DNA of 64,000 bases, from assembly GCA_902554745.1 (NCBI GenBank), contig CACDQA010000002.1:1-64000 (forward strand), read 5' to 3'. The stretch's first letter is position 1. Each line of letters begins with the position of its first letter. Made by a program: the position numbers and the translations under genes. The stretch is from an uncultured Pelagibacteraceae bacterium (GTDB lineage Bacteria; Pseudomonadota; Alphaproteobacteria; Pelagibacterales; Pelagibacteraceae). Below, one piece after another: positions 1 through 64,000 of the stretch. The notes under the pieces were generated by a model. The model saw only the letters and a list, made by a program, of their open reading frames with translations. It was not told the origin of the DNA and made no database searches.

Positions 1-138
1 ATTTTTCGTGAAAATGAGGAAATATCTGAGATGTCTTATAAGGTTTTAAATGGTTACAATGAAAATGAGGTCACATTCATACCAAAAAACACAAAAAAAT
101 TAGCTTTTTTTGAAAAATTTTTTCAACTATTTAGCTAA
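1..138 (+). CDS. C-terminal end of a cell-division gene, probably ftsZ (partial)
   Basis: An open frame enters from the left edge and stops at TAA 136-138, giving about 45 residues that end in an aromatic, lysine-rich tail (FFEKFFQLFS). The gene lies directly upstream of lpxC and bamD, where alphaproteobacteria usually carry ftsZ preceded by ftsA. The tail does not show the usual FtsZ C-terminal peptide (of the type D-I-P-x-F-L-R). It could be a divergent FtsZ end, an FtsA-like amphipathic membrane helix, or something else. The assignment rests on gene order, so the name is uncertain. Confidence 0.4.
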   Translation: MFRENEEISEMSYKVLNGYNENEVTFIPKNTKKLAFFEKFFQLFS

Positions 139-202
139 AATTGTTTTTTACCGTAACAATAGTTGTTTTTTAATTTTCGATATTTCAAATTAGAAGATTT
201 AG

Positions 203-1123
203 GTGTCTTACTTAACTCAAAAAACTATAAAAAATAACGTAACTTTTAGCGGTGTTGCACTTCACAGTGGGGTCAATGTAAATTTGATTATTAAGCCTGC
301 TAATCCAAATTTTGGCATTGTTTTCAAAAGAATTGATTTAAAAGAAAAAAATTTAGTTTACCCAAGTTTTGTAAATGTAACCAATACATCTTTAAACACT
401 ACAATTGAAAATGAATTTGGTGTAAAAGTTTCAACAATAGAACATTTGATGGGCGCTTTATTTTGCTTAGGTATAGACAACGCCTTGATTGAAATTGATA
501 ATGAGGAAGTCCCAATATTAGATGGATCTGCAAAAAAATTTATCGAAAATATAAGTTTAAGTGGAATAGAAATCAGTAATTCACCAATTAAAATTATTAA
601 AATAAACAAAGAAGTAAACTTTTCAGACGGTGAAAGATTTATAACGATAAAACCCTCAACTTTAAGTTTAGATATTGATTTTGAGCTTAAGTATGACAAC
701 GCAATAATAGGAAACCAGAGAAATAAATTTAAAATTTATGAAGATGATTTGTCAGATGTTTATAATTCCAGAACATATTGTCTTTTTGAAGACATAGAAT
801 TAATTAAAAAAAATGGTCTTGCTAAAGGTGGAAGTTTAGAAAATGCAATAGTTGTAAAAGGTGAGGAAATTTTGAATTCTGAAGGTTTGAGAAATAATAA
901 AGAATTCGTTAATCATAAAATTCTAGACTGCATCGGTGATCTATACACCTCTGGCTATAGAATTGTAGCAAGCATAATTTGTTCTCAAGGCGGGCATTAT
1001 CTTACAAATCAATTGCTTAGAAAAGTTTTTAAAGATAAAGAAAATTTTTCAATTTTAGAAATTAAAGAAAAAAATCTTCCTCATACATTAATAAATAGAA
1101 ATTTGTTAAGATCCATAGCATAA
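203..1123 (+). CDS. lpxC: UDP-3-O-acyl-N-acetylglucosamine deacetylase
   Basis: Zinc amidase that performs the committed step of lipid A synthesis in the cytoplasm, removing acetate from UDP-3-O-acyl-GlcNAc. The 306-residue protein has the family's usual length and its motifs in order: EHLMGALFCLGIDN with zinc ligand H81, PILDGSA (104-110), NHKILDCIGDL with H238 and D242 as further zinc ligands, and GGHYLTNQ with the catalytic H265. The start is GTG, preceded by AGAAGA; the N-terminus aligns with known LpxC. It is followed after 43 bases by bamD, so an outer-membrane biogenesis operon is likely. Confidence 0.96.
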   Translation: MSYLTQKTIKNNVTFSGVALHSGVNVNLIIKPANPNFGIVFKRIDLKEKNLVYPSFVNVTNTSLNTTIENEFGVKVSTIEHLMGALFCLGIDNALIEIDNEEVPILDGSAKKFIENISLSGIEISNSPIKIIKINKEVNFSDGERFITIKPSTLSLDIDFELKYDNAIIGNQRNKFKIYEDDLSDVYNSRTYCLFEDIELIKKNGLAKGGSLENAIVVKGEEILNSEGLRNNKEFVNHKILDCIGDLYTSGYRIVASIICSQGGHYLTNQLLRKVFKDKENFSILEIKEKNLPHTLINRNLLRSIA

Positions 1124-1129
1124 ATTTAT

Positions 1130-1152
1130 AGATTACTTTAAAATAATCTTTT
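1130..1152 (+). terminator. Weak hairpin with T tail after lpxC
   Basis: AGATTA and TAATCT form a six-base-pair A/T-rich stem around an eight-base loop, followed by a short T run. It lies in the 43-base lpxC-bamD gap. With so little G+C it may only attenuate transcription, or it may have no function. Confidence 0.25.
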
Positions 1153-1166
1153 AAATAATAACGCTG

Positions 1167-2006
1167 ATGTCAAAAATAAATAAAATTATTTTAAATATTT
1201 TAATTGTTTTCTTTATTTTCTCTTGTTCTAAAAAAGAAATTAAAAAATCTTTAATTGAAGAAAAAAGTTTAGAATTGCAAGTTTATGAAGCATATAGTGA
1301 GGGAAAAAAGTCTTTAGAAAATGGTGATGTTTTATTCGCAGCAAAAAAATTTAATGAAGCAGAAATTTTATTTCCACAATCTGATTGGGCACCTAGAGCT
1401 GCTTTAATGGCAGCCTACTCATACTACAGTCAAGATTATCATATGGATGCAATAGCTGAATTAGAGAGATTCAAAAAAATTTATCCTAAGCATAAAAATT
1501 TGGATTATGCTAATTATCTTTTAGCAATATGTTATTATGAACAAATTATTGATGAAAAAAAGGATTTAAATGCAATATTAAATGCACAACAAGGCTTAAA
1601 ATTTGTAATAGATAATTTTCCTAATTCAGAATACTCAATGGATGCTGAATTCAAATTAGATCTTGTGAATGATATAATGGCTTCAAAAGAAATATACATT
1701 GGCAGATATTATTTTCAGAAAAAAAAATGGGTACCAGCAATAAATAGATTTAGAAATGTTGTAGATCATTATGAAAATACAATATATGTGGAGGAAGCAT
1801 TACATAGATTGGTAGAAGTTCATTATACTATCGGATTAACAGAAGAGGCTAAAAAATATGCTAAACTTTTAGGTTATAATTATCAATCATCTGAATGGTA
1901 TAAAAAATCTTATAGTGTTTTTAATAAAACTTATGAATTAGAAAGAAAACAAAAAGAAAAAAATGAAAATTCTCTTTTAAAAAAAGTAAAATCTCTTTTT
2001 GATTAA
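1167..2006 (+). CDS. bamD: Outer membrane assembly lipoprotein BamD (ComL)
   Basis: BamD is the essential lipoprotein partner of BamA in the complex that folds outer-membrane beta-barrels; it acts on the periplasmic face of the outer membrane. The 279-residue protein starts with a hydrophobic lipoprotein signal ending in FIFSC, giving Cys20 as the probable lipidated residue. Helical TPR-type repeats follow (EGKKSLENGDVLFAAKKF, then AAYSYYSQDYHMDAIAELERF). Length and repeat layout fit BamD (about 245-285 residues). It lies between lpxC and ligA, and only one base separates its stop from the ligA ATG. Confidence 0.9.
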   Translation: MSKINKIILNILIVFFIFSCSKKEIKKSLIEEKSLELQVYEAYSEGKKSLENGDVLFAAKKFNEAEILFPQSDWAPRAALMAAYSYYSQDYHMDAIAELERFKKIYPKHKNLDYANYLLAICYYEQIIDEKKDLNAILNAQQGLKFVIDNFPNSEYSMDAEFKLDLVNDIMASKEIYIGRYYFQKKKWVPAINRFRNVVDHYENTIYVEEALHRLVEVHYTIGLTEEAKKYAKLLGYNYQSSEWYKKSYSVFNKTYELERKQKEKNENSLLKKVKSLFD

Positions 2007-2007
2007 A

Positions 2008-4029
2008 ATGAAAAAAAAAGAAATTATTTCTATTTATCAAGATAAAATTAAATTATTCAATAAATATAATAAGTTTTATTTTGAAGAGAATTTACCAGTT
2101 GTAAGTGACCAAGAATTTGATGAACTAAAGAGCGAGATATTATCTTTAGAGGATAAATATAATTTTCTTAAATCTAAATTTTCTCCATCATTGACAGTAG
2201 GTTTTAAGCCATCAAAAAATTTTACAAAAGTTTCTCATAGGGTTCCAATGTTATCTCTTTCAAATGCCTTTTCAGAAGAAGATTTAAGCAATTTTGAAAA
2301 AAAAATAATTAATTTTCTCTCAGAAAAAAGTAATTTTAAATTGTCTTATAGCGCAGAGCCTAAAATTGACGGTATTTCCGCATCTCTAACTTATAAAAAT
2401 GGTAATCTTCTTAGAGGCCTATCAAGAGGTGATGGTAAAGAAGGTGAAGATATAACTGAAAATCTTAAGACAATAAAAGATATACCCAAAAAAATTACTA
2501 ACAAAGATTTTCCAAAGGAAATTGATATTAGAGGTGAGGTATTTATACAAAACAGTGATTTTAAGAATTTAAAAGAAAAATTTGCCAACCCTAGAAATGC
2601 AGCGTCTGGTTCTCTTAGACAAAAAAACCCAGAAGAAACAAAAAAAATACCTTTAAAATTTATTGCCTATACATTTGGATATGAAAATGGATTAAAAGTT
2701 AACAATCAATCTGATTTTCTCAATAATTTAAGTGAGTGGGGATTTAAAACGAATCCATTAAATAAGTTAATTACAGGTATTAAAAATTTAATGGAAAATT
2801 ATAATAAAATCGAAAAAAAAAGAGCGAGCTTAGATTTTGATATAGATGGAATAGTTTACAAATTGAACGATTTTGCTATGCAAAGAAGATTGGGTAATGT
2901 TGCTAATGCTCCAAGGTGGGCTATTGCACACAAATTTTCATCTAGCAAAGCAGTTTCTAAAATTTTAGATATAGAAATTCAGATAGGTAGAACTGGAGCT
3001 TTAACACCAGTTGCGAAAATTCAACCAATTAATATTGGTGGCGTTATAGTTTCAAATGCAACATTACATAATGAAGATGAAATTAATCGAAAAGATATTA
3101 GAATAGGTGACATAGCAGTTATAGAGAGAGCTGGCGATGTGATACCTCACATACTTTCAATAGATAAACAAAAAAGATCAAAAAATTCAAAAAAATTTAT
3201 TTTTCCAAAAAATTGTCCATCCTGTGGATCAGAAACAATTAAAGAATTTAATAAAGTAACAAAAAAAATTGACGCTGTAAGGAGATGTTCTAGCGAAGGT
3301 TACTATTGTGATCAAGTATCAATTGAAAAATTAAAACATTTTGTTTCAAAAGAAGCTTTTAACATAGATGGTTTTGGAAAAAAAATAGTGGAAAATTTTT
3401 GGAAATTTAAATTTATTAAATATCCTCAAGATATTTTTAATTTAGATTTTTCAAAAATTGAAAATTTAGATGGTTGGGGAAAACTTTCTGTCCAAAATTT
3501 AAAATATTCAATCAATCAAAAAAAGACTATTTCTTTAGAAAGACTTATATATTCTCTGGGTATACGACATATAGGTTTAGAAAATGCAAAATTGTTGTCT
3601 AAACATTTTGTATCATTTTCAGAATTTAAAAATTTATCTAAACAAATTAATTATGAGGATTTGCTAAGCATTGATGGAATTGGTGAAACACAAGTCAGTT
3701 CAATTAAGAGTTTCTTATCAAATGAAGCTAACATAAAAGTTTTAAACGAATTGGAAAAAGTTTTGTTAATTAAAGATGCTATTCAAAATTCAGATGATGG
3801 TTTATTAAATAATAAGACTTTCTTAGTTACTGGGAAATTAAATGGAATTAGTAGAGCTGAAGTTAAATCTTTAATTGAGGAAAATTCTGGAAAAACAATT
3901 AGCAGCGTATCAAAAAAACTAAATTTCTTAATTATTGGTGAAAAACCAACTAAAAAAAAAGTAGATTACGCTAAACAGTTAAAAATAAAAATCATTGACC
4001 AAGCTGAATTTTTGAAAATGCTAAATTAA
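2008..4029 (+). CDS. ligA: NAD-dependent DNA ligase
   Basis: Seals nicks in duplex DNA using NAD+ during replication and repair. The catalytic motif is AEPKIDG, with the adenylated lysine near residue 119. An OB domain follows, then a four-cysteine zinc finger (CPSC...CSSEGYYC) near residues 405-430, helix-hairpin-helix repeats, and a C-terminal BRCT domain beginning NKTFLVTGKL. I chose ATG 2008 over the track's TTG 1999: the TTG overlaps bamD, whereas the ATG follows its stop by one base. The resulting 673 residues match the family. In many alphaproteobacteria recN sits between bamD and ligA; here it does not. Confidence 0.97.
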   Translation: MKKKEIISIYQDKIKLFNKYNKFYFEENLPVVSDQEFDELKSEILSLEDKYNFLKSKFSPSLTVGFKPSKNFTKVSHRVPMLSLSNAFSEEDLSNFEKKIINFLSEKSNFKLSYSAEPKIDGISASLTYKNGNLLRGLSRGDGKEGEDITENLKTIKDIPKKITNKDFPKEIDIRGEVFIQNSDFKNLKEKFANPRNAASGSLRQKNPEETKKIPLKFIAYTFGYENGLKVNNQSDFLNNLSEWGFKTNPLNKLITGIKNLMENYNKIEKKRASLDFDIDGIVYKLNDFAMQRRLGNVANAPRWAIAHKFSSSKAVSKILDIEIQIGRTGALTPVAKIQPINIGGVIVSNATLHNEDEINRKDIRIGDIAVIERAGDVIPHILSIDKQKRSKNSKKFIFPKNCPSCGSETIKEFNKVTKKIDAVRRCSSEGYYCDQVSIEKLKHFVSKEAFNIDGFGKKIVENFWKFKFIKYPQDIFNLDFSKIENLDGWGKLSVQNLKYSINQKKTISLERLIYSLGIRHIGLENAKLLSKHFVSFSEFKNLSKQINYEDLLSIDGIGETQVSSIKSFLSNEANIKVLNELEKVLLIKDAIQNSDDGLLNNKTFLVTGKLNGISRAEVKSLIEENSGKTISSVSKKLNFLIIGEKPTKKKVDYAKQLKIKIIDQAEFLKMLN

Positions 4030-5715
4030 ACTAGCTAACCAGCTTCTTTCATTTGGACTTAAATACTTAGATATCCTTGAATAAACTTCTAAATGATATT
4101 TAAACAAATAGTTTTTCTCATTAATTGTTAATAAATCAAAATTTATTAAATCTTTCTCTATAGGTGCCATTGTTAAATTTTTAAATAACAAGCTTTTATT
4201 TATTTTTTTAACATAAACTAAATTCTCAATCCTAATTCCATATTCATTGGTTTTATAATACCCGGGTTCATTACTCAAAATCATGCCTTCTTTTATTTTT
4301 ACTGTATTTATTTTTGTAATAGATTGAGGTCCCTCATGAACATTAAGAAAAAAACCAACACCATGTCCTGTACCATGTGCATAATCTAGATTACTTTTTT
4401 TTAAAAATTTTCTCGCTCTTTTATCAATTTTTTTACCTGTATCATCTTTATTAATATCAGTCATAGCTACAGCAATATGACCTTTTAATACTTTTGTGAA
4501 AATATTTTTAATATTTTGTTTCTGCTTTGAAAAACATATTGTTCTTGTGACATCAGTTGTCCCATATTTATATTGTCCACCTGAGTCACATAGTAAAATA
4601 TCTTTTTTATTAATAGTTCTGCAATTTTCTTTTTTTGCACGGTAGTGTACAATGGCTCCATTTTTACCAGAGCCTGCTATTGTATCAAAACTAGGATAGA
4701 GAAAGTTTTTATTTAATTTTCTAAAATTTTCTAATTTCTTAGCTGCTTCCACTTCTGTAATTTTTTTTTTATTTATATTTTTTATCCAATATAAAAATTT
4801 TGTTAATGCTACTCCATCAAAGATATGAGCATTGATCATATTCGTAATTTCAATTTTATTTTTAATTGCTTTTAAAAGATAAATAGGATCTTCTCTTTTT
4901 ACAATTTTGAATTTTGAATTAATAAGTTTTTCAAAAAAAATTGAACAAGATTTGTCATCTATAATAAAATTCTTTCCTTTAAGTTTTAATATCTTTTTTG
5001 GTAAATCATTTGTATCTAAAAATTCATGTTTTTTAATAACTTTATTTTTGAATAATTGGTTACATTTTTTTTTATCAGATATTAGTAGTATTTTTTTAAA
5101 TTTACTTACTATCAATCTTGAATTTGGAATTGGGCTATTTGGACCATCACTACCTCTTATATTCAAAGTCCAAGCAACATTTTCTGGGGCACTTATAAAA
5201 ATATAATCAGATTTATTTTTTTTTAAATAATTAGTTATTTTTTTTAATTTAGAATTAACACTTTCACCAACAATATTTTTGTCTAAAGAAAAAAATGGAA
5301 TTGAAGTATTTTTTTTTTGTTTTTTAATTTCATCAATTAGATTATTTTCAATAAGTTTTACTTTGTTGTATTTTAAAAAGTAATTTTTTAACAGTATATT
5401 GGTGAATAATTTTGGATCAATTCCAAGTGTCAGATTTTTGAATAAACTACAATTTATTAATTTTTCAAACCCATAAATTTTAAAATTTTTTCCACTCTCA
5501 ATTTTACTTTGAATTGTGTATCTTCCATCAGTAAACAAATAATTTTTATTTTTAAGAATTATAGCTAGACCAGCGGACCCACTAAAATTTGAAATAACTT
5601 CTAATCGATTTAATTTTGAATATTCTGTAAAATAATCATCATTTTTTGGAATTATGTAGCCATCAATTCCATATTTTTTAAATTTTCTTCTTAATAATTT
5701 AATACGATGCCTCAT
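4021..5715 (-). CDS. pepP: Xaa-Pro aminopeptidase (peptidase M24B)
   Basis: Cytoplasmic metallopeptidase that releases an N-terminal residue preceding proline. The first 300 residues form two creatinase-type N-terminal domains. The pita-bread catalytic domain follows with all five dinuclear metal ligands visible: D377 (CDSGG), D388 (TTDVT), H451 (GTGHGVG), E483 (SNEPGYY) and E497 (GIRIEN). At 564 residues it belongs to the long, eukaryote-like aminopeptidase P group with a C-terminal extension. Its start overlaps the uvrD stop as ATGA, so the two are translationally coupled. Its 3' end overlaps that of convergent ligA by nine bases. Confidence 0.92.
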   Translation of the reverse strand: MRHRIKLLRRKFKKYGIDGYIIPKNDDYFTEYSKLNRLEVISNFSGSAGLAIILKNKNYLFTDGRYTIQSKIESGKNFKIYGFEKLINCSLFKNLTLGIDPKLFTNILLKNYFLKYNKVKLIENNLIDEIKKQKKNTSIPFFSLDKNIVGESVNSKLKKITNYLKKNKSDYIFISAPENVAWTLNIRGSDGPNSPIPNSRLIVSKFKKILLISDKKKCNQLFKNKVIKKHEFLDTNDLPKKILKLKGKNFIIDDKSCSIFFEKLINSKFKIVKREDPIYLLKAIKNKIEITNMINAHIFDGVALTKFLYWIKNINKKKITEVEAAKKLENFRKLNKNFLYPSFDTIAGSGKNGAIVHYRAKKENCRTINKKDILLCDSGGQYKYGTTDVTRTICFSKQKQNIKNIFTKVLKGHIAVAMTDINKDDTGKKIDKRARKFLKKSNLDYAHGTGHGVGFFLNVHEGPQSITKINTVKIKEGMILSNEPGYYKTNEYGIRIENLVYVKKINKSLLFKNLTMAPIEKDLINFDLLTINEKNYLFKYHLEVYSRISKYLSPNERSWLASLI

Positions 5716-7748
5716 TTAATTCTCTTTTGATATCTTATCCATCCAGGACTTCTTGTGCCTTCTTCAATTTCAAAATCTTGATTAAACTCAAAATCATCAT
5801 CATTATTAATTTCTTCATCAAAAAAAGAATTTTTTTCCAGATGTTTTTCTGGTAATTCTTCGATGAATCGGGAAGCCATACTGTCTATCCAATCCCCTTG
5901 ATAAAATCTATTCATTGAAAATGATATTATAGCTTTTTTCTTTGCTCTAGTAATCCCCACATATGCTAAGCGTCTTTCTTCCTCTAGGCCGTTTTGACCT
6001 TTTTCTTCAATAGATTTTTGATGAGGAAATAATCCTTCTTCCCAGCCTGGGAGAAAAACTACATCAAATTCTAATCCTTTTGCAGCGTGCATTGTCATCA
6101 TGTTGATTTTTTCACCATCCCATTCTTGATCTACTGAGGTTGCTAAAGACACGTGTTCTAAAAAGCTTTCTAAGTTATCAAATTCTTTCATAGCACTTAA
6201 TAATTCTTTAATATTTTCTAGTCTATTTTCGTTATCAACATCTTTTTTATTTTTCAACATTGCTGAATATCCAGACTCATCTAAAACAGTTTGTAATAAT
6301 TTAATATGATTTGAATTTTTTATTGTTATGTCATTTCTCCACTTAGACAAACAATTTATAAATAAATTTAATCCAATTTTTGCTTTTGGTTTAATTAAAT
6401 TCTGTTCAAGCATTTTAATTGCTGCTCTTTCTAAATTTAATTTATTTTCTTTAGCAAACTCATGAATATTTTTTAAAGTGCTATCTCCTATGGATCTTTT
6501 TGGGTTATTTACAATTCTTTCAAAAGCAAGATCATCTTTTTCTTGATTAATTAATCTTAGATAAGCGACACAGTCTTTTATCTCAGCTCTCTCATAAAAT
6601 TTTGTACCACCTAAAATTCTATACGGCATACCGATTTTAAGAAAACGTTCTTCAAACTCACGAGTTTGAAAAATAGCCCTAACAAGAATTGCAATATTAT
6701 TGTAGGAAAATTTTTTTTTTATATTTTTTTCTATTTCGTCAGAAATTCCAATTGCTTCATCTTTACCATTTTTATAACAATTTAATTTAACCAAATCTCC
6801 CTCATCCAAAGTAGTAATTAATGTTTTGCCAACTCTATTTTGATTGTTAGAAATTAAATTGGAAGCTACAGATAAAATATTTTGAGAAGATCTATAGTTT
6901 TGCTCCAATCTTATTACTTTTGTATTTTTATATACTTGATCAAATTCTAAAAAATTTTTTATCTCTGCACCTCTCCAACTATAAATTGATTGATCGTCAT
7001 CACCAACACAGCAAATATTCTTATTTTTTTCAGACAAAAGATTGAGCCATTTACTTTGTATAAAATTTGTATCTTGATATTCATCAACAAGTATATACTT
7101 AAAATTCTTTGAATATATTTCCCTAATATCTGAGTTAAATTCTAAAATTTTTACAGCATGTAAGATAAGGTCACCAAAATCACAAGAATTTAAGTCAGTT
7201 AATTTTTGTTGATAAATTTTATAAAGTGGAAGAATTGTTTTTTCATAAAGATCTTTTTTGTTTATTATTACCTCATTGGGATAAAATCCTTTATTTTTCC
7301 AACGATCTATTATTGCTAATATAAACCTTGGGGACAATTGTTTGATGTCAATATTTTCAGCCTTACAAATATTTTTAATAAGTCTGATCTGATCATCTGT
7401 GTCTACAATAGTAAAATTGGAATTTAGGTTTGCTGCTGAAGCATGTTTTCGCAATAATTTCGCACAAATGGAATGAAATGTACCTAGCCATGAAAGTCCG
7501 ACTGCATCAGAGCCAAGTATTTTGCTTACTCTATTTTGCATCTCTTTAGCAGCTTTATTAGTAAATGTTACTGCTAAGATTTGATTTGGAAATGCCTTTT
7601 TTTCTTTAATAATATTAGCAATTCTAGAAGTTAAAACTTTTGTTTTTCCAGATCCAGCCCCAGCAACAATCAAAAGTGGGCCATCTAGATGAAGAACAGC
7701 TTCTTTTTGGGCATCATTTAAATTTTCTAAATAATCTTTGTTTATCAT
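5712..7748 (-). CDS. uvrD: ATP-dependent DNA helicase II, UvrD/PcrA family
   Basis: Superfamily 1 3'-5' helicase for nucleotide excision and mismatch repair. Visible motifs are the Q-motif region LNDAQKEAV, Walker A AGAGSGKT (29-36), motif Ia VTFTNKAAKEM, Walker B ILVDEYQDTN, motif III GDDDQSIYSWRGA, motif IV LEQNYRSS, motif V TMHAAKGLEFDVVFLPG and motif VI EERRLAYVGITRAK. The 678 residues are slightly shorter than E. coli UvrD; the tail GTRSPGWIRYQK resembles the C-terminal region of UvrD/PcrA. It is coupled to the downstream pepP by an ATGA overlap. No LexA-type box was seen upstream. Confidence 0.95.
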   Translation of the reverse strand: MINKDYLENLNDAQKEAVLHLDGPLLIVAGAGSGKTKVLTSRIANIIKEKKAFPNQILAVTFTNKAAKEMQNRVSKILGSDAVGLSWLGTFHSICAKLLRKHASAANLNSNFTIVDTDDQIRLIKNICKAENIDIKQLSPRFILAIIDRWKNKGFYPNEVIINKKDLYEKTILPLYKIYQQKLTDLNSCDFGDLILHAVKILEFNSDIREIYSKNFKYILVDEYQDTNFIQSKWLNLLSEKNKNICCVGDDDQSIYSWRGAEIKNFLEFDQVYKNTKVIRLEQNYRSSQNILSVASNLISNNQNRVGKTLITTLDEGDLVKLNCYKNGKDEAIGISDEIEKNIKKKFSYNNIAILVRAIFQTREFEERFLKIGMPYRILGGTKFYERAEIKDCVAYLRLINQEKDDLAFERIVNNPKRSIGDSTLKNIHEFAKENKLNLERAAIKMLEQNLIKPKAKIGLNLFINCLSKWRNDITIKNSNHIKLLQTVLDESGYSAMLKNKKDVDNENRLENIKELLSAMKEFDNLESFLEHVSLATSVDQEWDGEKINMMTMHAAKGLEFDVVFLPGWEEGLFPHQKSIEEKGQNGLEEERRLAYVGITRAKKKAIISFSMNRFYQGDWIDSMASRFIEELPEKHLEKNSFFDEEINNDDDFEFNQDFEIEEGTRSPGWIRYQKRIK

Positions 7749-7782
7749 TTAAAATAATCCTTTATAAGATTTCTTGATTGTT

Positions 7783-9273
7783 ATGAGCAAAACAAATTTT
7801 TTCGTAAAACATTTAAAAAACATTAATAATTTTATTAATAATCTTTTAGAAAAAAATTTAAACAAGTTAAATTCTGAGAATTTAAGCTTTTTATTTAAAA
7901 ATAATAAAATAATTTTAACTTTTGTCGCACTTTTTGTTGTTTTTATTTCTTATTTATTATTACCCACTTTTTACAATCAAAATGATATTGCAAAAGAACT
8001 GAAAAATGAGCTTCAAAGTAAATTTGATTTAAATTTTAAATTTTCTAAAAATATAAAATATAATTTTTTTCCTAAACCTCATTTTATAATCGCAGACTCT
8101 AAAATTCTTAATAATGAAAAAGAAATTTCTGAAATTAGTAAATTAAAAATTTTTATTTCATTTGACGATCTTTTTTCTTTAAAAAATATTGAAGTAAGAG
8201 ATTTAATTTTAGAAAATTCTAATTTTCATTTAAATACAAAAAATTATAATTTCTTTATAGAGCTATTAAACAAAAGTTTCCAAGATGGAGATATAACAAT
8301 AAATAATAGTAATGTTTTTTTTAAACATATAGATGATGAGGTTTTGTTTATAACCAAAATTTTTAAGATGAAATATTATTTTGATTCAAAAGAATTAAAA
8401 AATATTTTCTATTCAGAAAATGAAATATTTAATATTCCTTTTTCAGTAGAGTCTTTTTTTAGCGAAGATAACAAGAAAAATTTTTCTACAATTAATCTTA
8501 ATTTAATGAAACTTAATATTGAAAATGAATTGATCTTTGAGAATGATAAAAAAATTGGTAAATCAAAGCTTAATTTAAATAAAATAAAAAGATTTGTAGA
8601 CTATAAAATTGAAAAAAATTCATTTGATTTTCATATATTTGACAAAATTGATCAACCAAATAATACCTATAAAGGTAAATTTAATTTCAAACCTTTTTTT
8701 GCAAATTTAGAGGGTAGCCTAGATGAAATCAATTTGAATTATCTATTTGGTAATAATGCTATTATAGCCCAACTTCTGAAAACAGAAATATTTAATAATA
8801 AAAATATTGATTTAAAATTAAATATTAATGGAAATAGTATTTATAAGAATTCTAACTTTAAAAATATTAAGTTAAATTCAAAAATCCAAGAAGGTTTAAT
8901 CGATACAGATAAGACAAAGTTTGAATGGAGAGATATTGCAGATTTTGAATTATTGGATAGTTTAATTTTTGTTAGAAATGGAGAGTTAGTTTTGGATGGA
9001 AAATTAAAAATCAATGTTAAAGATTATAATGAGGTATATAAATTTCTTTTAACACCTAAAAATTATAGAAATAAAATTGATCAAATAGATTTTAATTTTA
9101 CTTATAATTTTGATCAAAAAATAGCTGCATTAAAGGATATTAAAATTGATAATAAAATTAATCAGAATATTAATAAAATTTTAAGTAATATAATGATAAA
9201 AAAAGATGATTTACAAAACAAAATTTATTTTAAAAATTTATTAAATGAAGCAATTAAGAGTTACGCTGGATAG
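7783..9273 (+). CDS. AsmA-like envelope protein
   Basis: Large protein of about 496 residues with one membrane segment near residues 45-65 ([13 protein letters not shown]) and a long beta-rich, Asn/Lys-rich periplasmic part. The N-terminal layout is typical of AsmA family proteins: a transmembrane helix, a short amphipathic stretch, then [17 protein letters not shown]. Relatives in the AsmA superfamily are linked to outer-membrane homeostasis and lipid transport, but the exact role here is unknown. ATG 7783 is preferred over the TTG at 7774. The gene overlaps the end of convergent fumC by 13 bases. No enzyme motif is visible. Confidence 0.65.
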
Positions 9274-10649
9274 ATCATCTTCTTAGGATCAACAATTTTA
9301 TTGTAATCTTTTTCGTTTATTAATCCTGTTTTTAAAGTTTCATATTTTAAAGTAGTATTATTTTTGAGCGCAGTTTTTGCTATCTTTGCTGCATTATCGT
9401 AACCAATATGTGGAGCTAAAGCAGTTACTAGCATAAGTGAATTATCTAGATGTTCTTGGATTTTCTTTTTATTAGCTTTGACTCCTTTGACGCAATATAG
9501 AGCAAAATTTTTCGTGCTGTCTGCAATTAAGTCGATTGATTGTAAGATGTTGTGAGCTATTAAAGGTTTAAAAACATTTAGTTCAAAGTGTCCATGAGAT
9601 CCTGCCATAGTTATACCGTTATGGTTTCCAATAACTTTGACACAAACCATTGTTACAGCTTCACACTGTGTTGGATTTACTTTTCCAGGCATTATTGAGG
9701 AACCCGGTTCGTTCTCAGGTAAAATTAGTTCTCCATAGCCAGCTCTAGGACCAGAACCTAAAAATCTAATGTCATTTGATATTTTCATTAACGCAACTGC
9801 GCATGTATTTAAAGCACCAGAAAAATTAACAATTGCATCATGAGCAGCAAGCTCTGCAAATTTATTTGGAGCTGGTTTAAATTTTATTTTTGTGAATTTA
9901 GCAATTTCTTTAACAATTTTCTTATCAAAATTTTTCTTAGAATTTATTCCAGTACCTACTGCCGTACCACCTTGTGCAAGAAATAATATTTCTTTTAACG
10001 CATACTCTATTCTTTCAATACTTTTTTTTACTTGAAAATGATACCCTGAAAATTCTTGACCAAGAGATAGTGGAGTAGCATCTTGTAAATGAGTTCTTCC
10101 AATTTTAATTATGTTTTTAAATTCACTAGATTTTCTTTTTAGTTCCTTTTCTAAAATTTTTAAGCTTGGTAGCATTTTAGAAATAGTTTCTTTAGCTATT
10201 GATATATGCATTGCAGTTGGAAAAACGTCATTTGTAGATTGTGATTTATTTACGTGGTCATTTGGATGAACAGGTTTTTTAGTACCTTTTTTACCACCTA
10301 AAATTTCTATAGCTCTGTTTGCAATAACTTCATTCACATTCATATTTGTTTGTGTACCAGACCCTGTTTGCCACACTTTTAAAGGAAAATTTTCGTCTAA
10401 TTTACCCTTGATTACTTCATCTGATGCTTTGATTATTGCCTTAGAAATTTTGTTATCAATTAATTTATCTTTAGCATGTACAATTGCAGCTGATCTCTTG
10501 ATAATCGCTATTGACTTAATAATTGAAATATTAACTAAAATTTTTCCAATATTAAAAAATTTATTGGATCTCTGAGTAGATGCACCCCAATACTTATCAT
10601 TTGCAACATTTATACTTCCAATACTGTCAAATTCTTTTCTTAATTTCAT
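9261..10649 (-). CDS. fumC: Fumarate hydratase, class II
   Basis: Iron-independent TCA-cycle enzyme that interconverts fumarate and malate. The 462-residue length fits FumC. Motifs include [18 protein letters not shown], the substrate-site HPNDHVN..SQSTND, the catalytic-histidine region [16 protein letters not shown], and the fumarate lyase signature [16 protein letters not shown]. The start [11 protein letters not shown] is the usual FumC N-terminus. It is apparently monocistronic, facing the AsmA-like gene tail to tail, with 67 bases to the divergent PRA-PH-like gene. Confidence 0.96.
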
Positions 10650-10716
10650 TGATTAATTTTTAAGTAACAAATAATTATTAACATACAATAAATTTTTAAA
10701 AACATACAGGAGCATT

Positions 10717-11088
10717 ATGTCGAATTTTAGCAAAGTAGGTACATTTATGAAAACTTTTGGTCAGGAAGTTAAAACAAAACCATCATTTAGTACTGATAAA
10801 ATAAATAAATTAAGGTTAGACTTAATTAAAGAGGAACTAGAAGAGCTTACAGAAGCTATGAATAATAAGGACTTATTGGAAGTAGCTGATGCACTAACAG
10901 ACATATTATATGTAACTTATGGAGCGGGGCATGCATTTGGAATTGATTTGGATAAATGTTTTGAAGAGGTTCAGAATTCCAACATGAGCAAGTTAGATGA
11001 AAATGGAAAACCGATTTACAATGATTCTGGAAAGGTTATGAAAGGTCCAAACTATTTTAAACCTGACCTTTCTAAATTCGTAAATTAG
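10717..11088 (+). CDS. PRA-PH/MazG-like nucleotide pyrophosphohydrolase
   Basis: A 123-residue all-alpha protein with the metal-binding signature of the MazG/HisE superfamily: EELEE near residues 39-43, then EVADALTDILYV about 20 residues later (pattern EExxE...ExxD). Such proteins hydrolyse nucleoside triphosphates or phosphoribosyl-ATP. It lacks close HisE features and is not near his genes, so a house-cleaning NTP pyrophosphatase is more likely than histidine synthesis. The C-terminal part (GKPIYNDSGKVMKGPNYFKP) is typical of a stand-alone subgroup. A clear AGGAG precedes the ATG. It overlaps the end of convergent nadC by four bases. Confidence 0.75.
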   Translation: MSNFSKVGTFMKTFGQEVKTKPSFSTDKINKLRLDLIKEELEELTEAMNNKDLLEVADALTDILYVTYGAGHAFGIDLDKCFEEVQNSNMSKLDENGKPIYNDSGKVMKGPNYFKPDLSKFVN

Positions 11089-11918
11089 ATTTCTAACTTA
11101 AAGTCAACACCTGGAGCGCTGTGTGTAATACTACCAACAGAAATTCTATCAACACCAGTGGAAGCAATTGCTTTAACAGTTTTTAGGCTAACATTTCCAG
11201 AAGCTTCAGTCTCATAATACTTTTTAGCAATTTTAACGCTATCCTTCAAATTTTTAATATTCATATTATCAAGTAGAACAGTATTAAATTTTAGACCTAA
11301 AATTGATTTAAGTTGTTTAATTGTATCCACCTCTACAGTAATTTTTTTCCCTTTTTTATTTTTGATTGCTTTTAGGACTAAAGATTTTATATCTGAGCTT
11401 GCTACATGATTATCTTTAATTAAATATTCATCACTTAAATTAAATCTATGATTTGTACCTCCTCCTAATTTAACTGCATATTTTTGGATAACTCTCAAAT
11501 TTGGAATTGTTTTTCTTGTGCAACAGATTTTGGTTTTTTTTCCAGCTAATTTAACAAACTCATTTGTTTTAGTTGCTATTCCAGAAATGTGTGACAAAAA
11601 ATTTAAAGCAACTCTTTCAGCAATTAAAATATTTTTTGCCTTCCCTATAATTAAAGCAACTACAGAACCTTTTTTAACTCTTGAACCATCTCTTTTCTTA
11701 ATAATAAATATTATTTCATTATCAATTAAAGAAAATGCTTCTCTAGCAAATAATAACCCACCAACAATTGCGCTTTGATTTGAAATTAATTTAACTGTTA
11801 AGATTTTATCATTATTAATTAAGTCTGAAGTAATATCGCCCGAAGGATAAAGATCTTCATTCAATGCTAGCTTAACTGTACTTTTGATAAATTCTTTGCT
11901 TAGTTTTATTTTTGACAC
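11085..11918 (-). CDS. nadC: Nicotinate-nucleotide pyrophosphorylase (carboxylating)
   Basis: Converts quinolinate and PRPP to nicotinate mononucleotide in de novo NAD synthesis. The 277-residue protein shows the conserved quinolinate phosphoribosyltransferase features: ALNFLSHISGIAT, the TRKTIPNLR substrate loop, KLGGGTNHRFNLSDEYLIKDNH (partly quoted), VEVDTIKQ, and the C-terminal barrel ending with ASTGVDRISVGS. It follows nadA by four bases on the same strand, so the two are one operon. Its end overlaps the neighbouring convergent gene by four bases. Confidence 0.96.
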   Translation of the reverse strand: MSKIKLSKEFIKSTVKLALNEDLYPSGDITSDLINNDKILTVKLISNQSAIVGGLLFAREAFSLIDNEIIFIIKKRDGSRVKKGSVVALIIGKAKNILIAERVALNFLSHISGIATKTNEFVKLAGKKTKICCTRKTIPNLRVIQKYAVKLGGGTNHRFNLSDEYLIKDNHVASSDIKSLVLKAIKNKKGKKITVEVDTIKQLKSILGLKFNTVLLDNMNIKNLKDSVKIAKKYYETEASGNVSLKTVKAIASTGVDRISVGSITHSAPGVDFKLEI

Positions 11919-11922
11919 TTAT

Positions 11923-12912
11923 TTATCTGCCAATAGCTGCCATTCTCTCTACAGATATTCTGGCTTTATCAATCGTTTCTTTGTCCATTATAATTTCACC
12001 AGTCTCATTTTCTAAACAATCTAATATTTTTGGAAGTGTAATTTTTTTCATGTGAGGGCACATATTACATGGTTTAACAAAGTCTACATTTGGATTTTCT
12101 ATCTGGATATTGTCACTCATTGAACACTCTGTAACCATCATTACTTTTTTAGGTTGATTATCTTTTACATATTTTATCATTCCAGAAGTTGATCCTGCAA
12201 AATCACTTGCTTCAATTACTTCAGGAGGACATTCTGGGTGTGCAATAATTTTAATTCCTGGATTATTTTTTCTTATATCATCTATTTCTTTTTTGTTAAA
12301 TTGATCATGAACAATGCAAATTCCTTTCCAAGAAATAATTTCAACATCAGTTTGAGAAGCAACATATTTAGCTAAATAATCATCAGGTAAAAATATTACT
12401 CTCTTTACCCCTAGTGATTTAACTATTTTAACTGCATTAGCAGATGTACAGCAAACGTCTGTTTCAGCTTTGACTTCAGCCGAAGTGTTAACATAAGAAA
12501 CTACAGGAACACCTGGATATTTTTCTTTTAGTAACCTTACATCTTTTCCAGTAATCGATGATGATAAAGAACAGCCAGCATCCATATCTGGAAGAATAAC
12601 TTTTTTACCAGGGCTCATTAATTTTGCAGTTTCTGCCATGAAATGTACCCCAGCCATTAAGATAATATCAGCTGAAGTTTTTGATGCTTCAATTGCTAAC
12701 GCAAGAGAGTCTGCAGAAAAATCTGCAACACCATGATAAATTTCTGGAGTTTGATAGTTGTGGGCTAGAATTACAGCATTTTTTTCTTTTTTTAATTTAT
12801 TAATTTTATGAATATAAGGAGCATGCACAGACCATTCAATTTCAGGCATAACCTTAGAAATTTTTTGATAAATTGGATCTGTCGCTTTACGCACTTCTTG
12901 TGTAAATTCCAT
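11923..12912 (-). CDS. nadA: Quinolinate synthase A
   Basis: [4Fe-4S] enzyme that condenses iminoaspartate with dihydroxyacetone phosphate to quinolinate. Conserved cysteines appear in DAGCSLSSS, DVCCTSANAV and the C-terminal CNMCPHMKK. The NYQTPEIYHGVADFSADSL segment is a family hallmark. I prefer ATG 12912 over the track's TTG 12927 because it has a purine-rich site (GTAGGG) just upstream; the protein is then 329 residues. It is first in a nadA-nadC operon. The usual partner nadB (L-aspartate oxidase) is not in the window, so iminoaspartate must come from a gene elsewhere or a different enzyme. Confidence 0.95.
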   Translation of the reverse strand: MEFTQEVRKATDPIYQKISKVMPEIEWSVHAPYIHKINKLKKEKNAVILAHNYQTPEIYHGVADFSADSLALAIEASKTSADIILMAGVHFMAETAKLMSPGKKVILPDMDAGCSLSSSITGKDVRLLKEKYPGVPVVSYVNTSAEVKAETDVCCTSANAVKIVKSLGVKRVIFLPDDYLAKYVASQTDVEIISWKGICIVHDQFNKKEIDDIRKNNPGIKIIAHPECPPEVIEASDFAGSTSGMIKYVKDNQPKKVMMVTECSMSDNIQIENPNVDFVKPCNMCPHMKKITLPKILDCLENETGEIIMDKETIDKARISVERMAAIGR

Positions 12913-13027
12913 AGCCCTACTTAGCAATTTGGTTGCAAGTTGTCATTCTTTTATTCTGACGCATTAATTATTATTAATATAATAATGTATTTAAAATTAA
13001 TTATTAGTAAAAGGATATATTAATTTT

Positions 13028-14236
13028 ATGGAAAAATTAAAAACAAATAAATTTGTAATTTTTTATATTTATTTATCAACATTTACAGCTATTTTTTACT
13101 TAGGTTCATTACATTTAAACTTAAGTAATTCAATAACAGAATGGTTAATAAATTATCAAGGAGGATTTACCAGAAGAGGCTTATCTGGTGAAATATTGTT
13201 TCAATTTTCTTTATTTTTTGATTTAGAGTTAAAAAAAACAATTCTTTTTGTGCAAATATGTACTTATGCAGTTTTTTATTATTTAATTTTTTTATTAATA
13301 AAAGAATTAAATAATTATTACTTAATATATCTATCTTTTTTTTCTGCAATTTTTTTATTTTTTCCAATTGCTGAGCTTGAGGCTATTGGAAGAAAAGAAA
13401 TATTAGTAAGTATTTTAATGTTAGTTTTGATATTCTTGAAAAATTATTCATTTGATTTTAAAATTTATATCACATTTATACTTTCAATTTTAATCTTATT
13501 AACTCATGAAATTATATTTTTTCATATATTATATTTTTTATTTTTTTTATTCGTCTTAAATAAACAAAACAATACTAAAAATAATTTTAAAATATTTTTA
13601 TTTTTAATATTATTCTTAATATGCAGCTGGTTATTGTTTAAAAATATTTACACAGTTCAAATGAAAGATGAAATGTGTTTGTCACTTTTAGAAAATTTAA
13701 ATGTAATTTGTGGATTTCAAACTCATTATGTGGCAAATCCCTTAGAAACATATATGGGTGAGGTGCGTTTTCCAAATTGGAATGCAGAGTGGATAATAAG
13801 GCATTCTTTTATAATGGTTTTTGGGTATGGTCCTTTAATAATTTTAAGTTTTTTCACAAGCTTTGATAAAAATAATACAAACAAGATAATACATAAAATT
13901 CCAGTTCCATTAATTTTAATTCTTTTAATTATTCCAACATATTTAATTTTTTACATTTCAGTAGATACTGGAAGGTATCATCATTTATCGTATTCAATGG
14001 CATTTATTTTTTTCTATGGGTTAATATTTAATAATTTAATAATCTTAAATCACCAAAGTTTAAAAAAGTTTGAAAATTATTTTTTCCCTAAAAGCAAAAT
14101 GCTCTGTGCTATAATTATTTTTTTAGTTTGTTTTTCATGGAATCCAAAAGCAGTTTATCATGAAGATTTAGGCTCGATCCCAATTTATCGAACATTTGAA
14201 AAAATTGACAATTTTATTATTAATTTCAAATGGTAA
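13028..14236 (+). CDS. Polytopic membrane protein, possibly surface-polysaccharide related
   Basis: A 402-residue integral membrane protein with about ten hydrophobic segments and very high Phe/Ile/Leu/Asn content. I do not recognise a specific family. The N-terminal motif NYQGGFTRRGLSGEI sits on a loop after the first membrane segment; similar GGF-x-RRGL motifs occur in uncharacterised membrane proteins of polysaccharide loci. A polymerase- or glycosyltransferase-like role is therefore possible but unproven. The neighbours (a tRNA-Leu and a TPR-sulfotransferase) suggest an accessory surface module. An AAAGGA site lies upstream of the ATG. Confidence 0.55.
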   Translation: MEKLKTNKFVIFYIYLSTFTAIFYLGSLHLNLSNSITEWLINYQGGFTRRGLSGEILFQFSLFFDLELKKTILFVQICTYAVFYYLIFLLIKELNNYYLIYLSFFSAIFLFFPIAELEAIGRKEILVSILMLVLIFLKNYSFDFKIYITFILSILILLTHEIIFFHILYFLFFLFVLNKQNNTKNNFKIFLFLILFLICSWLLFKNIYTVQMKDEMCLSLLENLNVICGFQTHYVANPLETYMGEVRFPNWNAEWIIRHSFIMVFGYGPLIILSFFTSFDKNNTNKIIHKIPVPLILILLIIPTYLIFYISVDTGRYHHLSYSMAFIFFYGLIFNNLIILNHQSLKKFENYFFPKSKMLCAIIIFLVCFSWNPKAVYHEDLGSIPIYRTFEKIDNFIINFKW

Positions 14237-14282
14237 ATCATTTAAATAGATAAAGTTTAAATATTCATAATTATTTTTACTT

Positions 14283-14368
14283 GCGGTCGTGCTGAAATTG
14301 GTAGACAGGCACGGTTGAGGGCCGTGTGGACTAAGTCCATGAGAGTTCGAGTCTCTCCGACCGCACCA
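14283..14368 (+). tRNA. tRNA-Leu (anticodon GAG)
   Basis: An 86-base type II tRNA. The acceptor stem is GCGGTCG/CGACCGC, the anticodon stem CACGG/CCGTG with loop TTGAGGG (anticodon GAG, reading CUU and CUC), the long variable arm TGGAC-TAA-GTCCA, and the T arm AGAGTTCGAGTCTCT. Discriminator A and an encoded CCA end the gene. It is flanked by two accessory-looking genes; I found no repeat of its 3' end nearby that would mark an integrated element. Confidence 0.97.
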
Positions 14369-14517
14369 AATTTAAACTTAAACTCAATAGCACTTATTGT
14401 TTTCTAGTTTGGAAAAGCCTACAATTAAAATTTTTATTTAAATTTGTTTTTAGACACTCGATTAATGATTTGTTACAACTTGGGAATGAGAAACTTAATT
14501 ATTGAATAAATAAAAAA

Positions 14518-16125
14518 ATGTACAATTTTCAAGAAGAATTAAATTTAGCTTTAAAAAATATCCAGGAAAATCAAAAAGAAAAAGCAGAGGAAATTTTAAA
14601 AAAAATTTTATCCAAAGATAAAAAAAATTTGAAGTCTTTATTTTTTTTAGGAAATATTTATTCAGAAAAAAAAAATTACCAACTCTCAAAAAAATATTTG
14701 AAACACGCAATTTCAATCAACCCTAATTTCCCTGAGGCATATAATAGTCTAGGAATAGTTTACACTAATTTAGGAGAGTTCATTAAGGCAGAGGAGTCAT
14801 TAAATAGAGCGATAGATATTAATGCCAATATACCAGAACCTTATAATAATCTTGGTATATTAAAACGTGAACAAAACGAAATTATTTCGTCAAAAAATTA
14901 TTTTATAAAAGCAATTAAGATTAATAATAAATATTTCCCTGCCTATATAAATTTAATGGAATTATATGAAAGAACAAATCAAAATGACTTATTAGAGGAA
15001 ATAATAAATAAATGCGATGATATATTTGTAAATCATAAGATAATTAAACTTTATAGAGGTAAGTTAAAATATAAGAAGAAAAAATATTTTGAAACAATAG
15101 AAATTCTTAAATTTCTAAAATTTAATAATTCAGAAATAATTTTTGAAAAAGCAAGATTATTAAATCTTGCTAAAAGTTATGACAAAATTAAATCTTTCGA
15201 TGAAGCATTCGATTGTTTTAAAAAAATGAATGATCTATCATTATCAAATTTATCCAGTGATACAATTAAGATTAAATATAATGAAGAAATTGATAATAGA
15301 AAAAATTATTTTAAGTCTATTGAAAGTATTCCTTGGAAAGAAACAAAATTAAAATATGTTGAAAGTCCAGTTTTTATGATTGGATTCCCAAGATCTGGAA
15401 CTACACTTTTAGATAGTATTTTAAGAAGTCATACGGATATTGAAGTTGTAGAGGAAAAACCAATGATTGAAATATTAATTTCAAATATTAAAAATTTTAC
15501 CAATGGAAATTTAAAGAGATTAAATGAGTTAAATGATGATAATTTAAAAGAATTAAGAAATGTATATTTTGAAAAAAGAAAAATTTATTTAGAAAATAAT
15601 TCAAATAGTAAAATCATCATAGATAAGCTTCCTTTAAATATTATTTATGTTCCAGAAATACTTAGAGTATTTCCGAATGCAAGGTTTATATTTTCTTTAA
15701 GACATCCATATGATTCTGTACTTAGCTGCTACTTTCAAAATTTTAAATTAAATAGTTCAATGTCGAATTTTTTAAAATTGGAAGACTCTGCTAATTTTTA
15801 TGATACTGTTATGCAACTTTGGACAACATATAAGAAAATTTTTAATCCTAAAGTTTATGAATTGAAATATGAAGATTTAATTTTTTCTTTTGAAAATTCT
15901 GTAAAAAAAGTTTTGAATTTTTTAGAAATAGAATGGAAAGATGATTTATACAATTTTAATGAAATTGCAAAAAAAAGAAGAATAACAACACCAAGTTATT
16001 ATCAGGTTACACAACCCATCAACAATAAAGCAATAGGTAGATGGAAAAATTATAATAATCAATTAAATGAAACAAAACTAATTATAAAAAAATGGGTTAA
16101 TTTTTATAATTATGAAAAATATTAA
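14518..16125 (+). CDS. TPR-repeat sulfotransferase
   Basis: A 535-residue two-part protein. Residues 1 to about 240 are tetratricopeptide repeats (AYNSLGIVYTNLGEFIKAEE and similar). Residues 280-535 are a PAPS-dependent sulfotransferase domain with the 5'-phosphosulfate loop GFPRSGTTLLDS (289-300) and the 3'-phosphate region FIFSLRHPYDSVLSCY. Such fusions transfer sulfate from PAPS to protein or glycan acceptors; the acceptor here is unknown. No signal peptide is seen, so it acts in the cytoplasm or at the membrane. No Shine-Dalgarno sequence precedes the ATG. Its base composition is even more A/T-rich than its neighbours, in line with an accessory gene. Confidence 0.85.
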   Translation: MYNFQEELNLALKNIQENQKEKAEEILKKILSKDKKNLKSLFFLGNIYSEKKNYQLSKKYLKHAISINPNFPEAYNSLGIVYTNLGEFIKAEESLNRAIDINANIPEPYNNLGILKREQNEIISSKNYFIKAIKINNKYFPAYINLMELYERTNQNDLLEEIINKCDDIFVNHKIIKLYRGKLKYKKKKYFETIEILKFLKFNNSEIIFEKARLLNLAKSYDKIKSFDEAFDCFKKMNDLSLSNLSSDTIKIKYNEEIDNRKNYFKSIESIPWKETKLKYVESPVFMIGFPRSGTTLLDSILRSHTDIEVVEEKPMIEILISNIKNFTNGNLKRLNELNDDNLKELRNVYFEKRKIYLENNSNSKIIIDKLPLNIIYVPEILRVFPNARFIFSLRHPYDSVLSCYFQNFKLNSSMSNFLKLEDSANFYDTVMQLWTTYKKIFNPKVYELKYEDLIFSFENSVKKVLNFLEIEWKDDLYNFNEIAKKRRITTPSYYQVTQPINNKAIGRWKNYNNQLNETKLIIKKWVNFYNYEKY

Positions 16126-16128
16126 ATT

Positions 16129-17016
16129 TTAAATTATCCAACTAGGTTTTTTAATATTTATGATTGCATCTTTTGTTTTAAAACTATTATTTTGATCAAA
16201 ATTTTTATCTAAGTATTTAATTAGAGCAAAGGGATAGTCGCTATTAATTAAAACTTTGCCTATTTCAATTTCATTATTATAAATACTTTCACCTTCATGT
16301 AAGTTTCCACTTATTATGTTTATTGGAAATAATCTTTTTGAAAGTTTGTTCTTTAATTTAATTCGTGCAGTATTTTCTTGTCCAACATAACAACCTTTTT
16401 TGAAATCAATTCCATTTAATTCCTCAAAATTACATTCAATACCAAACAACTTGTCTTGTAACTTGTTTAAATCTTTTGGAACTATTCCAAGGCTATGACT
16501 TAATGAATAATATTCTTTCAAATTTGCATCATGAAGATCTAGCTTTTTTAGAGATAAATAAAGTTTTTCTAAATTAATAATTAATCTAGCACCCAAATCC
16601 TTATTTCTTGGATCTAATAAAATTGGGTCTTCCCTATATTTAATTGTATATCCTAATTGATCTTTCGCTTCATCAAATGCTAAGAATTTTTCATAAGAAA
16701 ATGATGCTACAACAAATTCATTACTCAAATTTAGAATTTCAACTTTTGATCTAAGCTTATAAAGGGATAACTGTTTGAATAACTCGTCTGCCTGAGGTTT
16801 TTCACAATCTAAAATATATCCAGACTTATGTTTTACGATTATAAATTCATATAAAAATTTACCTTGGGGTGTAAGTAAAGAACTAAAACAACTATTTACA
16901 TCACTTACTTTATTTATATCGTTACTGATAAGATTTTGTAGAAACTCTTTTGCATCTTCTCCACTAATATAAAGAATTGCTCTGTCATCTAAAATATAAA
17001 CGTTTTTAATATTCAT
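16129..17016 (-). CDS. ygfZ: Folate-binding YgfZ/IBA57-family iron-sulfur maturation protein
   Basis: Tetrahydrofolate-binding GcvT-like protein that supports assembly or repair of [4Fe-4S] enzymes such as MiaB-type radical SAM proteins. The diagnostic family motif is present as KGCYVGQE, near residue 210 of 295. The N-terminal segment (ILYISGEDAKEFLQNLISND) and the LTPQGKFLYEF region are typical. It diverges from the dihydroorotase gene with 43 bases between them. A second folate protein of the same fold, gcvT, occurs at the right end of the window; YgfZ is not part of the glycine cleavage system. Confidence 0.93.
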   Translation of the reverse strand: MNIKNVYILDDRAILYISGEDAKEFLQNLISNDINKVSDVNSCFSSLLTPQGKFLYEFIIVKHKSGYILDCEKPQADELFKQLSLYKLRSKVEILNLSNEFVVASFSYEKFLAFDEAKDQLGYTIKYREDPILLDPRNKDLGARLIINLEKLYLSLKKLDLHDANLKEYYSLSHSLGIVPKDLNKLQDKLFGIECNFEELNGIDFKKGCYVGQENTARIKLKNKLSKRLFPINIISGNLHEGESIYNNEIEIGKVLINSDYPFALIKYLDKNFDQNNSFKTKDAIINIKKPSWII

Positions 17017-17059
17017 AATTGATTAATTATAGGATGTAATATAATAACAATTTCTCAAA

Positions 17060-18367
17060 ATGTTAGATCTTATAATTAAAAACGGAAAATGTTACATCGA
17101 TGGTGATTTAAAAGATGTTGATGTTGCTATAAAAGATGGAAAAATTCAAAAGATTGGACAAATTTCAGAAGAGGCAAAAGAGACAATTAATGCAGAAGGC
17201 CATACGGTATTACCTGGTTGTATAGATACGCAAACACATTTTAGAGAACCAGGATCAACAGATACAGAGGATCTTCACTCAGGAAGTAGAGCAGCAATAG
17301 CAGGAGGTATTACAAGTGTTTTTGAAATGCCAAATACTAATCCACCAACTTCAAATATGAAAGAGTTTCAAAGAAAACTAGATCTCGCTAAAAACAGAAT
17401 GTATTCCAATTATGCTTTTTATTTTGGGGCAACAGCAGATAACGCAGATGATTTAGCAAGTTTAGAGGGTCTGGAAGGATGTTGTGGAATTAAGCTTTTT
17501 GCAGGATCTTCGACTGGTAATTTACTAGTTGCTGAAGAAGATGATATAGACAAAGTCTTTCAAAATGCCTCTAAAGTCGTAGCAGTCCATTCTGAAGACG
17601 AAGCAATTTTAAATGTAAATAAGAAATTAATAAAAGAGGGTGATGTTCATACACATCCTGTTTGGAGAAGTGCAGAATGTGCAATAGCATCTACAAGAAG
17701 AATTGTTCGAATTGCAGAAAAGCACAATAAAAAAGCTCATGTACTTCATATTACTACGAAAGAGGAAATAGACTTTTTATCTCAGCATAAAGGAAATATT
17801 ACATTTGAAATAACTCCACAGCATTTAACTCTTTATGCTCCAGATTGTTATGACAAGCTTGGAACTTATGCCCAGATGAACCCACCATTAAGAGACAAAT
17901 CCCATTATGATAGATTGTGGTATGGAGTGAGAAACAACTTCAATGATACTATCGGGTCTGATCACGCCCCTCATTTAAAAGAGAATAAGGATAAGGTGTA
18001 TCCAAATACTCCTTCAGGGATGCCAGGAGTTCAAACTTTAATGCCTGTAATGTTAAATCACATAAATGATGGAAAATTATCTCTTAATCAATTGATGAAC
18101 TTTGTTTGTGAAAATCCAGTAAAGATTTTTGGAATTAAAAACAAAGGATTTATTAAAGAAGGTTATGATGCAGACTTCACAATTGTGAATATGAACAAAA
18201 CAATCGAAATTAAAAATGAAAATATAGAAAGTAAATGTAAATGGTCACCCTTTAATGGATTTAAATTTAAAGGAACACCTACTCACACAATTATTGCAGG
18301 AAAGATTAAAATGCAGCATGGAAAAATTTTAGGTGATCCTGACGGAACACCTTTGCAGTTTAACTAA
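17060..18367 (+). CDS. pyrC: Dihydroorotase, class I (Gln-variant metal site)
   Basis: Amidohydrolase that closes carbamoyl-aspartate to dihydroorotate in pyrimidine synthesis. Active-site elements are the probable carbamylated lysine in GIKLFAGSS, VAVHSEDE, HVLHITT and the aspartate in GSDHAPH. The usual D-x-H-x-H metal motif reads DTQTHFREPG, so the first histidine is glutamine. From memory a subgroup of bacterial dihydroorotases shares this change, so it need not mean loss of activity. Residue count (435) and the PNTNPPT motif fit dihydroorotase; allantoinase or another cyclic amidase is the alternative. It overlaps the convergent SMR gene by eight bases. Confidence 0.8.
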   Translation: MLDLIIKNGKCYIDGDLKDVDVAIKDGKIQKIGQISEEAKETINAEGHTVLPGCIDTQTHFREPGSTDTEDLHSGSRAAIAGGITSVFEMPNTNPPTSNMKEFQRKLDLAKNRMYSNYAFYFGATADNADDLASLEGLEGCCGIKLFAGSSTGNLLVAEEDDIDKVFQNASKVVAVHSEDEAILNVNKKLIKEGDVHTHPVWRSAECAIASTRRIVRIAEKHNKKAHVLHITTKEEIDFLSQHKGNITFEITPQHLTLYAPDCYDKLGTYAQMNPPLRDKSHYDRLWYGVRNNFNDTIGSDHAPHLKENKDKVYPNTPSGMPGVQTLMPVMLNHINDGKLSLNQLMNFVCENPVKIFGIKNKGFIKEGYDADFTIVNMNKTIEIKNENIESKCKWSPFNGFKFKGTPTHTIIAGKIKMQHGKILGDPDGTPLQFN

Positions 18368-18692
18368 GCTTTCCAGTAAAACTATTTACCAAAACTACAC
18401 CAATCACAATTAAGAATAATCCAAGTATTGCTTGCCAAGCCAAGGTTTGTTTAAAGAATATATATCCTAGGATTGCTATAGTAAAAATTCCTAAACCACT
18501 CCATGTTGCATACACAATTGCTATTGGAAGTTTGTTAACCACAAAAGTTAATAAATAAAAAGCTGTTAGATAAAAAGCAGATAGGGCAACTGTTGGTATA
18601 AGTTTTGTAAAGTTTTGCGACACAGGAAGTAACATTGTTCCGGCAACCTCACAAAATATTGCAGCGATTAAAAAAATATAAGTTTTAACCAT
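18360..18692 (-). CDS. Small multidrug resistance (SMR) family transporter
   Basis: A 110-residue protein with four transmembrane helices, the size of EmrE-type proton antiporters. The conserved membrane glutamate is present in helix 1 as E15 (FCEVAGT), and the family segment IVYATWSGLGIF lies in helix 3. SMR proteins export cationic compounds, guanidinium (SugE/Gdx) or polyamines; the substrate cannot be read from sequence alone. It starts inside the last eight bases of prpE, so the two are probably co-transcribed. That association has no obvious metabolic meaning. Confidence 0.87.
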   Translation of the reverse strand: MVKTYIFLIAAIFCEVAGTMLLPVSQNFTKLIPTVALSAFYLTAFYLLTFVVNKLPIAIVYATWSGLGIFTIAILGYIFFKQTLAWQAILGLFLIVIGVVLVNSFTGKLS

Positions 18693-20586
18693 TTTTTAAG
18701 ATTTTGTGATTAATTAAATCTTCTTTTATTTCTGTTAAAATTGCTGGATCATCAATTGTTGGAGGAACTTTATACTCAACACCATCAGCAATTTTTCTTA
18801 TAGTTCCTCTTAAGATTTTTCCCGATCTTGTTTTTGGTAATCTTTTAATAACAATAACCACTTTAAATGCAGCAACTGGTCCAATTTTATCTCTTACCAT
18901 TTGTACACATTCTTTAGATATAGTTTCATTATCTTTATCAACACCAGATTTTAAAACTACTAATCCAATAGGTAATTGACCTTTTAATTTATCTGCAATT
19001 CCAAGTACTGCACATTCTGCAACAGATTGATGTTCTGATAAAACTTCTTCAATCGCTCCGGTGGATAATCTATGACCTGCTACATTAATAATGTCATCGG
19101 TTCTAGACATAATCCAAATATAACCATCATCATCGATGTGACCTGCATCATAGGTTTGATAATATCCCTCATAATTAGACATGTAGTTTTCTTTGTATCT
19201 TTGATCTGCATTCCACAATGTTGGAAATGTTCCTGGAGGCAAAGGTAGTTTCACGACTATATCTCCCATCTCATTTGGTTTTGCTAAAGATTGGTCAGGC
19301 TTGATGATTTTTACATCGTACCCAGGGACAGCTTTACATGCTGAACCATATTTTGTTTCCATCATTTCAATTCCAGTACAATTTGAGCTAATTGCCCAAC
19401 TAGTCTCTGTTTGCCACCAATGATCTATCACAGGAACTTTAAGTAAATTCTCAGCCCACTTAATTGTATCTGGATCAGCTCTTTCTCCAGCAAGGAATAA
19501 GCTCTCAAAACTACTCAAATCATATTTTGAGAAAAATTTACCTTCGGGATCCTCTTTCTTTATCGCTCTAAAAGCTGTTGGAGCTGTAAAAAGAGATTTT
19601 ACTTTATAGTCTGAAATGATTTTCCAAAAAGCTCCTGCATCTGGAGTTCCTACAGGCTTGCCTTCAAATAAAACTGTAGTGCATCCTTTAAATAATGGAG
19701 CGTAGACAATGTATGAGTGTCCTACAATCCAACCAATATCACTAGCAGACCACCAAATATCATCAGTATCAATGTTGTAGATATTTTTCATAGTCCATTT
19801 GAGAGCAACAATGTGGCCTCCAATATCTCTAACTATACCTTTGGGGGTTCCAGTTGTGCCTGATGTGTACAAAATATAGGCAAACTCATTCGAGTTCATC
19901 TCAACACAGTCTGCATCTTTGGCATTTAAAACTACTTCTTCCCAACTGACCTCATTTGGAGCATTTAATTTAACCTCTTGACCAGGTCTTTGAAATAAAA
20001 TCATTTTTTCAATTTTATGATTAGCTATTTTTATCGCCTCATCAACAAGGGGCTTGTATTCAACTGTTCTCCCAGGTTCAAAACCACACGAAGCAGTCAC
20101 TAATATTTTTGCTTTGCTGTCATCTATTCTGCTTGCAAGTTCATTTGAGGCAAAACCACCAAATACAACAGAGTGGATTGCACCAATTCTTGCACAAGCA
20201 AGCATAGCAACCACTGCTTCAGGGATCATTGGCATGTAAATGATCACCCTGTCACCTTTATTAGCTCCTTGAGCTTTCAAAGCCCCTGCAAATTTAGAAA
20301 CCTTCGATCTTAATTCCTCATAAGTGAACTGACTTTTGTTACCAGTGATAGGACTATCATATATTAATGCAATTTTTTGTCCTCTTCCTTGATCAATATG
20401 AATGTCTAATGCGTTATAACAGGTGTTTGTTACTCCATCTTCGAACCATTTATAGAAAGGTGGGTTAGATTTATTTAAAATTTTTGATGGTTTTTTAAAC
20501 CAAAAGATATCTTCGGAGGCTTGTTGCCAAAATTTTTCAGGATTTTTTAAAGAATTTTCGTAAATTTTATTAAATGTAGAAGACAT
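18685..20586 (-). CDS. prpE: Propionyl-CoA synthetase (acyl-CoA ligase)
   Basis: AMP-forming ligase of 633 residues that activates propionate, and often acetate, to the CoA thioester. The phosphate loop is YTSGTTGTPKGIVRD; the R-D-x-GGH continuation is characteristic of the PrpE/ACSS3 branch rather than Acs. The N-terminal ACAS domain (NPEKFWQQASEDIFW) and the C-terminal catalytic lysine motif PKTRSGKILRG, a known acetylation site in this family, are intact. It is first in a two-gene unit with the SMR transporter. Upstream are 210 bases shared with the divergent proteorhodopsin gene. Confidence 0.92.
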   Translation of the reverse strand: MSSTFNKIYENSLKNPEKFWQQASEDIFWFKKPSKILNKSNPPFYKWFEDGVTNTCYNALDIHIDQGRGQKIALIYDSPITGNKSQFTYEELRSKVSKFAGALKAQGANKGDRVIIYMPMIPEAVVAMLACARIGAIHSVVFGGFASNELASRIDDSKAKILVTASCGFEPGRTVEYKPLVDEAIKIANHKIEKMILFQRPGQEVKLNAPNEVSWEEVVLNAKDADCVEMNSNEFAYILYTSGTTGTPKGIVRDIGGHIVALKWTMKNIYNIDTDDIWWSASDIGWIVGHSYIVYAPLFKGCTTVLFEGKPVGTPDAGAFWKIISDYKVKSLFTAPTAFRAIKKEDPEGKFFSKYDLSSFESLFLAGERADPDTIKWAENLLKVPVIDHWWQTETSWAISSNCTGIEMMETKYGSACKAVPGYDVKIIKPDQSLAKPNEMGDIVVKLPLPPGTFPTLWNADQRYKENYMSNYEGYYQTYDAGHIDDDGYIWIMSRTDDIINVAGHRLSTGAIEEVLSEHQSVAECAVLGIADKLKGQLPIGLVVLKSGVDKDNETISKECVQMVRDKIGPVAAFKVVIVIKRLPKTRSGKILRGTIRKIADGVEYKVPPTIDDPAILTEIKEDLINHKILKNG

Positions 20587-20732
20587 AAAAATTTGATTCG
20601 AATTCCTTATTTTTTTTGATTTTTAACTTATAAATTGTATTTAATTTTAAAAATTAAGTAAAATCAATGCTTATTAGTGACAATTAAGTCTTCATAAAAC
20701 TATTTTAATTTGCTATCTAACCACGAAATTGG

Positions 20733-20748
20733 CTTAAGGTAACTTAAG
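20733..20748. promoter_or_regulatory. Repeated CTTAAG palindromes upstream of proteorhodopsin
   Basis: Two copies of the six-base palindrome CTTAAG separated by four bases (CTTAAG-GTAA-CTTAAG). They lie about 50-65 bases upstream of the rhodopsin start, where a -35 region or activator site could be. This is sequence symmetry only; no regulator is identified. Confidence 0.35.
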
Positions 20749-20750
20749 TC

Positions 20751-20766
20751 TAGTTTATATAAACTA
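20751..20766. promoter_or_regulatory. 16-bp perfect palindrome upstream of proteorhodopsin
   Basis: TAGTTTATATAAACTA is a perfect 16-base palindrome ending 30 bases before the rhodopsin ATG. It includes TATATA, which could serve as a -10 element. It might be an operator, or fold as an A/U hairpin in the 5' leader. A strong Shine-Dalgarno (GAGGGAG) follows at about 20784-20790. Confidence 0.4.
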
Positions 20767-20796
20767 AAATAAAAACTAACGAAGAGGGAGTTTTTT

Positions 20797-21570
20797 ATGA
20801 AAAAACTTAAACTGTTTGCTTTAGCAGCTATGGCTCTGATTGGATTTTCAGGTATAGCTATTGCAGCAGACGCAACGATGTTGATGCAAGATGACTTCGT
20901 AGGAATTTCATTCTGGGTTATCTCTATGGGAATGTTAGCAGCTACTGCTTTCTTTTTCATGGAAGCAGGCAATGTCGCATCAGGCTGGAGAACATCAGTT
21001 ATTGTTGCTGGTCTAGTAACTGGTATTGCATTCATACACTACATGTACATGAGAGAAGTATGGGTTGCTACTGGAGACTCGCCAACTGTTTACAGATACA
21101 TTGACTGGTTAATCACTGTGCCATTACAGATGGTAGAATTCTATTTAATTCTAGCAGCTATTAACAAAGCAAACTCTGGAATGTTCTGGAGATTGTTAAT
21201 TGGTTCATTAGTGATGCTAATCGGTGGATACTTAGGTGAAGCAGGATATATCAATGCTACACTTGGTTTCATCATCGGAATGGCAGGTTGGGTATACATT
21301 CTTTATGAAGTATTCTCAGGTGAAGCTGGTAAAGCTGCAGCGAAAAGTGGAAACAAGGCTCTTGTAACTGCTTTTGGTGCAATGAGAATGATCGTTACTG
21401 TAGGTTGGGCAATTTACCCATTAGGTTATGTATTTGGTTACTTAACTGGTGGTGTAGACGCTAACTCACTTAACGTCGTTTATAACTTAGCTGACTTCAT
21501 TAACAAAATTGCATTCGGTCTGGTAATTTGGGCTGCTGCAACTAGTTCTGCGGGCAGAAGAGCTAAGTAA
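20797..21570 (+). CDS. Proteorhodopsin, blue-absorbing type proton pump
   Basis: Seven-helix retinal protein that pumps protons out of the cell in light. A signal peptide (residues 1 to about 23) precedes the helices. The key residues are intact: proton acceptor D103 and donor E114 in RYIDWLITVPLQMVEF, retinal Schiff-base lysine K237 (NLADFINKIAFG), and H81, which pairs with the acceptor in relatives. The spectral tuning position (residue 105 of the original green proteorhodopsin) is Gln111 here, the blue-type residue. Codons ending in C (TAC, AAC, ATC, TTC) are more frequent than in neighbours and the ribosome site is strong, suggesting high expression. It is monocistronic, closed by a terminator. 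Retinal synthesis genes are not in the window. Confidence 0.97.
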   Translation: MKKLKLFALAAMALIGFSGIAIAADATMLMQDDFVGISFWVISMGMLAATAFFFMEAGNVASGWRTSVIVAGLVTGIAFIHYMYMREVWVATGDSPTVYRYIDWLITVPLQMVEFYLILAAINKANSGMFWRLLIGSLVMLIGGYLGEAGYINATLGFIIGMAGWVYILYEVFSGEAGKAAAKSGNKALVTAFGAMRMIVTVGWAIYPLGYVFGYLTGGVDANSLNVVYNLADFINKIAFGLVIWAAATSSAGRRAK

Positions 21571-21590
21571 TTTAGCTAAAATTTAAATTA

Positions 21591-21626
21591 AGGGCAGGTA
21601 CAATTTTGTGCTTGCCCTTTTTTTTT
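21591..21626 (+). terminator. Rho-independent terminator of proteorhodopsin
   Basis: An 11-base-pair stem (AGGGCAGGTAC with GTGCTTGCCCT, two G-T pairs) around the loop AATTTT is followed by a run of T. It lies 21 bases after the rhodopsin stop and separates that transcript from the desaturase operon. Confidence 0.92.
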
Positions 21627-21640
21627 GCCTTTATTAAATT

Positions 21641-21659
21641 ATGTATAATAACTATACAT
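21641..21659. promoter_or_regulatory. Inverted repeat overlapping a -10 box, desaturase operon
   Basis: ATGTATA and TATACAT form a perfect seven-base inverted repeat with a five-base spacer. The sequence contains TATAAT at 21644-21649, a perfect -10 hexamer, and ends 11 bases before the desaturase ATG. A dimeric repressor bound here would block transcription. No convincing -35 was found, and no Shine-Dalgarno precedes the ATG, so the leader would be very short. Confidence 0.5.
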
Positions 21660-21670
21660 AATTTTTACCT

Positions 21671-22672
21671 ATGGATGTTAAATTAGAAAAATGGCACAAA
21701 TGCCAAATTGATAAAGAAGTTCTTAAAGATCTTTCAAAGAAATCAGATATAAAAGGACTGCAACATGTTTCAGTTTTTTTTGGGCTATTATTAGTAACCG
21801 GAATTCTTGCATATCAAACTTGGGGCACATGGTGGTCAGTGTTTTGGTTTTTAATTTATGGAAATATTTATTCCTTCTCTAATCCACTATGGCATGAGAC
21901 AGGTCACAAAACTGCATTTCAATCAAAATTCTTAAACGAATTTTTTTATTACATCTCGTCTTACATGGCTAACTTTGAACCAACTAGATGGAGATACACA
22001 CACTTTGTTCATCATGGAAACACTTATTCAACAGAAAATCCTTTTGATCATGAAATTGAATATGGAAATAATTTAAAAGAAACACCAAAAAGGTTAATTA
22101 TAAATATAATTCCATTTTTGGATTTAGTTTATTTTAAAAAACATATTTCATTTGAAATTATTCAGCACGCTTTTGGAATTAAAACAAAGGTTATGCAAGA
22201 CAGCATCCCAGAAAATGCACAACCAAAAGCAATTTTTATTTCAAGAATTTATGTAGCTATTTGGCTTGTTATTATTTTATGGTCTATATTTGCCTCTTCT
22301 TGGATGCCTTTATTGTATTTTGTTTTACCCCAATTTTATGGAAAAACTTTACATAAACTTGTGGCTTTTACTCAGCATGCTGGTCTTGCAAGAAATATAA
22401 AAGATCATAGGGTTACATCACGTGAAATGTACTTAAATCCTATACTAAGTTTTTTATATTGGAAAATGGAATATCATTTAACGCATCACATGTTTCCTAC
22501 AGTTCCATCATATAATTTGGATAAATTACATCATCATATTAAAGATCAATTACCAAAACCAAATGACGGATTAATAGATGCTTACAAAGAGATTATTCCT
22601 GCTTTAATGAAGCAAAAAGTGAATAAAAGCTATTTTATAAAAAAAGAGCTACCCGAACTTCAAAATATTTAA
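21671..22672 (+). CDS. Membrane fatty acid desaturase family protein
   Basis: A 333-residue integral membrane di-iron enzyme with the three histidine boxes of the desaturase superfamily: HETGH (75-79), HFVHH (111-115) and HLTHH (269-273), plus H236 and a downstream LHHH. Hydrophobic spans lie around residues 33-70 and 187-223. It probably inserts a double bond or hydroxyl into an acyl chain or related lipid; the substrate is unknown. Downstream come a ferredoxin and a ferredoxin reductase, which could supply its electrons. Related members include rhizobitoxine-type and carotenoid-modifying enzymes, so a pigment substrate cannot be excluded. Confidence 0.8.
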   Translation: MDVKLEKWHKCQIDKEVLKDLSKKSDIKGLQHVSVFFGLLLVTGILAYQTWGTWWSVFWFLIYGNIYSFSNPLWHETGHKTAFQSKFLNEFFYYISSYMANFEPTRWRYTHFVHHGNTYSTENPFDHEIEYGNNLKETPKRLIINIIPFLDLVYFKKHISFEIIQHAFGIKTKVMQDSIPENAQPKAIFISRIYVAIWLVIILWSIFASSWMPLLYFVLPQFYGKTLHKLVAFTQHAGLARNIKDHRVTSREMYLNPILSFLYWKMEYHLTHHMFPTVPSYNLDKLHHHIKDQLPKPNDGLIDAYKEIIPALMKQKVNKSYFIKKELPELQNI

Positions 22673-22733
22673 AAATACACTAAGTATGATTTTACTTACT
22701 TGTCCAATTTAGATAAGAAACTATATATAACCT

Positions 22734-23054
22734 ATGGTAAAAATTACATACCACACTCATGATAACAAAACACATACTGTCGATGTTCAGAAGGGTTTAA
22801 CTGTAATGGAAGGTGCAATACAGAATGATATTCCAGGAATTGATGCTGATTGTGGAGGAGGAATGGCGTGTGCTACTTGCCATGTTTATGTCAAAGAAGA
22901 ATGGTTAGATAAACTTCCAGCTAAAGAAGATGGTGAAGAAGATATGCTTGATATGGCATTTGAACCAAAAAATAATAGCAGATTGAGCTGTCAGTTAATA
23001 GTTTCAGATGAGCTAGATGGTTTAGAAGTTAATATTCCATCAAAGCAAGGTTAG
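22734..23054 (+). CDS. 2Fe-2S ferredoxin
   Basis: Small soluble electron carrier (106 residues) of the adrenodoxin/putidaredoxin-like group. Cluster ligands are C40, C46 and C49 in [16 protein letters not shown] and C86 in RLSCQL. That group usually serves oxygenases and desaturases. It sits 61 bases after the desaturase, and its stop touches the start of the FAD reductase gene. The neighbours suggest it moves electrons from the reductase to the desaturase. Confidence 0.94.
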
Positions 23055-24071
23055 ATGAATAAAACAGATGTATTAATTATTGGAGCAGGGCCAACAGGGT
23101 TGTTTTGTGCTCATCAACTTGGAATTATAGGATTGAGCTGTGAGATAGTCGACAATCTTGATAAAGCAGGAGGACAATGCATCGAACTTTATCCTGACAA
23201 ACCAATTTATGATATCCCAGCCGTACCAGAGTGCACTGGGGAAGAATTAACCAATAATCTTCTAAAACAAATCAAACCTTTCAATGTTAAATTTCATTTA
23301 AATGAAAGAGTAGAAGAGTTAAAAAAAAATCAAAATAGATGGCATGTTAAAACTTCAGGTGGAGTTGAATTTGATGTTGCGGCTATCGTTATAGCTGGGG
23401 GCGTTGGTTCTTTTGAACCTAGAAAATTTCCAGTAAAGGAATGTGAAAAATTTGAGGGAAATTCACTATTTTATTCAATTAAAGATAAATCAATATTTAA
23501 AGATAAAACTATTTCAATATTTGGTGGAGGAGACTCTGCTTTAGATTGGGCTATTGAACTATCAAACGTCTCTAAAGTAAATTTAATTCATAGAAGAGAT
23601 GGTTTTAGTGGAGCGGAAGCCAGCGTTCAAAAAGTAAAAGAGCTTAATGATCAAGGAAAATTAAATTTATTTACAAAATATCAAATGGATTCTGTAAGTG
23701 GAGATAAAAAAATTGAATCTGTTAAAATAAAACATGACGAAGGTGAAATTAAAGAGATTAAATCTGATTATGTCTTGGGTTTCTTTGGTTTAATCATGCA
23801 ACTTGGCCCTATTTTAGATTGGGGTTTAAATATAAATAAAAAAACTGTCGAAGTTAATACTGAAAATTTTGAAACTAATGTACAAGGAATATTTGCAATT
23901 GGTGATATTTGCTCCTACCCAGGCAAATTAAAATTAATTCTTTCAGGATTTCATGAGGGTGCATTGGCAGCAAGAGGTTGTTTTAAATATGCAAAACCAG
24001 ATGAAAAATTAAGATTTGAATTCACAACAACATCTAAAGCTGCACAAGAAAGACTTGGAATTAAAAAATGA
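23055..24071 (+). CDS. Ferredoxin--NADP+ reductase, thioredoxin-reductase-like type
   Basis: FAD/NADPH enzyme of 338 residues with an N-terminal FAD dinucleotide fold (IIGAGPTGLFCAHQLG) and a second NADPH fold (FGGGDSALDWAIEL, near residue 157). The thioredoxin-reductase CxxC active site is absent, and the AGGQCIELYPDKPIYDIPA segment is typical of YumC-type ferredoxin reductases. The C-terminal part has GDICSYPGK and a tail expected in this family. It starts directly after the ferredoxin stop and overlaps the GST start as ATGA, which supports one operon for electron transfer. Confidence 0.93.
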   Translation: MNKTDVLIIGAGPTGLFCAHQLGIIGLSCEIVDNLDKAGGQCIELYPDKPIYDIPAVPECTGEELTNNLLKQIKPFNVKFHLNERVEELKKNQNRWHVKTSGGVEFDVAAIVIAGGVGSFEPRKFPVKECEKFEGNSLFYSIKDKSIFKDKTISIFGGGDSALDWAIELSNVSKVNLIHRRDGFSGAEASVQKVKELNDQGKLNLFTKYQMDSVSGDKKIESVKIKHDEGEIKEIKSDYVLGFFGLIMQLGPILDWGLNINKKTVEVNTENFETNVQGIFAIGDICSYPGKLKLILSGFHEGALAARGCFKYAKPDEKLRFEFTTTSKAAQERLGIKK

Positions 24072-24694
24072 TAGAACTTTTTTCTGCTAATACTCCTAAT
24101 GGATGGAAAATTAGTATTATACTTGAAGAAATTGGTTATGAGTACAAAGTAACCAAAGTCGATTTAGGTAAAGATGAACAATTCAAACCAGAATTTACAA
24201 AGCTAAGTCCTTTTGGAAAAATTCCGGTGATCATTGATCATGAGAACAATAAAAGCATCTTCGAGTCTGGCGCAATATTAATGTATTTAGCTGACAAAAG
24301 TGGAAAGCTTTATAATCAAAAAGATAGACTAGTTATTAATCAATGGTTGATGGCGCAAATGGGAACAGTTGGACCAATGATAGGTCAACATCATCAGTTC
24401 CATCACTACAATCCAGGTAAAAGTGAATTTGGTGAAGAAAGATATTTTAAAATTACAAAAAGAATTTATGGAGAATTAGACGCAAGATTAAAGGTGTCAA
24501 AATTTCTTGCAGGACCTGATTACACAATCGCTGATATTGCAACTTGGCCATGGATAGCAAGACATGAGTGGCATGATATTGGTTTAAAAAATTACAAAAA
24601 TCTATCTAGATGGTATTTAGAGATTTCTGAGCGAGAAGCAGTGGTCAGAGGTTATAGTTTTATGGATAAGAATGCTAAAATTCCTAAACTCTAA
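24068..24694 (+). CDS. Glutathione S-transferase family protein
   Basis: A 208-residue protein with a thioredoxin-fold N-terminal domain (IELFSANTPNGWKISIILEE) and an all-alpha C-terminal domain (DYTIADIATWPW). It resembles the YfcG/Nu-class disulfide reductases, where Thr/Asn near the N-terminus (here NTPNGWK) binds glutathione. It may reduce disulfides or detoxify electrophiles. It is coupled to the ferredoxin reductase by an ATGA overlap and is the last gene of the redox operon. Confidence 0.88.
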   Translation: MIELFSANTPNGWKISIILEEIGYEYKVTKVDLGKDEQFKPEFTKLSPFGKIPVIIDHENNKSIFESGAILMYLADKSGKLYNQKDRLVINQWLMAQMGTVGPMIGQHHQFHHYNPGKSEFGEERYFKITKRIYGELDARLKVSKFLAGPDYTIADIATWPWIARHEWHDIGLKNYKNLSRWYLEISEREAVVRGYSFMDKNAKIPKL

Positions 24695-24698
24695 AATT

Positions 24699-24794
24699 TT
24701 ACCCAAATAATCTATAAAGAGTACTAAGAATTCCATAACCTGAAAATTCAATAGCAACAATAATTATAATTATTAAAACTAATTTTTTATTCAT
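24699..24794 (-). CDS. Putative 31-residue single-pass membrane micropeptide
   Basis: Not in the ORF track. The frame reads MNKKLVLIIIIIVAIEFSG and continues to a 31-residue product: two lysines, a membrane helix, and a short tail YRLFG. Its ATG overlaps the stop of the preceding 38-residue ORF as ATGA, the same coupling used by real gene pairs elsewhere in this window. It ends 4 bases from the convergent GST gene's stop. I do not recognise the family. Function is unknown. Confidence 0.5.
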   Translation of the reverse strand: MNKKLVLIIIIIVAIEFSGYGILSTLYRLFG

Positions 24795-24907
24795 TTTAAA
24801 AACAAATATAGCAACAGCACAATCCAAAAGAAAGGATAGTAAAAATAAATATATTTCTTAGCAAATAGGAATGAGATTGAATTTTGCTTAGATGATTTCT
24901 TTTTCAT
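24791..24907 (-). CDS. Putative 38-residue membrane micropeptide after dksA
   Basis: Not in the ORF track. A basic N-terminus (MKKKSSKQNS) is followed by one aromatic membrane helix (YFYYPFFWIVLLLYLFL), 38 residues in all. The ATG lies three bases after the dksA stop, and the stop overlaps the next micro-ORF start as ATGA. Gene-tight spacing on both sides and a plausible positive-inside membrane topology argue for real translation. The family and function are unknown to me. Confidence 0.55.
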   Translation of the reverse strand: MKKKSSKQNSISFLFAKKYIYFYYPFFWIVLLLYLFLK

Positions 24908-24910
24908 TTT

Positions 24911-25426
24911 TTAGTCATCTGCATGAACTTTTTCTTCTTTTTCATGCTTTTCTTGTGCGGCAATAGTATATTTAGCAACAGGTCTTGCCATTAACCTTTT
25001 TAATCCAATTGGTTCTGCTGTATCCAAACAATAACCATAAGTATCCTCTCTAATTCTTCTTAAAGCTTTATCAATTTCTGAAATTAATTTAATTTGTCTA
25101 TTGATTGCTTTCATCTCTACATTGCTATCAATATAGGAGTTAGCTTGGTCAACAATATCTGCAGAAATATTATTGTCATCCATCCCACCATTATAAAGAG
25201 CTTCATTGTTAGCTTTGATTAATTCTTTTTTCCATTCAGTTAGTCTAATTCTGAAATATACTTTATGTTTTTCACACATATATTTTTCAGTGTCTTTTGG
25301 AACATAAGTTTTTGAAATTTTTACAGGACCTTTGGGCGCAACTTTAGCTGTAGTTGGTTTTGCTTTACTTACAACTTTAGTTTTTGGTTTTGATACTTTT
25401 TTCTTTGCTTTAGCAGTCTTCGGCAT
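24911..25426 (-). CDS. dksA: DksA/TraR-family RNA polymerase regulator
   Basis: DksA binds in the RNA polymerase secondary channel and, with ppGpp, retunes rRNA and amino-acid promoters. This 171-residue protein has a lysine/alanine-rich N-terminal extension (about 35 residues), a coiled-coil region (roughly 50-130) and the C-terminal DksA segment YGYCLDTAEPIGLKRLMARP. Only one of the four zinc-finger cysteines (in YGYC) is left; alphaproteobacterial DksA proteins commonly lack several. Two micro-ORFs follow immediately downstream. It diverges from the GT39 gene with 78 bases between them. Confidence 0.9.
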   Translation of the reverse strand: MPKTAKAKKKVSKPKTKVVSKAKPTTAKVAPKGPVKISKTYVPKDTEKYMCEKHKVYFRIRLTEWKKELIKANNEALYNGGMDDNNISADIVDQANSYIDSNVEMKAINRQIKLISEIDKALRRIREDTYGYCLDTAEPIGLKRLMARPVAKYTIAAQEKHEKEEKVHADD

Positions 25427-25504
25427 AGCTCAATTTTAATCGCTCGCAGTATATTCAGCAAATTAGGGGTGTCAAGCAAGCTTAATTGATATAAATATTT
25501 ATAA

Positions 25505-26827
25505 ATGACCATTAATAACAAAAATATTGATAATGTTTTTTATATTTTTGTTACAGCTCATCTAATTTTTTGGACTTTGATTCCATCATTTACAAATCAT
25601 AATTTACCACTGGATACTATCGAAGCTTTAGCTTGGGGAAGTAATTTAGATTGGGGTTTTAATAAGCATCCACCCATGAGCGCTTTCTTTCCGGAAATAT
25701 TTTTTCAAATTTTTGGACCACAAGATTGGGTTTATTATTTATTAAGTCAAATTTTTGTAATTATATCTTTTTATTATGTTTATAAATTTTCAAATGAAAT
25801 ATTTAACAATAAATTATTAGGTTTAATTTCTGTCTTACTAATTGAAGCAATTTATTTTTACAATTTCACCACACCTGAGTTTAATGTAAATGTATGTCAA
25901 TTACCTTTCTGGTCTTTAACAGTTTATTACTCCTGGAAAATATATAGCGGAAAAGAAATAAAGTTTTTAGATTGTTTTTTAGTAGGTCTGTTTGCTGCTT
26001 TTGGCTTCCTATCAAAATATCTATTTATTTATTTATTAGTTTCAATTGACCTTTTATTTATTTATTTAATTTTTTTTAAAAAGGAGAGAAAGTTTGATTT
26101 TAAATATCTTATTACTCTTGAAGTCTTCTTGGTAGTTTTAGTCCCACATTTAATTTGGTTAAATAACAATGAATATGTTACAATTACTTATGGATTAGCT
26201 AGAACTGGCATAGAACAATCTAGCTTTATAGATAATATTAAATTTCCACTAATCTTTTTATTCAAACAAGTAGGAATAATAATTCCATTTTTTATTTTAA
26301 TTTGGTTGCTAGTAAAAAAAATTAAATTTAATTTAAATTTAAAGGACAAAAAATTATTATTTTTATTAGCAATTAATATTTTGCCAATTTTTTTAATGTT
26401 TTTAACATCTTTAATTACTGGATCAAAAATAAGAACTATGTGGATGACTCCTTTTTATTTGTTTTTTGGCACATTATTTGTTTATTCATTGCAAGCTCAA
26501 GTTAATCTTAAAAAGCTAAAACCATTCATGATTGGATTGATTTTCTTCTTTTTTTTATCACCAACTCTTTATGCTTATGTTTCAATTTCAAAAAACGATA
26601 AAAGAACAGATTATCCAGGAAAAGAAATTGCGATAAAAACTCAATATGCTTGGGATCAACAATTTAATTCAAAAATAAATGTAGTTTTAGGTGATGAATG
26701 GAATGCTGGAAACTTATCTTACCATTTAAAATCACGACCAGCTTGGGAAGGCTTTGTTGAAAGAAAAAAACTTGATCAATTGAAAGATTACATGTGCCTT
26801 GATAGTATTTGTGTAGGTTCAAGATAG
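25505..26827 (+). CDS. GT39-type (PMT/ArnT-like) membrane glycosyltransferase
   Basis: A 440-residue polytopic membrane protein of the GT-C class. The first outer loop carries the acidic motif DTIEALAWGSNLDWGFNKHP, where PMT_2/ArnT family proteins hold their catalytic Asp/Glu. About ten hydrophobic segments follow, and a short soluble C-terminal domain ends the protein. Such enzymes transfer a sugar from a polyprenyl-phosphate donor to lipid or protein outside the inner membrane. It abuts a GT2 gene (no spacer), which could make the lipid-linked sugar donor. Confidence 0.82.
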   Translation: MTINNKNIDNVFYIFVTAHLIFWTLIPSFTNHNLPLDTIEALAWGSNLDWGFNKHPPMSAFFPEIFFQIFGPQDWVYYLLSQIFVIISFYYVYKFSNEIFNNKLLGLISVLLIEAIYFYNFTTPEFNVNVCQLPFWSLTVYYSWKIYSGKEIKFLDCFLVGLFAAFGFLSKYLFIYLLVSIDLLFIYLIFFKKERKFDFKYLITLEVFLVVLVPHLIWLNNNEYVTITYGLARTGIEQSSFIDNIKFPLIFLFKQVGIIIPFFILIWLLVKKIKFNLNLKDKKLLFLLAINILPIFLMFLTSLITGSKIRTMWMTPFYLFFGTLFVYSLQAQVNLKKLKPFMIGLIFFFFLSPTLYAYVSISKNDKRTDYPGKEIAIKTQYAWDQQFNSKINVVLGDEWNAGNLSYHLKSRPAWEGFVERKKLDQLKDYMCLDSICVGSR

Positions 26828-27697
26828 ATGAGATATCTAATTTTAATTCCAATATACAACGACAGAGTTTCATTAAAATTACTGATTGAGAATATCAATA
26901 GAGAAATAAAAGATTTAAATCACGATATATCGTTGGTTGTTATTAATGATGCTTCTTCTCAACAAATAGTTGATAACTACCCAAATGTTGAGAATATTAA
27001 TTCTATTGAGATAGTTAATATGAAAGAGAACAGAGGCCATACAAGATGTATTGCATCTGGCTTGAAGTATATCTTTGAAAAAAAAGAATTTGATTATGTA
27101 ATTCCAATGGACGGAGATGGAGAAGATCGACCTGAAGAAATTAAAAATTTTATTAATGTTAGTGAAAATTCTGAAGGAAAATCAATTGTTGGAGAAAGAG
27201 TAAAAAGATCAGAAAGTTTATTTTTTAAAATATGTTATCTATTTCATAAATTTTTAACTTTATCATTTACTGGACAATCAATTAAGTTTGGAAACTTTAC
27301 CTGTTTGTCAAAATTGACGGTTGAAAAAATGATTAAGGAAAAAGCTACATGGAATAGTTTTTCAGGTTCACTAAAAAAAACAGAAAAAGAATTATTGACT
27401 GTTCCATCAATAAGAGGGCCAAGATATTACGGTCCTTCACAGATGAGTTTTTTTAAATTATTAAAGCATTCACTCGCAATTATAAGCGTATTCAGAAAAA
27501 CTGTTCTTGTTCGATCAGCTTTGTTTATTATTTTTTATATATTACTTATCAAAAGCTACGCTTCAGTAATTACTTCATTCCCATTAGTTTTGTTATTGAT
27601 AATGATTTATTCTATTTCTAGTTTAGCTTTAAGAGAAAATATTGAGGAATTTAATAATTCCTTAACAAATATCCACGATATTGATAAAATAAAATAA
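26828..27697 (+). CDS. Family 2 glycosyltransferase (polyprenyl-phosphate sugar synthase-like)
   Basis: The 289-residue protein has a GT-A domain beginning LILIPIYNDRVSLKLLIENI, with nucleotide-binding VVINDASS and the metal motif MDGDGEDRPEEI. Two C-terminal hydrophobic segments (near 235-270) would anchor it in the membrane. The arrangement resembles dolichol-phosphate mannosyltransferase and bactoprenol glycosyltransferases. It begins on the base after the GT39 stop and lies two bases before the DUF1800 gene, so all are likely one transcript. A supply role for the GT39 enzyme is inferred. Confidence 0.85.
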   Translation: MRYLILIPIYNDRVSLKLLIENINREIKDLNHDISLVVINDASSQQIVDNYPNVENINSIEIVNMKENRGHTRCIASGLKYIFEKKEFDYVIPMDGDGEDRPEEIKNFINVSENSEGKSIVGERVKRSESLFFKICYLFHKFLTLSFTGQSIKFGNFTCLSKLTVEKMIKEKATWNSFSGSLKKTEKELLTVPSIRGPRYYGPSQMSFFKLLKHSLAIISVFRKTVLVRSALFIIFYILLIKSYASVITSFPLVLLLIMIYSISSLALRENIEEFNNSLTNIHDIDKIK

Positions 27698-27699
27698 AT

Positions 27700-29145
27700 A
27701 TGAAAAATTTTTTTAGAAAAGTTGCATTTGGCTTAAAACCTGATGAGAAAGCTCCATCTGATCCGTTGATCTGGGCTCAAAAACAAGTCGAGTCAATTCC
27801 AGAATTTAATTGGAAGGGCAAACATATCTATTCTGAAAAAGAAATGAGAAAGTATTGGATAACTCAAAGGGTTGAAGAAAATACTACATTAAGAAAAAAA
27901 TATAAAAATGATCCAGAAGGCTTAAGGAGAGCTGAGCGTAAATTAGAAGCTGATACAGGAAAACACCTTTGGCCAGCTAACGAACTATGTATCAGACACG
28001 CTGAAGGTTTAAGGGGTGATCATCCAGTTTTAGCTAAGCTTTGGTATTTTTGGGGAAATCATTTCACAATTAGTGACACACAAACATTAGGCTCATATTC
28101 TACTGGAGCTTATCATAGAGAATTTTTAAGAGCTAATATGGATAAAAATTTTGAGACAATGGCAACCGAAGCAACGCTTGCATGGCCAATGATTATGCAT
28201 CTTGATAATAAAGACAATATTGGACCTAAATCTGAAAGTGGAAGATCAGAATGGAGAAGAAAAGAAAAGAGACCAGCAACACTAAATGAAAATCATGCAA
28301 GAGAACTTATGGAGCTTCATACTATTTCTCCAGATGGAGGCTATACACAAGAAGATGTTATAGAGTTAGCAAAAATTATGACTGGATGGCGACCTGATTG
28401 GAGCAAAAGAAAAGACCACGGAAATGATGTTGGTTTTGAATCAGATAAACACGAGCCAGGAAAAAAGAGAGTATTAGGCAAAGAATATAAAAAAGGAAGA
28501 AAAGGAATTAAATTAGCAATTAAGGATTTAGTTAACCATCCTTCTTGTAGAGAGTTTATTGCAACCAAGCTTTGTAGATATCTAATTACTGATGAACCAA
28601 CACCTCAAATGATTGCTCCAGTTATAAAGGCGTGGGAACAATCAGATGGCTTTTTGCCAGAAGTTCATAAAGCTGCGATCAAAGTCGCATTTGAATACAA
28701 TGATAAATATAGAAAATTTCAAAATCCTGAAAACTGGTGGCTTACAACAATAAATATGTCAGGATCAACTTACTCATATCCTGTTAAAGAAAAATTAATT
28801 GATAGTCATCCATTGGGCATCAAACCTTTTGGAGACATTAGTGAACAAGCATGGTTTTTAGAAGATTTGGGTTGTCATCCTTATAGACAAAAACAACCTA
28901 ATGGATTTTCAGATCTTGAAAAAGACTGGTTATCAACGGAATTAATTATAAGAAGAATAATGTTCGCTAAAAAAGCTTTTCATAAATTTAATACGCAAGA
29001 TATGTTAGATGACAATATTCATGAAAAAATAATTCGTAATAACTTTGATAATCCAGATAAAATTCTAAAAATTGTATCGAAAGCAAAGACTAACGAGGAA
29101 AAACATATATTATTATTTAACTTACCGGAGGTATTAAAGGCATGA
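27700..29145 (+). CDS. DUF1800 family protein
   Basis: A 481-residue protein of the DUF1800 family. The typical blocks are present: LWYFWGNHFTIS, NENHARELMELHTISPDGGY, EDVIELAKIMTGWRPDW and the C-terminal FSDLEKDWLSTELIIRR-type region. No signal peptide or membrane segment is evident. The family has no settled biochemical role but is very often encoded next to DUF1501 proteins, as here. Its stop overlaps the DUF1501 start as ATGA. The upstream glycosyltransferases suggest an envelope function, which is only inference. Confidence 0.88.
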   Translation: MKNFFRKVAFGLKPDEKAPSDPLIWAQKQVESIPEFNWKGKHIYSEKEMRKYWITQRVEENTTLRKKYKNDPEGLRRAERKLEADTGKHLWPANELCIRHAEGLRGDHPVLAKLWYFWGNHFTISDTQTLGSYSTGAYHREFLRANMDKNFETMATEATLAWPMIMHLDNKDNIGPKSESGRSEWRRKEKRPATLNENHARELMELHTISPDGGYTQEDVIELAKIMTGWRPDWSKRKDHGNDVGFESDKHEPGKKRVLGKEYKKGRKGIKLAIKDLVNHPSCREFIATKLCRYLITDEPTPQMIAPVIKAWEQSDGFLPEVHKAAIKVAFEYNDKYRKFQNPENWWLTTINMSGSTYSYPVKEKLIDSHPLGIKPFGDISEQAWFLEDLGCHPYRQKQPNGFSDLEKDWLSTELIIRRIMFAKKAFHKFNTQDMLDDNIHEKIIRNNFDNPDKILKIVSKAKTNEEKHILLFNLPEVLKA

Positions 29146-30308
29146 AGATATCAAGAAGAGATTTTTTAAAAGGAACTGCAACTTCTTTGTTTTTAGCTGG
29201 ATTTAATTTCCCAGTTTTAGCTTCAACTTCCAAAAAGAAAAACTTTGTAGTTATAATGTTAAGAGGAGGAATGGATGGGATTACAGCTGTTCCTGTAATT
29301 GGAGACAAAAATCTACTAAAAAGAAGAAAAAAAATTTTAATTGATAATCCTATTAAATTAGACACAGATTTTGCTCTTCATCCAAAGTTAAATGCATTCC
29401 ATAAATGTTGGAAAGAAAACACTGGTGCTATTGTTCATGCAACTAGCATTCCATACACAGCTCGATCACATTTTGAAGGTCAAAACTTAATGGAGTCAGG
29501 GGGAAGAGTTCCTTACCAAGAAAAAACAGGTTGGCTTGGAAGAGCAATGAAAATAGCTAACCATAAAGGAGAGGGTTTAGCTTTATCTTTACCTATGCCG
29601 TTGTTATTAAGAGGGGTACCTAAAAACAATAATTATTATCCTTCTGATGGACGTCTTCCAAGAGAAGAGACGCTTGAATTATTAAGATCAATTTATGCAG
29701 ATAGTTCGGAAGAGGAACTGTTAGATATGATGAATTTTGTTAAGAAAAGAAAAAATGAGCAAATGATGGGTATGACGTCGAGTTCCGGAAAAAGAAAAAA
29801 TCGCAACTTAGCAATGAAAGCTGCTGAGTATTTAAAAAAACCTGATGGCCCAAGAGTTGCAGTATTTGAAGTAAATGGATTTGATACTCATGCTGCTCAA
29901 GGTGGAATTAACGGTACTCACACCAAATGCTTACTTGAAATGGATGAGATAATTGAAAATCTTAAGGTTTATTTAAAAGAAGCTTATAAAGATACTTTGA
30001 TATTAACAGTTACAGAGTTTGGAAGAACAATCGCTCAAAATGGAGGAAATGGAACAGAACATGGTTACGGTACTGCTCTATTTATGGCCGGTGGTTTATT
30101 AAAGAAAAGCCAAGTTTACTCTGATTGGCCAGGATTAAAAAGAAAAGAGCTTTATCAAGGAAGAGATTTAAATGCTACCATTGACGCACGATCTGTTTAT
30201 GCATCTGCAATGTCTACAGTGTTTGACTTAGATTTTAACAGAATTCAAAAAGAAGTTTTCTTTGGAGATCAATTACAAAATCTATCTGATAAGCTTTTCA
30301 AAGCTTAA
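29142..30308 (+). CDS. DUF1501 family protein with Tat signal
   Basis: A 388-residue protein beginning with a twin-arginine signal (SRRDFLKGTATSLFLAGFNF), so it is probably exported folded. The DUF1501 domain, related to the alkaline phosphatase/sulfatase fold, is shown by VIMLRGGMDGITAVPVIGD, SIPYTARSHFEGQNLMESGG, FEVNGFDTHAAQGG and VTEFGRTIAQNGGNGTEHG. The D/H-rich motifs imply a metal site, but no substrate is known. It is coupled to the DUF1800 gene by an ATGA overlap and closes the four-gene unit. Confidence 0.88.
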   Translation: MKISRRDFLKGTATSLFLAGFNFPVLASTSKKKNFVVIMLRGGMDGITAVPVIGDKNLLKRRKKILIDNPIKLDTDFALHPKLNAFHKCWKENTGAIVHATSIPYTARSHFEGQNLMESGGRVPYQEKTGWLGRAMKIANHKGEGLALSLPMPLLLRGVPKNNNYYPSDGRLPREETLELLRSIYADSSEEELLDMMNFVKKRKNEQMMGMTSSSGKRKNRNLAMKAAEYLKKPDGPRVAVFEVNGFDTHAAQGGINGTHTKCLLEMDEIIENLKVYLKEAYKDTLILTVTEFGRTIAQNGGNGTEHGYGTALFMAGGLLKKSQVYSDWPGLKRKELYQGRDLNATIDARSVYASAMSTVFDLDFNRIQKEVFFGDQLQNLSDKLFKA

Positions 30309-30324
30309 TGAAAAAATTTTTTGA

Positions 30325-30546
30325 TTAGCAGCAACCGCAGCTTTTTTTAGCAGTTTTTGGTTGATCAACAGCTTTTGCAGCTTCTAATTCTTTTTGTTCG
30401 TCTTCAATAGCTTTTTGTTTCTTTGAAATCTTATCTTCAAAGTAATCGTAAAGAGAGGCGAATCCTAATTTAGAGGCTCTTTTTTCCTCATAATTTCTTC
30501 GCCCTTTAAGGTTTTCAATTATTTTGACTATTTCTTGGTTTTGCAT
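30325..30546 (-). CDS. Small coiled-coil protein with C-terminal CGCC
   Basis: A 73-residue charged protein: helical, Lys/Glu-rich (KQKAIEDEQKELEAAKA) and ending KKSCGCC. The cysteine tail could bind metal or an iron-sulfur cluster, or be redox active. I do not recognise a named family. It is a single gene between the DUF1501 and urease units; it faces DUF1501 tail to tail and diverges from ureD. Its length, ATG start and amphipathic pattern look like a real small gene, but there is no functional evidence. Confidence 0.6.
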   Translation of the reverse strand: MQNQEIVKIIENLKGRRNYEEKRASKLGFASLYDYFEDKISKKQKAIEDEQKELEAAKAVDQPKTAKKSCGCC

Positions 30547-30632
30547 CCTCTCGTTTTATTTAAAAAGGCAAATAATTCAAGCTTTAAAAATTGGCAAATT
30601 ATAAACACGTTTTTTTATGTTAGGATAACGTG

Positions 30633-31442
30633 ATGAATACAAGTCAAAAAAAACTAGAAAAATCTAAAGGCAGATTAGAAATAAAAATAAAAGACCAAAA
30701 CTTACAAAAACTTTATCAAAAAGGATCTTTAAAAGCTTTGATGCCAGATTTTCATGAAAATTTAAAACAATTAATGCTTATAAATACTGCTGGTGGAATT
30801 ACTAGTGGAGATGAATATAATTATGACATAGAGATTGATAAATCGAATCTTTGTATTTCAACCCAGGCAGCAGAAAAAATTTACAGTGGGTTTGGAAATC
30901 CTGCCAACTTAGAAATTAATTTGAATTTGTTAAATAATTCGAGTTTATATTGGTTACCTAAAGAATTAATTTTATTTAATAACTGTAATTTAAAAAGAAA
31001 AATTAATTTTAATTTATCAAAAGATTCAAATTTACTTCTTTGTGAAAATATTATTTTTGGACGAACTTCTATGAAGGAGAAGTTTGAAAAGGGATATTTT
31101 TCAGATTTTTGGAATATTAATGTTGATAATAAATTAATTCATACTGAAGCAATAAATACAGGTTTATTTGAAAAAAAATATTTGAATAGTTTTTCGACAT
31201 TAAATAATAATTCTGCAGTTGCGACAATTATTATTGTAGGAAATAAATTTTTGAATAATGTTAACAATCTATCTGAAACTTTAACAAACAATGAAAATAC
31301 AACTTCAAATTATTCTCATTGGGATAATAAATTAATCGTAAGACTTTTATCTAAAGATAGTTATAATCTTAAATTTGCAATTGATAAAATTTTGTCTTAT
31401 TTTTTTGAAGGTTCAAAGATACCAAAAGTATGGAATATATAA
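30633..31442 (+). CDS. ureD: Urease accessory protein UreD (UreH)
   Basis: Chaperone that binds apo-urease and guides nickel insertion with UreF and UreG. The protein of about 269 residues has the family's INTAGGITSGDEYNYDIEI and STQAAEKIYSG blocks. ATG 30633 is chosen over the GTG three bases upstream. It is first in the cluster, and its stop is directly followed by the ureA ATG. It is somewhat divergent and rich in Asn/Lys, as expected in this A/T-rich genome. No nickel- or nitrogen-responsive operator could be identified in the 86-base upstream gap. Confidence 0.9.
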   Translation: MNTSQKKLEKSKGRLEIKIKDQNLQKLYQKGSLKALMPDFHENLKQLMLINTAGGITSGDEYNYDIEIDKSNLCISTQAAEKIYSGFGNPANLEINLNLLNNSSLYWLPKELILFNNCNLKRKINFNLSKDSNLLLCENIIFGRTSMKEKFEKGYFSDFWNINVDNKLIHTEAINTGLFEKKYLNSFSTLNNNSAVATIIIVGNKFLNNVNNLSETLTNNENTTSNYSHWDNKLIVRLLSKDSYNLKFAIDKILSYFFEGSKIPKVWNI

Positions 31443-31745
31443 ATGAAACTTACTCCTAGAGAAAAAGATAAACTTTTAATTAGTCTTGCAGCTATTGTTG
31501 CTAAAAATAGATTGTCAAAGGGTATAAAATTAAATTATCCGGAAGCTATAGCTTTAATAACAGATTTTGTAGTAGAGGGAGCTAGAGAAGGAAAAAGTGT
31601 TGCGGAACTGATGGAGGCAGGAGCTCATGTAATTAAAAAAAAGGATTGTATGGAAGGTATTCCAGATATGATTAAGGAAGTTCAAGTAGAAGCTACTTTT
31701 CCTGATGGAACTAAATTAGTAACAGTGCACAAACCTATTAGATGA
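31443..31745 (+). CDS. ureA: Urease gamma subunit
   Basis: Smallest structural subunit of urease, 100 residues as usual. It opens with [13 protein letters not shown] and has the typical [10 protein letters not shown] and [13 protein letters not shown] blocks and a C-terminal [20 protein letters not shown]. It starts one base after the ureD stop and lies seven bases before ureB. Gamma, beta and alpha subunits are separate genes here, as in most bacteria. Confidence 0.97.
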
Positions 31746-31752
31746 TAATATT

Positions 31753-32058
31753 ATGAAGCCAGGTGAAGTAATTACAAAAAACGAGGAAATTAACCTAAAT
31801 AAAGACTCTAAAGTTACAAAAGTTAAAATTTCTAATTCTGGAGATAGACCTGTACAAGTTGGAAGCCATTATCATTTTTTTGAAACTAACGAGCATTTAG
31901 TTTTTGATCGAAAATTAGCATATGGAAAAAGATTAAATATCCCCTCAGGAACTGCTGTAAGATTTGAACCAGGTCAATCTAAAGATGTTGAGCTAATAGA
32001 AATAAATGGATTAAAAAAAATATATGGTTTCAATAAGAAAGTTATGGGTAATTTATAA
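31753..32058 (+). CDS. ureB: Urease beta subunit
   Basis: A 101-residue structural subunit with the canonical N-terminus [16 protein letters not shown], the central [17 protein letters not shown] and the [21 protein letters not shown] region (partly quoted). It supports the alpha subunit's active-site environment. Its last stop base is the first base of the ureC start (TAATG), so the genes are translationally coupled. Confidence 0.97.
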
Positions 32059-33764
32059 TGGCTAAAATTTCTAGAGCAGCTTATGCAGATATGTATGGGC
32101 CTACAACAGGAGATAAAGTAAGGCTCGCAGATACTGAACTATTTATTGAGGTTGAAAACGATCTAACCACTTATGGTGAAGAAGTAAAGTTTGGTGGTGG
32201 AAAAGTAATAAGAGACGGGATGGGCCAGTCTCAAATCAGTAGAGAAAAAGGAGCTGCCGATACAGTTATTACCAATGCTTTAATAGTAGATGTGAATGGA
32301 ATTTATAAAGCCGATGTTGGCTTAAAAGATGGAAAAATATTTGAAATTGGTAAAGCTGGAAATCCAGACACTCAATCTAAAGTAAATATTATTATTGGTC
32401 CAGGAACAGAGATAATTGCAGGTGAAGGAAAAATTTTAACAGCAGGAGGTTTTGACAGTCATATTCATTATATATGCCCCCAACAAATTGATGACGCCTT
32501 GCACTCAGGTATTACAACTATGTTAGGAGGAGGTACTGGACCGGCTCATGGAACACTTGCAACAACTTGTACACCTGGACCATGGCATATACAAAGAATG
32601 ATACAGTCAGCTGATGGTTTTTCTATGAATTTAGCTTTTGCTGGAAAAGGAAATTCCTCTTTACCAGAAGGTCTTGAGGAACAAATTCTAGCAGGAGCTT
32701 CAGCTTTAAAATTACATGAGGATTGGGGAACTACTCCTGGAGCAATTGATAATTGTTTAAATATTGCTGACAAAAACGATGTGCAAGTAATGATTCACAC
32801 GGATACTTTAAATGAAAGTGGGTTCGTAGAAAATACAATAAAAGCAATTAACAAAAGAACCATACATGCATTTCATACAGAAGGTGCTGGCGGTGGACAC
32901 GCACCTGATATAATCAAAGTTTGTGGAGAAGAGTATGTTATCCCTTCTTCAACAAATCCTACCAGACCATATACAGTCAATACAATTGAAGAACATTTAG
33001 ATATGCTTATGGTTTGTCACCATCTTGATAAATCTATTCCAGAGGATGTAGCATTTGCAGAAAGTAGAATTAGAAGAGAAACAATCGCAGCAGAAGATAT
33101 TCTTCATGACATGGGAGCCTTTTCAATCATTGCATCAGACAGCCAAGCTATGGGTAGAGTTGGAGAAGTTATCATCAGAACTTGGCAAACTGCACATAAA
33201 ATGAAAGTTCAAAGAGGAAGTTTACCAGAGGAAAAAGGAGACAATGATAATTTTAGAGTTAAAAGGTATTTAGCAAAATATACAATTAATCCAGCAATTG
33301 CTCATGGAATTTCAAAACATATTGGTAGCGTTGAAAAAAATAAACGTGCAGATTTAGTTTTATGGGACCCAGCATTTTTTGGTGCCAAACCAGAGATGAT
33401 ATTAATAGGTGGAAGTATAGCTTGTGCGCAAATGGGAGATCCAAATGCATCAATTCCAACTCCACAGCCAGTATACACCAGACCAATGTTTTCATCATTT
33501 GGGACTTCGTTAGAAAAATCTTCAGTAATTTTTACAAGCAAACTAGCTCTTGAAAAGAATTCATTAAAAGATGCAAGTATTAGAAAAGACTTATTACCTG
33601 TAGAAAACACAAGAGCTATTTCTAAAAAAGATATGATTTTAAACAATAAGTGTCCAAAGATTGAAGTTAATCCTGAAACTTATGAAGTAAAGGCTGATGG
33701 TGAAATAATTACTTGTGAACCAGCCAAAGAACTCCCTTTGGCACAAAGATATTTTATGTTTTAG
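32058..33764 (+). CDS. ureC: Urease alpha subunit (catalytic)
   Basis: Nickel amidohydrolase that splits urea to ammonia and carbamate. All active-site residues are present: nickel ligands H135 and H137 (GFDSHIH), the carbamylated bridging lysine K218 (ALKLHEDWG), H247 (MIHTDT), H273 ([11 protein letters not shown]), D361 ([11 protein letters not shown]), and the flap histidine H321 ([20 protein letters not shown]). Length (568) matches the family closely. It is coupled to ureB by a TAATG overlap. It provides ammonium and CO2 from urea in the cytoplasm. Confidence 0.98.
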
Positions 33765-33767
33765 CTT

Positions 33768-34211
33768 ATGGATAATTGTTTTTTAATAGTTAATAAAATT
33801 ACCAAAAATAAAGCAAAAGATCACATATCTTTATCTTATGATGAGAGATTTTTAAGAAGAAAAAAACTTGTTTCAGATAATGGTTTTGAATTTTTAGTAA
33901 ATTTACCAGAGACAAAATCACTGTCAGAAAATCAAGCGTTTAGACTTCAAAGTGGAAATTTGATTTTAATCAAAAACAAAAAAGAAAGTTTACTAGAAAT
34001 AAAAGGTAAAAATTTAATGCAACTTATATGGCATATTGGAAATAGACATATGCCTTGCCAAATTGAAAAAGATAGAATTTTTATTCAGTATGACGAAGTA
34101 ATAAGAAAAATGATATTAAAACTAGGTGGAAAGGTAAAGAAAGTTTTAAAACCTTTTAAACCAGAGGGAGGAGCATATGGAATTGGTAGAACCCATAGCC
34201 ATAAACACTAA
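33768..34211 (+). CDS. ureE: Urease nickel chaperone UreE
   Basis: Nickel-binding metallochaperone that hands nickel to UreG. The 147-residue protein has the peptide-binding N-terminal domain (DHISLSYDERFLRRKKL), the conserved LMQLIWHIGNRHMPCQIE with a metal-binding histidine, and a C-terminal [14 protein letters not shown] with a short histidine tail. The last 35 bases overlap the start of ureF in another frame. Confidence 0.94.
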   Translation: MDNCFLIVNKITKNKAKDHISLSYDERFLRRKKLVSDNGFEFLVNLPETKSLSENQAFRLQSGNLILIKNKKESLLEIKGKNLMQLIWHIGNRHMPCQIEKDRIFIQYDEVIRKMILKLGGKVKKVLKPFKPEGGAYGIGRTHSHKH

Positions 34212-34857
34212 AATAAAAAGTAAAAAAGATTTAAAAGAATCATTACAAATTCTTCAAACTTGGTTTTCACCCTCATTTCCTGTTGGAAGTTTTTCATATT
34301 CTCATGGTTTAGAAGCTATGATTAATGATAATTTAGTTAAGTCAAAAGAAGATATGTTGGATTATTTAAAATGTATTCTAAAATATGGCACCGGTAAAAA
34401 TGATATAATTTTAATGAAATATACTTATCAGGGAGAAGAGTTAAATGAACTTGCTCTATCACTTTGCCCAAGTAAAGAAAGAAAAATTGAGTCTATTGAA
34501 ATGGGTAATGCATTTAGAAAAGTTTTAGCTGATAGTTGGGATTTTAAAATTCTTGAAAATACTGCTTATCCAATTGCAGTTGCTAAAGCTGCTAAACACT
34601 TTGATATACCTTTAAACTTAACGATAGTATCTTATCTACAATCTTTTGTATCAAACCTAATAAATGTTTGTATTAAACATATACCAATTGGACAAAAAAT
34701 TGGTCAAGACTGTATAATTCAGACTTACGATTTAATTAGAGAAATAGAAAAAGAAAGTGAAAATTTAAATTTAGAAGATCTAGGTGGAATTTGTTTTAAT
34801 AGTGATATCTACAGTATTAAGCATGAAAATCTGAAAACACGAATTTATAAGACATGA
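34177..34857 (+). CDS. ureF: Urease accessory protein UreF
   Basis: Helical accessory protein that, with UreD, gates GTP hydrolysis by UreG during nickel loading. The 226 residues include [21 protein letters not shown] (partly quoted), the family signature, and [10 protein letters not shown] near the C-terminus. The start at 34177 has a strong Shine-Dalgarno (GGGAGGAG) inside ureE, which supports the 35-base overlap. Its stop overlaps the ureG start as ATGA. Confidence 0.93.
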
Positions 34858-35465
34858 AAAATATAAATGGACCATTAAAAGTTGGAATAGGTGGACCCGT
34901 TGGTGCGGGGAAGACAAGTTTAACAGCTGAATTGTGTAAATTTTTATCAAAGAAAATTTCTATGGCCGTAATATCAAACGATATTTATACAAAAGAAGAT
35001 GCAGAATTTTTGATGAAAGTCCAAGCCTTACCTTTAGAGAGAATTAAAGGAGTTGAAACAGGAGGATGCCCACATACAGCAATTCGTGAAGATGCTTCAA
35101 TCAACATGCTTGCTGTTGAAAATATGAAAAAAAAATTTCCTGATCTTGATTTGATTTTAATCGAGTCTGGTGGAGATAATTTAGCAGCAACTTTTAGTCC
35201 AGAATTAGTCGATCTATCTATTTATGTTATTGATGTTGGTATGGGTGGAGATATTCCAAGAAAAGGCGGTCCTGCTATTCAAAAGTCAGACTTATTAATT
35301 ATTAATAAGACAGATTTAGCTCCTCATGTGGAAGTTAATCTTGAAACTATGAAAGAAGACGTAAAAAAGGCCCGAAATGGCTTACCTTATGTTTTTTGTC
35401 AGATGAAAAAGCAAATTGGTATTGAAGATGTTGCTAAATTCTTATTTTCATCAGGTGGACTATAG
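34854..35465 (+). CDS. ureG: Urease accessory GTPase UreG
   Basis: SIMIBI-class GTPase that powers nickel delivery to urease. P-loop [11 protein letters not shown] is at residues 13-23. The metal-binding CPH of the family is in [15 protein letters not shown], and [19 protein letters not shown] and the NKTD guanine motif (INKTDLAP) follow. At 203 residues it has the normal length. It is the last gene of ureDABCEFG. It faces umuC tail to tail with nine bases between. Confidence 0.97.
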
Positions 35466-35474
35466 AGTTTTTTA

Positions 35475-36752
35475 TTATGTTCTAATCGTTGGCAAACAAT
35501 AGAAATCAGCCGTATCAATTTTAGAAGAATACTGTCTTCGCATATTCCACTTCTTATGAACCCCAGCACTTGCAACACTCAAGGTAGATCTTCCGTATCG
35601 ATGATTAGTGTTATCAATTGATCGCATCAAGCTATTAATTTTTTCATCTTTTTCAGATGTAAATAAATTTGTTTTATCACTAGCATTCGACAATCCTGTT
35701 AGCATGACACCTGCTTTTTGATAACGGTAACCATTTTTAAATATACTCTCAAGTATTGAAACTGCTGTCTTAACTGTTTCAATACTATTATTTGTTGCAA
35801 TTGGAAAATCAACTGTCTTTGCATTTGAGTAATAACCAAAGTTTCTTTGGAAAGGACTGGTTCTAACAAATACTGTAATTGCTTTTGCAACTAACGACTC
35901 TGATCTAATTTTTTCAGAGGCATTTAAACAATAGTTGGCAACTGCTTCTTTTAATTCTTGAAACGTTTCAATTCTTTTTCCAAATGATCTTGAAACAACA
36001 CAGCTCTTTCTTTTAGTTGTAGTAGTTTCTAATCCAATACAAGAAATTCCTCTAAGTTCCATTGCAGTTCTAGAACTTAAAACATTTGATGATTTTTTGA
36101 TCCAGGTATTAGATTTATTCTTCAGTTGTTTGGCATTGTAAATTCCATGCTTTTGATAAAACTTGGTTAATTGTCTTCCAACTCCCCAGACATCATTAAT
36201 TTCAACTTTTTCTAAAATAGGATCTAAGCTTTCTATTCCAATTAAACTTGTCACTCCAGATTGTTTTTTCTTTGCAATGTGATTTGCAACTTTACTTAAA
36301 GTTTTTGTGTTTGCTATTCCAATACTGGTTGGAATACCAGTCCATTGTAAAACTGTTTCTCTGATTTCTTTTCCAACTTTTTCTACTTCACTATCAGGAA
36401 AGTTTGATAAATCTAAAAAAGCTTCATCAATTGAATAAACTTCTATTTCTGAATTAAATCTTTTAAGAGTTCGCATCACTCTTCTTGATAAATCTCCATA
36501 TAAAGAATAATTAGATGAAAAAACTTCGACTTTATTTTTAAGAATAATATCTTTTGCTTTAAAGTAGGGTTCACCCATTTTAATTCCTAAAGCTTTTGCT
36601 TCATTTGATCTTGAAATGATACAACCATCATTATTAGATAAAACAACAACAGGCTTTCTTCTTATTTTTGGATTAAATAATCGCTCACACGAAACATAAA
36701 AAGAATTACAATCAATTAATGCTATTTTTTTAGTATGTTGAATGGATGACAT
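35475..36752 (-). CDS. umuC: DNA polymerase V catalytic subunit UmuC
   Basis: Y-family translesion polymerase. Motifs are [15 protein letters not shown] (first catalytic Asp), [18 protein letters not shown], and the catalytic DE pair in [12 protein letters not shown] helix-hairpin-helix segment ([18 protein letters not shown]) and little-finger domain follow. ATG 36752 is chosen over the upstream TTG, giving 425 residues, close to E. coli UmuC (422). It overlaps umuD by 23 bases. It copies over damaged bases once UmuD is cleaved. Confidence 0.95.
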
Positions 36753-37125
36753 AAGTAACAACCCCCCAAATAAAAATATCTTGTTCTTCGTTAATTAAAA
36801 TTCTGTCAGAAAACTCTTTAGATCCAGAAGTTAAAAATTTTTTATCTCTTTCTTGAACTAAAGTTTTAACCACAAGTTCGTCATGAACATTGGCAATAAC
36901 TGTTGAAAAGTTTTTTGGTTTTAAACTTTTATCAACCACCAATAAATCACCATCATTAATTCCAACATCAACCATGGATTTACCTTGAACTCTGATGATG
37001 AAAGTTGCTGGAACATTTCTTATTAAATGCATGTTCAGATCAATATCTTCTTCAATATAATCAGTAGCAGGGGAAGGAAAACCAGCACCTGCTTTATGTA
37101 GATAATAAGGGATTGTTAGTTTCAT
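36730..37125 (-). CDS. umuD: DNA polymerase V subunit UmuD (self-cleaving S24 peptidase)
   Basis: LexA-like protein that cleaves itself when RecA filaments form, releasing UmuD' for polymerase V. The catalytic serine lies in [10 protein letters not shown] and the lysine in ELVVKTLV, and the cleavage pair is Ala-Gly in [11 protein letters not shown] place the start at ATG 37125 (131 residues). A promoter and a LexA box directly in front of it would lie inside the coding region if the upstream ATG at 37155 were used. The longer form (141 residues) would give the E. coli numbering S60/K97, so it cannot be fully excluded. Confidence 0.9.
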
Positions 37126-37140
37126 GTTCTTGTTTTGTTC
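37126..37140 (-). promoter_or_regulatory. LexA (SOS) box of umuDC
   Basis: On the minus strand the site reads GAAC-AAAACAA-GAAC, i.e. GTTC-N7-GTTC on the plus strand. This is the direct-repeat consensus of alphaproteobacterial LexA boxes, matched without mismatch. It ends one base before the umuD ATG at 37125 and lies three bases downstream of the -10 element, an ideal blocking position. Confidence 0.82.
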
Positions 37141-37143
37141 TAC

Positions 37144-37172
37144 TTTATAGACCATTTATACAATACACTCAA
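37144..37172 (-). promoter_or_regulatory. Sigma-70 type promoter of umuDC
   Basis: On the minus strand: -35 TTGAGT (37167-37172), a 17-base spacer, and -10 TATAAA (37144-37149). Transcription would begin within the SOS box, about 12 bases before ATG 37125. The arrangement fits a LexA-repressed promoter. Confidence 0.72.
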
Positions 37173-37182
37173 GAGGTTGTAT
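37158..37182. repeat. Inverted repeat ATACAA-N13-TTGTAT upstream of umuD
   Basis: A perfect six-base inverted repeat with 13 bases between arms, overlapping the -35 region of umuDC. It could be a second regulator site, or chance in A/T-rich DNA. Confidence 0.25.
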
Positions 37183-37299
37183 TTTGAGTCTGTAACTGAA
37201 TCAAAAGTGAATCAAAACGTGAACATCGAAAACAACATTTGGTGGCATGTGGATAACTTTTACAATAAGTAGTCTTAAAGTGATTTAAAAAGGAAAATT

Positions 37300-37494
37300 A
37301 TGATTTGTATTAAAGCCGAAATTCCAGAAGAGTTAAACGAAATAGATGATGAATTAAAAGCAGTTTACCATAGCAAAGACACTGTTTGTTTCTTCATATT
37401 AAAAACAAGAGAATTAAGAAATAAGTTTATAGAAGAAACCAAGGGAATGAACAAAAGTGAAAGAGAAAAAGTTTATGAGGTATATAATAAATAA
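37300..37494 (+). CDS. Small conserved-looking protein, 64 residues
   Basis: A charged, probably helical 64-residue protein (EELNEIDDELKAVYHSKDTVCFF..., ending REKVYEVYNK) with no signal peptide or membrane segment. A good ribosome site (AAAGGA) precedes the ATG. I do not recognise a family. It lies between the divergent umuDC promoter and a VOC-family gene 13 bases downstream, so it may be the first gene of a small operon of stand-alone enzymes. Confidence 0.55.
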   Translation: MICIKAEIPEELNEIDDELKAVYHSKDTVCFFILKTRELRNKFIEETKGMNKSEREKVYEVYNK

Positions 37495-37507
37495 GTAAAA
37501 ACAAATT

Positions 37508-37891
37508 ATGAATATTTTAGACTTTGTAATGGTTGGTTCTGATGATCATGAAAAATCAGGTGATTTTTATGATGCTGTCTTTGAACCTTTAAAATTAAAA
37601 AGAATTTTGAAAACACAAAAATATCTAGGTTACGCCCATTCAAGTGATCCAGAGAAAGTCCAATTTTATGTAACACATCCTGTAAATGGAAAAGACGCAA
37701 CGTTTGGTAATGGAACCCAAATCACTTTATTAGCAGACAATAAAGAAGCAGTAGAAAAATTTTATGAGATTGCGATTTCAAAAGGGGCAACTGATGAGGG
37801 AGCACCTGGAGTTAGAAAAGATGGAAATTATTATGGATATATTCGTGATTTAGATGGAAATAAGATTGCAGCTAAAAGTATTTTAAAATAA
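37508..37891 (+). CDS. VOC-fold glyoxalase/dioxygenase-like protein
   Basis: A 127-residue vicinal-oxygen-chelate protein made of two beta-alpha-beta-beta-beta units: ILDFVMVGSDDHEKSGDFYDAV at the start and YYGYIRDLDGNKIAAKS at the end. Metal ligands of glyoxalase I are not clearly all conserved, so the reaction is unknown. It sits in a run of small same-strand genes; a GFA-family gene follows 12 bases downstream. Confidence 0.75.
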   Translation: MNILDFVMVGSDDHEKSGDFYDAVFEPLKLKRILKTQKYLGYAHSSDPEKVQFYVTHPVNGKDATFGNGTQITLLADNKEAVEKFYEIAISKGATDEGAPGVRKDGNYYGYIRDLDGNKIAAKSILK

Positions 37892-37903
37892 AAAAGGATA
37901 TAT

Positions 37904-38269
37904 ATGAAATTAAATTGTCATTGTGGAGCCGTTGAAGCGGAAATTAATGCTACAGTTAATGAATTAGCAAAAATTGTAAGATGCAATTGTTCAATATGTA
38001 AAAGAAAAAACGCAACAATGGGAATGGTTAAAAACGAAGATTTTAAAGTTACTAAAGGACAAGATAAATTAAAACTTTATCAGTACCATACTAAAGTTGC
38101 TAACCATTACTTTTGTACTGAATGTGGAATTTACACTCATCACAATCCAAGAAGTGCACCTGCTATGACTGGTTTTAATATGGGATGTGTAGATGAAGTT
38201 AAAGTAGAAGATTTAAAAGAAGTAGCTAACTTTGATGGTTTAAACCATCCGATGGATCAAGAAAAATAA
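37904..38269 (+). CDS. GFA/CENP-V family zinc protein
   Basis: A 121-residue protein of the glutathione-dependent formaldehyde-activating (GFA) family. Zinc-binding cysteines lie in NCHCGAVEAE, RCNCSICKRK and YFCTECGIYTHH, in the family's order. Few members have a proven enzymatic role; glutathione-formaldehyde condensation is disputed even for the namesake. It ends seven bases before the glycerate kinase gene. Confidence 0.82.
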   Translation: MKLNCHCGAVEAEINATVNELAKIVRCNCSICKRKNATMGMVKNEDFKVTKGQDKLKLYQYHTKVANHYFCTECGIYTHHNPRSAPAMTGFNMGCVDEVKVEDLKEVANFDGLNHPMDQEK

Positions 38270-38276
38270 AAGTTCA

Positions 38277-39206
38277 ATGAAATTATCTGAAGAGTGTTTT
38301 AAGAAAGTTAAAAAAGATTGTTTTAAGTTTATTAAATTACAAGAAACATCAACTGAAAAGTTTGGAAATAAGGAGGGAATGATTAAGAATTTTTTAATCC
38401 CAATATGTTTTTGGATTGCAAAAAAAGCAAATAACAAAAAACCTTATTTTGTTGGATTAGCTGGAGGTCAAGGAACTGGCAAGACAACTATAAGTTCAAT
38501 AATAAAGATTATATTAGAAAAGTATTTTAAATTGAAAGTATTTAAGATCTCTATTGATGATTTTTATAAAACTAGGGGAGAAAGAATAGCTTTATCAAAA
38601 AAAGTACATCCAATGTTACTTACTAGGGGAGTTCCTGGAACTCATGATATCAATATGATGCTGGATTTCTTTAAAAAATCTAAAGCAAAAAAATTTAAAA
38701 ATATGAAATTACCGAATTTTAATAAGGCAATTGATGACAGATTTCCTAAAAACAAATGGAACACAATTAACAAAAGACCAGATGTAATTATTTTTGAAGG
38801 ATGGTGTGTTGGAGCAAAAGCAGAAACTAACAAGACATTAAAAAAATCTATAAACTCTATGGAAAAGGCAAATGATCATAAACTGGTTTGGAGAAAATAT
38901 GTTAATCAGCAATTAAAGACTAAATATAAAAAGCTATATTCTCAGTTAAATTGTATGATTTACTTAAAGGCAAAAAACTTTAGTTTATTACAGAAGTGGA
39001 GATTAAAGCAGGAACATAAACTTTGGTTAAAAACAAAGAAAAAAAGTGGTCACAAGATAATGAGTAAAGGAGATGTCATTAATTTTATGCAAACTTATCA
39101 AAGAATTACCCAAAATATGTTCAAAAATATGCCCAAATACGCCTCTATAATTTTAAATTTAAACAGTAACCATCAAATTAAAACTGCTGTATATAAATCG
39201 AAATGA
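38277..39206 (+). CDS. D-glycerate 3-kinase (GLYK-type P-loop kinase)
   Basis: A 309-residue P-loop kinase with Walker A GGQGTGKT (63-70), KISIDDFYKTRGERI, and the hallmark LLTRGVPGTHDINMM, as in plant and cyanobacterial glycerate 3-kinases. It would phosphorylate D-glycerate to 3-phosphoglycerate, feeding glycolate or serine-derived carbon into central metabolism. It is unrelated to the GarK/GlxK families. Its stop overlaps the tolC start as ATGA, although the two functions seem unrelated. Confidence 0.82.
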   Translation: MKLSEECFKKVKKDCFKFIKLQETSTEKFGNKEGMIKNFLIPICFWIAKKANNKKPYFVGLAGGQGTGKTTISSIIKIILEKYFKLKVFKISIDDFYKTRGERIALSKKVHPMLLTRGVPGTHDINMMLDFFKKSKAKKFKNMKLPNFNKAIDDRFPKNKWNTINKRPDVIIFEGWCVGAKAETNKTLKKSINSMEKANDHKLVWRKYVNQQLKTKYKKLYSQLNCMIYLKAKNFSLLQKWRLKQEHKLWLKTKKKSGHKIMSKGDVINFMQTYQRITQNMFKNMPKYASIILNLNSNHQIKTAVYKSK

Positions 39207-40495
39207 AAAAAATATTTATCATAGTTATCGCATCGATATTCTATTTTACTAACGCTTTCGCAGTTACGCTTCTTGATGCATTAAATCAAACTTACAAAAA
39301 CAATATTCAATTAAATGCTGAAAGAGAAAATATTAAAGTTTCTGAAGAAGATGTGAATATTGCAAAAGCGGATTACAAACCTTCTTTAACTTTAAAAGGA
39401 TCAAAAAGTATTGAGGAAACAAATAAACTTACAAATCAAAGTGGAGGTGATGCAAGCGTTACTGATGTAGATCCATTAACTACTTCAATCAAATTAGAAC
39501 AAACATTGTTAGATTTTGGTAGAGATCTTACACTTCAAAAAAATATTACTGCTTTAGATTTAGCAAAAGCTCAATTAGTTAAAAAAGAACAGGATATTTT
39601 ACATAAAGCAATTGACGCATTCACAAACTTAATTCTTGCTAGAGAAACGCTAGATATTAACGCTAAAAATTTAAATCTTTTAATCAGACAAGTTGAAAAT
39701 GATAAAATTAGAAGAGACAGAGGTCAAATTACAAATACTGATTTGGCACAATCTGAGTCATCGCTTGCAGGTGCTCAAGCACAATTTGCTAAAGCAAAAA
39801 GTGACTTATTAATCAGTAAACTAAATTATGAAAATATAATTGGTAAAATTAGTGATTCAAATCAATTACAAAAAAATTCAAATGCGATAGTTAGTATTCC
39901 AAGTACTTTAAACGAGGCAATTAATCTTTCAAAACAAAATAACCCTGATATTCAAATAGCAAAATTTGATTTAGCTAAAGCGGAGAAAGAACTAGCAATT
40001 TCAGAGTCAGATTTGAATCCAACTGCTTCTTTATCTTTAGAAAGATCTTATACAGAAGACCTTAGTTCAACTTACGATGAGAGAGAAAAAGATATTTTAA
40101 AAGCAGAAATTAGTTGGCCTTTTTATTCAGGTGGAAAAAAGAGATCAACTATTAATAAAAATTCAAATTTAACTACAAGAAAAAGATTATTGTTGGATGA
40201 TGCTGTAAGAACAAATGAAACAAATGTTGCAAGTGCTTGGTCTAGTCTAGAGTCTTCTGAAAGCTTTTTAAATTCTGTTAGGGTTCAAGTAAATGCAGCT
40301 GAAATAGCTAATGAAGGAATAGCAGCAGAATACGAAAGAGGATCTAGAACTACTTTAGATGTTATCCAATCAAATTCTTTATTACTTTCTGCTCAAATTT
40401 CTTTAGCAAATTCTGAGAAAAACTATCTAATGGCCCAATATAATCTGCTTAAAGCAGTAGGTTTGTTAAACAGCCAATATCTAAAACTTAAGTAA
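39203..40495 (+). CDS. tolC: TolC-family outer membrane efflux protein
   Basis: A 430-residue outer-membrane channel subunit with a Sec signal peptide (FIIVIASIFYFTNAFA) and two repeated halves of coiled-coil plus beta strands, typical of TolC/OEP. Signature stretches include LDALNQTYKNNIQLNAERENI near the start, LEQTLLDFGRDLTLQKN, and in the second half ISWPFYSGGKKRSTI. It serves as the outer conduit for type I secretion or multidrug pumps; no such partner lies next to it. It is translationally coupled to the upstream kinase by an ATGA overlap. Confidence 0.92.
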   Translation: MKKIFIIVIASIFYFTNAFAVTLLDALNQTYKNNIQLNAERENIKVSEEDVNIAKADYKPSLTLKGSKSIEETNKLTNQSGGDASVTDVDPLTTSIKLEQTLLDFGRDLTLQKNITALDLAKAQLVKKEQDILHKAIDAFTNLILARETLDINAKNLNLLIRQVENDKIRRDRGQITNTDLAQSESSLAGAQAQFAKAKSDLLISKLNYENIIGKISDSNQLQKNSNAIVSIPSTLNEAINLSKQNNPDIQIAKFDLAKAEKELAISESDLNPTASLSLERSYTEDLSSTYDEREKDILKAEISWPFYSGGKKRSTINKNSNLTTRKRLLLDDAVRTNETNVASAWSSLESSESFLNSVRVQVNAAEIANEGIAAEYERGSRTTLDVIQSNSLLLSAQISLANSEKNYLMAQYNLLKAVGLLNSQYLKLK

Positions 40496-40538
40496 TTATT
40501 TGATTTTTAAGGCCAAAAAATAAATATATTGCTAATGA

Positions 40539-40553
40539 GAACAAAATGTGTAC
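40539..40553 (+). promoter_or_regulatory. Near-consensus LexA box upstream of recA
   Basis: GAAC-AAAATGT-GTAC differs by one base from the GAAC-N7-GAAC pattern seen perfectly at umuDC. It lies 50-64 bases before the recA ATG, upstream of a -10-like TATGAT (40562-40567). SOS control of recA is typical, so the match is plausible but not proven. Confidence 0.45.
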
Positions 40554-40602
40554 ATTTATTTTATGATTCGAGTGTTAAAAAATTTAAAAAAAGAGGCAAA
40601 AA

Positions 40603-41757
40603 ATGACGAAAAATAACCTAAAAGTAGTTAAATCTACTAAAGATCAAGAAATGGACGTTAAAGAAAAGAACAAAGCGCTAGACGCTGCGATAGCTCAAAT
40701 TACAGATAATTTTGGAAAAGGCTCTGTAATGAAGCTAGGTGAAAAGAGAGCGATGGATATCGAATCTGTTTCAACAGGTTCTTTAAGTCTTGATTTAGCT
40801 TTAGGTATCGGTGGATTACCAAAAGGAAGAATTATTGAAGTTTACGGACCAGAATCATCTGGAAAAACAACATTAGCATTACAAGTTGTTGCTGAAGCTC
40901 AAAAATCTGGTGGAATTTGTGCATTTGTTGATGCAGAGCATGCATTAGATCCAGTTTATGCAAAAAAATTAGGTGTAAATACTGAGGAGCTTTTAATTTC
41001 ACAGCCAGACACTGGTGAACAAGCATTAGAAATCGCTGATACACTAGTAAAATCAGGCTCTATTTCAGTAATTGTCATCGACTCTGTTGCAGCTTTAACA
41101 CCAAAAGCTGAAATTGATGGTGAGATGGGAGATCATCACGTTGGTCTTCAATCAAGATTAATGAGCCAGGCATTAAGAAAATTAACAAGTTCAATATCAA
41201 ATACAAACACAATGATGATTTTCATTAACCAAATCAGAATGAAAATTGGAGTTATGTTTGGAAGTCCTGAGACAACATCAGGTGGTAATGCACTTAAGTT
41301 TTACTCATCTGTAAGAATGGATATTAGAAGAATTGGTGCGATCAAAGATAAGGATGAAATTATTGGTAACTCTACAAGAGTGAAGGTAGTTAAGAATAAA
41401 GTAGCACCACCATTTAAAGTTGTTGAGTTTGACTTGATGTATGGAAGAGGAATTAGCAAGATGGGTGAACTAGTCGATCTTGGTTCTAAAGCAGATATAA
41501 TTGAAAAATCAGGTGCATGGTATGCTTATAAAGGTGAGAAGATTGGTCAAGGTAGAGAGAATGCTAAGACTTATCTAGCTCAAAATCCTAAAGTTGCTGC
41601 AGAAATTGAAATGGCAATTAGAGAAAAAGCAGGTGTGATTTCTAAGAAAATAGAAGGGAATCCAATCGATCCTGAAAAATTAGAGAAAGAAAAGAAAGTA
41701 GCTGAAAAAGAAGAAGCTGAAAAAGCAGAAGCTACTCCTCCATCTAAAAAGAATTAA
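40603..41757 (+). CDS. recA: Recombinase RecA
   Basis: ATP-dependent strand-exchange protein and SOS co-protease. Walker A is GPESSGKT (82-89), Walker [21 protein letters not shown] (partly quoted), and the DNA-binding loop region includes [20 protein letters not shown]. The 384 residues include an extended N-terminus (about 20 charged residues) and a long Lys/Glu-rich tail. A GAGG ribosome site precedes the ATG and a strong terminator follows, so the gene is monocistronic. RecA filaments would trigger UmuD cleavage. Confidence 0.98.
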
Positions 41758-41776
41758 TAGGTCATCTTTATTAATA

Positions 41777-41804
41777 AAAGGCGCTTAATTTAAGCGCCTT
41801 TTTT
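41777..41804 (+). terminator. Rho-independent terminator of recA
   Basis: AAAGGCGCTT and AAGCGCCTTT form a ten-base-pair stem with loop AATTT, followed by T residues. It starts 19 bases after the recA stop. Confidence 0.92.
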
Positions 41805-41850
41805 CCCTTCAGTATCTAGACATAGAATAAAAAAGCTGTATTTTAAAAAT

Positions 41851-44517
41851 ATGGCAGACAAAACACTCAATGAAATAAGAAATACTTTTTTGAAGTATTT
41901 TGAAAAGAACGATCATAAAATTGTGGAATCTAGTAATTTAGTTCCTAATAATGATCCTACATTGATGTTTGCCAACTCTGGAATGGTTCAGTTTAAGAAT
42001 GTATTTACTGGATTAGAAAAAAGAGATTATGTGAGAGCTACAACATCACAAAAATGTGTAAGGGCAGGTGGTAAACATAACGATTTAGAGAATGTTGGTT
42101 ATACACCAAGACATCATACATTTTTTGAAATGTTGGGAAATTTTTCTTTTGGTGATTACTTTAAAGAACAAGCAATTCACTATGCTTGGAACTTAATAAC
42201 TAAAGATTTTGGAATAGATAAAAATAGACTTTATGTAACTGTGTTTCATGAAGACGATGAGGCCTTTAATTTTTGGAAGAAAATAGCGGGTTTTAGCGAT
42301 GATAGGATTATAAGGATAGCAACTTCTGATAATTTTTGGTCAATGGGTGAGACAGGTCCATGTGGTCCATGTTCAGAAATATTCTTTGATCATGGTGGTC
42401 ATTTACAAGGAGGCTTACCTGGAACTAAAGATGAGGATGGAGATAGATTTATAGAAATTTGGAACTTGGTCTTTATGCAGTTTGAACAAGTTACTAAAGA
42501 TAAAAGAATTAATCTTCCAAAACCATCAGTTGATACTGGAATGGGATTAGAGAGAATTGCAGCTTTATTGCAAGGTTCACATGATAACTATGAAACAGAT
42601 CATTTTAAAAAAATAATTGGATCTGCATCTGAAATTACAAAAGTTAAATCAGATAAATCTAATCTAGCTAGTTTTAGAGTAATAGCTGATCACTTAAGAG
42701 CCAGTTCATTTTTAATTGCTGAGGGAGTTTTACCTTCAAATGAAGGAAGAGGATATGTTCTTAGAAGAATTATGAGAAGAGGGATGAGACACTCCCATTT
42801 ACTAGGATCTAAAGAACCAGTTTTTTATAATCTGTTTGACACTCTTAAAAATGAAATGTCTGGAAACTATCCTGAGCTAGTTAGAGCCGAGTCTTTAATC
42901 AAAGAAACTTTAAAAATGGAAGAAGAAAAATTTTTAGTTCTTTTAGATCGAGGAATAAAAATTTTAAATGATGAAATATCTAAAATAGATAAAGTTTTGC
43001 CAGGTGAGGTAGCTTTTAAATTGTATGACACTTATGGTTTTCCGTTAGATCTTACCGAAGATATTTTAAGAAACAAATCAATGTCAATTGATACTGAAAA
43101 GTTTCAATCTTTGATGAAGGAAAGTAGAGAACTTGCTAAGAAAAATTGGAAAGGTTCTGGAGATGCAGCGGTTGAAGATATCTGGTTTGGAATAAAAGAT
43201 AAAATTGAGCCAACTGAATTTTTAGGATACGAAACTAATCAAGCTGAAGGTGTCGTGTTGTCTCTTTTAAAAGACAACAAAGAAGTAGAACAGTTAAAAG
43301 AAAATGATGAGGGAATGATTATAGTAAATCAAACTCCTTTCTATGGTGAGTCTGGAGGTCAAGTCGGTGATACTGGTGAAATAGTATCAAATGATTTTAA
43401 ATTTGAAGTAACCGATGTCCAAAAAAAACTAGGAGATTTATTTGTTCATTATGGAAAGGTTAAGAGTGGATCTATAAAACTACAGGCAAGTGTAGAGTTA
43501 AAAATTGATGTGGAAAGAAGAGATAATACCCGCGCTTATCACTCAGCAACCCATCTGCTACATGAATCTTTACGAAGAGTTCTAGGTACCCATGTAACTC
43601 AAAAGGGATCTTTGGTAGAGCCAAGTAGATTAAGATTTGATTTCAGTCACATGAAACCTATTTTGAATGAGGAAATTGATAAAATAGAAGAGTTTGTAAA
43701 CACAATGGTTTCAAAAAAATCTGATGTAAAAACTAGACTAATGACACCTGATGAGGCAGTTGAAAATGGTGCTTTAGCATTATTTGGTGAAAAATACGGT
43801 GATGAAGTAAGGGTTCTTTCAATGGGAGACGAGGATGGAAAGTATTTTTCAACAGAGTTATGTGGTGGAACACACGTCAAAAACACTGGAGATATAGGTA
43901 AATTTAAGATTGTCAGTCAGTCTTCAATTGCTGCAGGGGTTAGAAGAATTGAGGCTTTAAGAGATAAACAATTAGAGGAGTATTTAAAAAATAAAGAAAA
44001 GTTATCAAACCTGTCTGCAGAAAAAGATGAAGAAACAATTAAAGAATTGAGTCAGCAAATTATTAAATTGGGAGGAAAACCAAGTTTAGAAGAAACTGAC
44101 CAGAAAACTTTAATAAAAAATTTAACTAAGCAATTAGAGACTATCTCAGTAAATGCAATTTTAGAGGACAAATCAAAAAATATTATTAAAGACGAAGAAA
44201 TAAATGGAGTTAAGTTAAGACTCCAAAAAATAGATGGATTACCTCCAAAAGAATTAAGAAAACTTGTAGATAAAGGTAAAAAAGATTTAGGCGAAGGTAT
44301 TGTGGTTGTGTTTGCAAATAAAGATGACAAGGTTGGATTAGCTGTTGGGGTAACTGATAATTTAACCAACAAGTTTGATGCAGTTCAGTTTGTTAAAGTT
44401 GGATCTGAAATAATTGGTGGAAAAGGTGGTGGAGGCAGAAAAGATTTTGCTCAAGCTGGTGGTCAAGATCAATCAAAAATTGAAGAAGCTTTTAAAAAGC
44501 TTAAGAGTTTAGTTTAA
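41851..44517 (+). CDS. alaS: Alanyl-tRNA synthetase
   Basis: Class II synthetase that charges tRNA-Ala. The 888-residue protein has the catalytic core ([37 protein letters not shown]), the editing domain with zinc ligands in [11 protein letters not shown] and [10 protein letters not shown], and the C-terminal C-Ala domain ending [13 protein letters not shown]. It is complete and typical. It overlaps the end of convergent icd by nine bases. No T-box or other leader is visible between the recA terminator and the start. Confidence 0.98.
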
Positions 44518-45723
44518 TTTCTTTTTTAAATTACCATCAATTTCATCTAAAAATTGATTTGTAGTTAAGAATTTACTATTTGGACCAACAAGAATTGCCA
44601 AATCTTTTGTCATTGATCCACTTTCTACACACTCGATGCAAACTTTTTCTAAAGTTTGTGCAAATTTGATTAGTTCTTCATTACCATCTAATTTACCTCT
44701 GTGAGCTAATCCTCTAGTCCAAGCAAAAATTGATGCGATTGGGTTTGTTGAAGTTTCTTTTCCTTGTTGATGCATTCTATAATGTCTAGTTACTGTTCCG
44801 TGAGCAGCCTCTGCTTCCATTACTTTTCCATCTGGAGTTAATAATGTACTTGTCATTAATCCTAAAGATCCATAACCTTGTGCCATAGTATCTGATTGCA
44901 CATCTCCATCATAATTTTTGCAAGCCCAAATATATTTTCCACTCCATTTCATTGCACATGCAACCATGTCATCAATTAATCTATGTTCGTAAGTTAAATT
45001 ATTTTTTTCAAATTCGCTTTTATATTCTTTGTCGAAAATTTCTTGGAAAATATCTTTAAATCTTCCATCATATTGTTTTAGAATTGTATTTTTAGTAGAC
45101 ATATAAACAGGCCATTTTTTAATTAACCCATAACTGAAACAAGATCTTGCAAAGTCTTCAATAGACTTGTCTAAATTGTACATTGATAAAGCCACACCGG
45201 GACCTGTAAAATTAAATACTTCATATTTAATTTCATCTTTTCCATCCTCAGAAGTCCATTTCACTTCCATTTTTCCTTTTCCAGGAACTTTAAAATCTGT
45301 TGCTCTATATTGATCTCCAAATGCATGTCTCCCAATAATCACTGGATCTGTCCAAGAAGGAACAAGTTTTGGAATATTTTTACAAATAATCGGTTCTCTA
45401 AATACTGTTCCTCCAATTATATTTCTTATCGTTCCGTTTGGAGATCTCCACATTTTTTTTAAATCAAATTCTTCTACTCTTGCTTCATCAGGCGTAATCG
45501 TTGCACACTTAATTCCAACACCAATTTTTTTGATTGCATTCGCAGAGTCTATTGTGATTTGATCATCAGTATTATCTCTGCTTTTCATGCTTAAATCGTA
45601 ATATTCAATACCAAGATCTAAATATGGGAGGATTAGTTTGTTTTTAATAAACTCCCATATAATACGAGTCATTTCATCGCCATCCAGCTCTACAACTGGG
45701 TTTTTTACCTTGATTTTGCTCAT
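44509..45723 (-). CDS. icd: Isocitrate dehydrogenase, NADP-dependent (eukaryote-like type)
   Basis: TCA-cycle enzyme that converts isocitrate to 2-oxoglutarate. The 404-residue protein resembles the IDH1/IDH2-like subfamily common in alphaproteobacteria, not E. coli Icd: [15 protein letters not shown] at the start, the substrate loop [19 protein letters not shown], and [17 protein letters not shown] with metal and NADP residues near [12 protein letters not shown]. It is a single gene, divergent from psd with 76 bases between them. Confidence 0.96.
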
Positions 45724-45799
45724 TAAATAAAAATTATCTTATTAATTGAATTTGATCGTTTTATATACATATTAATCGAAAATTAGCAAATAGAAGAAT

Positions 45800-46447
45800 A
45801 TGTTTAGTAAGATATTTCCAAAGATTCACACAGAAGGATACAAGTTTATAGTCATAGCTGTATTCATAACTATCATTTTTCTAATAATTAATAATTTTTT
45901 AGGATTAATAGGAATTTTACTAAGTGTCTGGGTTTATTATTTTTTTAGAGATCCGAAAAGAACAATTATAGGAGATGATAGTTACTTGGTAAGCCCTGCA
46001 GATGGAGAGGTGATTAAAGTTGAAGAAGTGGATGGACCAAAAGAACTTGGACTAGAAAATAAAAAATTTAAAAAAATAAGTATTTTTATGAACGTCTTTG
46101 ACTGTCATGTGAATAGAACGCCATGTTCAGGTATTGTTGAAGATATTTTGTACAAACCAGGAAAATTTTTAAATGCATCTTTAGATAAAGCAAGCGAAGA
46201 CAATGAGAGAAATTATTATAAAATAAAAGATAAGCATGGAAACGATATTATAGTTGTTCAAATTGCAGGATTAGTTGCAAGAAGAATAGTTTGCGAAACA
46301 AATAAAAATCAGGAATTAAATCAAGGTGATAGAATTGGGATGATTAGATTTGGTAGTAGAGCAGACGTTTATTATGAAAATTATGAACCACTAGTTAAGG
46401 TTGGTCAAACAGCAATTTCAGGAGAAACACTGCTGGCTAAAAATTAA
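45800..46447 (+). CDS. psd: Phosphatidylserine decarboxylase proenzyme (short form)
   Basis: Makes phosphatidylethanolamine in the inner membrane. The 215-residue protein belongs to the short alphaproteobacterial/archaeal type. Two membrane segments near residues 17-50 precede the catalytic part (SPADGEVIKVEEVDG, FMNVFDCHVNRTPCSG). Self-cleavage would occur at Gly-Ser in RFGSRADVY, producing the pyruvoyl group. pssA follows after three bases, so substrate and product steps are in one operon. Confidence 0.94.
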   Translation: MFSKIFPKIHTEGYKFIVIAVFITIIFLIINNFLGLIGILLSVWVYYFFRDPKRTIIGDDSYLVSPADGEVIKVEEVDGPKELGLENKKFKKISIFMNVFDCHVNRTPCSGIVEDILYKPGKFLNASLDKASEDNERNYYKIKDKHGNDIIVVQIAGLVARRIVCETNKNQELNQGDRIGMIRFGSRADVYYENYEPLVKVGQTAISGETLLAKN

Positions 46448-46450
46448 TTT

Positions 46451-47260
46451 ATGGAACAGCCAAAAAACAATTTAAAAATTGTTACAGAAAAAAAAACTAA
46501 CGCAAGAGTGATTTTACCTAACATGCTAACTCTTATTGGGGTTTGTATAGGTTTATCATCAATAAGATTTGCATTGGATGGAAAATTTGAATTTGCAATT
46601 ATAGCAATTATGTTTGCTGCTCTTATTGATGGATTAGATGGAAGAATAGCTAGACTAATTAAAGGGACATCAAAAGTTGGTAAGGAGTTAGACTCTCTTA
46701 CGGACATGATAAGTTTTGGAGTAGCTCCAGCATTTATTATGTATTTCTGGAAACTAAATACATTAGGAAGATTTGGATGGTTGTTATGTTTAATATATGT
46801 AATTTGTGTTGCATTACGTTTAGCTCGTTTCAATGTGAATACAGGTCAAGCACCTTCTTGGAGAGATAATTTTTTTGAAGGAGTTCCATCTCCAGCAGGA
46901 GGTATCTTAGTTCTTACTCCATTAATTTTTAGTCTTTCAAGCTTCAATTTTATAACTATAAATTATAATATTGTTGTTCCAGTTTTTTTTATTGCAACAT
47001 CTCTATTACTGATCAGTAAATTTCCAAGTTATTCATTTAAAAAAATTGTAATTCAAAGAAAAGCAACCATTTTTCTTTTATTTGGAATAGTTTTATTTTT
47101 TGGATTACTTTTAATATATCCATTTAACGTTATATCTATTAGTGCAATCATATATTTAGGTATGCTTCCAATTAGTTTTTTTCATTATCAAAAATTAAAA
47201 AAACAAAACGAAGATCAGAATTACAAAGATGAAGATGATGATCTCGAAGATATTTTGTAA
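46451..47260 (+). CDS. pssA: CDP-diacylglycerol--serine O-phosphatidyltransferase
   Basis: Integral membrane CDP-alcohol phosphatidyltransferase that makes phosphatidylserine. The family motif D-G-x2-A-R-x8-G-x3-D-x3-D is present in DGLDGRIARLIKGTSKVG and the ELDSLTDMI that follows. About seven hydrophobic segments and an acidic tail (DEDDDLEDIL) complete the 269 residues. It lies directly after psd, the next enzyme of the phosphatidylethanolamine route. Its stop shares a base with the glycosyltransferase start (TAATG). Confidence 0.95.
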   Translation: MEQPKNNLKIVTEKKTNARVILPNMLTLIGVCIGLSSIRFALDGKFEFAIIAIMFAALIDGLDGRIARLIKGTSKVGKELDSLTDMISFGVAPAFIMYFWKLNTLGRFGWLLCLIYVICVALRLARFNVNTGQAPSWRDNFFEGVPSPAGGILVLTPLIFSLSSFNFITINYNIVVPVFFIATSLLLISKFPSYSFKKIVIQRKATIFLLFGIVLFFGLLLIYPFNVISISAIIYLGMLPISFFHYQKLKKQNEDQNYKDEDDDLEDIL

Positions 47261-48171
47261 TGAAAAAAAATGTCATTGTATCATTAGCTGATTCAAATTA
47301 TTTCCCTTTATTAAATGAGTTAATAGACTCTATAAAAAGATTTAAAGAGAGCTCTGAAGTTGCAATATGTATTTTGGATGCTGGTCTATTAGAAGATCAA
47401 AAGAAAGAATTATCATCAAAAGTAGATGAAATAAAATCAGCAGAATGGGATATAAAAGTTCCAGATAGTAAAATCAAAGGGCGTGAATGGTTAAAGAGCC
47501 AAGTATCCAGGGCCTTTTTACCCAAATATTTTCCAAGCTATGAAAAATATTTATGGATTGATTGTGATGCTTGGGTCAATGATTGGCAATCCGTTGAGCT
47601 TTATTTTAAAGCGTGTGAAAATGGTAAATTAGGAATTACACAAACTATCGGACCAGGTTACAAGATTACTTCTAGAGTAAATTGGGTATTTGGAAAACTA
47701 GCAATTATTAAATCTCAAAATTTTAAACATGCAATAAAATCTAATATTAATTTAGAAAAAGCTAGAAAGTTAGCCTTTGCTCCTCATATCAATATTGGTG
47801 TTTTTTCATTAGAAAAAAATTCAATGTGCTGGAATTCATGGCAAGAAAACCTAAAGCAAACACTTAAAGGTGGAGAAATATTTGGCTCTGAACAATTAGC
47901 AATGAATATGTCTGTGTATGTTGATAACGTCGAAACTGAATTCCTTCCATTACACTGTAATTGGATCACTAGTAATCTTTTACCAAAATTTGATGAGGAT
48001 AAAGATACATGGGTAGAGCCTTATTTACCTAATTATAAAATTGGAATTATGCATTTAGCTGCTGGTATCTGGAAAGATAACGAAGATATGAGACTTAACA
48101 AGAGTATTAAAATAAATATTCAAACTCTTACAGGTAAAATTTTAAATAAAAGTTTAAGATTTATTAATTAA
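47260..48171 (+). CDS. GT8-like glycosyltransferase
   Basis: A 303-residue soluble GT-A type protein. It begins NVIVSLADSNYFPLLNELID and carries a D-x-D motif in YLWIDCDAWVND. A second block is APHINIGVFSLEKNSMCWNSW, which fits the acceptor side of family 8 enzymes. The donor and acceptor sugars are unknown. It is coupled to pssA by a TAATG overlap and followed without a gap by rlmE. An envelope glycolipid role is possible given the phospholipid genes upstream, but this is inference. Confidence 0.72.
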   Translation: MKKNVIVSLADSNYFPLLNELIDSIKRFKESSEVAICILDAGLLEDQKKELSSKVDEIKSAEWDIKVPDSKIKGREWLKSQVSRAFLPKYFPSYEKYLWIDCDAWVNDWQSVELYFKACENGKLGITQTIGPGYKITSRVNWVFGKLAIIKSQNFKHAIKSNINLEKARKLAFAPHINIGVFSLEKNSMCWNSWQENLKQTLKGGEIFGSEQLAMNMSVYVDNVETEFLPLHCNWITSNLLPKFDEDKDTWVEPYLPNYKIGIMHLAAGIWKDNEDMRLNKSIKINIQTLTGKILNKSLRFIN

Positions 48172-48783
48172 TTGAAAAAAAATAAAATATCCAAGAACTG
48201 GGTTAATAAGCAGCATAGGGACATCTATGTAAGACAATCTAAAGTAGATGGGTATCGCGCTAGATCAGCTTACAAATTAATTGAAATTGATGAAAAATTT
48301 AAAATTTTTAAAGGTGGATTATCAGTAATTGATATTGGTGCAGCTCCAGGAAGCTGGTCACAATATGCTCTTAAAGCAGCTAAAAGTGGGAAATTGGTAT
48401 CTGTAGATTTAAAAAAAATGGAACCCATAGGTAATAGTGTTCAAATCCAAGGAGATTTTACAGAAGAAAAAACTCAAGAAGAAATTAAAAAACATATAAA
48501 CGGTAAAGTTGATGTCGTAATGTCTGATATGGCCGTAGATACAACTGGTATTAAAAATATAGACTCAATTCAAACTGGAGAACTATGTAAAGAAGCAATG
48601 TTTTTTGCAAAAGATTTGATGAAAGAAAATGGATATTTTATTTCAAAAATTTTCATGGGAGGAACATTTAACGAAATCGTCGCAGAGGGAAAAAAATATT
48701 TTAAAGAAGTTAAGGTTTTTAAACCAAAATCTAGTAGAAAAGATTCAAAAGAAAGTTTTATAATTTGTAGAAAAGTCCGATAG
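48172..48783 (+). CDS. rlmE: 23S rRNA 2'-O-ribose methyltransferase RlmE (FtsJ)
   Basis: SAM-dependent enzyme that methylates U2552 (E. coli numbering) in the A loop of 23S rRNA. The 203-residue protein shows YRARSAYKLIEIDEKF with the catalytic lysine, SAM motif I VIDIGAAPGSWSQYA, VMSDMAVDTTG with the catalytic Asp, and the later lysine in ISKIFMGG. The K-D-K-E tetrad is consistent. The start is TTG, immediately after the upstream stop; no ATG fits the family N-terminus. It lies in the same transcript as psd-pssA. Confidence 0.93.
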   Translation: MKKNKISKNWVNKQHRDIYVRQSKVDGYRARSAYKLIEIDEKFKIFKGGLSVIDIGAAPGSWSQYALKAAKSGKLVSVDLKKMEPIGNSVQIQGDFTEEKTQEEIKKHINGKVDVVMSDMAVDTTGIKNIDSIQTGELCKEAMFFAKDLMKENGYFISKIFMGGTFNEIVAEGKKYFKEVKVFKPKSSRKDSKESFIICRKVR

Positions 48784-48820
48784 AGACTTTTAATTTAAAA
48801 GGAATCGTATATAAAAGATT

Positions 48821-49897
48821 ATGGTTCCCATAAAAGAAGCACTTACCTTTGATGATGTTACATTAGCTCCAAAGTATTCAGAAATATTACCTTCTGATGC
48901 TGACACCAGTGTATTTTTAACAAAGCATTTGAAACTTAAAATTCCACTTTTATCATCTGCAATGGATACTGTCACAGAGAGCAAAATGGCAATAGCTATA
49001 GCTAAAGCTGGGGGTATTGGAGTAATTCACAGAAACCTTGATATAAAAAAACAATTATTGGAGATAAAAAAAGTAAAAAAACAAAAACTAATTGTTGGAG
49101 CAGCTGTAGGTGCAGCACCAATTGAATTTATTAGAGCTAAAAAAATAATTAAAGAAGGTGTAGATTTAATCGTAGTAGACACAGCACATGGCCATACAAA
49201 GAAAGTTGCCGAAATAATTAAATATATAAAAAAAATAAAAACTAACAAAATTGCTTTATGTGCGGGAAATATTGCTACACCTGAAGCTGCAAAATTCCTA
49301 ATAAAATTAGGAGTAGATATAATTAAAATTGGTATAGGGCCAGGTTCTATTTGTACAACAAGACTGGTTGCTGGAATAGGAGTTCCTCAATTAAGCGCAA
49401 TTTTAGCTGTAAGAAGTGGTTTAAAAAATAAAAATGTTAAAATAATTTCAGATGGTGGAATAAAATATTCTGGTGATTTAGCAAAAGCTTTTGCTGCAGG
49501 AGCTGATGCTGTAATGATCGGTTCGTTATTTGCAGGTACAAACGAAACTCCAGGGAAATTAATTAAAAAAAATGGACAGCTTTTCAAAAGTTTTAGAGGC
49601 ATGGGTTCTGTTGGTGCTATGAACAAAGGGTCAGCTGATAGATACTTTCAAAAAAAACAAAAAGACTCCTCGAAATATGTGCCTGAGGGTGTTGAAGGTT
49701 TTGTAAAGTATAAGGGAGATGTTGGGAGTATTATTTATAAATTAATTGGTGGATTGAAATCTTCAATGGGTTATCTTGGATCAAAAACAATCATTAAATT
49801 AAGAAATAAACCACAATTTGTGAAAATTACAAAAGCTGGATTTTACGAAAGTATGGTTCATAATGTGGATGTGGTAAAAAACGATAGTAAATATTAA
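48821..49897 (+). CDS. guaB: IMP dehydrogenase lacking the CBS domains
   Basis: Oxidises IMP to XMP, the first step to GMP. The barrel is intact: [13 protein letters not shown] start, [13 protein letters not shown], catalytic Cys178 in [19 protein letters not shown], and the mobile-flap motif SADRYFQKK...VPEGVEG. At 358 residues it is about 130 shorter than standard IMPDH: the chain goes from the GVIHRNLDI block straight to KLIVGAAVG, where the two CBS regulatory domains normally lie. It should therefore lack nucleotide control through the Bateman domain. A TPR gene and guaA follow, coupled by overlaps, so GMP synthesis is a single operon. Confidence 0.93.
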
Positions 49898-50337
49898 TGA
49901 GCAAATTTTTAAAATTAATAGGATTTATACTTTTAACAATTTCTTTTAACAGCACGTCTTTTAGTAAAGAAAATTTTTTTAATGAAGCTTTAGAATTATT
50001 TAAAAAAGAAAAATATGAAGATGCACGTTTTTTATTTGAGAGAAATATTGTCTTTAATCCAAAAGATGCAAACTCATATTTATATTTAGCAAAAATTTAT
50101 AACCAAGAAGAAAATCAAAGAAAAGAAGAATACAATTTAGAAACTACACTTTTAATTGAGCCTGATAACGAGGAAGCTTTATTAATGTTAATGAAAATTG
50201 CTTTAGAAAAATCTAATTATGAAAAAGTCAAAGATCTTTCAGATAAGTTCGTAAAAGTTTGCAAAAATTTATGTGATGAAAACAAAGATATTCAAGAGTC
50301 ATTAAAAAATATAGAACCTGAAAATAATGAGTCTTGA
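49897..50337 (+). CDS. Exported TPR-repeat protein
   Basis: A 146-residue protein with a signal peptide ([20 protein letters not shown]) and two or three TPR-like helical repeats ([40 protein letters not shown]). It is probably periplasmic and mediates a protein contact; no partner is known. It sits between guaB and guaA, sharing the stop/start bases TAATG with guaB and overlapping guaA by 11 bases. That is odd for an exported protein in a purine operon. Confidence 0.7.
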
Positions 50338-51889
50338 TCAAAATCTTAACAAAATCTTAATAATAGATTTTGGTTCTCAATTTACTCAATTAATTGCAAG
50401 AAGAGTAAGAGAATTAGGTGTTTTTTCTGAAATAGTTAGTCACAAAAAAATAAAACTAAAAGACATAAATCACAGTATTAAAGGAATAGTATTATCTGGT
50501 GGTCCATTAAATGTTTATCAAATAAATAAATATTCATTTGATAAAAAAATTTTACAACTTGATGTGCCAGTTCTTGGAATATGTTTTGGGCATCAAATTT
50601 TATCAAAACTTAATGGTGGAAAGGTAAAACAATCAAAACATAGAGAATTTGGTCTAGCTAATGTTTATAAAAAAAATAACAGTCTTTTAACAACTAATTT
50701 TTTTGGAAATAAAAAATCCAAACAAGTTTGGATGAGCCATGCTGATCAAGTTTCAAAACTGCCTAAAAATTTTAAAGTTGTTGCATCGAGCACAAATTCA
50801 AAATTTGCAATTGTTGAAAATAAAATTAAAAAATATTATGGGGTACAATTTCATCCAGAGGTGACTCACACAGAGAATGGAAAAAAATTAATAAGTAATT
50901 TTATTTTTTTAATTTGTAAAATTAAAAGAAATTGGTCCTCTAAGGATCAAAAAAATCAGCTTATTAAAGATGTTAGAAAACAACTTGGAAATAACAAAGT
51001 TATTTGTGCATTATCAGGAGGTGTAGACAGTAGTGTGGTCGCTCAATTACTGAATAAAGCTATTGGTAAAAAACTTTATTGTATTTTTGTAAACACTGGC
51101 CTTTTAAGAAAAAATGAGGAAGTCCAAGTAGTTCAAACTTTTAAGAAGCGTTTAAAAATGAATTTAATTTATGTAAATGCTGAAAAGGAATTCTTAAAAA
51201 AATTAAAAAATGTTTCTGATCCAGAAAAAAAAAGAAAAATAATTGGTAATTTATTTATTAAAATATTTGAGCGGTATGCTAAGAAAATTAAAAATGTTAA
51301 ATTTTTAGCTCAGGGCACCCTTTATCCGGACTTGATTGAAAGTAAATCAGTTACTGGAAGCCAAACTTCTAAAATTAAATCACACCATAATGTCGGTGGC
51401 TTACCAAAAAAAATGAATTTAAAATTAGTAGAACCACTAAAATTCTTATTTAAGGATGAGGTAAGAAAATTAGGATTAGAGTTAAATTTAAGTAAAGAAA
51501 TTATTTCAAGACATCCTTTTCCTGGACCAGGCTTAGCAATTCGAATGCCAGGCATAATAACTAATGAAAAAATTAAAATTTTAAAAGAAGCTGATTTTTA
51601 CTTTATTCAAGCTTTAAAAGATCACGGTCTTTATCATAAGATTTGGCAAGCATATGCAGCATTGCTGCCAGTTAAAACTGTAGGTGTTATGGGAGATAAT
51701 CGAACCTATGAATATTTATGTTTATTAAGAGCAATTACATCTGAAGACGGAATGACAGCAGATTATTATGAATTTAAAAAGTCTTTTATGCAAACTATTT
51801 CAAATAAAATAGTTAACAGTATAAGAGGTATAAATAGAGTAGTGTATGATGTTACTTCAAAACCACCAAGCACTATTGAATTAGAGTAG
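50327..51889 (+). CDS. guaA: GMP synthase (glutamine-hydrolysing)
   Basis: Converts XMP to GMP. The 520-residue protein has a class I glutamine amidotransferase domain with the nucleophile C86 in GICFGHQ and the HPEVTHT motif, followed by the ATP pyrophosphatase domain with SGGVDSSV and a C-terminal dimerisation domain ending KPPSTIELE. It is complete. The start overlaps the upstream TPR gene by 11 bases. Together with guaB it supplies GMP. Confidence 0.97.
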
Positions 51890-51911
51890 TTTTTAATTAT
51901 AAATTAACATT

Positions 51912-52331
51912 ATGAAATATTTACACACAATGATTAGAGTTAAAGACGTGGATGAGTCCCTAAGATTTTTCTGCGAAGGGCTTGGTTTAAAAGAAACAAG
52001 AAGAATGGAAAATGAAAAAGGAAGATTTACTTTAATTTTTCTTGCAGCACCAAATGATGAAAAAGCAGAAATAGAATTAACATATAATTGGGATGGTGAT
52101 GAGCTTGGAGAAGGTTCAAGAAATTTTGGTCATCTTGCCTATAGAGTAGATAATATTTATGAAACTTGCCAAAGATTAATGGACATGGGCTACACGATTA
52201 ATAGACCGCCAAGAGATGGTCATATGGCTTTTGTTAGATCACCAGACAAAATTTCAATTGAAATACTTCAAGAGGGAAATTTAGAACCTAAAGAGCCTTG
52301 GGCTTCAATGGAGAATACTGGTACCTGGTAA
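51912..52331 (+). CDS. gloA: Lactoylglutathione lyase (glyoxalase I) family protein
   Basis: A 139-residue VOC protein closely resembling glyoxalase I: YLHTMIRVKDVDESLRFF with a metal-ligand histidine, IELTYNWDGDE with a glutamate ligand, FGHLAYRVDNIYETC with a histidine, and ISIEILQEG with the final glutamate. All four ligands (H, E, H, E) can be placed. It converts the methylglyoxal-glutathione adduct to lactoylglutathione. It may be co-transcribed with the two genes downstream (10-base gap to the next). Confidence 0.9.
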   Translation: MKYLHTMIRVKDVDESLRFFCEGLGLKETRRMENEKGRFTLIFLAAPNDEKAEIELTYNWDGDELGEGSRNFGHLAYRVDNIYETCQRLMDMGYTINRPPRDGHMAFVRSPDKISIEILQEGNLEPKEPWASMENTGTW

Positions 52332-52341
52332 TATTTTTCTA

Positions 52342-52743
52342 ATGTGGATTGCTAAGTTTAACAAACCATACAAGGAAAAAATTAAAAAATTAACTTTTAA
52401 TTTTGCAGATATTAAGAAGGGTGAAACGATGCTAATTTCATCTCCAAGTTCAATAGCAAAATATATTCATAAAATTCCTAAAGGTAAAAAAAAGACAGTT
52501 ATTGAAATGAGAGAAGCTTTAGCTAAAAAAGCCAAAGCTAACAAAACGTGCCCAGTATCTACAGGGATTTTTTTAAGAATTGCTATAGAGGCATCATTAG
52601 AGGAACAAATTAAAAAAAAAACTAAAAAACCAAAACTTCCTTTTTGGAGAATTATTGACGAAAAATCTCCTATTGCAAAGAAACTATCTATATCTAAAAA
52701 GCTTTTGAAAGCTTATAAGAACCAAGAATTTATAAATGAGTAA
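52342..52743 (+). CDS. Conserved protein, possibly related to alkyltransferase-like (ATL/MGMT) fold
   Basis: A 133-residue basic protein. The block IHKIPKGKKKTVIEMREAL, then TCPVSTGIFLRIAIEAS and LPFWRIIDEKSPIAKKL, recurs in uncharacterised bacterial proteins. These blocks loosely recall the I-P-x-G, P-V-S and W-R-V-I-like segments of MGMT/ATL proteins. The methyl-accepting PCHR motif is missing, so it is not a standard repair methyltransferase. I cannot assign a function. It overlaps panB by eight bases and follows gloA by ten. Confidence 0.6.
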   Translation: MWIAKFNKPYKEKIKKLTFNFADIKKGETMLISSPSSIAKYIHKIPKGKKKTVIEMREALAKKAKANKTCPVSTGIFLRIAIEASLEEQIKKKTKKPKLPFWRIIDEKSPIAKKLSISKKLLKAYKNQEFINE

Positions 52744-53506
52744 AATTAAAAAATTTATTGCAAAAAAAAATAAGTCAAAAATAGTTAGTCTAACTGCCTA
52801 TTCAAAAAATATTGCTTCTATATTAGATAATTATTGTGATTTAATTTTAGTAGGAGACTCACTTGGTTCGGTTTTATACAATTATATATCTACAAGAGAA
52901 GTAAATTTGAGCACTATGATTGAACATTCTAAAAGTGTGAGAATGGGTATAAAAAAAAGTTTAATGATTGTTGATATGCCACATAACACTTATCGAACTC
53001 CTAAAGAGGCAGTGAAAAATGCAAAACAAATAATGAAAAAAACAAAGTGTGATGGTGTAAAATTAGAAGGTGGAAAAAAAATTTATGAAATAATCAAATC
53101 TTTAGTTAAAAACAAAATTCCAGTCATGGGCCATCTAGGGTTGCTTCCGCAGTCAGATAAAACTTTCAAATTTAAAGGAAAAAAAAAGTTAGAGAGAAAC
53201 AACATTATAAGAGACTCACAATTATTAGAAAAAGCTGGAGTGTTTTCAATTGTTTTAGAATGTGTTGAAACTTCTTTAGCAAAGCTTGTCACGCAAAATT
53301 TAAAGATACCAACTATTGGTATAGGAGCTTCTAAATATTGTGATGGTCAAATATTAGTTTTTGATGATTTAATTGGCTTAAATCCAACGAATTATAAGTT
53401 TGTAAAAAAATATGCCAATATAAGAAATAATATTTCTAAAGCTGTTTCAAATTATTCAAAAGAAGTAAGAAAAATTAAATTTCCTAATAAAAAAAATTCT
53501 TTTTAA
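52736..53506 (+). CDS. panB: 3-methyl-2-oxobutanoate hydroxymethyltransferase
   Basis: First committed step of pantothenate synthesis: transfers a hydroxymethyl group from methylene-THF to 2-oxoisovalerate. The 256-residue protein has KIVSLTAYSKNIASILD, the metal loop LVGDSLGSVLYN, DMPHNTYRTP, CDGVKLEGG and VMGHLGLLPQSD, all family blocks. The catalytic Glu lies in IVLECV. panC and panD are not in the window. The gene abuts the convergent terC end to end with no spacer. Confidence 0.94.
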   Translation: MSKIKKFIAKKNKSKIVSLTAYSKNIASILDNYCDLILVGDSLGSVLYNYISTREVNLSTMIEHSKSVRMGIKKSLMIVDMPHNTYRTPKEAVKNAKQIMKKTKCDGVKLEGGKKIYEIIKSLVKNKIPVMGHLGLLPQSDKTFKFKGKKKLERNNIIRDSQLLEKAGVFSIVLECVETSLAKLVTQNLKIPTIGIGASKYCDGQILVFDDLIGLNPTNYKFVKKYANIRNNISKAVSNYSKEVRKIKFPNKKNSF

Positions 53507-54118
53507 TTAAAAGTATTTTTTAAATTCTTCATTAATATTTAATATTTCAAGATCAACCAATCCACCTATTACTAATTGTAGACCAACAATTAAGATAAAT
53601 ACTAATCCGATATAAGCTATCCAAATATGTCTTTGTATATAATTAGCCATATATGTCGCTAAAGCACCAGTTAAAACAACTGATAACATCAGTCCAAATA
53701 TCATAAATCCAAAATATCCTTTTGCTGCCGCAACTACGCCAATGACATTATCAAAACTAATCATGATATCTGCAAATAATACTTTTCCAATGCTGCTAAT
53801 GTATGAAGGCTCTTTTCCTTTTTTAGTAGTAGGTTTTACTTTTTTAATGTCTAGTAAATCTTTTCTTAAATCATTTACAATCCAAATTAATAATAAACCA
53901 CCCAAAATTTTTATAAAATAAAATTCAAATAAAAAAGTCGCAAAAATTGCAAAAAAAATTTTAAAAACAAAGGCTCCAATTACACCCCAAAGAATTATTT
54001 GTTTTCTATTTTTTGGAACAAAATTTGAAGCAATAGACCCAACTATTACCGCATTATCTGCTGTTAATATAATTGTGATAAAAATTATATTGGTTAAAAT
54101 TATGAGCTCTTCAATCAA
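53507..54118 (-). CDS. TerC-family integral membrane protein (YjbE-like)
   Basis: A 203-residue protein with about seven hydrophobic helices and the TerC features TADNAVIVGSIAS near the start and DIMISFDNVIGVVAAA in the middle; the conserved aspartates in these helices are proposed metal-coordinating residues. Relatives are linked to tellurite resistance and manganese export during secretion. The start is TTG 54118; an upstream ATG frame stops at once. It is a single gene, divergent from the TRAP operon. Confidence 0.87.
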   Translation of the reverse strand: MIEELIILTNIIFITIILTADNAVIVGSIASNFVPKNRKQIILWGVIGAFVFKIFFAIFATFLFEFYFIKILGGLLLIWIVNDLRKDLLDIKKVKPTTKKGKEPSYISSIGKVLFADIMISFDNVIGVVAAAKGYFGFMIFGLMLSVVLTGALATYMANYIQRHIWIAYIGLVFILIVGLQLVIGGLVDLEILNINEEFKKYF

Positions 54119-54229
54119 GATAACATTATAATAGTATAATCTGACAATTTTTCAATGAGACCATAATGATAATTTTATTGATTTAACCTCTAAGAGATAA
54201 TTAAATGTTAATTTTAAAAAGGAGGATAG

Positions 54230-55201
54230 ATGAAATTATTCAAATTATTTATATCTATAATTACTTCAGTGTTATTATTTGCAAACGTTTCTTTAGCTGA
54301 AAAATGGGATATGGCACTAGCTTATGGTGCTGGAAACTTTCATTCTGCTAATGCAACAGAATTTGCAAAGAATGTAACTGAAAAAAGTGGTGGAAAACTT
54401 ACAATCGTTACCCATCCAGGTGGCTCATTATTTAAAGGTGGTGAAATTTTCAGAGCTGTAAGAACAGGTCAAGCACCTATTGGTGAAAGATTTATGTCTG
54501 CTCTTGGAAAAGAAGATCCTTTATATGAAATTGACTCATTACCTTTCTTAGCAACTACTTATGATGATGCTATGAAATTATATGAAGCTTCAAAACCATA
54601 TATTGTCAAGAGTCTTGATGAAAAAGGATTGGTATTTCTTTATGCAGTGCCATGGCCTGCACAAGGACTTTACAGTAAAAAGCAAATCAAAAAAGTTGGT
54701 GATCTAAATGGATTAAAATTTAGAGCATACAACTCTGCAACGATTAGAATTGCAGAATTAACAGGAATGGCGCCAACTAAAATTGAAGCAGCTGAAATTA
54801 GCCAAGCTTTTTCTACAGGTGCAGTGGAAAGTATGATTACTTCTCCTACAACTGGTAAAAATAGCAAGATTTGGGAAAATGGTGTTAAATATTTTTATGA
54901 TATAGCAGCATGGTTTCCAAAAAACATGATCATAGCTAATAAAGCAGCTTGGAATAAACTTGATAAAGCAACTCAAGATCTAGTAATGAACCAAGCAGCA
55001 ATTGCTGAAGAAAAGGGTTGGGAATTATCTAAACAAGGTAATACTGGAGACAAGAAAGCTTTAGCAGATGCTGGAATGGACGTAGGCGAAGTTAATTCAG
55101 CTTTGAAAAAACATTTTGAAAAAGTTGGATCAACAATGTCTGAAGAATGGAAAGCAAAAGCTGGAGACAGAGGTGCTGCAGTTTTATCTGCTTACAAATA
55201 A
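54230..55201 (+). CDS. dctP: TRAP transporter solute-binding protein, DctP family
   Basis: Periplasmic receptor (323 residues) with signal peptide (IITSVLLFANVSLA). DctP-type features include YGAGNFHSANATEFAKNV, VRTGQAPIGERFMSALG and GLKFRAYNSATIRIAELTG, which holds the conserved arginine that grips substrate carboxylates. A carboxylate substrate is likely; its identity is unknown. A perfect AAGGAGG ribosome site and the terminator that follows suggest the binding protein is made in excess over the membrane subunits. Confidence 0.94.
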   Translation: MKLFKLFISIITSVLLFANVSLAEKWDMALAYGAGNFHSANATEFAKNVTEKSGGKLTIVTHPGGSLFKGGEIFRAVRTGQAPIGERFMSALGKEDPLYEIDSLPFLATTYDDAMKLYEASKPYIVKSLDEKGLVFLYAVPWPAQGLYSKKQIKKVGDLNGLKFRAYNSATIRIAELTGMAPTKIEAAEISQAFSTGAVESMITSPTTGKNSKIWENGVKYFYDIAAWFPKNMIIANKAAWNKLDKATQDLVMNQAAIAEEKGWELSKQGNTGDKKALADAGMDVGEVNSALKKHFEKVGSTMSEEWKAKAGDRGAAVLSAYK

Positions 55202-55212
55202 ATAGTCTTAAA

Positions 55213-55245
55213 AAAAAGGCCAACTTGTAGTAAGTTGGCCTTTTT
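55213..55245 (+). terminator. Terminator between dctP and dctQ
   Basis: AAAAAGGCCAACTT and AAGTTGGCCTTTTT form a 14-base-pair stem with the loop GTAGT, followed by T residues. It lies 12 bases after dctP and six before the dctQ start. Placed inside the operon, it should lower dctQM expression relative to dctP. Confidence 0.92.
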
Positions 55246-55250
55246 ACTAA

Positions 55251-55739
55251 ATGTTTCAATCAATAAACAATAATCTAAATAAACTTTATAAATTTTCAGG
55301 ATATTTAGCTGCTTTTTTCTTAATACTAATTGCAGTTTTTATTTTAATTGGAATTTCCTCAAGGATTTTTGGTTTTTACATAAGAGGTTTAGCTGAGTAC
55401 TCAGGCTACTGCATGGCTGCAGCCTCTTTTTATGCTTTAGCTTTTACTTTTGTTGAGGGTGGACATATTCGAATTACTCTTTTTTTAGAAAAAGCCTCTT
55501 CATCTTATAAGAGATTTTTAGAAATATGGTGTCTGATGGTAGCAACAATTTTTTCAGGTTATTTGTCTTTTTACTTATGGAAAATGTTATTAATCTCTTA
55601 TGACTTTCAAGAGAGAAGCGAAGGTGCAGATGAGATCTTAATTTGGATACCTCAGACTAGTGTTGCTATCGGATCATTAATTTTTTTTATAGCTGTTTTA
55701 CATAAATTTATTTTAACGATTTTAAGTAAGAATGACTGA
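55251..55739 (+). CDS. dctQ: TRAP transporter small membrane subunit, DctQ
   Basis: A 162-residue protein with four transmembrane helices, the normal size and topology of the small TRAP permease subunit (AAFFLILIAVFILIGISSR at helix 1; GLAEYSGYCMAAASFYALAF). It bridges binding protein and large subunit. It overlaps dctM by eight bases. It starts six bases after the terminator hairpin, with no separate promoter evident, so read-through probably drives it. Confidence 0.9.
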   Translation: MFQSINNNLNKLYKFSGYLAAFFLILIAVFILIGISSRIFGFYIRGLAEYSGYCMAAASFYALAFTFVEGGHIRITLFLEKASSSYKRFLEIWCLMVATIFSGYLSFYLWKMLLISYDFQERSEGADEILIWIPQTSVAIGSLIFFIAVLHKFILTILSKND

Positions 55740-57042
55740 AATATTTCTCATAATATTTTTTATAAGTGTACTTTTATTTTTTCTTGGATCTGGCGTCTGG
55801 GTAGCAATAAGCATGATAGGAGTTTCGACAATTGGAATGATGTTATTTACTTCAAGACCAGTAGGCGATGCCATGGCAACTACAATATGGGGAACCTCAT
55901 CATCATGGACATTAACAGCTTTACCATTGTTTGTTTGGATGGGTGAAATATTATTTAGGACAAAGTTATCTGAAAATTTATTTGCTGGACTATCACCATG
56001 GATGCAAAAATTACCAGGTGGATTAATTCATGTAAATGTTGTTGGTTGTGCACTTTTTGCAGCAATTTCTGGCTCTTCTGCTGCAACCGTTGCAACTGTA
56101 GGTAAGATGTCTATCCCAGAACTAAGAAAAAGAAAATATCCAGAAAAAATTTTGTTAGGTAGTCTAGCAGGCTCAGGAACTTTAGGACTTCTTATTCCCC
56201 CTTCAATAATATTAATAATTTATGGAGTAACTGTTCAAGAGTCCATAGCAAAGCTATTTATTGCTGGAATTATTCCAGGGATAATGATTGCACTTATATT
56301 TATGTCTTATGTGATTATATGGTCTTTAATAAATAAAAAAAATATGCCAAAATATGTAGAAAGTTTTTCTTTTCTAGAAAAAATAAAAAAATCAAAACAA
56401 TTATTACCAGTAATTATTTTAATATCAGCTGTTATTGGATCAATATACACTGGAGTTGCTACAGCAACTGAGGCTGCTTCTTTAGGTGTAGTAGGGGCTT
56501 TAATTTTATCTTACTTTCAAAAGAGCTTAACTATTGAAACATTTAAACAATCCTTATTGGGAGCAACTAAAACTTCTTGTATGATTGCTTTTATTTTAGC
56601 TGGGTCTACATTTTTATCATTAGCTATGGGATTTACTGGTCTTCCAAGAAATCTAGCTATCTGGATACAAAATATGGAGCTATCACCTTATGTATTAATT
56701 TTTGTATTAATGATTTTTTATATTATTCTTGGAATGTTTCTTGATGGAATTTCAGCCGTAGTATTAACAATGGCAATCATTGAGCCAATGATAAGACAGG
56801 CTGGTTTTGACATGATTTGGTTTGGAATATTTTTAGTTATCGTAGTTGAGATGGCTCAAATCACACCACCAGTAGGATTTAATTTATTTGTCTTACAAGG
56901 AATGGCCAACAAAGATATGGGATTTATTGCAAGAAGTGCTTTTCCATTATTTTTATTAATGATACTCGCAGTTGTTCTTGTTGTTATTTTCCCTGAAATT
57001 GCATTATGGATGCCTCAACAAATGGTTCAAAATATAAATTAA
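55732..57042 (+). CDS. dctM: TRAP transporter large membrane subunit, DctM
   Basis: Main sodium-coupled permease subunit, 436 residues with about 12 membrane segments. Family signatures include ALPLFVWMGEILFR, FAAISGSSAATVATVGKMSIPEL (partly quoted), GTLGLLIPPSIILIIYG and EMAQITPPVGFNLFVLQG. It is complete. Its end overlaps that of a convergent TPR gene by four bases. With 5-oxoprolinase genes next door, a pyroglutamate-like substrate is a reasonable guess. Confidence 0.94.
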   Translation: MTEIFLIIFFISVLLFFLGSGVWVAISMIGVSTIGMMLFTSRPVGDAMATTIWGTSSSWTLTALPLFVWMGEILFRTKLSENLFAGLSPWMQKLPGGLIHVNVVGCALFAAISGSSAATVATVGKMSIPELRKRKYPEKILLGSLAGSGTLGLLIPPSIILIIYGVTVQESIAKLFIAGIIPGIMIALIFMSYVIIWSLINKKNMPKYVESFSFLEKIKKSKQLLPVIILISAVIGSIYTGVATATEAASLGVVGALILSYFQKSLTIETFKQSLLGATKTSCMIAFILAGSTFLSLAMGFTGLPRNLAIWIQNMELSPYVLIFVLMIFYIILGMFLDGISAVVLTMAIIEPMIRQAGFDMIWFGIFLVIVVEMAQITPPVGFNLFVLQGMANKDMGFIARSAFPLFLLMILAVVLVVIFPEIALWMPQQMVQNIN

Positions 57043-57524
57043 TATTTTGATTGTTTTGTTCCAGCAATAATTTCTTTTAACTCTGTATACTCTTCGCAAT
57101 TACAACTTTCTAATACTTTTAATCTTTCTTTTGCTAAATCTAATCTATTTGTAACAACGTATAATTCACCTAAATATTCGTTAATACCAACATGATTTGG
57201 ATCAATTTCCAAACCTAAAAGATAATATTTTTCTCCATTTTCAAAATCTCCAAGTTTCCTAGTTGTAAACCCAAGATAGTTTAAAGTATCTGCTTGGAGT
57301 GGTTTTTTTTTGTTTGATTTGATTAACAAGGCTTGAGCTTTTTCATATCTTTTATTAGCTTTTTCTGTTTTTCCTTTTTTTTCATATTTCTTAGCTGCTT
57401 TAATTAAAGTAACAGCCTGAGTGTAATCTGATTTTACTTTACTAGTACCTTCTGATCCTGCAGAATACGAATTTGTTGATAGTAAAACTAAAAACAAAAG
57501 TGAATAAAAAGTTTTTTTGATCAT
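57039..57524 (-). CDS. Exported TPR-repeat protein
   Basis: A 161-residue protein with a signal peptide (FYSLLFLVLLSTNSYSAG) and TPR repeats (AADTLNYLGFTTRKLGDFEN-type and HVGINEYLGELYVVTNRLDLA). A lysine-rich helix follows the signal, and a cysteine pair (CNCEE) lies near the end. It probably works in the periplasm as a protein-interaction module. Its start overlaps the pxpA stop as ATGA, so it is downstream of pxpA in one transcript. No function in 5-oxoproline metabolism is known for it. Confidence 0.75.
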   Translation of the reverse strand: MIKKTFYSLLFLVLLSTNSYSAGSEGTSKVKSDYTQAVTLIKAAKKYEKKGKTEKANKRYEKAQALLIKSNKKKPLQADTLNYLGFTTRKLGDFENGEKYYLLGLEIDPNHVGINEYLGELYVVTNRLDLAKERLKVLESCNCEEYTELKEIIAGTKQSKY

Positions 57525-58294
57525 ATAAATTTTTTCATTTGGTTAAGTGGTTTTAATTGAAGTCCATTTTCTATTAAATTTTTCCTAATTGATTTTGCAG
57601 TAGACAATGAACTTTCATTATCCCCATGTATGCATACAGAGTCTATTTCACAAGGTATTTGCTTTCCACTGTGACAATTAAGTGACTGATTTTTTACCAT
57701 ATTTAATACGTGTTTTTTAGCTTCTTCCGGATCAGTAATAAGAGCGTGTGGTTTTTTTCTAGAAACCAAATTACCATCATCCTCATAATTTCTATCTGCA
57801 AAAATTTCACAAGCTATACGCATGTTTAGTTTTTTGGCTGCTTCTTCCATTTTAGATCCTGTAGGAACCAAATAAATTAAATCTTTACTAATTTCGTTTA
57901 TAGCTTTTGCTAAAGTAGTAGCTAAATTTATATCCTCACAAGCCATATTATTCAAAGCACCGTGTGGTTTTATGTGAGTAACATTCTCTCCATGATCTTG
58001 AGCAATTTTTTGAAGAATTTCATATTGATCAATAATCAATTGCCTTACATCATTAGGTGGAAGATTAATTCTTTGCCTGCCAAAATTTTCAGGGTCATTA
58101 AATGACGGATGTGCTCCAATACTAACACCATTTTTTTTTGAAATTTGAACTACCTGATTCATCGACTCATCATCACCCGCATGATAACCACATGCGACAT
58201 TTGCAGAATTAACTATTTCTAGTAAATCTGGATCATACTTATTTGAATGATGTTTTGATTTTTCACCTAAATCGCAATTTATATTAATTTCCAT
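57521..58294 (-). CDS. pxpA: 5-oxoprolinase subunit A (LamB/YcsF family)
   Basis: Part of the ATP-dependent prokaryotic 5-oxoprolinase that opens pyroglutamate to glutamate. The N-terminus MEININCDLGE is diagnostic and decides the start at 58294; the track's upstream ATG adds eight residues. Further family blocks are NVACGYHAGDDESM, GAHPSFNDPENFGR and HIKPHGALNNMA. It is transcribed away from pxpBC, only 27 bases apart, whereas these genes are often one operon. Confidence 0.93.
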   Translation of the reverse strand: MEININCDLGEKSKHHSNKYDPDLLEIVNSANVACGYHAGDDESMNQVVQISKKNGVSIGAHPSFNDPENFGRQRINLPPNDVRQLIIDQYEILQKIAQDHGENVTHIKPHGALNNMACEDINLATTLAKAINEISKDLIYLVPTGSKMEEAAKKLNMRIACEIFADRNYEDDGNLVSRKKPHALITDPEEAKKHVLNMVKNQSLNCHSGKQIPCEIDSVCIHGDNESSLSTAKSIRKNLIENGLQLKPLNQMKKFI

Positions 58295-58321
58295 AGTCTT
58301 CAATGTTAAGTATAACATGAC

Positions 58322-58996
58322 ATGATAAAAAATATATCAAATCTTGGTGACGCAGCTTTGTACTGTGATTTTGGTAATGAAGTAAATAAATCAATTAATT
58401 CACAAGTAATAAAATATTTTAAAACTATTAAAGAAAAAAAATTTGAAGGGATAAATAATTTAACACCTTCTTATAATAAACTAATTATTTCTTATGATCT
58501 AAAAAAAACAAATTTTAAAGAAGTAAAAAATTATGTTGAAAACATTAATGCTCAAGACTCAAAAGATATAAATTCAAAAAAATTAGAAATACCAGTTTGT
58601 TGTCATGAAAATTTTTCAATGGACATTAAAAGATTGGAAGAAATATTAAAATTAAGTAGAGAAAAAATTTTAGAAAATTTTTTAAATAAGGAATATTTTT
58701 GTTACATGACAGGGTTTATTGCTGGCATGCCTTTTCTTGGTGATTTAGATGAGAATATGCGAGCTCAACGTTTAGAAACCCCAAGAGTAAAAGTACCCAA
58801 GGGATCTGTTGCATTAACTGAGCAATTTGCAAACATTTATACATTTGAAAGTCCAGGTGGGTGGAATATTTTGGGAAATACTCCTTTAGATGTTTTTGAT
58901 AGTTCAAAAGAAGACAAACCAAACCTAATTAATCCAGGAGACACAGTAGTTTTCAAGGAAATTACTTTAGATCAGTATAAAAATTATAATGAGTAG
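58322..58996 (+). CDS. pxpB: 5-oxoprolinase subunit B (KipI family)
   Basis: A 224-residue carboxylase-like subunit. Family features are the N-terminal GDAALYCDFGNEVN block, the central IPVCCHENFSMDI, and the C-terminal segment GFIAGMPFLGDLDENM, RLETPRVKVPKGSVAL and FESPGGWNILGNTP. With PxpC it forms the unit thought to phosphorylate 5-oxoproline. It overlaps pxpC by eight bases. Confidence 0.94.
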   Translation: MIKNISNLGDAALYCDFGNEVNKSINSQVIKYFKTIKEKKFEGINNLTPSYNKLIISYDLKKTNFKEVKNYVENINAQDSKDINSKKLEIPVCCHENFSMDIKRLEEILKLSREKILENFLNKEYFCYMTGFIAGMPFLGDLDENMRAQRLETPRVKVPKGSVALTEQFANIYTFESPGGWNILGNTPLDVFDSSKEDKPNLINPGDTVVFKEITLDQYKNYNE

Positions 58997-59933
58997 CAAT
59001 TATTTAGAAATAATTAGACCTGGAATTAATACCACCTTTCAAGATAAAGGCAGGGGTCATCTTTATCATATTGGCATACCATTTAGTGGTGCTATGGATA
59101 ATAGAAATTATCTTATAGCTAATAAACTTGTTAATAATAATTTAGACTCTGCGGTCATAGAGTTTGCATATCAAGGTCCTCATTTAAAATATTCCGGAGA
59201 AAAAATTAATTGTGCCATCACTGGAGATGTAATTTTTTCAATTAAAAAAAAAGATACTGAAATTGAGGGTAATTGTTACGAAAGCTATCAAATTGAAAAT
59301 GGAGATGAGATAAATATCATATCTACAAATAAATCAGTTTATGGATATTTAGCATTAGGTGGAGAGTTCGATGTAAAATTCCAATGGAATAGTTGTTCTA
59401 TAAATACGAAAGCAAATATTGGATCTAATGATGGAAAAAAATTGGATGTAGGTCAAAAAATTAATTTAAAAAAAATAAATTCAAATAAGGATATTAAAAA
59501 AACTAATTACATTAATACCAAAATAGAAAACATAAGGGTGATCAAAGGCACTAATTTTGATTACTTTTCTGAAGAAGGTAAAAAAATATTTTATGAAAAG
59601 GAATTCACAGTATCCAAACTTTCAGACAGAATGGGTATGAGACTAGAGGGACCTAAAATTGATAATATTGTGAATACCAACATAAAATCAGAGGGTTTGA
59701 TTAAAGGTGTAATCCAAGTACCGGCGGACGGAAATCCAATTATAATGCTTTCAGATCATGGTACTATTGGTGGTTATCCAAAAATTGGAGTTGTGGCTAG
59801 TGTCGATTATGACCGATTGGTACAGATGTCTCCTGGTTCAAAAATAAAATTTAAAGAGATTAATTTATCTGATGCAGAGACTTTATTTAAGTTATATGAA
59901 ATGGAAACTCAAAATTTATTATCACAAATTTAA
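58989..59933 (+). CDS. pxpC: 5-oxoprolinase subunit C (KipA family)
   Basis: A 314-residue partner of PxpB. It shows the biotin-dependent-carboxylase-like domain start EIIRPGINTTFQDKGRGH, GIPFSGAMDNRNYLIANKLV, and the C-terminal SDRMGMRLEGP, SEGLIKGVIQVPADGNPIIM (partly quoted) and HGTIGGYPKIG blocks. Together PxpA, B and C convert 5-oxoproline to glutamate. Its stop shares a base with the start of the downstream EamA transporter (TAATG). Confidence 0.94.
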   Translation: MSSNYLEIIRPGINTTFQDKGRGHLYHIGIPFSGAMDNRNYLIANKLVNNNLDSAVIEFAYQGPHLKYSGEKINCAITGDVIFSIKKKDTEIEGNCYESYQIENGDEINIISTNKSVYGYLALGGEFDVKFQWNSCSINTKANIGSNDGKKLDVGQKINLKKINSNKDIKKTNYINTKIENIRVIKGTNFDYFSEEGKKIFYEKEFTVSKLSDRMGMRLEGPKIDNIVNTNIKSEGLIKGVIQVPADGNPIIMLSDHGTIGGYPKIGVVASVDYDRLVQMSPGSKIKFKEINLSDAETLFKLYEMETQNLLSQI

Positions 59934-60805
59934 TGAATTTTTTATCAAAAATACCAGGTCCTTTTTTAGTTTTTTTAGGAGCTTGTGCATTAAGTTTTGG
60001 AGGTTTAATTGTTAAGTCTTTTGACGGATCTACACTTTGGCAAATATTATTTTGGAGATCACTTTTCTTTATTGGAGTAATTACAATTTTTTTAATCTTT
60101 ACTTACAAAGGAAAAATTTTTAGTGCTCTTTATAAATCTGGAATTCCAGGTTTATTTGGAGGTATAATTTTATCCATTGGATTTGCTAGCTATGTATTTG
60201 CTATGTATGAAACAACAGTAGCTAATGCAAACTTTATAATTCAAACTCAAGCTTTGTTTTTAGCAATTTTTGGTTATGTATTTTTAAAAGAAAAAATTTC
60301 AAAAATTACATTAACTTGCATTATTATAGCAGTAGCTGGTATCATTTTAATGTTGGGAAGTTCACTAACACCAGGTCAAATGACTGGAAACTTAGTTGCA
60401 TTTATTATGCCAATATCATTTGCAATCTTAATTTTAATTGTAAGAAAATATCCAAAAGTCGACATGATACCTTTGCAACTGGTTGCTGGAATTTTTGCAA
60501 CACTAATAGGTTTGTTCATGTCACCAAGTATTTTGGTTTCAACAAATGATATTTTTTTAGGTTTTATTGCAGGATTTTTTCAAGTTGGACTTGGATTTAT
60601 ACTTATAACAATTGGAGCAAGATCAACTCCTTCAGCATTTGTTGGAATCATTATGTTAACTGAAGCTGTTCTAGGACCTTTGTGGGCATGGATGTTTGCA
60701 AACGAAAACCCGCCACTTACAGTACTTTTTGGTGGAGCGGTAGTTATAACAGCGGTAGTTATACAGTTTTTGTCACCATTACTTGTCAAAAAGGTAGCTA
60801 AATAA
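59933..60805 (+). CDS. DMT superfamily (EamA) transporter
   Basis: A 290-residue protein with ten predicted membrane helices in two EamA repeats (for example GPFLVFLGACALSFGGLIV and, in the second repeat, LGFIAGFFQVGLGFILITIG). The drug/metabolite family moves amino acids, nucleotide sugars or other small molecules; the substrate is not readable. The TAATG coupling to pxpC suggests a role connected with 5-oxoproline or glutamate, in addition to the TRAP system nearby. Confidence 0.87.
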   Translation: MNFLSKIPGPFLVFLGACALSFGGLIVKSFDGSTLWQILFWRSLFFIGVITIFLIFTYKGKIFSALYKSGIPGLFGGIILSIGFASYVFAMYETTVANANFIIQTQALFLAIFGYVFLKEKISKITLTCIIIAVAGIILMLGSSLTPGQMTGNLVAFIMPISFAILILIVRKYPKVDMIPLQLVAGIFATLIGLFMSPSILVSTNDIFLGFIAGFFQVGLGFILITIGARSTPSAFVGIIMLTEAVLGPLWAWMFANENPPLTVLFGGAVVITAVVIQFLSPLLVKKVAK

Positions 60806-60843
60806 ATTTCACATAAATATTTTAAATGTGTTATAAATTTATA

Positions 60844-60980
60844 TACGGGAGAGACTACTTTTGTAGCGCCGAAGGAGCAACCACCCCGGAAACTCTCAGG
60901 CAAAAGGACCGTACATATTAACTCTGGAAAGAGAATTATTCTCGCCGACGGAGCAAATCTCTCAGGCACCAAGACAGAGG
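60844..60980 (+). ncRNA. Tandem glycine riboswitch upstream of gcvT
   Basis: Two glycine aptamers in series. Aptamer 1 is closed by TACGG/CCGTA (60844-60913) and carries the core GGGAGAGAC, GCGCCGAAGGAGCAA and AACTCTCAGGCAAAAGGACC. Aptamer 2 is closed by CTCTG/CAGAG (60922-60979) with GCCGACGGAGCAAATCTCTC and CAGGCACCAAGACAG. Glycine riboswitches usually turn on glycine cleavage genes. Here the 5' strand of aptamer 2 can also pair with the gcvT start region, and no terminator follows, so translational control is likely. Confidence 0.95.
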
Positions 60981-61000
60981 GGGCAAAAAGAGTTAATATG
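60914..61000 (+). promoter_or_regulatory. Candidate expression platform: 12-bp anti-start helix for gcvT
   Basis: CATATTAACTCT (60914-60925) is perfectly complementary to AGAGTTAATATG (60989-61000), which holds the AGAG ribosome site and the gcvT ATG. The first strand includes the 5' side of the aptamer 2 closing stem, so the two foldings exclude each other. Glycine-bound aptamer would release the start. Confidence 0.7.
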
Positions 61001-62101
61001 GAAATAAAAAAAACATCACTAAATAAACTTCATCAAAGTAATAACGCTAAGTTTGTTGAATTTGCTGGCTATGAAATGCCAATTCAGTATAGCAAAGGTA
61101 TTATTGAAGAGCATAAATTCACAAGATCCCACTCTGGAATATTTGATGTATCTCATATGGGCCAGCTATTTATATATGGTGATGAAAGTTTAACTGAAGA
61201 ATTAGAAAAAATTTTTCCATTAGATTTGAAAAATCTAAAACTAAACTGCTCTAAGTATAGTTTTTTAATGAATCAAGATGCTGGAATTTATGATGATTTA
61301 ATCATTACTAAAATAGAGCAGGGGTATTTAATTATTTTAAATGCTGCATGCAAAGATAAAGATTTTGAGATTTTATCTAATTTACTAGGTTCGAAATTTA
61401 AAATGAATTTAGATAACCATAGATCTTTGATAGCAATTCAAGGACCTAAGTCTGTTGAAATTTTAAACTCAATCATAAATGGGGTTGATCAACTAAATTT
61501 TATGACAGGAAACTGGTTCGATTCTGATAATCAAAAATTATTTGTCACAAGATCAGGTTATACAGGGGAAGATGGATTTGAAATTTCAATTTCTAACGAT
61601 AAAGCTGAAAAATTCGTTGAAAATTTAATAGAAAGGGGAGCACAACTTATAGGACTTGGGGCAAGAGATACCTTGAGATTAGAAGCTGGATTATGTTTAT
61701 ATGGTCACGAATTAGATATTAATAAAACACCAGTTGAGGCTAACCTTAGATGGGCAATCTCAAAATCTAGATTATTAAATGGGGGTTTTATTGGATCGAA
61801 AAAAATTATGAACCAAATGCAAGATGGAGCAAACCAAATAAGAGTAGGGATTAAACCCGAAGGTAGATTGATTGCTAGAGAAAAAACTAAAATATTTGAT
61901 GATACAGATACACAAATCGGAGAGATAACTAGTGGCACGTTTGGACCAAGCGTAAATGGTCCTATAGCGATGGGTTATGTTAATAAAGATTTTTCAAAAA
62001 TTGATACTAAGATTTTGCTTGAGGTAAGAGGGAAAAAACATCCAGCAAATGTTTGTGCATTACCATTTTATAAAAAAAATTATGTGAAAGGAGTAAATTA
62101 A
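60998..62101 (+). CDS. gcvT: Glycine cleavage system T protein (aminomethyltransferase)
   Basis: Transfers the methylene group from the lipoyl arm of GcvH to tetrahydrofolate, releasing ammonia. The 367-residue protein has the family blocks [59 protein letters not shown] and [17 protein letters not shown]. The start codon lies within a possible riboswitch-controlled helix. It shares the bases TAATG with gcvH. Confidence 0.97.
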
Positions 62102-62481
62102 TGAGTGAAGTAAAATTTTCAAAAGAACATGAGTGGATTACTTTAGAAGGAGATGTAGCCACAATAGGAATTACAAAACATGCAACAGAAATGCTTGGAG
62201 ATATAGTTTTTGCAGAACTTCCTGAAAAAGGATCTAATGTTGAAAAAGATGGTACAGCAGGAGTAGTAGAGTCTACGAAAGCTGCTAGTGATGTTTATAC
62301 TCCAGTTAGTGGCGAGGTAGTAGATACTAATCAAGCTATTGTCGATGATCCGTCTAAAATTAATGAAGATCCAGAGGGTTCAGCATGGTTTTTTAAACTT
62401 AAAATGAAAGATCAATCTGAAATGGATAGCCTAATGAACAAAGAAGAATACGATAAATTTGCAAAGGAGAGTGCCAGCTAA
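62101..62481 (+). CDS. gcvH: Glycine cleavage system H protein
   Basis: Lipoyl carrier (126 residues) that shuttles the aminomethyl intermediate between P and T proteins. The lipoylated lysine is K60 in [17 protein letters not shown]. The N-terminal [20 protein letters not shown] and C-terminal [15 protein letters not shown] are typical. The stop and the gcvP start overlap as TAATG. Confidence 0.97.
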
Positions 62482-64000
62482 TGTTACATAATTCTCAGAA
62501 AGATTTTTTAAAAAGGCACATTGGACCTTCGAATGAAGATCAAAATAAAATGCTTAAGGAACTTAATTACAAATCACTAGATGATTTAATCAAAAGTACA
62601 GTTCCAGAAAAGATCCAATTGAAAGATGAATTAAATATTGGTGAGTCTAATTCAGAATATGAAGCATTAAGAAAATTAAAAGCGATTTCGAAAAAAAATC
62701 AAATTTACTCTAACTTTATAGGGATGGGTTATTATGGCACTTATACGCCATATGTAATTTTAAGAAATATTTTAGAAAATCCAGGTTGGTACACTTCATA
62801 TACACCTTATCAACCCGAGGTAGCTCAAGGAAGATTAGAAATGCTGCTTAATTTCCAACAAATGATAGTTGATTTTACAGGAATGGATATTGCAAATGCA
62901 TCTTTATTAGATGAAGGAACAGCGGCTGCAGAAGCAATGGGGTTAAGTCATAGATTAAATAAAAAAGATAGTAATTTAGTTTTTGTCTCAGAAAATTGTC
63001 ACCCACAAACAATAGATGTAATCCAAACAAGAGCAGAACCAATGGGATTAAAAGTACTTGTTGGAAATGAAGATGAAGTATTAGGTCAATTAAAGGAAGA
63101 TTTAGTTTGTGGTATATTACAATATCCAGGAACTTTAGGAGATATAAAAGATCCTAGTGAAGCAATTAGTAAAATTCATAAAATAAATGGTAAAGCAATA
63201 TTAGCTTGTGATTTATTAGCACTTGCTAAATTAAAAACACCAAGAGAATTAGGTGCTGATATTGCAGTTGGAAGTTCTCAAAGATTTGGAATTCCTATGG
63301 GTTACGGTGGACCTCATGCTGCCTTCTTTGCAACAAAAGACGAATACAAAAGATCTATGCCAGGAAGAATTGTGGGTGTCTCTGTTGATAGACATGGAAA
63401 CAAAGCATACAGATTATCATTACAAACTAGGGAGCAACATATAAGAAGAGATAAAGCTACAAGTAATATTTGTACTGCTCAAGCTTTGTTGGCAATTGTG
63501 TCAGCAGCATATGCTATTTATCATGGTCCCGAGGGTATCCGAATTATAGCTGAGAGAGTCTCTCAATTAGCTAAAAACTTTGCAGATAAATTAAAACAAT
63601 CAGGATATGAAATATATTCAGATCATTTCTTTGATACAGTTACAATTGTTACTAAAGATAAAACTGATCAAATCTTTAAAAATGCTTTAGATCAAAAGGT
63701 AAACATTAGAAGAGTAAATTCTGAAATGCTAGCTGTTTCTTTTGATGAAAAGAAAAATGTTTATAGAGTAAATCAATTACTAAAAATTTTTAATGCAGCA
63801 GAATCAATTAAAAAGGAAGATCCAACAGTAAGTTTACCCAATCTTCCAAAAAATTTATTAAGAACTTCAAAATATTTAGAACATCCTGTTTTTAATTCTT
63901 ATCATTCGGAAACAGAGATGCTTAGATATTTAAAAAAATTAGAAGATAAGGATATAGCTTTAAATAGAACTATGATTGCACTTGGCTCATGTACTATGAA
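62481..64000 (+). CDS. gcvP: Glycine dehydrogenase (decarboxylating), P protein, N-terminal part
   Basis: PLP enzyme that decarboxylates glycine and loads the lipoyl arm. The open frame starts at ATG 62481 and runs off the window after about 506 codons, which is why the track misses it. Visible blocks are KDFLKRHIGPSNEDQNKML, NFIGMGYYGTYTPYVI, YTPYQPEVAQGRLEMLLNFQ, LLDEGTAAAEAM, GSSQRFGIPMGYGGPHAAFF and MPGRIVGVSVDRHG. It appears to be the single long form (N- and C-halves fused), since the frame continues past the P1-type half. The PLP lysine lies beyond the edge. Confidence 0.96.
   Translation, partial: MLHNSQKDFLKRHIGPSNEDQNKMLKELNYKSLDDLIKSTVPEKIQLKDELNIGESNSEYEALRKLKAISKKNQIYSNFIGMGYYGTYTPYVILRNILENPGWYTSYTPYQPEVAQGRLEMLLNFQQMIVDFTGMDIANASLLDEGTAAAEAMGLSHRLNKKDSNLVFVSENCHPQTIDVIQTRAEPMGLKVLVGNEDEVLGQLKEDLVCGILQYPGTLGDIKDPSEAISKIHKINGKAILACDLLALAKLKTPRELGADIAVGSSQRFGIPMGYGGPHAAFFATKDEYKRSMPGRIVGVSVDRHGNKAYRLSLQTREQHIRRDKATSNICTAQALLAIVSAAYAIYHGPEGIRIIAERVSQLAKNFADKLKQSGYEIYSDHFFDTVTIVTKDKTDQIFKNALDQKVNIRRVNSEMLAVSFDEKKNVYRVNQLLKIFNAAESIKKEDPTVSLPNLPKNLLRTSKYLEHPVFNSYHSETEMLRYLKKLEDKDIALNRTMIALGSCTM

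Follow-up and report, generated by a model that had tools for sequence, protein, structure and literature searches.

Small single-span proteins of the AcrZ, KdpF and MgtS type modulate a larger membrane protein, which is sometimes encoded far away. Subunit IV of the bacterial aa3 cytochrome oxidase is an accessory, alphaproteobacterial protein of ~50 aa that likewise spans the membrane once. CydX is a 37 aa subunit of cytochrome bd oxidase (PMC4325964). In a stretch of 64,000 nucleotides from an uncultured Pelagibacteraceae bacterium (contig CACDQA010000002.1, positions 1 to 64,000; hereafter the window), two short reading frames behind dksA, here termed ORF1 and ORF2, invite comparison with these systems. 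Like CydX and comparable small oxidase subunits, both fall below 50 aa, the size of small membrane-complex subunits, and keep a few invariant residues across diverged homologues; such genes often go unannotated. CydX is tied to the cytochrome bd genes (cydAB), whereas no genomic neighbour of ORF1 and ORF2 is constant across genomes. Window neighbours were tested against Pfam and the remaining neighbour names were read by eye from protein starts; no cydAB-like gene was seen among those inspected by eye. The AcrZ, KdpF and MgtS type resembles ORF1 and ORF2 in size and single span with no detectable homology, but ORF1 and ORF2 are two distinct co-occurring peptides whose genes overlap in one clade. 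The aa3 oxidase subunit IV is similar in kind, and neither ORF matched such a model or PDB chain.

Searches of Pfam, NCBIfam, PHROGs and PADLOC returned chance-level matches only, with nothing recognisable, and no CydX appeared among Pfam or NCBIfam matches up to E=10. In the PDB, ORF1 had no match and the only match of ORF2 was a xanthan lyase (E=0.93), so neither ORF fell under a profile of a solved or curated small subunit. A literature search found no paper on these genes. Since ORF1 and ORF2 fit the general small single-span kind and belong with neither CydX nor the curated small subunits, we regard them as a new family pair. The locus has the following parts:

24911..25426, minus strand: dksA, 171 aa (Pfam PF21157, E=8.7e-12; PF01258, E=6e-8)
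24791..24907, minus strand: ORF1, 38 aa, MKKKSSKQNSISFLFAKKYIYFYYPFFWIVLLLYLFLK, predicted single-span membrane protein, conserved frame, pN/pS 0.08
24791..24794, minus strand: ATGA stop/start overlap of ORF1 and ORF2, offset -4 in 73/74 sequences scored
24699..24794, minus strand: ORF2, 31 aa, MNKKLVLIIIIIVAIEFSGYGILSTLYRLFG, predicted single-span protein, conserved frame, pN/pS 0.07
24068..24694, plus strand: convergent glutathione S-transferase-like (GST-like) gene, GST_N/GST_C Pfam matches

ORF1 starts with an ATG 3 nt past the dksA stop, and the ORF2 stop lies 4 nt from that of the convergent GST-like gene (3-7 nt in the 72 loci compared). The whole interval from the dksA stop to the GST-like stop (24694) measures 216 bases. 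The 3-nt gap and the 216 bases, together with the lengths and the ATGA overlap, had been given in a preliminary description and proved exact to the base. The overlap is presumed to be a termination-reinitiation site.

The window is AT-rich and its list of open reading frames contains dozens of spurious frames of 25-60 aa. Since chance frames of this size are so abundant here, comparative evidence was needed, and we compared 80 dksA loci from public Pelagibacteraceae genomes. ORF1 and ORF2 frames lay behind dksA in 77 of the 80, and 74 sequences with both frames, the window included, were scored automatically for the overlap. Four other loci have the frames with shifted starts or stops (L001, L048, L078, L080). 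In L001 and L048 the usual ATG is lost and the frame is open back to an in-frame ATG within the last dksA codons, and in L080 the TGA has become TGG, with ORF2 beginning ATGGAT. Among the unique sequences of 72 of equal length, pS and pN were 0.546 and 0.045 for ORF1 and 0.451 and 0.032 for ORF2, with 95% codon-bootstrap ranges of pN/pS of 0.036-0.144 and 0.029-0.130, respectively; the C-terminal 120 codons of dksA gave 0.026 for comparison. Variability at the three codon positions (0.088/0.034/0.288 for ORF1 and 0.078/0.001/0.297 for ORF2) followed the pattern expected of coding DNA. The signature of purifying selection was absent from both other forward frames at each ORF, and the single reverse frame with a low ratio carried a mean of 3.1 (ORF1) or 1.8 (ORF2) stops per sequence.

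The pN/pS values match those of a protein gene on which purifying selection acts strongly, and that ORF1 and ORF2 are real, previously unannotated genes is settled as far as sequence allows. Frameshifts, stop codons or a lack of codon-wise conservation in relatives had been named in the preliminary description as grounds for discarding the frames; they were looked for in this comparison, and both the coding frames and their codon-wise conservation hold. AT-rich DNA commonly holds short open frames, which lends a non-genic origin, by chance or as a conserved RNA element, its initial appeal. Against it stand the codon-wise conservation and the high synonymous divergence, the latter arguing against a conserved RNA element, and Rfam gave nothing at or above gathering score around the locus. 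We dropped the RNA-element reading on the codon-level signal and the Rfam result, and consider a non-genic interval of either kind to have a negligible probability.

Hydropathy and AlphaFold2 concur in placing one helix in ORF1 and one in ORF2. The N-terminus of ORF1 is strongly basic and leads into a helix rich in aromatic residues (modelled at residues 9-37, mean pLDDT 79; KD19 maximum 1.81), with a charge of +6 before the span and +1 after it. ORF2 consists of KK, a very hydrophobic helix (residues 3-30, mean pLDDT 90; KD19 maximum 2.61) and R/K near the end. Each is thus predicted to be one membrane-spanning helix with a basic N-terminus, and the charge distribution suggests an N-in topology. 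Both show the marks of a small single-span membrane protein, namely no more than about 50 aa, one helix of membrane length, a positive N-terminus and a conserved coding frame. The earlier view of the interval as encoding two membrane micropeptides is therefore strongly supported by the comparison, with membrane placement as a prediction. In ORF1, K18, Y23, Y24 and W28 are invariant across 28 diverged members and form a motif at the membrane entry (K..YY...W); the tryptophan is substituted in still more distant members (G121, G146, G217, G234). ORF2 carries a mid-helix I-E-x-S-G-x-G, in full IE[LF]SGxGI, in which I, E, S, G and G are invariant in 25/25 diverged homologues. Such invariant polar residues within the membrane are more than a simple anchor or a random hydrophobic peptide would need. 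In the lineage of G121 and G146 (L273, L274), the ORF1 homologue opens a longer, 73-codon frame with an altered helix (YYAAAII), possibly a divergent or extended form of ORF1.

Their size, basic N-terminus and single hydrophobic helix also make ORF1 and ORF2 resemble hydrophobic peptides of the type I toxin kind, or else a membrane toxin with its partner, and their loss among close genomes is patchy. Their slow evolution (pN/pS ~0.08), the invariant polar motif, their single copy in the window's genome (59% complete) and the coupling-type placement behind a housekeeping gene all speak against a toxin, and PADLOC, Pfam and NCBIfam gave no toxin match. We hold a toxin function to be improbable.

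In the profile searches, most Pelagibacter genomes carried both ORFs, as did sister genus g5; sister genus g6 had only ORF1. These searches gave no convincing match in genera g2-g4 of the same family (f1) or in the second Pelagibacterales family (f2). A search across 240 genomes of Alphaproteobacteria, 3 of them Pelagibacteraceae, returned only chance-level fragments outside the family, and a scan of viral contigs with ORF1 found no relative. Within this range the genomic location varies. The pair lies directly behind dksA in the window's arrangement; elsewhere it adjoins the GST gene, with an ABC transporter or other genes inserted between it and dksA (G013, where it stands beside a TPR-protein gene, and G024, G174, G204, G209), or lies 5-6.5 kb away from dksA in some Pelagibacter genomes. 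It is found behind carB in G015, G159 and G236, the last two of which also have a MOSC-like gene there. The pair is split in G120, G157, G107 and genus-g5 genomes. ORF2 stands between two glycosyltransferase genes divergent from dksA in G120, G157 and G105, and split-off ORF1 adjoins agmatinase-like, aldehyde dehydrogenase/CcdA-like, SDR or thiolase genes.

This distribution bears on the suggestion that ORF1 and ORF2 are stress peptides or have a functional tie to dksA, for example in the stringent response. The pair does sit right behind dksA, at coupling-type spacing, in most close relatives. Diverged relatives, however, carry the ORFs away from dksA in carB, thiolase, aldehyde dehydrogenase/CcdA-like, agmatinase-like and rhodopsin neighbourhoods, often apart from each other, and some dksA loci have no pair: the stops of dksA and GST are immediately adjacent in G020, G190 and locus L013. 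Because the same genes occupy unrelated loci in other Pelagibacteraceae, a dksA or stress role is unsupported; this part of the preliminary description did not survive the comparison, and we regard the idea as largely refuted already and very unlikely. Judged from these arrangements, dksA and the pair are linked by position alone.

The neighbour itself is a recognisable DksA. It has a basic N-terminal extension, then the DksA coiled-coil and C4 zinc-finger domains; DksA_N (PF21157) and zf-dskA_traR (PF01258) both exceed their gathering scores, and the protein falls under the NCBIfam TIGR02420 equivalog cutoff (98.7 vs 115.5 bits). The lysine-rich extension differs in length among relatives, some of which begin ~33 residues later. 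Divergent from dksA in the window are a PMT_2 glycosyltransferase gene (25505-26827) and a GT2 glycosyltransferase gene (26828-27697), and in many other genomes the exact site of ORF2 is between these two. The interval between dksA and GST (24695-24910 in the window; loci L178, L172, L039, L077, L153, L170) resembles a small insertion hot spot, holding in different Pelagibacter genomes the peptide pair, an ABC transporter, MOSC-like genes, another gene or nothing.

Proteorhodopsin is a further neighbour to be weighed. The window encodes, at 20797-24694, proteorhodopsin and behind it a fatty-acid-desaturase-like protein, a 2Fe-2S ferredoxin, a pyridine-nucleotide reductase and GST, and the order ferredoxin-reductase-GST near rhodopsin is maintained in many relatives. 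ORF1 and ORF2 might be accessory subunits of proteorhodopsin or of its electron-transfer neighbours: the window's pair lies ~3 kb from rhodopsin, and in G106 (genus g5) ORF1 lies between proteorhodopsin and ferredoxin, with ORF2 ~4 kb from rhodopsin. Yet the rhodopsin-ferredoxin-reductase cluster is present without either peptide in G026 and G125, and ORF1 is far from rhodopsin in other lineages, which leaves such a role with little likelihood.

Among 182 genomes of genera g1 and g5, both genes were found in 143, neither in 21, ORF1 only in 12 and ORF2 only in 6, counts that are approximate since the ORF1 list comes from two models on partly different genome sets and drafts lose genes. The co-occurrence gives a Fisher p of ~4e-14, uncorrected for phylogeny, and in 58 of the 143 genomes with both genes the two are unlinked. 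ORF1 occurs alone in the lineages G128, G132 and G201 as well as in genus g6, and ORF2 alone in G133 and in G486 (the genome of L077); neither ORF can strictly require the other, given these lineages. Four single-contig genomes rated 99-100% complete (G005, G011, G020, G026) yielded neither gene, and the pair is therefore dispensable, an accessory rather than an essential trait.

The most serious rival treats the two peptides as small membrane regulators that act independently, each on a target of its own; they would have become neighbours by chance, and linkage alone would keep them paired in the window's clade. This rival draws on the genomes with a single ORF and on the unrelated, separate loci of the two in many others. 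However, the 58 unlinked genomes retain both, and just 18 of the 182 have one alone, some of these owing to contig ends (e.g. G080). We consider independence rather unlikely, though clearly better placed than the readings weighed above. Genes kept together while unlinked show the pattern of a functional pair, which also removes dksA as a necessary partner, and ORF1 and ORF2 probably work together in the membrane and not with dksA.

Our preferred explanation, to which we give about an even chance, is that ORF1 and ORF2 are a lineage-specific pair that forms a non-essential subunit, stabilizing or regulatory, of some larger inner-membrane protein whose gene lies elsewhere. Both ORFs would share the dksA transcript, ORF1 being translated right after dksA and ribosomes reinitiating at the ATGA overlap to translate ORF2, with dksA contributing only its promoter and translational coupling in the window's clade. 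Tight packing speaks for this explanation: the ORF1 start lies only a few nt past the end of dksA, the overlap is 4 nt, and 3-7 nt remain before the convergent stop. Both peptides would enter the inner membrane with the N-terminus in and the C-terminus out, and could associate there, ORF1 by its aromatic, basic side at the membrane entry (KK..YY...W) and ORF2 by its intramembrane side of Glu and small residues (IE[LF]SGxGI). The pair might then stabilize or regulate the larger protein. The earlier suggestion that the peptides are subunits of a membrane complex or regulate one fits these results and stands as the best inference; no partner complex was found among the genomic neighbours inspected. 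Alternatively, the two could form a SAR11-specific two-helix device, a minimal functional unit in its own right, such as a sensor or a path for ions or protons, and not the decoration of a known complex. In this device the invariant Glu within the ORF2 span would face the tyrosine- and tryptophan-rich helix of ORF1. We think this very improbable; if true, it would be a working membrane protein made from two separately encoded helices of 30-45 residues.

SAR11 bacteria are among the most abundant groups of cells in the ocean and have highly streamlined genomes. Given this abundance and streamlining, the retention of ORF1 and ORF2 in most genomes of the main genus suggests that the pair probably has a useful function. 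Since neither family has a Pfam or NCBIfam model, annotation pipelines likely miss both. The natural presence and absence of the pair in complete genomes, together with the lineages in which the two genes are split, make a search for their partner by phyletic profiling feasible.
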